Below, one piece after another: positions 1 through 38,794 of a stretch of 38,794 bases of DNA. Source of the DNA: Actinomycetota bacterium (lineage in GTDB: Bacteria > Actinomycetota > Nitriliruptoria > Nitriliruptorales > Nitriliruptoraceae); the NCBI GenBank assembly GCA_019348115.1, contig JAHWKB010000004.1, positions 1 to 38,794 of the forward strand. The letters run 5' to 3'. The number at the start of each line of letters is the position of its first letter. Position 1 is the first letter of the stretch. The translations under genes and the position numbers were made by a program. The notes below the pieces were generated by a model. It ran no database searches, was not told the origin of the DNA, and saw only the letters and a list, made by a program, of their open reading frames with translations.

Positions 1-607
1 GCGTCGCACCGACCTCGTCGGCGATGGACCGGAACGCCTCGAAGTCGAGCTGGCGCGGGTACGCGGACCAGCCGGCGATGATCAGCTTCGGCCGGTGCTC
101 GAGCGCGGCCTCCCGGACCTGGTCCATGTCGATGGTCTCGGTGTCCTCGCGCACGCCGTAGCTCGCGACGTCGAACCACTTGCCCGAGAAGTTGACCTTC
201 ATGCCGTGGGTGAGGTGGCCCCCGTGGGGCAGCGACATCGCCAGGACCTTGTCCCCCGGCATCACGGCGGCGTAGTACGCGGCGATGTTGGCGGACGCGC
301 CCGAGTGGGGCTGGACGTTGGCGTGGTCGGCGCCGAAGAGCTCCTTGGCGCGGTCGATCGCGAGCTGCTCGAGCGGGTCGATCGCCTCCTCGCAGCCGCC
401 GTAGTAGCGCTTGCCCGGGTAGCCCTCGGCGTACTTGTTGGTGAGGACCGAACCCTGGGCCGCCATGACCGCGGGCGAGGCGAAGTTCTCGCTGGCGATG
501 AGCTGCAGCTTGCTCTTCTGGCGCTCGAGCTCGGTGAGCAGTCCCTCGGCCACCTCCGGATCGGTGTCGCGGAGCTCGTCGAAGTCGGGACCCCAGAAGG
601 TGGACAT
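1..607 (-). CDS. glyA: Serine hydroxymethyltransferase, N-terminal part (runs off left edge)
   Basis: PLP enzyme that interconverts serine and glycine while charging tetrahydrofolate with a one-carbon unit, in the cytosol. The frame is absent from the ORF track because it leaves the window, but it reads openly from ATG at 607. It begins [13 protein letters not shown] and contains the family blocks [38 protein letters not shown] and [10 protein letters not shown], all typical of the SHMT N-terminal half. About 202 of the usual ~420 residues are visible; the PLP-lysine region lies outside. It follows yihY on the same strand with a 55-base gap that holds a candidate TAGGCT -10 box, so it may have its own promoter. 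Identification is firm. Confidence 0.96.
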
Positions 608-659
608 GGGCGGCGGGCTCCTGGTGGGGAGGCGGGAGGAGGACGGATGGCGCCGTCCG

Positions 660-665
660 AGCCTA
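660..665 (-). promoter_or_regulatory. Candidate -10 box (TAGGCT) for glyA
   Basis: Minus-strand TAGGCT fits the actinobacterial TANNNT -10 pattern and lies about 50 bases before the glyA start, overlapping the TAG stop of yihY. The same hexamer in the same position over an upstream TAG stop occurs before hom. No convincing -35 is visible, so this is a motif call only. Confidence 0.3.
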
Positions 666-1574
666 CCCCTCCGGCCCAGCCGTGACCCGGGACCCGGATG
701 CGTCGTCTTGTCCGTCGCGCTCGTCCCCCGCGTCGTTCGCCACGTCGTTCATGTAGCCGCCGATGAGCAGGCCCCACGAGATCGCGAGGAGCCACAGGCC
801 GCCGCCCACGAACGCGCCCAGGGCCCCGTAGGCCCGTCCGATGTCGGTCAGGCTGACGTAGAGACCGAGCGCCCCGGACGCCACCACGAACACGGCCGAG
901 GAGACGATCGTGCCGGGCAGGACCGGATGGGGGTCGTCGGGGTCGCGGTTCGGGGCGTAGCGGTACGCCAGCGCGGACGCGGCCGCCTGCGCGAGGACGA
1001 CGAGCGGCCAGAACAGCAGCCGGGAGGCGGTCTTCCACCAGCTGCCGGCGTTGGCCGCGCCGGTGTCGACCAGCGCCAGGCCCATGACCGCGAGGATGAT
1101 CGCCGCGACGGCCACGGCGACGGCGATGCCGCGCCGGCGGGCGCCCCGCCGGTCGTCGTCGACGCGGTAGGCGATGTTGAGCGACGACATCACCGCCCGG
1201 GACGCCTTCGACGACGCCCAGAAGGTCGCGAGGATGCTCACGAGGAGGCTCACCCCGACCCGCCCCCCCGTCAGGCCGGCGATCTCCAGGAGCTGCCCGG
1301 CGACGAGCCGCTGCACCTCGTCGGGGAACGACGTCGTCCAGGACTCGATGCGCCGGAACAGGTCGGCCGGGCCGCGCACGAGGGAGTAGACGGCGACCGT
1401 GGCCACGACGGCCGGGATGAGCGACAGGAGGACGTAGAAGGCGAGTCCGGCCGCGACGATCGCGACACGATCGTCCTCGGCGCGTCCACGCACGTCGCGC
1501 GCCTGCTCGGCGAGTCGGCCGACGCGCCCACCTCGGCGCGCGAGCCAGTCCTCGAGCCGTGCCAGGAGCCGCAT
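663..1574 (-). CDS. YihY/BrkB-family integral membrane protein
   Basis: Predicted polytopic inner-membrane protein of the YihY (former RbnB/BrkB) family, 303 aa; the family's molecular function is unsettled. The start [11 protein letters not shown] is preferred because its ATG overlaps the upstream phosphatase stop as TGATG. The longer ORF-track frame upstream is a shadow of other genes. Visible features are the family block [20 protein letters not shown] near residues 38-57, several further hydrophobic helices (about 90-110, 150-170, 185-205, 220-245, 255-280), the central [11 protein letters not shown] segment, and a charged C-terminal tail rich in D/E/G. Coupling to the phosphatase suggests co-translation but says little about function. 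Confidence 0.87.
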
Positions 1575-2221
1575 CAGCGCGCCTCCCCGGGACGCCACCC
1601 GAACAGCTGCGGGGCGATGGCGTCGACGAGGGTGGCCAGCTCGTCGGCGGTCTCGACGTAGCCCTCGCGCGGCCCCCCGTAGGGGTCGGCGACGTCCTCG
1701 CTGCCGGGCGGGCGCGCGACGTAGGCGCGGGCGCCGTGGGCGAGGCGGGTGACGAACCGCACGCGCTCCCGGACGGCGAGATCGCCCTCGACGGGCTTCA
1801 GCGCGGCGGTGAGGCGGGCGAACTCCTTGATGGTGAAGGTCGAACGCGCCGCGGGCGGGTGGAGGCGGACGATGCGGCCGCGGTGCCGCTCGGTCATCGT
1901 GAGGACGAGGTCGGCGCGGGCCACGCCCTCCGCGTCCGTGACCCGCGCGACGTGGCGCGACAGGTCGAGCCCGCGCTCGACGGCCTCGTCCGCCGACAGC
2001 GGGGCGGCCGGCTCGCCGGCCAGACCGTGGATGCCGGAGCTCGAGAGGTGGACCGGGGCGTCGCGACCGATGCGCTCGGTCGCCGCCCGGCGCAGCATCG
2101 CCTCGGCGATCGGCGAGCGGCAGATGTTGGCCGTGCACACGACGACGATCTCGGCCACGGGGTCGCGGGGCCGTGGGTCCGCCGTGCCCTCGTCCGACCA
2201 GATGTCGCCCACGTCGCTCAC
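1574..2221 (-). CDS. Low-molecular-weight protein-tyrosine phosphatase
   Basis: Cytosolic phosphatase of the LMW-PTP/Wzb/YwlE family, 215 aa. The P-loop VVCTANICRSPIAE holds the C-X5-R signature (Cys29, Arg35), and a C-terminal ADPYGGP gives the DP general-acid motif. About 23 extra residues precede the first strand. The residue before the second P-loop cysteine is Ile33. Bacillus YwlE arginine phosphatase has Thr there, so tyrosine rather than arginine phosphatase activity is more likely (inference). The GTG start at 2221 overlaps the sua5 stop as GTGA. A sua5-phosphatase pair is also found in Bacillus (ywlC-ywlE). It ends on TGATG with yihY. Confidence 0.88.
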   Translation of the reverse strand: MSDVGDIWSDEGTADPRPRDPVAEIVVVCTANICRSPIAEAMLRRAATERIGRDAPVHLSSSGIHGLAGEPAAPLSADEAVERGLDLSRHVARVTDAEGVARADLVLTMTERHRGRIVRLHPPAARSTFTIKEFARLTAALKPVEGDLAVRERVRFVTRLAHGARAYVARPPGSEDVADPYGGPREGYVETADELATLVDAIAPQLFGWRPGEAR

Positions 2222-2916
2222 GCCTCCAGGTCGTCCGGCGGCGACACCGGGGTGGTGCCGCCGAGGTCGACCTCGATGGGGTCGAGCTCGCCGCGGGCGA
2301 CGGCGAGGGCCTGCTCGCCGTCGACGGCCCCCTCGCGCAGGACGTGCGGCTCGGGCCGGGTGAGGTCGACGATGGTCGACGGCTGGCTCGTCCGCCGGCC
2401 GCCCGCCTCGAGGTAGACGGCGACCCCGTCCCCGAGCTGCATCTGCGCGGTGGCGGCGTCCCCCGCCGGGGTCTGCCCCGACAGGTTGGCGGTGGACACG
2501 GCGAGGGGCCCGACCGCGCGGATGACGTCGAGCGTGACCTCCTCGAGGGGCATGCGGACCGCCACCGTGCCCTCGTTGTCCCCGAGGTCCCACATGAGGT
2601 TCGGATCGTTGGCGACGACGATCGTCAGGGGACCGGGCCAGTAGGCCGCCATGAGTCGCTCGGCGGCGGGTGGCACGGCCGTGACGAGGCCGTTCAGCTG
2701 CTTCGGCGAGCGGACGAGGACCGACAGCGGGAACCGCCGCGAGCGTCGCTTGACCTCGAACAGCCGGCGCGTCCCGCTCTTCGAGAACGCATCCGCCGCG
2801 ACCCCGTAGAGGGTGTCGGTCGGGAGCACCACGAGCTCCCCGCGACGCAGCGCCGCGGCCGCCCGCTCGACGACCTCGGCGCGATCGTCCTCCGGGACCG
2901 CGAGGAACTCGCTCAC
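2218..2916 (-). CDS. L-threonylcarbamoyladenylate synthase (Sua5/TsaC/YrdC family)
   Basis: Makes threonylcarbamoyl-AMP from threonine, bicarbonate and ATP, the first step of t6A37 modification on ANN-decoding tRNAs. The 232-aa frame shows LPTDTLYGVAADAF near residue 32, the basic VKRRSRRFPLSVLV block that binds ATP and substrate, WPGPLTIV, and STANLSG, all YrdC-domain hallmarks. A short C-terminal tail follows; the full Sua5 C-terminal domain is absent, so it is closer to TsaC-like length. GTG at 2916 is chosen because it has a GGGAGGG ribosome site 5 bases upstream and a GTGA overlap with prmC. It is the usual neighbour of prmC in actinomycetes. Confidence 0.92.
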   Translation of the reverse strand: MSEFLAVPEDDRAEVVERAAAALRRGELVVLPTDTLYGVAADAFSKSGTRRLFEVKRRSRRFPLSVLVRSPKQLNGLVTAVPPAAERLMAAYWPGPLTIVVANDPNLMWDLGDNEGTVAVRMPLEEVTLDVIRAVGPLAVSTANLSGQTPAGDAATAQMQLGDGVAVYLEAGGRRTSQPSTIVDLTRPEPHVLREGAVDGEQALAVARGELDPIEVDLGGTTPVSPPDDLEA

Positions 2917-3826
2917 GCCGACCCTCCCGGCACACGGGCCCGGACGGCACGGTCGGCGCCGGTCAGGTCGGGGACGAGGGTCACGTCGACGAGCCCGGCG
3001 GCCACGGCGGCCCGAGCGGCGTCGGGGCCACGCCGGTCGTCGATCTCGAGCACGACGACGCCGCCGGGCCGGAGCCACCCGCGCGCCGCGGCCAGGAGCG
3101 CGTCGACCACCTCGTGCCCGTCCGGCCCTCCGACGAGGGCGCCGTCGGGGTCGTGGCCGAGCTCGGGCTCCCACGTCGCCCGGTCGCCGGCGGGGAGGTA
3201 CGGCGGGTTGGAGACGAGCACGTCGACCGATCCCCGGAGGTCCGTGGGGAAGCCGGCGAGGAGGTCGGAGCGGACGACGGTGCAGCTGGCGCCCCGCGCC
3301 AGGCCGGGCACGTCCGCCTCGCCGACGAGGACCGCCGCGAGGTTGTCCCGGGTGAGCGCGACGGCGTCCTCGGAGACGTCGCCGGCGTGCACGTCCGCCT
3401 CGGCGACCTCGGTGGCGACGGCGAGCGCGATGGCCCCGCTGCCGGTGCAGGGCTCGACGACGACCGGGGCGGGACCGGCGGCCCGGGCCGCCTCGATGGC
3501 GACGCCGGCGACGATCTCGGTCTCGGGCCGGGGGATGAACACGCCCGGACGGCAGATGAGGCGGAGGTGGCGGAACCACGTGGCGCCGAGGAGGTGCTGG
3601 AGCGGCACGCGCCGGGCCCGCTCGGCGACGAGACGCGCGAGCTCGTCCACGCGCGGATCGTCGGTCATCACCCCACTGCTGGTGCGACCACCCGCGTCAC
3701 CGAGCACGGCACGGACGAGCAGGCGCGCGTCCACGGCCGGGGTCGGGACGCCGGCGTCGGCGAGCGTCGCCGCGTGCCGTGCGACGAGCGCGTCGACCGC
3801 CATCGTGGACGACGTCGCCCGGACGG

Positions 3827-3830
<4 letters not shown>
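2913..3830 (-). CDS. prmC: Peptide chain release factor N5-glutamine methyltransferase
   Basis: SAM-dependent enzyme that methylates the GGQ glutamine of release factors, here encoded directly after its substrate prfA. The 305-aa product has an N-terminal helical domain (about 1-85), the IPRPETE motif near residue 100, a Rossmann SAM site PCTGSGAIALA, and the catalytic NPPYLP motif that binds the glutamine amide. The GTG at 3830 overlaps the prfA stop as GTGA and has GGGGGAG 5 bases upstream, so it is preferred over the internal ATG (MAVDALV) at 3803, which would shorten the protein by 9 residues. The C-terminus overlaps sua5. Confidence 0.94.
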
Positions 3831-4903
<1,073 letters not shown>

Positions 4904-4955
4904 GGTGGTCCTGGCGGGAGGAGCGGGCGGCGGGGATGCGGTGCGGGCCGCGCCG

Positions 4956-5999
4956 CTAGGCGCCGTCGAGCGGGTCCGTCGCCTGTGCCGCGTCGGGGCC
5001 GACGAGCACGCTCGGGAGGTCGCTGGGGAGCCGGCCGACGCGGTGCTCCTCGGGCACGACGGCCTCGAATGCGCGGATGGCGACCTCGATCTGGTCGCGG
5101 GTCGGCTGCCGGGTCGTGATGAGCTGGAGCCACAGCCCCGGCTTCATGATCGCCCGCACGAGGACGTTGTCGCCGTGCGCGGCGCCGAGCCGGAGGGACT
5201 CGTAGGCGAGCCCGGCGACGACCGGGAGGAGGACCACGCGCAGGGCCACGTGGTAGAGGAGCTTCACGAGGAAGCCCCCCGCCGGCGCGGGGACGAGCAC
5301 GCCGGCGACCGTGTAGACCACGAGCGCCAGCAGCATCACCATGATGAGGAAGTTGGTGCCGCAGCGGACGTGCAGCGTCGAGTAGCGGTCGACCACCTCG
5401 GGGTCGAGCACCTCGCCGTGCTCCCAGGCCGCGATCGTCTTGTGCTCCGCACCGTGGTACTGGAACACGCGCCGGATGTCGGCGATGAGGGAGATGAGCG
5501 AGAGGTAGCCGAGGAAGACCACGATCCGCACCACGCTCTCGACGAGGTGGAAGACCGCCCCGTCGCCGAGCTGGCCAGGGGTGACGGCGTCGACGCCCTT
5601 CACGGCCGCGGACGGGAGCAGGATGAAGATGCCGACGAACACCAGCAGCGCGAGCAGCATGGATGCGCCCATCGCGACGCTCGGGAGCTCCTCCTCGTCC
5701 TCCTCGGACAGCGCCTGCTCCGCGGAGATGCCGAGGGCCTTCATGCCGATCGACATCGCGTCGCCGAGCGCGTAGACGCCCCGGACGAGCGGCTTCTTGA
5801 AGATCGGGTAGCGGTCCGGGAAGTCCGAGACCGGGTGCCGCTCGATGTGGATCTGCCCCGTCGGCCGGCGGACGGCGACCGCCCAGATGTCGGCTCCACG
5901 CATCATCACGCCCTCGATGACGGCCTGCCCCCCGTAGTAGTGGGGCGCCATCTCGAGCGGCTGGACCTTGTGGTCGCGGCCGTCGCGCGATGAGGTCAC
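4956..5999 (-). CDS. DUF1385/YqhQ-family membrane protein
   Basis: Membrane protein of the DUF1385 (Bacillus YqhQ) family; no biochemical activity is established for the family. The 347-aa sequence shows the signature YYGGQAVIEGVMMRG near the N-terminus, FKKPLVRG, a conserved FQYHGAEHKTI block, and RCGTNFL. There are about four strong hydrophobic helices (approximately 110-130, 150-175, 230-255, 265-285). GTG at 5999 is taken as start because AAAGG lies upstream; the internal ATG of MAPHYYGG at 5951 also fits the family. DUF1385 genes often sit beside rpmE and prfA, as here. It is 52 bases upstream of prfA on the same strand. Confidence 0.9.
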   Translation of the reverse strand: MTSSRDGRDHKVQPLEMAPHYYGGQAVIEGVMMRGADIWAVAVRRPTGQIHIERHPVSDFPDRYPIFKKPLVRGVYALGDAMSIGMKALGISAEQALSEEDEEELPSVAMGASMLLALLVFVGIFILLPSAAVKGVDAVTPGQLGDGAVFHLVESVVRIVVFLGYLSLISLIADIRRVFQYHGAEHKTIAAWEHGEVLDPEVVDRYSTLHVRCGTNFLIMVMLLALVVYTVAGVLVPAPAGGFLVKLLYHVALRVVLLPVVAGLAYESLRLGAAHGDNVLVRAIMKPGLWLQLITTRQPTRDQIEVAIRAFEAVVPEEHRVGRLPSDLPSVLVGPDAAQATDPLDGA

Positions 6000-6054
6000 G
6001 GCGTGCCTTTCGGAGGTCGGTGCGCTGCCGCTACGGGACCGGCGGGCGGACGAG

Positions 6055-6060
6055 ACGGTA
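6055..6060 (-). promoter_or_regulatory. Candidate -10 box (TACCGT) for the DUF1385-prfA operon
   Basis: Minus-strand TACCGT, a TANNNT hexamer, lies about 55 bases upstream of the DUF1385 start in a non-coding stretch. The same hexamer precedes the response regulator, the tRNA and the PBP gene in this window. The -35 is not recognisable. Confidence 0.35.
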
Positions 6061-6150
6061 CCGGCGCGTGGGTGCGGTCACCGACCGCGATGCTCCCGCC
6101 CCTCGCCGTCATCGCAAGCGGCTGACGCAGCCCGGTCCGCCTCGGGAACG

Positions 6151-6182
6151 CGTCGACCCCGGCGCGGACGCCGGGGTCGACG
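6151..6182 (-). terminator. 14-bp perfect hairpin after the acidic-protein gene
   Basis: CGTCGACCCCGGCG and its exact complement flank a CGGA loop, 24 bases past the stop of the acidic-protein gene. There is no T tract on either strand. It probably ends that transcript and insulates the DUF1385 promoter region. Confidence 0.6.
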
Positions 6183-6205
6183 GGTGGATCAGCTGCGGGA
6201 GGTGC

Positions 6206-6877
6206 TCAGCCCTCGGAGTCCGGGGCGCCAGCGCCCTCGGGGCGGTACTGGGCGTCCTGACGCCCGCCGTCGGCGTCGTCCGCCTCAGCGCCGTCCTCGT
6301 CCTCGTCCTCGAGGTCGTCGTCACCCTCGGCGGTGTCGGCCCTGCCCTGGCCCGTGGCCGCCTCATCGGCGGCGTCGGCCCGGCGCTCGGCCGGGTCGGT
6401 CTCGGCCTCGGCGTCGTCGTCAGCACCGTCGGCGTTGGCGCGGCCGGCCTCGGCGCGGGTCGCGGCCTCGGCGCGGCGCTCCTCGGCCTGGCCCGCGTCG
6501 GCGGAGCCGTTGGCCTCACGCACGGCCGTCGAGATCGCCTCGCCGCGCTCGCGGCCCTCGAGGCCCTCGCCGGCGGTGGTCGCGGCCTCGGAGACCTCGT
6601 TGCCCCCATCGGCGTCCGCGTCCGCGTCGGCCTCGGCGTCGGCGTCGTTCTCGATCTCGTTGTCAGCCTCGTTCTCGACGAGCTCGGTCTCGAGGGTGTC
6701 ACCGGACTCGTCGTCGCGCTCGGCGCCGATCAGCTCGTCGACCTGGGTCTGGATGTCGGCCGGGAGGTTCCCGGTCACGGCGGCGGTGCCGACACCCGTG
6801 ACGGTGAGGACGGCACCCGCGGCAGCGACGCCGGCCTTGGAGGCGGCGGCGGTGAGGAGGGATGCGAGGAAAGCCAT
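6206..6877 (-). CDS. Acidic Ala/Glu/Asp-rich protein with N-terminal hydrophobic segment
   Basis: No enzyme family is recognised. The 223-aa product starts with a hydrophobic stretch (MAFLASLLTAAASKAGVAAAGAVLTVTG, about 1-28) that could be a signal peptide or membrane anchor, then a short ordinary segment NLPADIQTQVDELIG. Beyond residue 55 it is a long low-complexity tail made almost only of A, E, D, G, R and T, including alternating A-D runs. It is probably disordered or helical and strongly acidic. ATG at 6877 has AGGAG 7 bases upstream. Similar small proteins with an Ala-rich hydrophobic start and an acidic tail occur as uncharacterised proteins in deep actinomycetes (memory, not checked). 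It stands alone, divergent from the protease gene. Confidence 0.72.
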   Translation of the reverse strand: MAFLASLLTAAASKAGVAAAGAVLTVTGVGTAAVTGNLPADIQTQVDELIGAERDDESGDTLETELVENEADNEIENDADAEADADADADGGNEVSEAATTAGEGLEGRERGEAISTAVREANGSADAGQAEERRAEAATRAEAGRANADGADDDAEAETDPAERRADAADEAATGQGRADTAEGDDDLEDEDEDGAEADDADGGRQDAQYRPEGAGAPDSEG

Positions 6878-6935
6878 GTCGGTGCTCCTGCGTGGCGAGT
6901 GGGAGATGCGGCCACGTTCCGTCGGGCCAGCGACA

Positions 6936-6948
6936 CATGGTCACCATG
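6936..6948. promoter_or_regulatory. Palindrome CATGGT-C-ACCATG in divergent intergenic region
   Basis: A perfect 6+1+6 inverted repeat lies between the divergent acidic-protein and protease genes. A looser repeat (GTCACCA, 12 bases, TGGTGAAC) overlaps it. This is the least GC-rich part of the spacer, so an operator is possible. No known regulator site was recognised. Confidence 0.3.
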
Positions 6949-7120
6949 GGTTACGCAGTGGTGAACACCGCGCGCGGACCGCTCCCTCACGTGCGCTCTG
7001 CAGGTGACGTTCTGTCCGGTCCGACCGTTCCGCAGGCGGCGCCGTTCCCGACGGCGAAGGCCCCGGCCGGATCCCTTCCCGGGTGGCGACGCGGCCGCCC
7101 CGTCCCGTAGGAGCACCCAC

Positions 7121-8668
7121 GTGCGACCCGACCACTGGCGCTCCTGCGCCCTCGCCGCCGCCTCCCTGGCGACCGCGGTCCTGACCGCTGCGGCCCCGGT
7201 CCCCGCGGCCCCGGCCGACGGCCCCGCCCACGACGGCGAGCACGTCCTCGTCGGCTTCGCGCCGACGACGACCGGCGCCGAGCGGGCGACGGCGCACGCC
7301 GCCGAGGGCGCCCGGGTCGTCAACCGGTTCGAGCGGTTCTCCCTCGACGTCGTGGAGCTCCCCGACGGCGCCGACCCGGTCGTCTGGAGCGCCCGCTACG
7401 AGCGCCGGGCCGGCGTCGCCTACGCCCACCCGAACTGGGAGATGGCGCTCCTCGCGACCCCCAACGACGCGCAGTTCTCCGACCTCTGGGGCCTCCACAA
7501 CACCGGACAGCCCGTCACGGGCTCGTTCGTCAGGGGTGTGGCGGACGTCGACATCGACGCCCCGGAGGCCTGGGACGTCGCCTACGGCACCACGTTCCCC
7601 TCGGGCGGCGGGACCCGCGTCGGCATCCTCGACACGGGCATCGATCCCACCCACCTCGACCTGCAGGGCAAGACCAAGGCCTGCGCCAGCGCCCTCTCCG
7701 CCACCGGCGTCGTCGTGACCGGCTCGTGCACGGACGACAACCTCCACGGCACCCACGTGGCCGGCACCGTCGCGGCGATCGCCGACAACGGCGTCGGCGT
7801 GGCCGGGGTGGCCCCCGACGCCGAGCTCGCGATCTTCAAGGCGCTCAACTCGGCGGGGGTCGGCTTCTACGCCGACATCGTGGCCGGGGTGGAATGGCTG
7901 TCCACGACCGGCAACGCGCCGATCATCAGCATGAGCATCGGCGGCCCCGAGGACAAGGCGCTCAACCGGGCGCTCACCGACGCCGCCAGCCGCGGCACGC
8001 TCCTCATCGCTGCCGCTGGCAACGACGGCGACGAGACCCCGAACTGGCCCGCCGCCCACGCCGACGTCATGTCGGTGAGCGCGGTCGACGCCGCCGGGAA
8101 GCGTGCGAGCTTCAGCACCTGCAACGAGGACGTGGAGATCGCGGCGCCCGGCGTCGACATCTGGTCCACCGCCCCGGGCAACACCTACGTCGCGATCGAC
8201 GGCACGTCCATGGCCACGCCGCATGTGTCCGGCGCCGCTGCCCTGCTCATGAGCGAGAAGGGCACGGACGCGTCCCAGACCCGCTCCGCGCTGCGCAACT
8301 CGACCGAGCGCTCGGGCAACTGCAACGGTGTCGGCCTGCTGAACCTCGCGCTCGCGCTCGGCGGATCCAGCAGCGGGGGCGGTGGCGACGACGGCAGCAC
8401 CGACCCCGTGACCTCGGACCCGGGCGCCATCACCGGGACCGTCACCGTGCACCGCAGCGGTGCGGCCATCCCCGGCGCGACCGTCGACTGCGGCAGCGCA
8501 GGATCGGCGACGACCGCCGGCGACGGTGGCTACACGATCTCCGACGTCACGGCCGGCAGCTACTCGTGCACCGCAAGTGCCACCGGGTACCGCAGCCGGT
8601 CGTCCTCGGTGACGGTGTCCTCCGGTCAGACCACGACCGCGAACTTCGTGCTCCGCCCGAAGCGGTGA
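7121..8668 (+). CDS. Secreted subtilisin-like serine protease (S8) with C-terminal Ig-like domain
   Basis: Extracellular endoprotease, 515 aa. The GTG start at 7121 (39 codons inside the ORF-track frame) has GGAG 7 bases upstream and gives a clear signal peptide (hydrophobic core 9-25, cleavage near APAA at about 28-31). A short propeptide resembling inhibitor I9 (HVLVGFAPTTTG to about residue 105) precedes the catalytic domain. The triad is Asp171 (GILDTGID), His212 (HGTHVAGT) and Ser363 (GTSMATPH), with oxyanion Asn301 (AAAGND). Several cysteines (188, 203, 334) suggest disulfides outside the cell. After a Gly/Ser linker (about 415-435), residues ~435-515 look like a carboxypeptidase-regulatory/CNA-B type beta domain (GAAIPGATV, GGYTISDVTAGSY). 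Monocistronic. Confidence 0.94.
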   Translation: MRPDHWRSCALAAASLATAVLTAAAPVPAAPADGPAHDGEHVLVGFAPTTTGAERATAHAAEGARVVNRFERFSLDVVELPDGADPVVWSARYERRAGVAYAHPNWEMALLATPNDAQFSDLWGLHNTGQPVTGSFVRGVADVDIDAPEAWDVAYGTTFPSGGGTRVGILDTGIDPTHLDLQGKTKACASALSATGVVVTGSCTDDNLHGTHVAGTVAAIADNGVGVAGVAPDAELAIFKALNSAGVGFYADIVAGVEWLSTTGNAPIISMSIGGPEDKALNRALTDAASRGTLLIAAAGNDGDETPNWPAAHADVMSVSAVDAAGKRASFSTCNEDVEIAAPGVDIWSTAPGNTYVAIDGTSMATPHVSGAAALLMSEKGTDASQTRSALRNSTERSGNCNGVGLLNLALALGGSSSGGGGDDGSTDPVTSDPGAITGTVTVHRSGAAIPGATVDCGSAGSATTAGDGGYTISDVTAGSYSCTASATGYRSRSSSVTVSSGQTTTANFVLRPKR

Positions 8669-8712
8669 GCTCCTGACCGCCGACGGGACGGCTTCCAGGT
8701 GCGGGAACAGCG

Positions 8713-8738
8713 ACGCCGCCGGCAGATGCCGGCGGCGT
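8713..8738. terminator. Bidirectional hairpin terminator between protease and rpmE
   Basis: ACGCCGCCGGC pairs exactly with GCCGGCGGCGT across an AGAT loop, 11 bp. It lies 45 bases after the protease stop and 25 bases after the rpmE stop of the convergent gene, so it can serve both. No T tract follows. Confidence 0.65.
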
Positions 8739-8762
8739 GGCGGATGCAGAGCTGGGCTGGGC

Positions 8763-8966
8763 TCAGCCCTTCTTCTCGAGGCGCCGCTTGAAGCGGTCGA
8801 CCCGGCCACCGGTGTCGACGAGCTTCTGCTTGCCCGTGTAGAACGGGTGGCACTCGGAGCAGAGCTCGACGGAGATCTTCTCCGCCGTGCCGCCGGTCTC
8901 GAACGTGTTCCCGCAGGAACAGGTGACCTTGGTGGTCGTGTACTCGGGGTGGATGCCCTGCTTCAT
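8763..8966 (-). CDS. rpmE: 50S ribosomal protein L31, zinc-binding type
   Basis: Large-subunit ribosomal protein, 67 aa, full length. It begins [22 protein letters not shown] and ends in a basic KRRLEKKG tail. The CxC at 16-18 and the CSEC at 36-39 form the four-cysteine zinc site, marking the zinc-binding (C+) paralog that can be swapped for a zinc-free form under zinc starvation in many actinomycetes. Its usual place is between rho and prfA. Here it is separated from rho by four accessory genes and from prfA by a protease, an acidic-protein gene and DUF1385. Confidence 0.97.
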
Positions 8967-9124
8967 GGAGGTCCCTTCCGGGGCGGTCCGATGCCGACCG
9001 GACCGCGTTGTTCTGGGATGTCGCGCGACGGACGGGCCCGCCGGCGGGTGGACGTGGACGGCGGGGGATCGTGCTCGAGCGCCGGCCCACAGATGTGCCG
9101 CCGGTCGCCCGGCGGCTCGTTGCC

Positions 9125-9130
9125 AGCGTA
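9125..9130 (-). promoter_or_regulatory. Candidate -10 box (TACGCT) for rpmE
   Basis: Minus-strand TACGCT lies about 160 bases before rpmE and would give a leader of roughly 150 bases. The same hexamer precedes argS, the cystathionine beta-synthase gene and the small membrane-protein gene. No clear -35. Confidence 0.3.
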
Positions 9131-9176
9131 CCGGACCCTCTGCGACGCGGCGACCGGCGGGGGTCGTCCCCGGACG

Positions 9177-9962
9177 CTACGGCGTGAGCCCGCATGCGGG
9201 GAGGACGATCGCGGCGAGCGCGCCGTCCCCCTCCACGTCGAGGGCGGTCGCCCGCGGGGCGTCGGCGCGTCCCGCACCGATCGCGACGAACTGCTCGACG
9301 GTGACCGGGATGCGGACGGTCGGGTCGCCCTCGGCATCCGCTCCGTCGAGGGCCACCTGGAACGACCGGGCCGGGTCGTCGGTGAGCTCGAAGCGGACGA
9401 CGCCGGGTCGGCCGAGCTTCGTCGGGAGGACCGCAGCGAGGCCCTTCGCGAACCGTTCGACGACGATGGCCGGAGCGGGCCCGCTCGTGTGCCCGGACCT
9501 GCCGACGGCCCGGCGCACGTCCTGCTCGTGCGCGTAGAGGTCGACCACCCGGATGGGGAGGGAGCGGTAGAGCGGCTCCGTCCCTCCTCTGAAGCTCGGC
9601 CCGTCCTCGGCGACATCGGTGTGCGCGGCGAGCTGGGACCTGCGGCGGGCGACGGCGCCTTCGAGCTCCGCGACGACCTCCTCGCGCGATCGCCCGCGTC
9701 GGACGTCGACGAGCACCTCCATGAACCGACCGACGTCGTCGCGGACGTGCGCGGTGTCGCCGGCCAGCGCGTGATCGTCCGGGTACGGGTCGCCGGCGAG
9801 GAGCGCCTCGAGGCTGGCGACGTGGGCGACCTGGTCGGCCACGTCCCAGCCGGGGCAGCCGGTCGGACGGTGCCAGTCGGCGTCGTCGAGGTCGCGGACG
9901 AGCTCCGTGAACGACCGGTAGATGTCCTCGTGCGCCCGGACGAGGGTGGCGAGGTCCTGCAC
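9177..9962 (-). CDS. Maleylpyruvate isomerase-fold (MDMPI/DinB-like) family protein
   Basis: Cytosolic protein of the mycothiol-dependent maleylpyruvate isomerase N-terminal/DinB-like four-helix family, 261 aa; the substrate is unknown. The N-terminal helical bundle shows the family pattern DWHRPTGCPGWDVADQVAHVASLEALLAG, with the WDVADQVAHV histidine as likely metal ligand and a second HxxD-like site at YAHEQDVRRAVG. The C-terminal ~75 residues resemble the SCP2-like MDMPI C domain (VRIPVTVEQFVAIGAG). GTG at 9962 is chosen for the AGGAAGGGG ribosome site upstream. Divergent from the SRPBCC gene. A second member of this family lies at 24308. Such proteins mark mycothiol-making actinomycetes. 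Confidence 0.82.
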   Translation of the reverse strand: MQDLATLVRAHEDIYRSFTELVRDLDDADWHRPTGCPGWDVADQVAHVASLEALLAGDPYPDDHALAGDTAHVRDDVGRFMEVLVDVRRGRSREEVVAELEGAVARRRSQLAAHTDVAEDGPSFRGGTEPLYRSLPIRVVDLYAHEQDVRRAVGRSGHTSGPAPAIVVERFAKGLAAVLPTKLGRPGVVRFELTDDPARSFQVALDGADAEGDPTVRIPVTVEQFVAIGAGRADAPRATALDVEGDGALAAIVLPACGLTP

Positions 9963-10051
9963 GCGGGTCCCCTTCCTGTCCTCGGCGTGGCGGCCGGGGC
10001 GACCGGCCGTCCGTCGGCGGTCGGGCCCGGCGTCCGGGTCCGCGACGCGGC

Positions 10052-10057
10052 ACCGTA
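10052..10057 (-). promoter_or_regulatory. Candidate -10 box (TACGGT) for the MDMPI-fold gene
   Basis: Minus-strand TACGGT (TANNNT) lies about 90 bases upstream of the GTG at 9962, in the spacer shared with the divergent SRPBCC gene. Supported by the hexamer only. Confidence 0.22.
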
Positions 10058-10078
10058 GCCGTGACCCCGGAGGACGCC

Positions 10079-10516
10079 ATGGCGCAGAACACGGTCCACA
10101 TCGATGCTCCCCCCGAGGAGGTGTTCGCGGCGCTGCTCGTCCCCGAGCACTACGCGGACTGGGTCGTCGGCACGAAGGAGGTCCGCGGCGCGGACGACGA
10201 TTGGCCTGCCGTGGGCTCGCGGCTCCACCACACCGTCGGCGTGGGACCGATCACCGTCCGCGACCACACCCTGGTCCAGACCATCGAGCCGCCGCGGCGA
10301 CTCGTCCTCCTGGCGAAGGCCGGCAAACTCGGTGACGCACGGGTCGAGATCGTCCTCGCGGCGGACGGCGACGGCACCGAACTGACCATGGACGAGGTGG
10401 CTGTCAGCGGCCCCGGCGAGACGGTCCCGGACGCGCTCACCGAGCCGGCGATCTTCAGCCGCAACGGCGAGTCGCTCCGCCGGCTCAAGCGCCTGGTCGA
10501 GGAGGGGCCCCTCTAG
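10079..10516 (+). CDS. SRPBCC/polyketide cyclase-like ligand-binding protein
   Basis: Small cytosolic helix-grip protein of the START/SRPBCC superfamily, 145 aa. Such folds bind hydrophobic ligands or catalyse simple cyclisation and dehydration. Ligand unknown. The start TVHIDAPPEEVFAALLVPEHYADWV is the typical first strand plus helix of SRPBCC proteins, and the long C-terminal helix is FSRNGESLRRLKRLVEE. The ATG at 10079 is preferred over the ORF-track GTG at 10061 because GGAGG sits exactly 5 bases before it. It is followed by a hairpin and then the DJ-1 family gene on the same strand. Confidence 0.8.
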   Translation: MAQNTVHIDAPPEEVFAALLVPEHYADWVVGTKEVRGADDDWPAVGSRLHHTVGVGPITVRDHTLVQTIEPPRRLVLLAKAGKLGDARVEIVLAADGDGTELTMDEVAVSGPGETVPDALTEPAIFSRNGESLRRLKRLVEEGPL

Positions 10517-10530
10517 CCCGACCGGGAAGG

Positions 10531-10551
10531 GCCGACCGCCGGACGGTCGGC
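10531..10551 (+). terminator. 8-bp hairpin between SRPBCC and DJ-1 genes
   Basis: GCCGACCG and CGGTCGGC flank a CCGGA loop 14 bases after the SRPBCC stop. It is a likely weak terminator or processing stem; no T tract. Confidence 0.4.
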
Positions 10552-10585
10552 GTGGCAGGCTCGCCTCCCGACGTTCGGAGCGCGC

Positions 10586-11224
10586 GTGCACATCGTCATC
10601 CCGGTCTTCGAGGCCCTCACGGCCCTGGACGCGGTCGGACCGTACGAGGTGCTCCAGCGGCTCCCCGGTGCCACCGTGACGTTCGCCGGGCACGAGGCCG
10701 GGCCGGTCCGGACCGAGAACGGCTTCCTCGGGGTGCTGGCCGACACGACGTTCGAGGATGCGGGGCAGCCGGACGTGGTCGTCGTCCCGGGCGGGATCGG
10801 CACCCGTGCGCTGCTCGAGGACGAGCGCCTCCTCGGGTGGCTCCGCGACGTCCACGCCGGCAGCCGGTTCACCACGTCCGTCTGCACCGGCTCGCTCCTG
10901 CTGGCCGCCGCTGGGCTCCTCGACGGACTGACCGCGACGACGCATTGGGGCGCCCGCGACGTGCTGCGCCGGCTCGGCGCCGAGCCGGTCGCGGAGCGCG
11001 TCGTCGAGCACCTCGACCGACGGATCATCACGGCCGCGGGCGTGTCGTCCGGGATCGACATGGCGCTGCGGCTCTCGGAGCTGCTCGTCGACCGGACGGC
11101 CGCCGAGGCGATGCAGCTCATGATCGAGTACGACCCGCAGCCGCCGACGTCGGTCGGTCGGATCGAGCTCGCCGGCGAGGACGTCCTCGCGCGGGTGGCG
11201 GCCTACTCGGAGGACAAGCGCTGA
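10586..11224 (+). CDS. DJ-1/PfpI family protein (isonitrile hydratase-like)
   Basis: Class I glutamine-amidotransferase-fold protein, 212 aa. The N-terminus MHIVIPVFEALTALDAVGPYEVL, the VVVPGGIG strand, and the nucleophile-elbow cysteine in TTSVCTGSLLLAAAGLLDG (about Cys98), followed by ATTHW, match the isocyanide hydratase/transcriptional-regulator-like branch of DJ-1/PfpI. There is no C-terminal AraC HTH domain, so it is more likely an enzyme than a regulator. GTG at 10586 has GGAG 5 bases upstream. Its last 22 bases overlap the convergent permease gene. The substrate cannot be told from sequence. Confidence 0.85.
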   Translation: MHIVIPVFEALTALDAVGPYEVLQRLPGATVTFAGHEAGPVRTENGFLGVLADTTFEDAGQPDVVVVPGGIGTRALLEDERLLGWLRDVHAGSRFTTSVCTGSLLLAAAGLLDGLTATTHWGARDVLRRLGAEPVAERVVEHLDRRIITAAGVSSGIDMALRLSELLVDRTAAEAMQLMIEYDPQPPTSVGRIELAGEDVLARVAAYSEDKR

Positions 11225-12459
11225 CGCCGCGTCGCCCACCACACGGTGGACCCGGCGGTGAGGAGCGCCGCACCTCCGACGACCGCGACGCCCGGGAGGG
11301 TCACGGCGAGGAGAGCGCACAGCAGGACGCCGAGCCCCGCGAGCCAGCGCGGCCACCGGCGGTCGGCATCCGGCAGCGTCCACGCGGAGGCGTTCGCGAG
11401 GCCGTAGTAGGTGAGCACCGCGAACGAGCTGAAGCCGATGGCACCGCGCAGATCAGCCAGCAGCACGGCCAGGCACACCACGACCGCGACGGTGACCTCG
11501 GCCCGGTACGGGGTGCGGTGGACCGGATGGACCGCCGCCAGCGGTGAGGGGAGCTCGCGGCGACGCGCCATCGACAGCGTGGTGCGGCTGACGCCGGCGA
11601 GGAGCGACAGGAGGACGCTGGCGGCGGCCACCGCGGCGCCGACCCGGACGACGGGCGCGAGCGCGCGCGCCCTGCCCGCCTCGACGGCGGCCGCGAGCGG
11701 CGCGGGCGACGACGCGAGCACGGCAGGCCCCACCGCGAGGAGCGTGCTCGCGAGCACGATCGCGTAGGTGGTGACGACGATGCCGAGCGCCAGCGGGATC
11801 GCCCGCGGGATCGTCGTCCGGGGGTCGCGCACCTCCTCCCCCAGGGTGGCGATGCGCGCGTAGCCGGCGAAGGCGAAGAACAGCAGGCCGCCGGACCGGA
11901 GGATCCCCCGCGGCCCGGTGGGGAGGTCGCCGACGAGGTTGTCGACCGTCGCCGCCCCGCCGAGGAGCGCGGCCGCGACCACGACGACGAGCACGGCGAC
12001 CACGAGACCGACGAGGACGCGGGTGAGGCGCGCGGTCCGCTGCACGCCGCGGTAGTTCACGACCGTCAGCGCGACGACCGCGGCGAGGCCGAGCGGACGG
12101 GCGAGGTCGGGCGAGACGTAGGCGCCGAAGGTGAGCGCCATCGCGGCCAGGCTGGCCGTCTTGCCGACGACGAAGCTCCAGCCGGCCAGGAAGCCCCAGT
12201 AGCCGCCGAGGCGCTCGCGGGCGTAGACGTAGGTGCCACCGGACTCGGGGTAGCGCGCCGCGAGCTGGGCCGACGAGGTCGCGTTGGCGTACGCCACGAC
12301 CGCGGCGAGCGCCAGGCCGGCGAGGAGCCACGTCCCGGCAGCCTCCGCGGCCGGCCCCGGAGCGGCGAAGACGCCGGCGCCGATCATGGCCCCGAGCCCG
12401 ATCATCACCGCATCGGCGGTCCCGAGGCGGCGCGCGAGCCGGGCGTGATCGTCGGCCAC
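11203..12459 (-). CDS. APC-family amino acid permease
   Basis: Inner-membrane amino acid/polyamine/organocation transporter, 418 aa with about 12 hydrophobic helices. The first helix carries the signature GLGAMIGAGVFAAPG (unwound substrate-binding segment), followed by YPESGGTYVYARERLGGYWGFLAGW, typical of APC permeases. Helix 6 has LLFFAFAGYARIATLGEEVRDP. GTG at 12459 is only 4 bases past the rho stop, so it may be read from the rho transcript, although no strong ribosome site is seen; an internal ATG at residue 19 would cut into helix 1. The 3' end overlaps the DJ-1 gene tail to tail. Specific substrate unknown. Confidence 0.9.
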   Translation of the reverse strand: MADDHARLARRLGTADAVMIGLGAMIGAGVFAAPGPAAEAAGTWLLAGLALAAVVAYANATSSAQLAARYPESGGTYVYARERLGGYWGFLAGWSFVVGKTASLAAMALTFGAYVSPDLARPLGLAAVVALTVVNYRGVQRTARLTRVLVGLVVAVLVVVVAAALLGGAATVDNLVGDLPTGPRGILRSGGLLFFAFAGYARIATLGEEVRDPRTTIPRAIPLALGIVVTTYAIVLASTLLAVGPAVLASSPAPLAAAVEAGRARALAPVVRVGAAVAAASVLLSLLAGVSRTTLSMARRRELPSPLAAVHPVHRTPYRAEVTVAVVVCLAVLLADLRGAIGFSSFAVLTYYGLANASAWTLPDADRRWPRWLAGLGVLLCALLAVTLPGVAVVGGAALLTAGSTVWWATRRQRLSSE

Positions 12460-12463
12460 CGGC

Positions 12464-13855
12464 TCAGTGCCCGAGGTTGGACTTGGCGATCATCTGGAGG
12501 AACTGGCTGTTCGATCGCGTCGCCTTGAGCTTGTCGATCAGGAGCTCCAACGACGCGCCGGCGTCCATCGACGCGAGGAGCCGTCGCAGCTTCCACACGG
12601 TCTCGAGCTCGTCCTCCCCGAGGAGGAGCTCCTCGCGCCGCGTGCCCGAGGCCTGGATGTCGATGGCCGGGAAGATGCGCTTCTGCTCCATCTTGCGGTC
12701 GAGCCGGAGCTCCATGTTCCCGGTGCCCTTGAACTCCTCGAAGATCACCTCGTCCATCTTCGAGCCGGTGTCGATCAGCGCGGTCGCGATGATGGTGAGC
12801 GACCCACCCTCCTCGATGTTCCGTGCCGCGCCGAAGAACCGCTTCGGCGGGTAGAGCGCGGCGGAGTCGATGCCGCCGGAGAGGATGCGTCCCGACGCCG
12901 GCGCGGCGAGGTTGTAGGCGCGACCGAGACGGGTGATCGAGTCGAGCAGGATCACGACGTCGCGGCCGCGCTCGACGAGGCGCTTGGCCCGCTCGAGGCA
13001 GAGCTCGGCGACCTGGGTGTGGTCGTCGGCGGGCCGGTCGAAGGTCGACGAGATGACCTCCCCGGCGGTCGAGCGCTGGAAGTCGGTGACCTCCTCGGGG
13101 CGCTCGTCGACGAGCAGCACCATGAGGTGCACGTCCGGGTCGTTGGTCTCGATGGCGTGCGCGAGCTGCTTCAGCACGGTCGTCTTGCCGGCCTTCGGCG
13201 GAGACACGACGAGCCCGCGCTGGCCCTTCCCGATCGGCGACATCATGTCGACGATGCGCATCGAGATCGGGGCGCGCTCCTCGGTCTCGAGGCGCAGCCG
13301 CTCGGTCGGGAACAGCGGCGTGAGCTTCGTGAAGTCGACGCGGTCGTCGTGCTCGCGCGGCCGCTCGCCCTCGATCGTGTCGATGCGGGCCAACGCCGGG
13401 AACTTGTCGCTGTTCTTGTTGCGCCGGATGGGGCCGGAGACGAGATCGCCGCGACGGAGGTTGAACCGGCGCACGTACGACTGGCTCACGTAGACGTCGA
13501 GGTCGCCGGCGAGGTAGCCGGTCGTCCGCAGGAACCCGTAGCCCTCGGGCAGGAGGTCGAGCACGCCCTCGCGGACCTCGGCGTCGGCGAGGTCCGGCTG
13601 CTCGCGCTGCTGGCGCTCCTCGCCACCCTGCGAGCGTCGGCGGCGGTCGCGCTCACGCGGACGCTCGGCGTCGTCGCCGGCGTGGCGACCGTTGCCGTTG
13701 CCGTTCGCAGCGCCGCCGTTCGGGCCGCCGCCGGCGCCGACGATGAGGTCGACGAGCTCGGCCTTCTTGAGCCCGTGGAAGCCCTCGAGCTGGAGGGTCG
13801 CGGCGATCTCGCGCAGCTCGGCGAGGGGCTTCCGCTCGATGACGATGCGGTCCAT
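12464..13855 (-). CDS. rho: Transcription termination factor Rho
   Basis: Hexameric RNA helicase that terminates transcription, 463 aa. An N-terminal SAP-like helix pair ([25 protein letters not shown]) is followed by a G/N-rich then R/E-rich insertion at about 41-92, as in many actinobacterial Rho proteins. Then come the cold-shock RNA-binding domain ([29 protein letters not shown]) and the RecA-type ATPase with Walker [10 protein letters not shown] at about 218-226, Walker [12 protein letters not shown], and the Q-loop/R-loop region [22 protein letters not shown]. The insertion is shorter than in Micrococcus or mycobacteria. It sits between tal and the permease, in the conserved thrB-rho-rpmE-prfA array. 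Confidence 0.98.
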
Positions 13856-13895
13856 GGAGGGAGGTCTTTCGGGAGGGCGGAGGGGCAGGCAGGCG

Positions 13896-14555
13896 TTACG
13901 AGGAGCGCATCGCGTCCTGGTAGGACTGCCAGTCGGCGGTGAAGTCCTCGAGGCCCTTGTCCGTCAGGGGGTGCTTCACCATCTGGCGGAACACCTTCGC
14001 CGGCATGGTCGCGATGTCCGCGCCCGCGATCGCCGCGTGTGCGACGTGTTGGGGGTGGCGGAGGGAGGCGGCGAGCACCTCGGTGGCGTAGCCCTGGATG
14101 CGGAAGATCTCGCAGATCTCGGACAAGAGCGCGATGCCGTCCGAGGCGATGTCGTCGAGGCGCCCCAGGAACGGGGAGACGTAGGTGGCGCCGGCGCGGG
14201 CGGCGAGGATGGCCTGGGTCGGCGAGAAGCAGAGCGTCACGTTGGTCCGGATGCCCTCGCGGGAGAGCTTCGCGACCGCGCCGAGTCCGGCCGGGATCAG
14301 CGGCACCTTGACCACGACGTTGTCGGCGATCGCGGCGAGCTTGCGGCCCTCGTCGACCATGGCGTCGGTCTCCATCGAGACGACCTCGGCGGAGACGTCG
14401 CCCTGCACCTCGGCGCAGATCTCCTTGATCATCGACGCGAAGTCCTTGCCCTCGCGGGCGGCGAGCGTCGGGTTCGTGGTGACGCCGTCGAGGATCCCCC
14501 ACCGGTTGATCTCGGCGATCTCGTCGATGTTGGCGGTGTCGAGGAACAGCTTCAC
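13896..14555 (-). CDS. tal: Transaldolase, short (TalC/MipB) type
   Basis: Cytosolic class I aldolase moving a dihydroxyacetone unit between pentose-phosphate sugars, 219 aa, typical of the short transaldolase/fructose-6-phosphate aldolase group. It shows [21 protein letters not shown], the Schiff-base lysine Lys83 in [11 protein letters not shown], and [11 protein letters not shown]. At the position where fructose-6-phosphate aldolases carry Gln59 this protein has Glu57 (SAEV), which favours transaldolase activity (family knowledge). GTG at 14555 has AGGAG 8 bases upstream; the long ORF-track extension is a shadow. It is 40 bases upstream of rho on the same strand and interrupts the usual thrB-rho junction. 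Confidence 0.93.
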
Positions 14556-14703
14556 GCGATCGGCTCCTGTCGCGCTCGCTGCGGGCTCGGATCCGTCGTC
14601 GGTACCGGGGCACGACGAGGAAGGAGTGGAGCGGCGAGAGCGCTCGATGGGTGGGGATCCGTCCGGAGATCCGCGGGGTTGGGCCGCGGCGATGGACGGC
14701 CCG

Positions 14704-14709
14704 ATCATA
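14704..14709 (-). promoter_or_regulatory. Candidate -10 box (TATGAT) for tal-rho
   Basis: Minus-strand TATGAT, close to the consensus TATAAT and rare in such GC-rich DNA, overlaps the thrB stop. It would give tal a leader of about 140 bases. No clear -35 is visible. Confidence 0.35.
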
Positions 14710-15667
14710 CCTCCCGGGGAGGGCGGTGGGAGCAGTCCCGACCGCCGCTGACGGCGCATCCGTCGACGGGGCAGGCCACCGTCCCGGAGAGGTCCCAGTC
14801 GAGCGGGAGCGTCTCGAACCCGTGCGCAGACGCGACGTCCCGACAGGTCTCGAGCTGTCCTCCGTCCGCGGCCGGGACGGCCGCTGCCGCCGTCGGTCCG
14901 GCGCCGGACAGCCACGCGTGGACCCCGCGGGAGCGGAGCGCCCGCACGACCTCGCCGGTCGGTCCCATCACCTCGAGCCGGGCGGGCTCGTGGAGGACGT
15001 CCCCCGTCGCGGCCGGGTCGACGGACCATGCCCCGACCATGGCGCCGACCACGTGGCCGGCGCGGGCACCCTGGACCGCCATGTCCCGCCGGTCGAAGAC
15101 GTCCGGCAGCACGTCCCGTGCCTCGGTGGTCAGCTGCCGTGCCGTCGGCACGAGCGCGACGGGCCGCAGCCGCGGGGTCGGCTGCGCACGACGGACCAGC
15201 AGGCGGCCGTCCGCGTCCGGGGTGCACGCGACGAACCCGCCGAGGATCGCCGGCGCGACGTTGTCGGGGTGGCCCTCGATGGCGTCGGCGAGCTCGACCA
15301 GCTCGAGGTCGCCGACCGGGGCGTCCGTGATCGCGCGGGCGAGCGCGAGCCCCGCGACGATCGCGGCGGAGCTCGACCCCAGCCCCCGCTCGAGCGGCAC
15401 CTCGTTGTGCACGCGCAGCGCGATGTCGGGGACCGCGGCGTCGTGCTCCTCGCAGAACCGGACCACGCAGCGCCACACGAGGTTGTCGTCGCCCGTCGCG
15501 ACCTCGCCGGCACCCTCCCCCGTCGTCGTGACGCGGTCCACGCCGTCGACGCGGTCGGTGCTCTCGACGTAGAGATGCCGGGACACCGCCGCCCCGAACG
15601 CGTCGAAGCCGGGCCCGACGTTGGCGGTCGTCGCGGGCACGCGGACGGTGTGGTGGCGGACGGTCAC
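14705..15667 (-). CDS. thrB: Homoserine kinase
   Basis: GHMP-family kinase that phosphorylates L-homoserine with ATP, the penultimate step to threonine; 320 aa. Motif 1 is [18 protein letters not shown] (about 9-25) and the ATP-binding motif 2 is [13 protein letters not shown] (about 91-103). Motif 3 near the C-terminus reads [15 protein letters not shown] at 15667 is chosen for GAGG 6 bases upstream and because it gives the normal family N-terminus; the ORF-track start adds 27 spurious residues. It is separated from thrC by an MFS gene and has a candidate TAACGT -10 box of its own. Confidence 0.96.
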
Positions 15668-15699
15668 GACGATCCTCGACGCGGGTGGGCGGTGCGCCG

Positions 15700-15705
15700 A
15701 CGTTA
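15700..15705 (-). promoter_or_regulatory. Candidate -10 box (TAACGT) for thrB
   Basis: Minus-strand TAACGT (TANNNT) lies in the 55-base gap between the MFS gene and thrB, about 33 bases before the thrB GTG. This would decouple thrB from the MFS insertion. Supported by the hexamer only. Confidence 0.3.
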
Positions 15706-15722
15706 GCCCTCGCGGCTGCGCC

Positions 15723-17096
15723 TCAGCTCTCCACGCTCGCCGCCGCATCTCCTCGGGGGGTGCGCACGACCGGGTCGACCTCCGCGCGCCAGAGGTCCCG
15801 GGTCCAGGTCAGCCAACCGGAGCCGTACAGGAACGCGAACACCGCGAGCGTCCAGATGGCGACGTCGAGCCCGGCGACCTCGGCGATGACGCCGGCGAGG
15901 ATCGCGGACAGTCCCATCGCGAGCGTGGCGAGGCCGAAGTCGAGGCTCATCACGCGTCCGCGCACCGCGTCGGGCGTCGTCAGCTGGAGTCCGTAGGTCG
16001 ACGAGATCCACTGGTTCCCGCCGCCGGCGTGCGCGAACACGATCAGCGCGGCCGCGACCCACAGGCCGGTCACGAGCGGGAGGAACAGGTACGCGACGGC
16101 GTAGGCGACGATGGAGGCGCCGCACCAGAACACCAGGCGGCGGCCGTCGTCCCCGTAGAGGCGACGTCCGATGTACGGACCGACGAGCGCACCGAGCCCG
16201 CGACCGGCGAGGAGGATGCCGACGCCGGCGTCGCCGGCCCCGTAGCGGTCGATCGCGAGCACCGGGAGGAGGCCGACGATGCCGTTGCCGACCCCGACCC
16301 CGGACTTGGTGACCATGAACGCGCGCGTGACCTTGCGCGGCCGGACGAAGTCCCACACCTCCGTGACGTGCGACAGCACGCTCGCCGGCGCCGCCACCGT
16401 GCCGAGGTTGAACGGCCGGCGGATCCGGAGCAGCAGCGCCGCGGTCACGACGAACGTCGCGGCGTTGATCAGGAACGACGCCTCACGGCCGAACGCCGCC
16501 GCGGCGGCACCGCCCAGCGCCGCACCCACGAACAGCATCGTCCCCCACACCGAGCCGAAGGCGGTCATGGCGAGCGAGAGGTCCTCCTCCTCGACCACGT
16601 TCGGGAGCACGGCCGAGGCGATGGGCTCGTAGAACGCGGCGAGGGCGGAGATCGACGCGACGCAGACGTACGCGAGCCACGCCTGGCCGAGCTGCGACGC
16701 CGCCACGAGGCCGAGGGCGGGGACGACCCGGAGGACGGCCGAGGCGATCATCAGCCGCTTGCGGTCCATGCGGTCGGCGAGCACGCCGGCGACGGGCGAC
16801 AGGAAGAAGATCGGCAGGACCTCGGCTGCGAACACCCACGCCGTGGCGCCCTCCCGGCCGGTCAGCTCCTTCACGAGACCGGCGACCGCGACGAGCGCGA
16901 ACCAGTCCCCGAGGAAGGACACGATCGAGCCGAGGAACAGCCGCCGGAAGTCGGCGTTCCGACGGATGAGGTCCACCAGCTCGAGGAACTGGTTCCGTCG
17001 CGCAGCACCGGAAACGATCCCGCTCCCGGACGGCTCGACGGCGGGGGTGTCGTCCGGGTCCTCAGGGATGGGCCCGGGACCCCGTTCGGTCGTCAC
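15723..17096 (-). CDS. MFS transporter, MFS_3/EntS-like exporter family
   Basis: Inner-membrane major facilitator protein, 457 aa with about 12 helices and a ~45-residue polar N-terminal tail. NADFRRLFLGSIVSFLGDWFALVA is the typical helix 1 start of the MFS_3 (enterobactin-exporter-like) group, followed by the loop 2-3 motif GVLADRMDRKRLMI. A second-half counterpart reads GPYIGRRLYGDDGRRLV. Substrate unknown; the group exports siderophores, drugs and metabolites. GTG at 17096 lies 10 bases after the thrC stop with no obvious ribosome site, suggesting coupling to thrC. Its place between thrC and thrB may hint at export linked to aspartate-family amino acids, but this is only inference. Confidence 0.9.
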   Translation of the reverse strand: MTTERGPGPIPEDPDDTPAVEPSGSGIVSGAARRNQFLELVDLIRRNADFRRLFLGSIVSFLGDWFALVAVAGLVKELTGREGATAWVFAAEVLPIFFLSPVAGVLADRMDRKRLMIASAVLRVVPALGLVAASQLGQAWLAYVCVASISALAAFYEPIASAVLPNVVEEEDLSLAMTAFGSVWGTMLFVGAALGGAAAAAFGREASFLINAATFVVTAALLLRIRRPFNLGTVAAPASVLSHVTEVWDFVRPRKVTRAFMVTKSGVGVGNGIVGLLPVLAIDRYGAGDAGVGILLAGRGLGALVGPYIGRRLYGDDGRRLVFWCGASIVAYAVAYLFLPLVTGLWVAAALIVFAHAGGGNQWISSTYGLQLTTPDAVRGRVMSLDFGLATLAMGLSAILAGVIAEVAGLDVAIWTLAVFAFLYGSGWLTWTRDLWRAEVDPVVRTPRGDAAASVES

Positions 17097-17106
17097 GAGG
17101 CCGGGA

Positions 17107-18162
17107 TCACAGGAGGCCGAGGACCTCGGCCGCCGCGTCGACGTCCGCAGGGATGGTCGGCGGCTGCGCCGCGCCGGAGATGGCCCAGTCCGGGTCCTTC
17201 AGGCCGTGACCGGTGAGGATGCACACGACCGTGCCGCCCTGCGGGAGCTCGCCGGCCGCGTGCAGCTCGAGCAGGCCCGCCACGGACGCGGCCGACGCCA
17301 GCTCGACGAACACGCCCTGGCGGGCGAGCTTCCGGTAGGCGTCGAGGATCTGGCGGTCGGTGACGGCGCGGATGGAGCCGCCGGACTGCGCGGCCGCCTC
17401 GACGGCGGTGTCCCACGAGGCCGGGTTCCCGATGCGGATCGCGGTCGCGATCGTCTCGGGCTTCTCGATGGGATGGCCGTGCACGATCGGGGCGGCGCCT
17501 GCGGCCTGCCAGCCGCGCATCACCGGGAGGCGGTCGATGAGTCCGTCCGCCTCGTACTCGCGGTAGCCGCGCCAGTAGGCCGTGATGTTGCCGGCGTTAC
17601 CGACCGGCATGACGTGCACATCGGGGGCACGACCGAGCTGGTCGCAGACCTCCCAGGCGCCGGAGCGCTGGCCGTCGATGCGGTACGGGTTGGTCGAGTT
17701 CACGATCTGGACCGGGTACTTCTCGTCGAGCGTCCGGCACATGTCGAGGGCCTGGTCGAAGTTGCCCTCGATCTGGATGACGGTCGCGCCGTGGACGAGC
17801 GCCTGCGCGAGCTTGCCCAGCGCGATCTTGCCGGCGGGGACGAGCACGCCACAGGTGAGCCCGGCCTTGCCGGCGTAGGCGGCTGCGGACGCGGAGGTGT
17901 TGCCGGTGGAGGCGCACACGACCGCCTTCGCGCCGGCCTCGACGGCCTTCGTGATGGCCATCGTCATCCCGCGGTCCTTGAAGGAGCCGGTGGGGTTCGC
18001 GCCGTCGAACTTGAGGTGGACCTCGCAGCCGGTGAGCTCGGACAGCGCCTCGCTGTGGATCAGCGGGGTGCCGCCCTCCCGGAGGGTCACGATCGGGGTG
18101 TCGTCGGAGACCGGCATGCGCTCCCGGTACTCCTCGATGATCCCGCGCCAGACGTGCGGCAT
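17107..18162 (-). CDS. thrC: Threonine synthase
   Basis: PLP enzyme converting O-phosphohomoserine to threonine, 351 aa, the short bacterial class found in actinomycetes. The PLP lysine is Lys62 in [31 protein letters not shown] is the phosphate/asparagine loop, and [14 protein letters not shown] plus [11 protein letters not shown] are late cofactor-binding blocks. ATG at 18162 overlaps the hom stop as TGATG, so the two are translated together. The 1152-residue ORF-track frame containing it is a read-through shadow over hom, GNAT and lysA. Confidence 0.97.
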
Positions 18163-19454
18163 CAGCTGAAGACCTCCGCCTCGACCCGCATCACGCTCGC
18201 GACGTTGCGGACCCCCTCGGTCCCCTGCAGGTCGCGCACGCAGCTGCGGAGCGCCCCCTCCAGCGCCCGGTGGGTGATGAGGACGAGCTGGGCGCGGTCG
18301 CCCTGCCCCTCCTGCCAGACCTGCGCGATCGACACGTCGTTCTTGCCGAACGTCGTGGCGACGGCGGCGAGCACGCCGGCCGTGTCGTCGACGTCGAGGA
18401 GCACGTAGTACTGGGTCTGCAGCTCCTGGATGGGGCGGATGCTGCGACCGCGGTGCACCGACTCGACCGGCCCGCGCGTGGTCTGCTGGACGTTCCGCGC
18501 GGCGTCGATGAGGTCGCCGACGACGGCCGAGCCCGTGGGCAGCGCGCCGGCGCCGCGGCCGTAGAACATCAGCTCGCCGGCCGCGTCGGCCTCGACGTAG
18601 ATGGCGTTGAACGACTCCCGGACGGCGGCCAGGGGGTGGGCCTTGGGGAGGAAGGTCGGATGCACGCGGACGGCGACCTGGTCGTCGACCTCGCTCGCGA
18701 TGCCGAGGAGCTTGATGACGTAGCCCAGCCGGTCGGCGACGGAGATGTCGGTCGCGGTGACGTTCTCGATGCCCTCGCGGAACACGTCGTCTGCGTGGAC
18801 CTTGGAGTCGAACGCGAGGCTCGCCAGGATCGCGGTCTTCGACGCGGCGTCGTGGCCCCCGACGTCGGCGGTCGGATCGGCCTCGGCGTACCCGAGCCGT
18901 TGCGCCTCGGAGAGCACCGCGTCGTAGCTCGCCCCCTCCTCGGTCATCTTCGTGAGGATGTAGTTCGTGGTGCCGTTGAGGATCCCGACCACGCGACGGA
19001 CGCGGTCGCCGGCGAGCGACTGCTTGAGGGGGCGGATGATCGGGATGGCGCCGGCGACGGCCGCCTCGTACATGAGGTCGACACCGGACGACTCGGCGAG
19101 CTCGTAGAGCTCGGGACCCTCGTGGGCGACGAGCTCCTTGTTGGCGGTGACGACGGGCTTGCCGAGCTCGAGGGCGCGCCGGATGAGCCCTCCGGCGGGA
19201 TCGCGCCCGCCCATGACCTCGACGATCACGTCGACGTCGTCGGCCTCGACGACGGACAGCAGGTCGTCGGTGAACGCGTCGGCGGGGAGCGGGAGCTGGC
19301 GGTCCTTGGCGAGGTCGCGGACGCCCACGCGGGTCACGAGCAGCTGGCCTCCGACCCGGACCGCGATGTCGCGCGCCTCCCGGTCGAGGATCCGGACCAC
19401 GCCACCACCGACGGTGCCGCAGCCGAGCAGTCCGACGCGGATCACCTTCGCCAT
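18162..19454 (-). CDS. hom: Homoserine dehydrogenase
   Basis: NAD(P)H-dependent reduction of aspartate semialdehyde to homoserine, the branch point to threonine and methionine; 430 aa. The N-terminal Rossmann motif [11 protein letters not shown] lies at about 8-18. The catalytic domain has [39 protein letters not shown] and the lysine at [12 protein letters not shown]-terminal ACT domain begins near [18 protein letters not shown] (about residue 345 on), so threonine feedback inhibition is expected. ATG at 19454 with GGGAGG 4 bases upstream is preferred; the ORF-track start adds 12 residues. Coupled to thrC. Confidence 0.97.
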
Positions 19455-19511
19455 GGAGCCTCCCGGTTCCTCGGGGACGTCGCCGCCCACCGCTCGGCGG
19501 ACGGATGGCCG

Positions 19512-19517
19512 AGCCTA
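19512..19517 (-). promoter_or_regulatory. Candidate -10 box (TAGGCT) for hom-thrC
   Basis: Minus-strand TAGGCT overlaps the TAG stop of the GNAT gene about 60 bases before hom, the same arrangement seen before glyA. Suggests hom-thrC can be expressed apart from argS-lysA. No -35 recognised. Confidence 0.3.
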
Positions 19518-20354
19518 CCGGCGGCCCGGCGGGGCCGAACCGGCGGCGGTCGCGCCCCAGACGGTCCCCACCGCGACGAACCGGAGCCGCGCGTAGAGCC
19601 GCTCGGCGTCGGATCCGTGGTCGACGAGGAGGAGGAGCCGGTCGTCCGGGTAGGCCTCCCGGTGGGCACCCGACGCGACCGCGACCAGATGGCTGGCGAT
19701 GCCGAGCCGGCGGTGGACGGCATGGGTCACGACGTCGTCCACCGCGGCCGTGCCCGCGCCGTCGCGCCACACGCCGGCGGACCCGACCGGGACGCCGTAG
19801 CGGTACGCGAGCCAGGCGCCGCCACGGCCGTGCGTCGCGAGCTCGCGGAGCTGGTCCGTGCGCCACGTCCAGAACCCGCCGTCGCCGCCGGCGTCGGAGA
19901 TCCGCAGTGCCCGGACGCCCCACCAGTGCTCGTCGCGGCCGGCCCGGACGACCTCGACGCCGGCGGTCAGCGGCACGACGGGGCGCGGCTCGTCGTCGAG
20001 CGCCATCACGGTCCACCGCTCGATCGTGAGGTCGAGCTCGTGCGCCGCGGTCGCGAGTCGCTGCGCGTAGGTACCCGCGTCGGCGAACGAGGCGTCGGTC
20101 TCCCAGCGGACCTCGACGTGGTCGATGCCGCCGAGGTGGCCCAGCCGCTCGGCGAAGGCCTGCCTCCAACGTGCCAGCTCCTGCGGCTGGACGGCCCCGT
20201 CCACGTGGAGGGCGTTGCCGCGGCGGAAGTCCTGGCGGGATGCCGTCTGCAGGACGACGTGTCCCGGCCCGGGGGCGACCAGCGTGAGCGGCGTGAGCGA
20301 GGCACGGACCGCCCGCAGCCCCGGCGTGTCCGCGAGTCGGGCGACGGAGGTCAC
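19515..20354 (-). CDS. GNAT-family N-acetyltransferase
   Basis: Acetyl-CoA-dependent acyltransferase-like protein of 279 aa; substrate unknown. The C-terminal half has the GNAT core: [19 protein letters not shown], then [21 protein letters not shown], where the motif A position expected to read R/QxxGxG/A appears as RRLGIA, then [21 protein letters not shown]. The N-terminal ~130 residues look like a degenerate GNAT-like domain, so this may be a tandem GNAT. GTG at 20354 overlaps the lysA stop as GTGA. It separates lysA from hom, which are usually adjacent in actinomycetes. Confidence 0.84.
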
Positions 20355-21691
20355 AGGATGGCGTCGCGGGCGACGACGTCCTCGTAGGTCTCGCGGCGCT
20401 GGAGGGTGCGCACCTCGCCGGCGCGCACGAGCACCGCGGCGGGACGCGGCAGACGGTTGTAGTTCGACGCCATCGAGGCGGTGTAGGCCCCGGTCGCCGC
20501 GACGGCGAGGAGGTCGCCCGGCGCGAGGTCGGCGGGGAGCGGCACGCGGTCGCGCACGAGGTCACCCGACTCGCAGTGCTTGCCCACGACGGTGCAGACC
20601 TCGAGCTCCCCGGCGACGGAGCGGTTCACGAGGGCGACGTCGTGCTCGGCCTGGTAGAGCGCCGGCCGGATGTTGTCGCTCATCCCGCCGTCCACCGAGA
20701 CGTAGGTGGTCATGCCTTCGAGCCGCTTGACCGTGCCGATCTCGTAGAGCGTGACGACCGCCGGCGCGATGATCGCGCGGCCCGGCTCGACCGCGAGCTG
20801 CGGGCGCGGGTAGCCGTGCTCCTCGCAGGCGCGGTCCACCGCGGCCAGCACGGCCTCGCCGTAGCGGCCGATCGGGACCGGGTCGTCGGCGGAGGTGTAG
20901 CGGACGCCCATGCCGCCGCCGAGGTTGCACTCCGCGAGCGTCACACCGAGCTCGTCGCGCCAGCGGGCGAGGAGCGCGATCAGGACCTCCGCGTTGGCGA
21001 CGAACGGGTCGGTGCCGAAGATCTGCGAGCCGATGTGGGCGTGGATGCCCACCACGTCGACGTGGCGCAGCTCGGCGGTCCGGCGCATGGCCGTGTCGGC
21101 GAGACCGAGCGAGAGCGTGAAGCCGAACTTGGAGTCGTCGTGGCCCGTGCGGGTGTACTCGTGGGTGTGCGCGTCGATGCCGGGGGTGATCCGGAGCCAC
21201 GTCGCGAAGGTGTGGTCGAGCTCGTCGCCAACGTTCTCGAGGCGCTCGAGCTCCTCGAAGCTGTCCGCGACGACGCGACCGACCCCGAGCTGGGCCGCCA
21301 TGCGGAGCTCGGCGAGCGACTTGTTGCTGCCGTGGAAGACGACCCGGTCCATCGGGACGCCGGCGACCTTCGCCGTGTGGAGCTCGCCGCCGGAGACGAC
21401 GTCGACCCACAGTCCCTCCTCCGCGACGATCTGGAGGATCCCGACGGCGCACCACGCCTTCGAGGCGTAGGCGACCCAGACGTCCGGGAAGGCGTCGACG
21501 TACGCCCGGCAGCGCGTGCGGAGGTCCTCCTCGTCGACGACCCACAGCGGTGTCCCGTGCGACGCCGCCAGATCCGCGACGTCGACGCCGCCGATGCGCA
21601 GCCGGCCGGCGTCGTCGCGGGCGGAGGTGAGGGGCCACGGCGAGTCGGTGAGCGGCTCCCTCGCCAGCTCGGAGGGCACGTCCGTGGTCAC
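20351..21691 (-). CDS. lysA: Diaminopimelate decarboxylase
   Basis: PLP fold-III enzyme that decarboxylates meso-diaminopimelate to L-lysine, the last step of lysine synthesis; 446 aa. The PLP lysine is Lys78 in VAYASKAW. Also visible are [26 protein letters not shown], the phosphate-binding [16 protein letters not shown], and the partner-site [10 protein letters not shown], where the cysteine faces the other subunit's active site. GTG at 21691 overlaps the argS stop as GTGA, matching the usual actinobacterial argS-lysA pair. The product ends [14 protein letters not shown], typical of the family. Confidence 0.97.
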
Positions 21692-23487
21692 ATCCGCTCC
21701 GGCGCGGACACCCGCAGGATCGCCAGGACGTTGCCGAGGACCTGCTTCGCGGCGACCGCGAGCCAGTAGCGCGCACGGCCGAGCTCCTCGGCGGCGGCGC
21801 GCTCGTCGTCGGCGAGGTCGTCCGAGGGGAGGATGCGGCACTCGGTGTAGAAGCGGTGGAACGACGAGGCGAGCTCCTCGGCGTAGCGGGTGAGCCGCTG
21901 GGTGGCGCGGAGCTCGGCGGCGTCGGCGATGACCCCGGGGAGCTCGGCGAGCTTGCGCACGAGCTCCTGCTCCGCCGGGGCGGTGAGCAGGCCGAGGTCG
22001 GCGTCGGCCAGCTCCCCGTGCGCGAAGCCGCGCTCGTCGGCGAGACGGATCAGCGAGTTGATGCGCGCGAAGGCGTACTGCACGTAGTAGACGGGGTTCT
22101 CCATCGACTGCTTCACGACCTCGTCGAGGTCGAAGTCGACGGTCGTGTCGAGGCTCTGGCGCAGGAAGTGGTAGCGGGTGACGTCGCTCCCGACCTCCTC
22201 GACCACCTCGTCGAGGGTGATGAGCTCGCCGGCGCGCTTGGACATCCTGACGGGCTCGCCGCCGCGGAGGAGGTTCACGAGCTGGCCGATGCGGATCTCG
22301 AGCCGGTCCTGGGGGATGCCGAGCGACCGCGCCGCGGCCTTCAGCCGGCCGACGTAGCCGTGGTGGTCCGCGCCGAGGAGGTAGATGAGGCGGGTGTGGT
22401 CGCGGTTCCACTTGTCGCGGAAGTAGGCGCAGTCGGCCGCGAAGTAGGTCGGCCGGCCGTCGGAGCGGACGAGCACGCGGTCCTTGTCGTCGCCGTAGGT
22501 GGTGGTGCGCAGGAAGAGGGCGCCGTCCTCCTCGTAGGTCTCGCCCTTGGCGCGGAGGTCCTCGATGGTCTGCTCGACGGCGCCCTGGTCGTGCATGACG
22601 CGCTCGCTGAACCACACGTCGAACTCGACGCCCATCGCGCGGAGCACGTCGGCGATGTGGTCGCGCATCTTGCGGACGCCGATCTCGCCGATCTTCGCCG
22701 CGAGCGACGGCTCGACGCGCTCCTCGGCGGCAGCGTCGTGCGGCCCGTCGGCGGCGCGCTCGCGCACGCGCCTGATCGACAGCTCCCCGGTGATCGGCTG
22801 GTCCTCGGGGAAGTGGATGCCGTCGCCGACGGTGAAGAAGTCCTCGCCGAACTCGAGGCGGATCTCGCGGGCGAGGTCGTGGATGTACTCGCCCCGGTAG
22901 TGGTCGTCGTCGAGCTCCTCGCCGCGGGCGACGAGCACGATGGACTCTCCGAAGCGACGGACCTGCTCGCCCGCGTCGTTGACGTAGTACTCACGCACGA
23001 CGCCGTGGCCGTCGGCCGCGAGCAGCTCCGCGAGCGCATCGCCGGTGGCCGCCCACCGGCCGGCGCCCACGTGGAGCGGACCGGTCGGGTTCGCCGAGAC
23101 GAACTCGATGTTGATCATCTCGCGCTGGCCGGCGTCGCGCTGGCGTCGGCCGTAGGCGTCGCCCTTGGCGACGACGGTCCGCACGACCTCCTCGAAGTAG
23201 GCGTGCGAGAGCCGGAAGTTCACGAAGCCGGGGCCGGCGAGGTCGACGGACTCGACGGCCTCGGGCAGCTCGATGTGGTCGATGATCGCCTGCGCGATGT
23301 CGCGGGGCGGGCGCCGCGCCGGCTTGGCCAAGCGCAACGCGACCGTCGTGGCCCAGTCGCCGTGCTCGGGCTGGCGCGGCCGCTCGAACTCCGGGTCCGC
23401 CGCCGGCAGGCCGGCCGCCTCGAGGGCCTTCGTGACGCGGGTGGCGAGCTCGGCCAGCACCGGGTCGAGGTCTTCGGGACGGGCCAT
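21688..23487 (-). CDS. argS: Arginyl-tRNA synthetase
   Basis: Class Ia aminoacyl-tRNA synthetase charging tRNA-Arg with arginine; 599 aa. An N-terminal Add-1 domain (about 1-110) contacts the tRNA elbow. The HIGH-like motif is SANPTGPLHVGAGRWAATGD (HVGAGR at 139-144), and KMSKS is represented by VRMSKRAG. The C-terminal DALR anticodon domain starts near NPVYYVQYAFARINSLIR. ATG at 23487 replaces the ORF-track start, which adds 31 residues. It heads the argS-lysA-GNAT string. A tRNA-Arg gene lies about 650 bases upstream on the other strand. Confidence 0.97.
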   Translation of the reverse strand: MARPEDLDPVLAELATRVTKALEAAGLPAADPEFERPRQPEHGDWATTVALRLAKPARRPPRDIAQAIIDHIELPEAVESVDLAGPGFVNFRLSHAYFEEVVRTVVAKGDAYGRRQRDAGQREMINIEFVSANPTGPLHVGAGRWAATGDALAELLAADGHGVVREYYVNDAGEQVRRFGESIVLVARGEELDDDHYRGEYIHDLAREIRLEFGEDFFTVGDGIHFPEDQPITGELSIRRVRERAADGPHDAAAEERVEPSLAAKIGEIGVRKMRDHIADVLRAMGVEFDVWFSERVMHDQGAVEQTIEDLRAKGETYEEDGALFLRTTTYGDDKDRVLVRSDGRPTYFAADCAYFRDKWNRDHTRLIYLLGADHHGYVGRLKAAARSLGIPQDRLEIRIGQLVNLLRGGEPVRMSKRAGELITLDEVVEEVGSDVTRYHFLRQSLDTTVDFDLDEVVKQSMENPVYYVQYAFARINSLIRLADERGFAHGELADADLGLLTAPAEQELVRKLAELPGVIADAAELRATQRLTRYAEELASSFHRFYTECRILPSDDLADDERAAAEELGRARYWLAVAAKQVLGNVLAILRVSAPERM

Positions 23488-23518
23488 CGAGGGTCCCCTC
23501 GGGGATCGCGGGTCGCTG

Positions 23519-23542
23519 GAGGCGCGCCGGAGGCGGCGCCTC
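23519..23542 (-). other. Hairpin in the argS leader
   Basis: GAGGCGC pairs with GCGCCTC over a 10-base loop, between the candidate TACGCT box and the argS start. It would lie in the 5' untranslated RNA. No T-box or known riboswitch elements were recognised, so a role in control is only possible. Confidence 0.3.
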
Positions 23543-23555
23543 GCGTTCGCTCCCG

Positions 23556-23561
23556 AGCGTA
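23556..23561 (-). promoter_or_regulatory. Candidate -10 box (TACGCT) for argS-lysA
   Basis: Minus-strand TACGCT lies 69 bases before the argS ATG in non-coding sequence. The same hexamer appears upstream of rpmE, the cystathionine beta-synthase gene and the small membrane-protein gene. Confidence 0.4.
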
Positions 23562-23576
23562 CGGGGACGCCCGGGA

Positions 23577-23598
23577 CCACCGGAACTCGGCCCGGTGG
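23577..23598 (-). terminator. Hairpin after the response-regulator gene
   Basis: CCACCGG and CCGGTGG flank an 8-base loop starting 9 bases past the response-regulator stop, just upstream of the argS promoter candidate. Likely transcript end; no T tract. Confidence 0.5.
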
Positions 23599-23607
23599 GT
23601 GCCAGCG

Positions 23608-23976
23608 TCAGCGCTTGGTGAGCTCCGCGACGAGGTCGAGCAGATCGATGGGGTCGAACGGCTTCGTGATGTAGGCCTCGGCGCCGAGCTCGGTGCCGCG
23701 CTGGAGGTCGTCGTCCTGGGCGCGGGCCGACAGGAAGACCACGGGGACGTGCTTGAGGTCCTCGTCCTCCTTGAGCTCGGCGAGGACCTGCCAGCCGTTC
23801 TTCCTCGGCATCATGATGTCGAGGAGGACGAGGTCGGGACGGAAGGCCCGGGCCTGCTCGAGAGCCTCGACCCCGTCGCCGGCGAGCGCGACCTCGTAGC
23901 CCTCCATCTCGAGGTTGACCTGCAGCAGCCGCTGGATGACGGGGTCGTCGTCGACCGCCAGCACCTTCGCCGCCAC
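23608..23976 (-). CDS. Stand-alone response regulator (receiver domain only)
   Basis: A 122-aa CheY-like receiver with no output domain. The acidic pocket is AVDDDP (Asp9/10), the phospho-acceptor is Asp53 in LVLLDIMMPRKNG, the switch Ser is in VVFLSARAQ, and the invariant Lys is in AYITKPFDP. GTG at 23976 has GGAGG 6 bases upstream and starts directly with the first beta strand; the ORF-track start adds 10 residues. No kinase is adjacent. The two kinases in the window (27323 and 37530) are candidate partners only by proximity. Likely monocistronic, with TACCGT upstream and a hairpin downstream. Confidence 0.93.
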   Translation of the reverse strand: MAAKVLAVDDDPVIQRLLQVNLEMEGYEVALAGDGVEALEQARAFRPDLVLLDIMMPRKNGWQVLAELKEDEDLKHVPVVFLSARAQDDDLQRGTELGAEAYITKPFDPIDLLDLVAELTKR

Positions 23977-24032
23977 GTGTCGCCTCCTGAAGGGATCCCG
24001 CCGCACGTCCGAGCCTCCGCGCGGGCGAGCGC

Positions 24033-24038
24033 ACGGTA
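24033..24038 (-). promoter_or_regulatory. Candidate -10 box (TACCGT) for the response regulator
   Basis: Minus-strand TACCGT lies about 57 bases before the GTG start, in non-coding DNA. Supported by the hexamer only. Confidence 0.33.
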
Positions 24039-24099
24039 GCCCCTCGGGATGCCGGCGTCGCAGCGCCCCACCACCCCTGGAGCACGCCTGCGGGGCCGT

Positions 24100-24113
24100 G
24101 GCCCCATGGGGCC
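24100..24113. other. 14-base perfect palindrome upstream of tRNA-Arg
   Basis: GGCCCCATGGGGCC is its own complement. It lies 6-19 bases ahead of a candidate TACCGT box for the tRNA, where a -35 or an operator would be. It may be chance in GC-rich sequence. Confidence 0.22.
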
Positions 24114-24118
24114 CGTGG

Positions 24119-24124
24119 TACCGT
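24119..24124 (+). promoter_or_regulatory. Candidate -10 box (TACCGT) for tRNA-Arg
   Basis: TACCGT ends 13 bases before the first tRNA base, a spacing that suits a short 5' leader removed by RNase P. No clear -35. Confidence 0.4.
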
Positions 24125-24137
24125 CCTGCCCCGACGC

Positions 24138-24209
24138 GCCCCCGTAGCTCAGTGGATAGAGCACCGGCCTCCGGAGCCGGAAGCGTAGGTTCGATTCCTA
24201 CCGGGGGTA
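24138..24209 (+). tRNA. tRNA-Arg, anticodon CCG
   Basis: A complete cloverleaf can be folded by eye. The acceptor stem GCCCCCG pairs with CGGGGGT (one G-U pair at the top), the D stem is GCTC/GAGC, and the anticodon stem is CCGGC/GCCGG with loop CTCCGGA. The anticodon is CCG, reading CGG arginine codons. The variable loop is 4 bases and the T arm is GTAGG-TTCGATT-CCTAC. The discriminator is A, and CCA is not encoded (the next bases are CTC). It is followed by a hairpin. Confidence 0.96.
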
Positions 24210-24213
24210 CTCA

Positions 24214-24238
24214 GCCGGCCAGCACGGGGATGGCCGGC
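24214..24238 (+). terminator. Hairpin after tRNA-Arg
   Basis: GCCGGCCA and TGGCCGGC form an 8-bp stem with a 9-base loop, 4 bases after the tRNA. Probable terminator of the tRNA transcript; no T tract. Confidence 0.5.
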
Positions 24239-24307
24239 CGCCGGACCGTCGTCCTGTGCGGCTCCGACCGGGCATGATGTCGACGGCCCCGCGGGATGGG
24301 AGGGTCC

Positions 24308-25126
24308 GTGGCCGGTGAGGTGGCGTCATGCACCCCGGCGGACGCCGCCCTGTCATCACTCGTGGACGACGTCACGGCGCTCTCCCGTGATGCGCCACTC
24401 GACGCGCGGGTCCCGGGCCTGGAATGGAACGTGGGCGACGTCCTCGCCCACCTCGCCGTGCAGGTCGAACGCTTCCGGGACTTCGTGACCGGTGACCGTT
24501 CTCCAGACGACGACGTCGCCGTTGTGCCGGACGGGCCCGTCCCGGTCGTCGTCGCCGAGGTCAACCGCCGGCTCATCGCCAGCGTCGACCACCGGGACGC
24601 GGCCGTGCTCAACGACCGCCTGCGCGCAGCGGTGGCCGACTACCTCTCCGTCACGGCCACGGTGCCTCGGTCGACGCCGTTCCGGTCGTGGGAGTGCGGG
24701 ACCGACGTGGGTGGCGCCACGGCCATCCTCGTCGCGGAGATGCTTGTGCACGGACTCGATCTCGCGCGTGGCCTCGGCACGGCTTGGAGGATCGTCCCTT
24801 CGCACGCCTCACTGGCTCTGCCGACCGTCTGGGCTCTCCTCCCGGCCTACCTCGATCCCGTCGCCACCCGCCATGTCCGTGCGAGCCTCGCGTTCGCGCC
24901 CCGCGGGATGCCTGGCGTGCGCGTGTCGGTCGATGGCGGCGTAGCCGAGGTGGTTCCCGACGTGGGTCCCGTCGACTGCCGGATCCACGCGCGACCGGAC
25001 GACCTCCTGCTCCTGTCCTTCGGTCGAGTCGCTCTGGGAGGCCTCGTGAAGCGAGGCCGGCTCTGGGTTTCCGGCCGACGCCCGTGGATGGGTCTCCCGG
25101 CGCCGTCGTGGTTCCTTCCACCGTGA
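24308..25126 (+). CDS. Maleylpyruvate isomerase-fold (MDMPI) family protein, second copy
   Basis: A 272-aa protein of the mycothiol-dependent maleylpyruvate isomerase/DinB-like family. WNVGDVLAHLAVQVERFRDFVTG matches the N-terminal helix with its likely metal-binding histidine, and EMLVHGLDLARGLG gives the second HxxD site. A C-terminal SCP2-like part spans about residues 195-262 (VRVSVDGGVAEVV, DDLLLLSFGRVALGGLVKRG). GTG at 24308 is preferred for GGAGG 4 bases upstream; the ATG at 24296 would add 4 residues and has no ribosome site. Its stop overlaps the next gene's start as GTGA, so it is made together with the cyclase fusion. It differs clearly from the copy at 9177. Confidence 0.8.
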   Translation: MAGEVASCTPADAALSSLVDDVTALSRDAPLDARVPGLEWNVGDVLAHLAVQVERFRDFVTGDRSPDDDVAVVPDGPVPVVVAEVNRRLIASVDHRDAAVLNDRLRAAVADYLSVTATVPRSTPFRSWECGTDVGGATAILVAEMLVHGLDLARGLGTAWRIVPSHASLALPTVWALLPAYLDPVATRHVRASLAFAPRGMPGVRVSVDGGVAEVVPDVGPVDCRIHARPDDLLLLSFGRVALGGLVKRGRLWVSGRRPWMGLPAPSWFLPP

Positions 25127-26472
25127 TCCGGTACGCGCGCAACGGCCGAGCGCACATCGCCTACGACGTCCGCGAGCAACTCGCTGGGGAACCGCGGGAC
25201 CTACTGATGGTCTCGGAGGGCTTCGTGCCGTTCGAGACCATGGACGATCTCCCTTCCCTCGCCCGGGTGCTGCGTCGCCTGACCACGTTCAGCCGGGTCA
25301 TCCTGTTCGACCGTCGCGGCATCGGCCTCTCGGACCCGTTCCATGCGACGGAGTCCCCTTCGCTCGAGGACTGGGTCCAGGACGCGGTCACCGTCCTGGA
25401 CGCCGTGGGCTCCGCCCAGGTCTCCGTCCTCGGGTCGGTCGAGACCTCCACCATCGCCACCCTCTTGGCGGCGACGCGACCGGATCGCGTGCGCAGTCTC
25501 GTCCTGATCAACTCGGCTGCCCGGGCCACGCCGACCGACGGGTACGAGCACGGCCATCCCCCCGAAGTGGTCGACGCGCTGATCGATTTCACGACCTCGA
25601 TCGAAGGCGGCGACGGAGAACCCGCCGGCCTGGTGGCACCGAGCGCCGTCGGCGACCCGGTGTTCCACCGCTGGTGGGAGCGGGCCGGCCGGCTCGGTGC
25701 GAGCCCCGCGACCGCGCGGGCCTTGCTCCGCATGGCAGTCCTCGCCGACCTGCGGCCCGTCCTGCCGACGATCGGCTGCCCCGTGCTCGTCCTGCGGAGG
25801 CGCGAGGACCCGCTCGTATCGTCGGGTATGGCGCGCTACGTCGCCGACCACGTCCGTGAGGGCCGCTTCGTGGAGGTCCCCGGTGCGGACAACCTATGGT
25901 TCGTCGGGGACACCGACCCGCTCCTCGACGAGATCGAGCGGTTCCTGACCGGACGTCTCAGCGCGGTCGACGCCGATCGCACGTTCGCGACGATCGTGTT
26001 CACCGACATCGTGGGATCTACCGCCCTGGTGAACCACCTCGGCGAGCAACGGTGGCGCTCCCGACTCGACGCGCACGACGACATGGTGCGTCGACAGCTC
26101 GACCGCGCCGGCGGCCGCGAGATCAAATCCACGGGTGACGGGTTCCTCGCCACCTTCACGGGCCCGGCGCAGGCACTCGAGTGCGCGCAGGCGATGCGCG
26201 CCGGAGCCGCACAGCTGGGCCTGCGATTGCGCATCGGGATGCACGCCGGGGAGTTCGACCTTCGCGGCGGGGACATCAGCGGGGCGAACGTCCACGTCGC
26301 CGCGCGGGTCGCCGCCCTTGCCGGCCCGGATGAGATCCTCGTCACGGGGACCATCCAGGGCGTGCTTTCCGGTCACGCCGTCGCCTTCGAGCCCCACGGG
26401 ACGCACGAGCTGCGCGGCTTCCCGGAGCCGTGGCCGCTCTACCGCGCGCTCCCGCCCGTCGCCACCCGATGA
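25123..26472 (+). CDS. Alpha/beta-hydrolase-like domain fused to class III adenylyl cyclase
   Basis: A 449-aa fusion of the layout known in mycobacterial Rv1900c (LipJ). Residues ~1-278 have an alpha/beta-hydrolase fold: ILFDRRGIGLSDP is conserved, but the nucleophile elbow reads LGSVETS (Val106 where Ser is expected) and the catalytic His position reads GADNLWF (Asn257). The hydrolase part is therefore probably inactive and may be a sensor. Residues ~285-449 are a class III cyclase: metal Asp295 (FTDIVGST) and Asp339 (KSTGDGF), adenine-selecting Lys335 and Asp384, Arg395 in VHVAAR. The usual transition-state Asn is His391, as remembered for this subfamily. Product expected: cAMP. GTG at 25123 overlaps the upstream stop (GTGA); the long ORF-track extension is spurious. 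Confidence 0.9.
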   Translation: MIRYARNGRAHIAYDVREQLAGEPRDLLMVSEGFVPFETMDDLPSLARVLRRLTTFSRVILFDRRGIGLSDPFHATESPSLEDWVQDAVTVLDAVGSAQVSVLGSVETSTIATLLAATRPDRVRSLVLINSAARATPTDGYEHGHPPEVVDALIDFTTSIEGGDGEPAGLVAPSAVGDPVFHRWWERAGRLGASPATARALLRMAVLADLRPVLPTIGCPVLVLRRREDPLVSSGMARYVADHVREGRFVEVPGADNLWFVGDTDPLLDEIERFLTGRLSAVDADRTFATIVFTDIVGSTALVNHLGEQRWRSRLDAHDDMVRRQLDRAGGREIKSTGDGFLATFTGPAQALECAQAMRAGAAQLGLRLRIGMHAGEFDLRGGDISGANVHVAARVAALAGPDEILVTGTIQGVLSGHAVAFEPHGTHELRGFPEPWPLYRALPPVATR

Positions 26473-26552
26473 CCGACCGATGGCGCCAACGGGTGCCCCG
26501 GCGCGGCCTCCGGTAGCCGACGAGCGGCACGCATCGGACGTGACCGAGCCGG

Positions 26553-27182
26553 TCAGGCGTTGATGGGCCTGAGCGACTGGATGTGCGGCGCGATGCGCTC
26601 GCCGGGGCAGCTCTTGGCTGCGTGGTCGCGGTGACCGGAGATCTCGAGGTCGGGCTCGATGTGGCCGAGCGCGACCCCGTCCTCGATCAGGTCCTTCGCG
26701 GCAGCCCAGGCCTCCGGGGTCGGGACGTGCTTGTCGCCGTCGATGGCGAAGGCGATGCCGATCGAGCGGTCGTTCATGCCGACGGTGTGGGCGCCCTCAC
26801 GGCCCCAGCCACGGCCCTCGTAGACGCGACCGGACTGGAAGACGACGAAGCTGTAGCCGAAGCCGCTCCACTGGTTGTCCTCGACGTGGGTCTTCTCGAC
26901 GGCGCGCATGAGCGCGGCCTCGCGCTCTGGAGCGACGACCGACGGGAGGTTCGGGCGCCAGAAGTGGTGGATGATCACGTCGTCGACCGAGCCGATGAAG
27001 GTGCCGCGGCCCGCGGTCGCGCCCCAGTCGCCCCGCTCGATGACGTCGACCTGCGGCTCGACGGGGGCTGCGACGGGCTCCACCGGCGCGACGCGCGGCG
27101 GTGCGGTGAACCCGACCGTGGCCAGGACCGCGGTCATGAAGACGGCGGTTCCGGCGGAGAACGAGAGGGGGCTGAGCTTCAA
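26553..27182 (-). CDS. Peptidoglycan recognition/N-acetylmuramoyl-L-alanine amidase (type 2) family protein
   Basis: Probable exported zinc amidase or peptidoglycan-binding protein. The TTG at 27182 is preferred: GGAG lies 6 bases upstream and it gives a clean signal/anchor (MKLSPLSFSAGTAVFMTAVLATVGF), 209 aa in all. Upstream alternatives (ATG 27269, GTG 27305) would add a polar tail. Residues ~50 on form a PGRP/Amidase_2 domain: RGDWGA, DVIIHHF (zinc His), FGYSFVVFQSGRVYEGRGWG, GAHTVGMNDRSIGIAF, and SGHRDHAAKSCPGE with the second zinc His, the Lys before Cys and the zinc Cys. All residues needed for amidase activity appear present. It lies downstream of the sensor kinase on the same strand. 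Confidence 0.86.
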   Translation of the reverse strand: MKLSPLSFSAGTAVFMTAVLATVGFTAPPRVAPVEPVAAPVEPQVDVIERGDWGATAGRGTFIGSVDDVIIHHFWRPNLPSVVAPEREAALMRAVEKTHVEDNQWSGFGYSFVVFQSGRVYEGRGWGREGAHTVGMNDRSIGIAFAIDGDKHVPTPEAWAAAKDLIEDGVALGHIEPDLEISGHRDHAAKSCPGERIAPHIQSLRPINA

Positions 27183-27322
27183 GGACGTCTCCGAGACAGG
27201 TCGCGGGCGTTCGGTGTGTCCTCTGGACAACCAGCCACTGGCCGGGTTTGTTCCGGACAAGCCGGACATCTCCCCGATCGGGCGATGCAGCTTCCTCCGA
27301 CCCACCGGAGCGACCAGGCCGC

Positions 27323-28549
27323 TCAGCTCGCCACGGCCCTCGGGAGGAGCACGGTCAGCGTCGAGCCGGGCCCGTGGGTGTTGCGTCGGGCGGTCACCTC
27401 GCCGCTCACGGCGTGCACGAGGGACTGGACGACGTGGAGGCCGAGCCCCGAGCCGGGGATGACGTCCCGGTCCACCCCGCGCGTGAACGGGGCGAAGATG
27501 TCGACCCCCGATGGGAGCCCGATGCCGGCATCGCAGACGGCGATACGGACCCGGCCGGCGTCGCTGCGCCCGACGTCGATCCGGACGTCGCCTCCGTCCG
27601 GGGAGTACTTCACGGCGTTCTCGATGAGGTGCTCGAGCACGATCCGGACGACCTCAGCGTCGGAGTGGGCGCGCGGGGCCTCCGGGTCGACCACGACCTC
27701 GAGGTGGTGGGCGGCGGAGAGGGCGCCGAGGTCCTTGGCGCACCGTCGGGCGATCTCCCCGACGTCGACGGGCCCGACGGAGACATCGAGGGCGAGGGCC
27801 GCCGCCTCCGACTCCGACAGCATGGACCTGACCTCCGCAGTCGCGTGGCTCGCGGCCCGGGCGATCGCGTGCATGGCGGTCTGCCGGTCCTCCTCCTCCA
27901 TCGTGCCGTCGTCCTCGACGAGCAGCGACGCCCAACCGAGGATCACGGTGAGCGGCGTCTTCAGCCGGTGCTGGGCAGCCGCCACGAACTGCGACCGCGC
28001 CCGCAGGAGCCGGTCGGCCTCGCCGGCCCGCTCGTTCGCCTCGTCCAGCTGCTGCCCCCGCACCACGGCGTCGGCGATGATCCGGCCGAACACGGCCAGC
28101 AGCGACTCGGTCTCGGCGTCGACGTGCACGCGTGACGAGCTGGCACCGCAGATGGTCCCGAAGACGGCGCCGTCGGGCAGGACCACCGGGACGCTCACGT
28201 AGGTCTGGATACCGAGATCGCGCGCCGCGCTGCTGTCCCCCCACGTCCCGGGGACGTCCTCGGTGACGTGCTGTCCCGACTCGAGGGCCCGCCGGCACAG
28301 CGTGTCCGACCACGGCACCTCGAGGCCCTCCTCGATCGCGAGGGTGCCGGCGTTCTCCGCGATCTCGATCCGCTGGACCTGTCGGTCCCAGTCGACGGCG
28401 GTGAGGTAGGCCGACTCGAGCCCGGTCACGGCCCGCACCGCGTCGAGCAGCGGACGCGTGACGGAGGCGAGGTCGCCACCGCCGGCGCCGACCTGGACGA
28501 GCGCGCGCCGGATCGCCTCATCCGTCGGTGCGCCCGCCTGGTCCTTCAC
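27323..28549 (-). CDS. GAF-domain sensor histidine kinase
   Basis: Soluble sensor kinase, 408 aa, no membrane helix seen. Residues ~15-170 are a GAF domain (TGLESAYLTAVDWD, VPWSDTLCRRALESG, VSVPVVLPDGAVFGTICGAS). The dimerisation/phosphoacceptor region is FVAAAQHRLKTPLTVILGW with the H-box His, an unusual QHRLKTP form of the SHELRTP block. The ATPase domain has the N-box LIENAVKYSP, G1 CDAGIGLP and G2 GSGLGLHVVQ. No response regulator is encoded next to it; the orphan receiver at 23608 is the nearest. GTG at 28549 has GGAG 5 bases upstream. It follows the DUF916-like gene by 30 bases. Confidence 0.93.
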   Translation of the reverse strand: MKDQAGAPTDEAIRRALVQVGAGGGDLASVTRPLLDAVRAVTGLESAYLTAVDWDRQVQRIEIAENAGTLAIEEGLEVPWSDTLCRRALESGQHVTEDVPGTWGDSSAARDLGIQTYVSVPVVLPDGAVFGTICGASSSRVHVDAETESLLAVFGRIIADAVVRGQQLDEANERAGEADRLLRARSQFVAAAQHRLKTPLTVILGWASLLVEDDGTMEEEDRQTAMHAIARAASHATAEVRSMLSESEAAALALDVSVGPVDVGEIARRCAKDLGALSAAHHLEVVVDPEAPRAHSDAEVVRIVLEHLIENAVKYSPDGGDVRIDVGRSDAGRVRIAVCDAGIGLPSGVDIFAPFTRGVDRDVIPGSGLGLHVVQSLVHAVSGEVTARRNTHGPGSTLTVLLPRAVAS

Positions 28550-28576
28550 CGTGGCTCCCGTGCCTGGGTCGAGCGA

Positions 28577-28582
28577 ACGCTA
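28577..28582 (-). promoter_or_regulatory. Candidate -10 box (TAGCGT) for the GAF kinase
   Basis: Minus-strand TAGCGT overlaps the TAG stop of the DUF916-like gene, 27 bases before the kinase GTG. It would allow kinase expression independent of the surface-protein pair. Hexamer only. Confidence 0.28.
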
Positions 28583-29620
28583 GTCCCCGGCAACGGCCGT
28601 TACGTGTTCCCGCCCCGCACCTTCGTCTGGCTCGTCCTCGTCCTCCCGCCGCCGCTTCGCGACGAGCCACAACATGGCGAGGCAGATGAGGAGAAGGAGG
28701 ACGGCAAGCCCATGGAGGGGTGTGATCCCTCCATCCGCACCGCCGAAGAAGGCCCCGCCAAGAGCGCCACCCCGCAACTCGTTCTCAGCCGCATCCGCCG
28801 CGCCCTCGGGCACATCGACAGGCTCGCCGGGCACGACCGTCCCGTCGCTCAACTCCACACCGATGACGACCTCGCCAGGCAAACCGGCTGGGAGACGCCA
28901 GTCCGCGGTTAGGGTCCGGGCGTAGCCCGGGATGATGTTCTCTGCCACCATCGGAACGCGGGCCACAGGTTCGCCTGTCGGCAGCGAGATGACGAAATCA
29001 CCCGAGGGGCGGACGTGCGCATCGCCGACATTCTCCAGAGCCACCTGCAGCACGACATCGCTGTCGGTGGCAGTGGCCGACATGGCAACGCCGCGGCCGC
29101 GTAACGACTGGTTCCATGGTCGTGGACCGCGGAGTAGGAAGATTGCCGCGAGCTGCGTCTCGACGTCGATTGCCGCCGCACCGTCCTCGTTCACGAGACG
29201 AGCTACGACGGCCTTATAGACAGCGACGTCGTTCGGAAACCGGAACTTGACCTCGATGGAGCGCGACTCCCCTGGAGCCAGAGCGATACGCCCCTCTGTT
29301 TCCAGCTGCATCGTTTCGCCGTCACCCTGCTCGAAGACAGGAGTGCCCTCCAGTGTGTGCCCGAGGTCAGCTCCGACGATCTCCAGGTCCTGAGTAGCCT
29401 CAGTGCCGTTCGAGATGATGACGTCGAGGGAATGCTCTCTCTCAGCCAGGTCTAGCTCGCCGCGCGTAGGCGTGATCGTGATGCCGTCAGGAGGCGCGAT
29501 GGCCGCCGGCCCGGCCGCAACGAGCGTCGACGTGCCGATCAAGAAGGCCAGTCCGCTCACCATACGGCGGACGGCCGGCGTGGACGCCGGCCGTCGCCGA
29601 GGATTCCTACGGCGAGGCAA
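28580..29620 (-). CDS. DUF916/WxL-binding-like membrane-anchored surface protein
   Basis: A 346-aa protein with an Arg-rich N-terminus and signal peptide (hydrophobic core about 20-42, then APPDGITITP), two beta-rich extracellular domains (about 45-140 and 165-265), a C-terminal transmembrane helix (HGLAVLLLLICLAMLWLVA, about 303-321) and an acidic cytoplasmic tail. The layout, with ITPTRGELDLAEREHSL, FRFPNDVAVYKAVVA and ENVGDAHVRPSGDF...PGYARTLTADWRL, resembles the DUF916/DUF3324 proteins of Firmicutes that partner WxL surface proteins. TTG at 29620 abuts the upstream TGA and has GGAG 5 bases before it. Base composition is clearly less GC-rich than in flanking genes, suggesting transfer. Function inferred only: cell-surface anchoring or binding. 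Confidence 0.7.
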   Translation of the reverse strand: MPRRRNPRRRPASTPAVRRMVSGLAFLIGTSTLVAAGPAAIAPPDGITITPTRGELDLAEREHSLDVIISNGTEATQDLEIVGADLGHTLEGTPVFEQGDGETMQLETEGRIALAPGESRSIEVKFRFPNDVAVYKAVVARLVNEDGAAAIDVETQLAAIFLLRGPRPWNQSLRGRGVAMSATATDSDVVLQVALENVGDAHVRPSGDFVISLPTGEPVARVPMVAENIIPGYARTLTADWRLPAGLPGEVVIGVELSDGTVVPGEPVDVPEGAADAAENELRGGALGGAFFGGADGGITPLHGLAVLLLLICLAMLWLVAKRRREDEDEPDEGAGREHVTAVAGD

Positions 29621-30145
29621 TCAGACTCCGGAACTCACGGTGTAGGTCAACTCGTGACGGTAGGTCCCCGCCGGGTCCAACGCCGTCGCCGGCTGCGTGA
29701 CCGTCAAATCATACGTGTCACTCGTCGTCAGAATGCCAGTAAGCGGGTTCGTAGCCAGCGCGACGGCCGTCGTCCCGACCGGAACCGCGAGGTTGCCGAC
29801 GCCGGTGCTGGTACCCGCATTCACCGCAGACATCGTCATGCCAGACGACAGCACGTTCGTGCCATACACCGAATTGATGGAATCCCATTCCTTCATCGTC
29901 GCGTTCAACGACTTCACCGAAAGGGTGTACGCCGTGTTGGCATCCACGGTGATCGAACCGATCGCCGCGGCCGTAACCGGCAGTTGGGCGAGCGTCGCAT
30001 CAGCGGGAGCGGACGAAATCGTGATCGTCCCAGCCAAAGTCCCTGTGACGTTCTGGGTCTCGGCGCCAGCGCCGGCGACACCGAAGGCGGTGGCGAGAAG
30101 GGTGCTGGCGAGGGCGGTGGCGGCGATCTTCCGCGAGATCCGCAT
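29621..30145 (-). CDS. Secreted WxL-like beta-rich surface protein
   Basis: A 174-aa exported protein: basic start MRISRKIAAT, hydrophobic core to about residue 25 and signal cleavage near GAGAET. The mature part is Thr/Ala/Val/Ser-rich, has no cysteine, and looks all-beta. It ends GTYRHELTYTVSSGV, which resembles the tail of WxL domains (Y..tLtWtL), with Tyr in place of the usual Trp. Assignment rests on this tail, the size, the secretion signal and the coupled DUF916-like gene; it is not a firm family match. ATG at 30145 has AAAGGA 7 bases upstream. Codon use is less GC-biased than in neighbours. It heads a leftward run with the DUF916-like gene, a kinase and an amidase. Confidence 0.66.
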   Translation of the reverse strand: MRISRKIAATALASTLLATAFGVAGAGAETQNVTGTLAGTITISSAPADATLAQLPVTAAAIGSITVDANTAYTLSVKSLNATMKEWDSINSVYGTNVLSSGMTMSAVNAGTSTGVGNLAVPVGTTAVALATNPLTGILTTSDTYDLTVTQPATALDPAGTYRHELTYTVSSGV

Positions 30146-30676
30146 CCGGGAATCCTTTGATCCGGGGCCGGATTGGAGGGCGGCCCGCTGTCACTCAGAG
30201 CATCGCCGCGGTTACTGGATGACTACATAGGGCAGGTTGCCCATCCTCACCTTCCGTGACGCGAAGAAGAGGACATACCCGGCACGGTCAGTGACCGTGC
30301 GGACAGGCCCGACAGCGCGAGCCCGGCCGCGTTCCCGCTCGTTCTGGGTGCGATCCGCGTCGAATCCGAACCCCGAGGTGCGGAATCGCGTGCCCGAGCA
30401 CGGGGCCGCGGGACGACCGCGTCACGGTGCGTGGTCGGGCCGAGCGCGGGGCGCGGCCCGCTGTCATCGTCCGCTCGGCCGGCGTTCGCTCGGCGTGGAC
30501 GGCGAGCAGGCACGGGACCGTGAGCAGCTGGGCCCGGGATACGGGGAGGGGCTGCTCGCGGTCGCGGTGGACCCCACGGTCCAGGCGGGACCGCGCGGCG
30601 GCGCGCTGCCACCGGGCACGGGAGCCGGGCAGGACTACGCTCGCCGGCCCGCCCCGACCGCACCCGCGAGGAACGC
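30146..30676. other. 531-base divergent intergenic region
   Basis: No gene is supported here. The ORFs across it (for example minus 30247..30696 and plus 30237..30890) are Arg/Pro/Ala-rich and look like GC-frame shadows. The left part (about 30190-30300) is AT-richer and should hold the leftward promoter of the WxL-like gene; a TATGTA at 30229-30224 (minus) is the best but weak candidate, and GGGCA/TGCCC forms a small hairpin at 30230-30242. The right end holds the TACGCT box of the rightward cystathionine beta-synthase gene. Confidence 0.5.
30636..30641 (+). promoter_or_regulatory. Candidate -10 box (TACGCT) for cystathionine beta-synthase
   Basis: TACGCT lies 35 bases before the ATG in non-coding DNA and would give a leader of roughly 30 bases. 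No clear -35. Confidence 0.4.
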
Positions 30677-32158
30677 ATGCGCGAGATCGACGTCACCGAC
30701 CGCTCGATCTACACCCGCACGATCGGCATCGAGCACGACCCGGAGGCGGGACCGCGGCGGAACATCGACGCGAAGGGGCGTGAGATCGCGCCGGACCTGC
30801 TCGCGCTCATGGGCGACACGCCGCTCGTGGCGATGGAGCGGATCTCGAAGGACGTCCCGCCGACGCTCATCGCCAAGCTCGAGATGCTGAACCCGGGTGG
30901 GTCGGTGAAGGACCGCATCGGCATCGCGATGATCGAGGCGGCAGAGGCGGCCGGCGTGCTGAAGCCGGGTGGGACCATCGTCGAGCCGACCTCCGGCAAC
31001 ACCGGGGTCGGGCTCGCGATCGCCGCGGCGCGGAAGGGCTACCGCTGCCAGTTCGTTGTCCCGGACAAGGTGAGCCAGGACAAGATCTCGCTGATGCGCG
31101 CCTACGGGGCCGAGGTCGTGGTCTGCCCGACGGCGGTGGATCCGGAGGACCCGCGCTCCTACTACTCGGTGTCCGATCGACTCGCGGCCGAGCCGAACGC
31201 GTTCAAGCCCAACCAGTACTTCAATCAGGCCAACCCGCAGACGCACATGATGTCGACCGGGCCGGAGCTGTGGCGCCAGACCAACGGCCTCATCGACGCG
31301 TTCGTCTGCGGCGTCGGGACCGGCGGGACCGCGACCGGCATCGGTCGCTACCTCAAGGGACGGAAGCCCGACGTCCAGATCATCGGCGCGGACCCGGAGG
31401 GCTCCCTCTACTCCGGGGACGAGATCCACCCGTACCTCGTCGAGGGCATCGGCGAGGACTTCTGGCCCGAGACCTTCGACCCGGCCATCGTCGACCACTG
31501 GTACCGCGTCTCCGACCGCGACTCCTTCACGACGGCCCGGCGCATCACCCGCGAGGAGGGGATCCTCGTCGGCGGCTCGGGCGGCACGGCCGTCTGGGCC
31601 GCGCTCGAGTACGCCAGGACGCAGCCGGAGGACGCCACCATCGTCGTGCTCCTCCCCGACTCGGGGCGCGGGTACCTGTCGAAGTTCCTCGACGACAAGT
31701 GGATGGCCGAGCACGGCATGCTCGAGCGCACCGGCGGCCGCAAGCACGTCACCGACGTCCTCGGCTCCAAGCCCGAGGAGCTTCCCGCCCTCGTCCACGT
31801 CCACCCCAACGAGACCGTGGCCCAGGCGATCGCGCTGCTGCAGGAGTTCGGCGTCTCGCAGATGCCGGTCTTCCGCGACGGCGTGCACGAGGACGCGATG
31901 ATCGGCGACGTCCTCGGCTCCATCCGCGAGAACGCGCTCCTCGATGCGGCGCTCAAGGACGCGGACGTCATGCAGAAGCCGATCGGTGAGGTCATGCAAC
32001 CGCCGCTGCCCGTCGCCGGCGTCAACGAGCCGCTCGACGACGTCTTCGCCGGCCTCGCGGCCGGCTCGCCTGCGGTCGTCATCGTCGACGACGAGCGCCC
32101 CGTCGGCGTCGTGACCCGCGCCGACCTCCTCACCTTCCTCGCGAGCCAGCAGGGCTGA
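30677..32158 (+). CDS. Cystathionine beta-synthase with C-terminal CBS pair
   Basis: PLP fold-II enzyme condensing serine (or O-acetylserine) with homocysteine to cystathionine; 493 aa. A ~36-residue N-terminal extension (MREIDVTDRSIYTRTIG...) precedes the normal family start DLLALMGDTPLV. The PLP lysine is Lys78 in NPGGSVKDRIG. EPTSGNTGVGLA and VCGVGTGGTATGIGRYLK are substrate and phosphate loops. Residues ~360-493 contain two CBS (Bateman) modules, VHVHPNETVAQAIALLQEFGVSQMPVF and VMQPPLPVAGVNEPLDDVF, which bind adenosyl ligands in relatives. ATG at 30677 has GAGGA 4 bases upstream. It is followed after 16 bases by the gamma-synthase/lyase gene, forming a transsulfuration pair. Confidence 0.95.
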   Translation: MREIDVTDRSIYTRTIGIEHDPEAGPRRNIDAKGREIAPDLLALMGDTPLVAMERISKDVPPTLIAKLEMLNPGGSVKDRIGIAMIEAAEAAGVLKPGGTIVEPTSGNTGVGLAIAAARKGYRCQFVVPDKVSQDKISLMRAYGAEVVVCPTAVDPEDPRSYYSVSDRLAAEPNAFKPNQYFNQANPQTHMMSTGPELWRQTNGLIDAFVCGVGTGGTATGIGRYLKGRKPDVQIIGADPEGSLYSGDEIHPYLVEGIGEDFWPETFDPAIVDHWYRVSDRDSFTTARRITREEGILVGGSGGTAVWAALEYARTQPEDATIVVLLPDSGRGYLSKFLDDKWMAEHGMLERTGGRKHVTDVLGSKPEELPALVHVHPNETVAQAIALLQEFGVSQMPVFRDGVHEDAMIGDVLGSIRENALLDAALKDADVMQKPIGEVMQPPLPVAGVNEPLDDVFAGLAAGSPAVVIVDDERPVGVVTRADLLTFLASQQG

Positions 32159-32174
32159 CACGACCGGAGCGACG

Positions 32175-33302
32175 ATGCACTTCAACACCCGCGCGATCCA
32201 CGCCGGCCAGGACCCCGAGCCGACCACCGGCGCGGTGAACGTCCCGGTCTTCCAGACCTCCACGTTCGCCCAGCCGGCCGTCGGCGAGCACCTCGGCTAC
32301 GAGTACGCGCGGACCGGCAACCCCACCCGGACCGCGCTGCAGGAGTGCCTCGCCGCGCTCGAGAACGCCGACGCGTGCGTCGCGTTCGCGTCGGGCCTGG
32401 CCGCGGAGGACGCGATCTTCCGCATGCTCTCCCCCGGCGACCACGTGCTGATGGCGAACGACGTCTACGGCGGGACGTGGCGCCAGATCTCGAAGGTCCA
32501 CAGCCGCTTCGGCATCGAGGTCAGCGCCGTCGACCTCTCCGACCTCGACGCCACGAAGGCCGCGATGCGCGAGAACACGCGCTACGTCTGGGCCGAGACG
32601 CCCAGCAACCCGCTCCTGAAGATCCTCGACATCGCGGCGCTGGCGCAGATCGCGAACGAGGGCTTCGCCGAGCTGGTCGTCGACAACACCTTCGCGACGC
32701 CCTACCTCCAGCAGCCGCTGGAGCTGGGCGCCGACATCGTCGTCCACTCGACCACCAAGTACATCGGCGGCCACTCCGACGTCGTGGGCGGCGCGGTCTG
32801 CACCGACGAGGAGAACGCCGAGGAGCTGCGCTACCTCCAGAACGCCGTCGGCGCCGTCCCCGGCCCGTGGGACTGCTACCTCACGCTCCGCGGCGCCAAG
32901 ACGCTCGCCGTCCGCATGGACCGGCACTGCGAGAACGCCCAGCGGATCGCCGAGTGGCTGACCGAGCACGAGGCGGTCGAGCAGGTCCTCTATCCGGGCC
33001 TCGCCGACCACCCCGGCCACGACGTCGCCGCGTCGCAGATGCTCGCCTTCGGCGGCATGATCAGCTTCCGCCTCCGCGGCGGCGAGGCGGCCGCGCGGCG
33101 GGTCGCCGAGCACACCGAGCTGTTCTTCCTCGCCGAGTCCCTCGGCGGCGTCGAGAGCCTCATCGAGCACCCCGGCGTCATGACCCACGCGTCCGTCGCA
33201 GGCACCGACCTGCAGGTGCCCGACGACCTCCTCCGGTTGTCGGTCGGCATCGAGCACGTCGACGACCTCATCGCCGACCTCGACCAGGCCCTCGCCGACT
33301 AG
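32175..33302 (+). CDS. Cystathionine gamma-synthase/gamma-lyase
   Basis: Trans-sulfuration PLP enzyme (Cys/Met metabolism family), 375 aa. It shows MHFNTRAIHAGQDPEPTTGAV, the YEYARTGNPTR loop, the PLP-stacking block FASGLAA, DNTFATPYLQQP, and the PLP lysine Lys195 in HSTTKYIGGHSD. The ending SVAGTDLQVPDDLLRLSVGIE is typical. Sequence alone does not separate synthase (metB, methionine direction) from lyase (cysteine direction). Being paired with cystathionine beta-synthase favours the reverse pathway, homocysteine to cysteine. It probably shares a transcript with the upstream gene. Confidence 0.94.
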   Translation: MHFNTRAIHAGQDPEPTTGAVNVPVFQTSTFAQPAVGEHLGYEYARTGNPTRTALQECLAALENADACVAFASGLAAEDAIFRMLSPGDHVLMANDVYGGTWRQISKVHSRFGIEVSAVDLSDLDATKAAMRENTRYVWAETPSNPLLKILDIAALAQIANEGFAELVVDNTFATPYLQQPLELGADIVVHSTTKYIGGHSDVVGGAVCTDEENAEELRYLQNAVGAVPGPWDCYLTLRGAKTLAVRMDRHCENAQRIAEWLTEHEAVEQVLYPGLADHPGHDVAASQMLAFGGMISFRLRGGEAAARRVAEHTELFFLAESLGGVESLIEHPGVMTHASVAGTDLQVPDDLLRLSVGIEHVDDLIADLDQALAD

Positions 33303-33354
33303 GACCGAGCCCGCCGAGCGCCCCGGCCAGCCCGGTCCGTCCGAACCGCTCGGA

Positions 33355-33360
33355 TACCGT
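33355..33360 (+). promoter_or_regulatory. Candidate -10 box (TACCGT), leaderless start of the PBP gene
   Basis: TACCGT ends 6 bases before the GTG at 33367 and no proper ribosome site is present. This is the layout of a leaderless mRNA, common in actinomycetes. It lies in the 64-base gap after the gamma-synthase gene. Confidence 0.4.
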
Positions 33361-33366
33361 CGCGGA

Positions 33367-35610
33367 GTGACCCGCCCCCTCCGCGCTCCGGCGCTGCTGC
33401 TCCTCCTGGCGCTCCTCGCGAGCGCCTGCGGCAGCATCGTCGAGCTGGAGCTGCCCGAGCTCGATGCGGTCCCCCGCGACCCCCCGGAGCAGTCGATCGT
33501 CTACGACGCCGACGGCAACCAGCTCGCCGTCCTGCGTCGCGAGTTCCGGGAGCGCATCGACATCGAGGAGCTGCCACAGCACCTCATCGACGCCGTCGTC
33601 GCGGCCGAGGACCAGCGCTTCTGGATCCACGGTGGGGTCGATGCCCGTGCCATCGTCCGTGCCGCGGCGGCCAACCTCGCGGCCGGTGGAGTCGAGCAGG
33701 GCGGATCCACGATCAGCCAGCAGCTCGTGAAGATGCTGTACATGCCGAACGACCCGCGGACGCCGTCGACGAAGGTCCGGGAGGCGCTCCTCGCCCGGCA
33801 GATCGAGGACGAGCGCAGCAAGGAGGACATCCTCGGCGAGTACCTCAACACCGTCTACTTCGGCAACGGTGCCTACGGCATCGAGGCGGCCGCCGAGACG
33901 TACTTCCGCAAGGCGGCGACGGACCTCGACCTCGCGGAATCGGCGCTCTTGACCGCCATCATCCGCGCCCCCGAGTCGCTGAACCCGACCCGGGAGCCGG
34001 ACGGGGCGAGGCTGCGGCGCGACCTCGTGCTCGATGCCATGGTCGAGCTCGGGTCGATCGACGCCGAGGCCGCGGAGGCCGCCAAGGCGGCGTCCGTGGA
34101 CGTCGCGCCCCGACCGCCCTCGCCTCCGACGAGCGAGCCCCACTGGGTCGACTTCGTCATCCGCACCCTCCTCGACGACCCGACGTTCGGCGACGACGAG
34201 GCGGAGCGGGCGCAGCGCGTCTTCGGCGGAGGGCTCCGGATCCACACGACCCTGCGGCCCCAGCTCCAGGCGCTCGCACGGGACGCGGTCGCGACCCACC
34301 TGCCGGACGCGAGCGACCCGGAGGTGGGGCTCGTGCACGTCGACCCGGGGACCGGGCACATCCTGGCGGCGGTCGGTGGACGCGACTACGACCGGCAGCA
34401 GTTCGACCTCGCCACGCAGGCCCGCCGACAGCCCGGCTCCGCCTTCAAGACCTTCGTCCTCGCTGCAGCGGTGACGAGCGGGTACGGACCGGGCCACCTC
34501 ATCGACGGCGGCCCGGCGACCTTCGACACGGTGAACGGGCCGTGGAAGGTGCGCAACTACCTCGGGTCCCGCCCCGGCCTCGTCACCCTCGAGGAGGCGA
34601 CGTGGGCGTCGGTGAACGGCGCCTTCGCCCGGCTCATCCTCGAGCTGGGGACCGGGCGGGTGGCGGCCCTGGCGCGGGCGATGGGGGTGCAGTCGCCCAT
34701 CAACGAGGACGCCCCGATCGCCCTCGGCGGCGTCGACCCCGGCGTGAGCCCGCTCGACATGGCCGCCGCCTACGCGACCCTCGCGAACGGTGGAGAGCGC
34801 GTCCCGGCGACGCCGATCGACCGCATCGAGGACGCCGACGGCGCCGTGGTGCACCGCCCCGACGACCGCGGCCGGCGCGTGCTCGATCCGTCGGCCGCCT
34901 TCGTCACGACCAAGATCCTGCAGGGCGTGGTCGAGAACGGCACCGGCGTCCGTGCCCGCATCCCCGGCTGGGAGGTCGCGGGCAAGACCGGCACCACGCA
35001 GAGCTACGCCGACGCCTGGTTCGTGGGCTACACCCCGACGCTCGCCGCGAGCGTCTGGGTCGGACGGCCCGAGGGTCGCGTGCCGATGCACGACATCCGT
35101 GGGGTCCGCAACGTCACCGGCGGCAGCTTCCCCGCGCGCATCTGGCGGAGCTACGCGACGGCCGCGCTCGTCGACGAGCAGCCGGTCGACTTCTCCCTCC
35201 CGGAGGAGTACTACGAGATCGTCGAGCTCGACCCCGAGACCGGGCTCCGTGCGGCCCCGTGGTGCGCCGGCGAGCCCACCGCCGTGCCGCGGGCCATCGT
35301 CCCCCGCGAGACCTGTCCGTCACCGACGGCGGTGCCGACACGGACGGCGACCCCGGTCCTCGTGTGCCCCGAGACGCCGTCCCCCGACGAGGAGCCGGTG
35401 GCGCTCTGCGAGGAGCGGACGCGCACCCCGGCGCCGGCGCAGACGACCGAGCCCTCCCCCGACGGGACGGCCGAGCCGGACCCGCAGCCAGGGGATCCTC
35501 CGGAGGAGCAGCCGACGGACGACGAGCGGCCACCCCCGCCGCCGCCGAGCCCGTCGCCGACCGGGGGCGAGGTCCGACCGACACCGGGGGGCGGCGGAGC
35601 GACGGAGTAG
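33367..35610 (+). CDS. Class A penicillin-binding protein (GT51 plus transpeptidase), lipobox-like N-terminus
   Basis: Bifunctional peptidoglycan synthase, 747 aa. The GT51 domain (~40-215) has catalytic Glu81 in AAEDQRFWIHGG, GGSTISQQLVK and EYLNTVYFGNGAYGIEAAA. The transpeptidase domain (~290-600) has SxxK at Ser358-Lys361 (PGSAFK), SxN at 415-417 (SVN) and KTG at 540-542 (GKTGTT). The C-terminal ~100 residues are a Pro/Thr/Glu-rich tail. The N-terminus LLLLALLASACGS places a cysteine (Cys21) right after a short hydrophobic core. It reads like a lipoprotein signal rather than the usual uncleaved membrane anchor, with Ala at -3 making the lipobox imperfect. GTG at 33367 has no good ribosome site; see the leaderless promoter. 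Confidence 0.93.
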   Translation: MTRPLRAPALLLLLALLASACGSIVELELPELDAVPRDPPEQSIVYDADGNQLAVLRREFRERIDIEELPQHLIDAVVAAEDQRFWIHGGVDARAIVRAAAANLAAGGVEQGGSTISQQLVKMLYMPNDPRTPSTKVREALLARQIEDERSKEDILGEYLNTVYFGNGAYGIEAAAETYFRKAATDLDLAESALLTAIIRAPESLNPTREPDGARLRRDLVLDAMVELGSIDAEAAEAAKAASVDVAPRPPSPPTSEPHWVDFVIRTLLDDPTFGDDEAERAQRVFGGGLRIHTTLRPQLQALARDAVATHLPDASDPEVGLVHVDPGTGHILAAVGGRDYDRQQFDLATQARRQPGSAFKTFVLAAAVTSGYGPGHLIDGGPATFDTVNGPWKVRNYLGSRPGLVTLEEATWASVNGAFARLILELGTGRVAALARAMGVQSPINEDAPIALGGVDPGVSPLDMAAAYATLANGGERVPATPIDRIEDADGAVVHRPDDRGRRVLDPSAAFVTTKILQGVVENGTGVRARIPGWEVAGKTGTTQSYADAWFVGYTPTLAASVWVGRPEGRVPMHDIRGVRNVTGGSFPARIWRSYATAALVDEQPVDFSLPEEYYEIVELDPETGLRAAPWCAGEPTAVPRAIVPRETCPSPTAVPTRTATPVLVCPETPSPDEEPVALCEERTRTPAPAQTTEPSPDGTAEPDPQPGDPPEEQPTDDERPPPPPPSPSPTGGEVRPTPGGGGATE

Positions 35611-35638
35611 CCTCCGCGTCCTCCCGAGGAGGTCCCTG

Positions 35639-36589
35639 CTGCGCGCCCTGCTGGTGTTCAACCCGAACGCGACGACGACCGACGACCGCGTCCGGGACGT
35701 GATCTCCTCCGCGCTCGCGTCCGAGGTCGAGCTCGAGGTCCACGCCACCAAGCAGCGGGGGCACGCCACGCACATCGTCGCGGGTGCCGTCCACGAGGGC
35801 GTCGACGTCGTCTTCGCGCTCGGCGGTGACGGCACGGCGAACGAGGTCATCCAGGCGCTCGCGGGCACCGATGTCATCCTGGGGGTCATCCCCGGCGGCG
35901 GGGCGAACGTGCTCGCCCGCTCGCTCGGGCTCCCGAACGAGTCGGTCGCGGCGACGGGGATGCTCCTCGACCACCTCCGGCACCGGCGGACCCGCCGGGT
36001 CTCGCTGGGGCGTGCCGCTGGCCGCTACTTCGGCTTCAACGCCGGCCTCGGCTTCGACGCGGCGATCGTGCGCGCGACCGAGCAGAACGTCCGGATGAAG
36101 CGGCTCCTGCGACAGGGCGCGTTCGTCTCGCTCGGTTTCCGCGAGTGGTTCGGCGGCCCGGACCGCCGCGACCCCGTGGTCTTCGTCCAGCTCCCCGGCG
36201 GCGAGCCGCGCGGCCCGTACGGGGTCACGATGATCGGCAACACCGATCCGTACACCTACCTGGGGGCTCGCGCCTTCCGATCGACGCCCGACGCGTCCTT
36301 CGAGCGCGGGCTCGACCTCCTCGGGGTCCGCCCGGTCGGGACGGCGGCACTGCTGCGGATCATCGCCGGCGCGTTCGCCGAGGGCCGCCACGTCAAGAGT
36401 CGCCACTGCGACTACTGGCGCGACCTGCCCGAGTTCACCTTGACGGCCACCCGCCCGCAGCCGCTCATGGTCGACGGGGACTACGCCGGTGAGCACACGT
36501 CCGTGACCTTCCAGAGCGTGCCGCAAGCACTCACCGTGCTGGCCGCGCCACCCTCCGAGGCGGTGCGATCGGACCCTCCGAGGCCGTAG
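35639..36589 (+). CDS. Diacylglycerol/lipid kinase family protein, probable CTG start
   Basis: A 316-aa cytosolic or peripheral kinase of the DAGK catalytic-domain family (YegS/BmrU/LCB5-like), which phosphorylates diacylglycerol, sphingoid or related lipids with ATP. FALGGDGTANEVIQAL gives the nucleotide-binding GGDGT (about 62-66), VIPGGGANVLARSLG matches the next family loop, and FNAGLGFDAAIV and VDGDYAG are later family blocks. The first strand must begin RALLVFNPN. No ATG, GTG or TTG precedes it in frame after the PBP stop, while a CTG at 35639 has GGAGG 6 bases upstream. Starting at GTG 35654 would cut off most of the first strand. It lies 28 bases after the PBP gene, probably cotranscribed. 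Confidence 0.9.
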   Translation: MRALLVFNPNATTTDDRVRDVISSALASEVELEVHATKQRGHATHIVAGAVHEGVDVVFALGGDGTANEVIQALAGTDVILGVIPGGGANVLARSLGLPNESVAATGMLLDHLRHRRTRRVSLGRAAGRYFGFNAGLGFDAAIVRATEQNVRMKRLLRQGAFVSLGFREWFGGPDRRDPVVFVQLPGGEPRGPYGVTMIGNTDPYTYLGARAFRSTPDASFERGLDLLGVRPVGTAALLRIIAGAFAEGRHVKSRHCDYWRDLPEFTLTATRPQPLMVDGDYAGEHTSVTFQSVPQALTVLAAPPSEAVRSDPPRP

Positions 36590-36679
36590 CGCCCGTCGTG
36601 GACCGGGGCGGACGTTCGGCCCCGGCCGTTCGTCGACCGCGCACCCGGGGCCACTTGCGAGATTCCGCAAGCGAAACCC

Positions 36680-36708
36680 TTGTGCCGGGCCGGAACCCTG
36701 GTTACAGT
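36680..36708 (+). promoter_or_regulatory. Sigma70-type promoter of the whiB gene
   Basis: TTGTGC (36680-36685) and TACAGT (36703-36708) are spaced by 17 bases in a notably AT-richer stretch. It is the best-formed promoter in the window. Transcription should start near 36715, leaving a leader of about 130 bases before the whiB ATG. Confidence 0.6.
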
Positions 36709-36726
36709 CTCGAATCAAGTTCGAGA
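36708..36726. promoter_or_regulatory. Operator-like inverted repeat over the whiB start site
   Basis: TCTCGAA and TTCGAGA, exact complements, flank a 5-base spacer and begin at the last base of the -10 box. A protein bound here would block initiation. It partly resembles an SOS box but lacks the GAAC-N4-GTTC core. Confidence 0.42.
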
Positions 36727-36844
36727 AAACGTTCACAAGCCCGCCCAGCTCCTGGCGGGCACTCCTCGGACACCTCTCCGACCCACGTCTTCCTGCGCAC
36801 GCCCGTCCCCTCCGGCGGCCGTGCCGACCCCCCTGGAGGCCCCC

Positions 36845-37096
36845 ATGGACTGGCGCAGCCGTTCCGCATGCATCGACGAGGACCCCGAGCTCTTCTTCCC
36901 GATCGGCACGACCGGCCCGGCCGTCGAGCAGGCCGACGCCGCCAAGCGCGTCTGCGCCCGCTGTGACGTCCGCGAGGAGTGCCTCGAGTACGCCCTCGCG
37001 TCGAACCAGGACGCGGGCGTCTGGGGCGGCCTGACCGAGGACGAGCGCCGCACCCTCAAGCGCGCCCGTCAGCGTCGCCGGCGCATCGCCAGCTGA
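36845..37096 (+). CDS. whiB1: WhiB1-like Fe-S transcriptional regulator
   Basis: A small redox/NO-responsive regulator, 83 aa. Four cysteines (Cys9, Cys37, Cys40, Cys46; pattern CxxC then C after five residues) bind a 4Fe-4S cluster. The GVWGG turn (58-62) and the basic tail KRARQRRRRIAS contact sigma factor and DNA. MDWRSRSACIDEDPELFFPIG closely resembles mycobacterial WhiB1 as remembered, and the PdtaS-like gene nearby matches the M. tuberculosis order. ATG at 36845 has GGAGG 5 bases upstream; the longer ORF-track frame is untranslated leader. Preceded by a good promoter and followed by a strong hairpin, so monocistronic. Confidence 0.95.
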   Translation: MDWRSRSACIDEDPELFFPIGTTGPAVEQADAAKRVCARCDVREECLEYALASNQDAGVWGGLTEDERRTLKRARQRRRRIAS

Positions 37097-37111
37097 CGGT
37101 CCCGCGACACC

Positions 37112-37145
37112 CGGACGGGCCCACCCTGCGGGGTGGGCCCGTCCG
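37112..37145 (+). terminator. 15-bp perfect hairpin terminator after whiB
   Basis: CGGACGGGCCCACCC and its exact complement flank a TGCG loop, 15 bases past the whiB stop. It is the longest perfect stem noted in the window; no T tract follows. Confidence 0.7.
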
Positions 37146-37165
37146 TGTCCGGGGCCCTGCAGCAC

Positions 37166-37171
37166 TACGCT
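37166..37171 (+). promoter_or_regulatory. Candidate -10 box (TACGCT), leaderless small membrane gene
   Basis: TACGCT ends 7 bases before the ATG at 37179 with no ribosome site between, so a leaderless transcript is likely. It lies just past the whiB terminator. Confidence 0.45.
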
Positions 37172-37178
37172 GCAGCCG

Positions 37179-37526
37179 ATGCGCACCCGGACCCGTCTCA
37201 CCACCCCGCCCGGCGAGGAACCCGTCGCCGAGGACGGCGTCCGCACGCGCGATCCCGAGCGCTACTCCCCTGCGCTCCGGATCCCGAGCGAGCCGGACGT
37301 CCCGGGGCGCTACCGCAACGCCGCGATCGTCGCGCTCGTGCTGCTCGCCGTCGCCGGCCTCGCCTACCTCGGGTTCCAGCTCGCCAACGCGGGTCAGTTC
37401 CAGGACCCGTCGCTCGACGAGGACCCGGGGATCGAGCAACCGGCGCAGCCCACCGCGCCGGCAGCCGACGCGACCACCGCACCGCCGGGTGAGCCGACGC
37501 CGGCGGAGACCACGCCGGCGGGCTGA
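37179..37526 (+). CDS. Small single-pass membrane protein
   Basis: A 115-aa protein of unrecognised family. The N-terminal ~45 residues are polar and rich in R, E, P and D. One transmembrane helix (AAIVALVLLAVAGLAYLGFQLA, about 48-69) follows. The outside part is Pro/Ala/Thr/Glu-rich and probably disordered (PAQPTAPAADATTAPPGEP). It lacks ribosome site spacing and seems to be leaderless. It converges with the kinase gene, the two stops lying only 3 bases apart. Its conserved-looking place between whiB and the kinase may be meaningful, but no function can be assigned. Confidence 0.72.
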   Translation: MRTRTRLTTPPGEEPVAEDGVRTRDPERYSPALRIPSEPDVPGRYRNAAIVALVLLAVAGLAYLGFQLANAGQFQDPSLDEDPGIEQPAQPTAPAADATTAPPGEPTPAETTPAG

Positions 37527-37529
37527 GGC

Positions 37530-38794
37530 CTACCGCGGCAGGGGCAGCAGCGACTCGCAGATCGTGCCGGCGCCGTCCTCGGCGGGTCGAACATCGAGCG
37601 TGCCACCCAGCTCGGACTCGACGAGGGTGGACGCGATGCGGAGGCCGAGGTTCGCATCACCCTCGAGCGTCCAGCCGTCGGGGACGCCCACGCCGTCGTC
37701 GCGCACCTCGAGGTGGAGGCTCGCCGGCCGGCGCTGCAGCGTGATGGTGATGCGCCCGCCGCGTGCCGGGAAGGCGTGCTCGACGGAGTTCTGGACCAGC
37801 TCGGAGAGGACCAGCGCGAGCGGGGTCGCCACCTCTGCGGGGAGCTCGCCGGCGGTGCCGTCGAGCGCCATGTGGACCGGATGATCGGGGTTGGTGAGGC
37901 CGGTCCCGAGCATGTCGACGAGCCGCTGGGCGACCTTGTCGAACGACACCCGCTGACGCGAGTCCTGCGACAGGGTCTCGTGGACGAGGGCGATGGACGA
38001 GATGCGCCGCACGGACTCGCCGAGGGCCTGTCGGGCCTCCTCCGACTGGAGCCGCCGGGACTGCAGCCGGAGGAGCGAGGCCACCGTCTGGAGGTTGTTC
38101 TTCACGCGGTGGTGGATCTCGCGGATCGTCGCGTCCTTGTAGAGCAGCAACCGCTCGTGCCGGCGGAGCTCCGTGACCTCGCGGATGAGCATCAGCCCCC
38201 CGAGGACGTCGTGGTCGCGGGTCAGCGGCAGGAGGCGACGGAGCACGACCGCCCCGCGCGCCTCGACCTCGGACTCGAGCGGATCGCCGTCGACGAGCGC
38301 CTCGAGGACGGCGACGTCGTCGAGATCGAAGTCGCTGAGGTTGCGTCCGACGATGTTGTCCACCACCCCGAGCCGCCGGTAGGCCGAGATCGCGTTCGGC
38401 GACGCGTACTGGACGACGCCCTTCGGGTCGATGCGCATGAGGCCGTCGCCGACGCGGGGCGCGAGCTCGCGCTCCGGGTCCTCGCCGGGATAGGGGAAGG
38501 TGCCGGCGGCGAGCATCGACGACAGCTCGTTCGCGGTCTGGAGGTAGGTGAGCTCGAGCTGCGACGGCGCGCGGACCATCGACAGGTTGGCCTCGCGCGT
38601 GACGACGGCGATGACCTCGCCGTCGAACAGGACCGGGATGGCCTCCTCGCGCACCGGCACGCCGGTGGACCAGTCGGGGTCGCCGTCCCGCACGATCTGG
38701 CCATCGCGGAACGCGCGTCCGACCGCCGGTCGCTCCTCACGCTGGTAGCGCTGCCCGACGAGGTCCTCGTAGTAGATGGTCTGCGCCGTGTACG
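37530..38794 (-). CDS. pdtaS: PdtaS-like soluble sensor histidine kinase (5' end off right edge)
   Basis: Cytosolic HisKA_2-type kinase; 420 residues are visible and the frame stays open to the window edge (YTAQTIYYEDLVGQRYQ...), so the ORF-track start at 38693 is not the true start. The visible part has the end of a GAF-like domain (VLFDGEVIAVVTREANLS), a PAS domain (GDGLMRIDPKGVVQYASPNAISAYRRLG), the HisKA_2 box KDATIREIHHRVKNNLQTVASLLRLQSRR with its phospho-His, the N-box VLSELVQNSVEHAF, and G boxes DDGVGVPDG and LGLRIASTLVESEL. It closely resembles M. tuberculosis PdtaS as remembered, which pairs with the RNA-binding ANTAR regulator PdtaR. No ANTAR protein is in this window. Confidence 0.94.
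   Translation of the reverse strand, partial: YTAQTIYYEDLVGQRYQREERPAVGRAFRDGQIVRDGDPDWSTGVPVREEAIPVLFDGEVIAVVTREANLSMVRAPSQLELTYLQTANELSSMLAAGTFPYPGEDPERELAPRVGDGLMRIDPKGVVQYASPNAISAYRRLGVVDNIVGRNLSDFDLDDVAVLEALVDGDPLESEVEARGAVVLRRLLPLTRDHDVLGGLMLIREVTELRRHERLLLYKDATIREIHHRVKNNLQTVASLLRLQSRRLQSEEARQALGESVRRISSIALVHETLSQDSRQRVSFDKVAQRLVDMLGTGLTNPDHPVHMALDGTAGELPAEVATPLALVLSELVQNSVEHAFPARGGRITITLQRRPASLHLEVRDDGVGVPDGWTLEGDANLGLRIASTLVESELGGTLDVRPAEDGAGTICESLLPLPR

Follow-up and report, generated by a model that had tools for sequence, protein, structure and literature searches.

The WxL anchoring system is known from lactobacilli and enterococci. In a 38,794-nucleotide stretch of actinobacterial DNA (hereafter the window), which belongs to a MAG of 2.95 Mb in 422 contigs, two adjacent genes, A and B, were described preliminarily from the sequence alone as a WxL-like surface pair of low GC content. 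The locus raises two questions: whether the two proteins are a divergent actinobacterial version of the WxL system, and whether the pair was acquired or has evolved quickly where it stands.

Organization and codon use of the gene pair

The locus consists of a single A gene and a single B gene, lying between a GAF/histidine kinase gene and the gene for cystathionine beta-synthase (CBS). The positions of the features are summarized in Table 1. The open reading frames are as given in the preliminary description: the genes are coupled, A encodes a secreted beta protein that ends in ELTYTVSSGV, and the product of B has a signal peptide, a pair of beta domains and a single transmembrane (TM) helix. 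This helix is followed by KRRREDEDE. The TTG start codon of B directly follows the TGA stop codon of A, again as described. The same two-gene order occurs in two other genomes at 29–37% identity, which indicates that A and B are real genes and not chance open reading frames.

Table 1. Coordinates in the window of the gene pair and its parts.
Feature	Position	Strand	Description and basis
Gene A	30145..29621	-	174 aa, mature part ~146 aa; open reading frame, ATG start, signal peptide
Gene B	29620..28580	-	346 aa; open reading frame, TTG start, signal peptide, profile and fold match
B beta-sandwich domain 1, in the place of WxLIP PGBD/DUF916	29126..29485	-	AF2 strands 47-162; hhalign to actinobacterial WxLIP; Foldseek to 9i1y
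B beta-sandwich domain 2, in the place of WxLIP HBD/DUF3324	28811..29104	-	AF2 strands 173-269; spanned by the profile alignment
B transmembrane helix	28652..28720	-	AF2 helix 301-328; hydropathy maximum from residue 302
Tyr-Thr-Leu (Y73-L75), in the place of WxL motif 1	29921..29929	-	Y73-T74 invariant in three A proteins; aligned to the Trp that is invariant in actinobacterial WxL-like proteins
Tyr-Thr-Val (Y168-V170), in the place of WxL motif 2	29636..29644	-	T167-Y168-T169 invariant in three A proteins; aligned with the WxL-like C-terminal strand
A signal peptide, resident (native-like) part	30062..30145	-	83% DNA identity to G001; codon-adaptation index 0.62 vs 0.31 in mature A
5' leader and A signal peptide block shared with G001	30069..30211	-	blastn, about 144 bp, 81% DNA identity, E = 1e-34
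39-bp block shared with G001, W-L-V-A-K-R-R-R-E-D-E-D-E, possible 3' exchange junction	28631..28669	-	87% DNA identity

The GC content of the pair region was 0.63–0.65, compared with approximately 0.70–0.75 on both flanks, and is the minimum of the window. The GC3 values of A and B were 0.805 and 0.754, whereas those of the neighbouring genes were 0.92–0.99 and that of the genome, determined from 49 gene-like open reading frames on its other contigs, was 0.949 ± 0.024 with no value below 0.87. These results confirm the low GC content that had been pointed out and indicate that the codon use of the pair departs clearly from that of the genome. A codon-adaptation index trained on 17 genes of the window, which themselves score 0.67–0.88, placed mature A at 0.31 and the B ectodomain at 0.33. 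The signal peptide of A scored much nearer to native genes than mature A did, and the shift is abrupt where the signal peptide ends. The 30-codon tail of B was not native-like by the same index.

Between the divergent A and CBS genes, positions 30282-30300 of the window form a perfect 9-bp inverted repeat with a 1-bp centre (GCACGGTCA-G-TGACCGTGC). This repeat, a candidate operator, is only partly conserved in G001, a genome of the same genus.

Relationship of B and A to WxLIP and WxL proteins

Single-sequence scans of A and B against Pfam and NCBIfam gave nothing above cut-off. B matched neither PF06030 (PGBD/DUF916) nor PF11797 (HBD/DUF3324) at E ≤ 10, so that neither curated cut-off was reached, and PF06030 had no match in the genome. 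The conserved motif NQIDKxxxYFDLK of the N-terminal region of WxLIP (PMC10599100) is absent from the B sequence, and a pattern search of viral contigs for the NQIDK motif returned no match. B was then compared with an alignment of 19 actinobacterial WxLIP partners (A8) from which B itself was left out; at E ≤ 0.1, PF06030 matches 17 of the 19 and PF11797 four of them. The A8 profile found B as its sole match in the genome, with E = 3.5e-18. The hhalign value of B against the actinobacterial WxLIP proteins was 99.4% at full length, across both domains, and 98.9% for the ectodomain without the signal peptide and the helix, while 60 column shuffles gave at most 1.4%.

The AlphaFold model of B (pLDDT 66) is composed of two tandem Ig-like beta-sandwich domains and a helix; its loop and linker regions, where the 20-residue buttressing loop between the domains of WxLIP would be sought, are of low confidence. 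The top PDB match of this model in Foldseek was 9i1y, the solved WxLIP of E. faecium (E = 1.6e-8), and 9i25 ranked fifth. The TM-scores against WxLIP structures were modest (0.39–0.51), with 12–13% identity over the fold alignment. The solved WxLIP was reached only by this fold search and by a PDB sequence search with the broader A8 profile; earlier PDB searches by sequence, in which B-type queries were used, gave noise. The A8 match, the hhalign values and the first Foldseek match, obtained where the Pfam cut-offs are not reached, indicate that B is almost certainly a WxLIP homologue that the curated families do not capture, as judged from sequence profiles and a predicted structure. B thus belongs where the preliminary description had placed it, with DUF916/DUF3324 proteins, the DUF3324 assignment of domain 2 following from architecture and predicted fold only.

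B resembles the WxLIP proteins of Enterococcus, Lactiplantibacillus and Listeria (DUF916 PF06030, DUF3324 PF11797 and a TM helix; PMC10599100; PDB 9i1y and 9i25) in its signal peptide, two Ig-like domains, C-terminal TM helix and length (about 340–350 aa), and in the adjoining gene for a small secreted beta protein, and they are its best fold match. It differs from them in scoring below both Pfam cut-offs, in the missing NQIDKxxxYFDLK motif, in having no large WxL partner and in its low sequence identity. The chaperones of chaperone-usher pili (CfaA, FimC and YadV) also appeared in the Foldseek list and share the two-Ig-domain architecture, but they are periplasmic and have no TM helix, and the likeness is one of the fold list. 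By analogy, this likeness suggests that B might donate a strand to its partner.

The evidence on A is weaker. The PF13731 cut-off was not reached in the Pfam scan, Trp is missing from both motif positions, and the two Trp-x-Leu motifs are not present. A WxL-like profile was built from 17 small secreted actinobacterial proteins (A7), eight of which match PF13731 (best 1e-14), and its best match in the genome was A (E = 0.0026, signal peptide included). The hhalign value of A against these WxL-like proteins was 96% with the signal peptide, and for the mature part it was only 13% (local) or 44% (global), above all 60 shuffles; the value of 96% was therefore discounted. When hmmsearch was run on the mature part alone, A was outscored by one of 2000 shuffles. 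The AlphaFold model of A was poor (pLDDT 52), both Tyr motifs falling in strands of this low-confidence model, and Foldseek found no credible fold match for it. A also matched weakly in two other genomes, G033 and G034 (E about 0.005), but these matches span molybdopterin-biosynthesis-like and transporter-like genes without a B-like neighbour and were rejected as chance.

A has in common with small WxL proteins (PF13731; PMC9772566) a signal peptide, a single beta domain that reaches the C-terminus and two aromatic-x-aliphatic motifs, the second near the end, and is unlike them in the Tyr that replaces Trp in both motifs, in its shorter mature part (~146 aa) and in having no Pfam match; homology is suggestive. 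The missing Pfam, Trp-x-Leu and fold matches, together with mature-only profile scores near noise, would also be expected if A were some other small secreted beta protein, unrelated to WxL, that occupies the place of the small-WxL partner. We consider that origin the less likely one, because A agrees with a WxL partner in where it lies, in its size, in its C-terminal LTYT strand and in the gene with which it is paired, because the profile alignment sets both Tyr motifs against those of WxL, and because no other protein of the genome matches the WxL-like profile better. On its sequence we lean towards A being a true WxL relative. The WxL-like character first ascribed to A is backed by the aligned Tyr motifs and the best profile match in the genome and not by a PF13731 match, the mature scores being suggestive only. 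The pair accordingly fits the description of a divergent actinobacterial version of the WxL system through the profile and fold of B, with a suggestive link through A.

A different pair at the same locus

The CBS protein of G001 is 93% identical to that of the window (88% at the DNA level). The CBS-adjacent position in G001 holds a different WxL/WxLIP pair, related to that of the window, which has weak matches to PF13731 (E = 0.009) and PF06030 (E = 0.006) and whose A gene has a GC3 of 0.92. The G001 contig ends just beyond this pair, so the comparison of synteny covers the CBS side of the locus. Two further genomes of the same family (G009 and G007) have G001-like pairs beside CBS, G002 has a third type, and G012 and G005 have other genes at this position. 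The actinobacterial WxL/WxLIP pairs (G001, G009, G045 and others) share the two-gene order with the window, and those of G001, G009 and G007 also the CBS locus; the window pair differs in belonging to another ectodomain lineage, and the A proteins of the other pairs retain the invariant Trp of motif 1. The gene-neighbourhood comparison that had been proposed found the same pair order as in the window in G060 and G097.

The A signal peptide block and a 39-bp stretch where the B helix ends both match G001 (Table 1); in the interval that separates them, no DNA match between the window and G001 was found. The similarity scores of the B ectodomain were 328 to G060, 281 to G097 and 55 to G001, whereas the helix and tail of B are nearest to G001 (89, compared with 65 for G060). 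In a tree of 30 B homologues, the window B grouped with those of G060 and G097 (support 100/100), and forcing it with its CBS-locus neighbours G001 and G009 cost 121 log units and was rejected (AU p = 1e-31). The A8 profile search found no second WxLIP in the window genome. The DNA block pattern, the ectodomain and tail scores, the tree conflict and the single WxLIP together argue that the exposed block, mature A and the B ectodomain, was likely replaced. Support for the 5' junction of the exchange, which lies at the A signal peptide, is good; the 3' junction is placed only tentatively because the codon use of the B tail is not native.

The locus and orientation shared with G001, the similar signal peptide (83% at the DNA level) and the similar TM helix and tail would equally be expected if the window pair were the true orthologue of the G001 pair and had diverged vertically through quick evolution with relaxed codon use. 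This is improbable in view of the ectodomain, which scores 328 to G060 against 55 to G001 and clusters away from G001 and G009 in the tree, and of the codon shift, which sets in sharply where the signal peptide stops. That the locus ancestrally held two WxL/WxLIP pairs in tandem, of which each of the two species lost a different one, has an equally small probability in our estimation; two A-like genes do occur at some actinobacterial loci (L036, L040 and L062), but both pair types occur together in no searched genome of the family, and a tandem by itself leaves unexplained both the low GC3 of the window pair and the match of its signal peptide and leader to the G001 gene. Between the two origins offered in the preliminary description, these comparisons (the different G001 pair, the tree and the codon use) support acquisition, in the form of replacement, and disfavour fast vertical divergence.

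Proposed surface module, its topology and its distribution

We think it probable that the two genes make up a divergent surface module of the WxLIP type and that its ectodomains were exchanged together, in one block. A and B would form a minimal two-protein module of the WxL/WxLIP type at the cell surface. B would be exported and display two tandem Ig-like domains, with its C-terminal helix and basic cytoplasmic tail fixing it in the membrane of the bacterium itself, and A would be secreted and retained by B at the face of the wall or membrane. By analogy with known systems, an A–B complex at the surface is quite probable. In the published model, WxLIP binds and stabilises WxL via its first domain and an inserted strand (PMC10599100), and PDB 9i25 is titled as a WxLIP bound to a long WxL. 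Following this model, contact between A and the first domain of B would probably be by beta-strand pairing. Mature A and the B ectodomain probably arrived as one low-GC block from another lineage and displaced the resident WxL/WxLIP pair beside CBS, with the resident promoter and A signal peptide retained and the B anchor perhaps retained as well. The physical complex, the strand pairing, the wall binding and the route of recombination are the parts of this model that we infer.

At least three Lys/Arg residues lie within 15 residues after the TM helix in 29 of 30 actinobacterial B homologues. At the CBS locus of G002, of the same family, a WxLIP-like membrane protein (L101:2147-3673) carries a C-terminal helix-hairpin-helix (HhH) domain, of the DNA-binding type, after the TM helix (PF14520, E = 1.7e-13); it is predicted to face the wall and possibly to bind DNA with its cytosolic tail. 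In its homologues L066 and L036, the helix is followed by a lysine-rich tail that resembles histone H1. For the WxLIP of Firmicutes, a role in host adhesion with the helix inserted in the host membrane has been proposed (PMC10599100). For B this is very improbable: the basic cluster in 29 of 30 homologues resembles a stop-transfer signal, and the HhH domain of the G002 homologue makes sense only in the bacterial cytosol, both of which argue for anchoring in the bacterium's own membrane. We also know of no host for this actinobacterial class.

The pair type of the window was found in three members only: the window genome, G060 (an Egibacteraceae MAG of the same class, Nitriliruptoria), where it sits between ruvC-like and YebC-like genes, and G097, from another actinobacterial class. 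Wider searches of 66 genomes of the window's class and five of the class of G097 gave no further clear pair member, and scans of genome contigs and viral contigs with B or alignment A3 gave the Egibacteraceae MAG only. No plasmid record contained a relative of B, and there is thus no evidence for a plasmid vector. PF06030 matches are present in 32 of 397 actinobacterial genomes. Of 40 WxLIP-like loci from genomes across Actinomycetota, at least 19 have a gene for a small secreted protein directly upstream; these proteins are rich in T/S/V/A/G, and their C-terminal strand is usually Y...T.T-like. The genomes of family f23 (8-10 Mb) have B alone.

Firmicutes hold 91% of WxL proteins (PMC9772566), and WxL clusters are defined as one WxLIP with two WxL (PMC10599100); our literature search found no description of this actinobacterial two-gene module. 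The pairs extend the WxL/WxLIP system, reduced to two genes, to actinobacteria for which we know of no host. More tentatively, and with some doubt, a minimal two-gene WxL/WxLIP module may be widespread in Actinomycetota, and lineages may trade its exposed halves as whole blocks at one chromosomal position, each keeping its own promoter, export signal and membrane anchor. If so, such a module would serve to vary the surface of bacteria for which no host is known, and in one lineage its A protein would lack Trp and have Tyr-x-Leu instead. The exchange of a block at one fixed position suggests diversifying pressure on the exposed parts, which could come from phages, predators or neighbours, for instance. 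The natural allele pair in the two species of one genus offers a test of which parts must co-vary.

Several other WxLIP-like loci differ in their surroundings. In family f25 (L029, L030 and L033), the WxLIP-like genes have cytoplasmic extensions of ~130-180 aa with the conserved end LFPSM..R.VD...ET...IDD.L and lie next to lgt/ccdA-like genes and uvrA, with no adjacent A gene. In the related small genomes G181, G211 and G230 (L049, L057 and L060), a gene for a LytTR-type DNA-binding regulator directly precedes the WxLIP-like gene, with no A-like gene. In G035 (L108:2617-5056), a small LPxTG-type protein (PLPRTG) adjoins a 347-aa A-like protein and a WxLIP-like gene, which recalls the Firmicutes WxL clusters with LPxTG partners. 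In G007 (L107:3269-6654 and L046:2514-3140), a gene for a 697-aa protein ending in GTYEAVLTFTVM is followed by a WxLIP-like gene and then a sortase gene (PF04203, E = 1.9e-25), and this locus resembles an actinobacterial counterpart of the large-WxL cluster.
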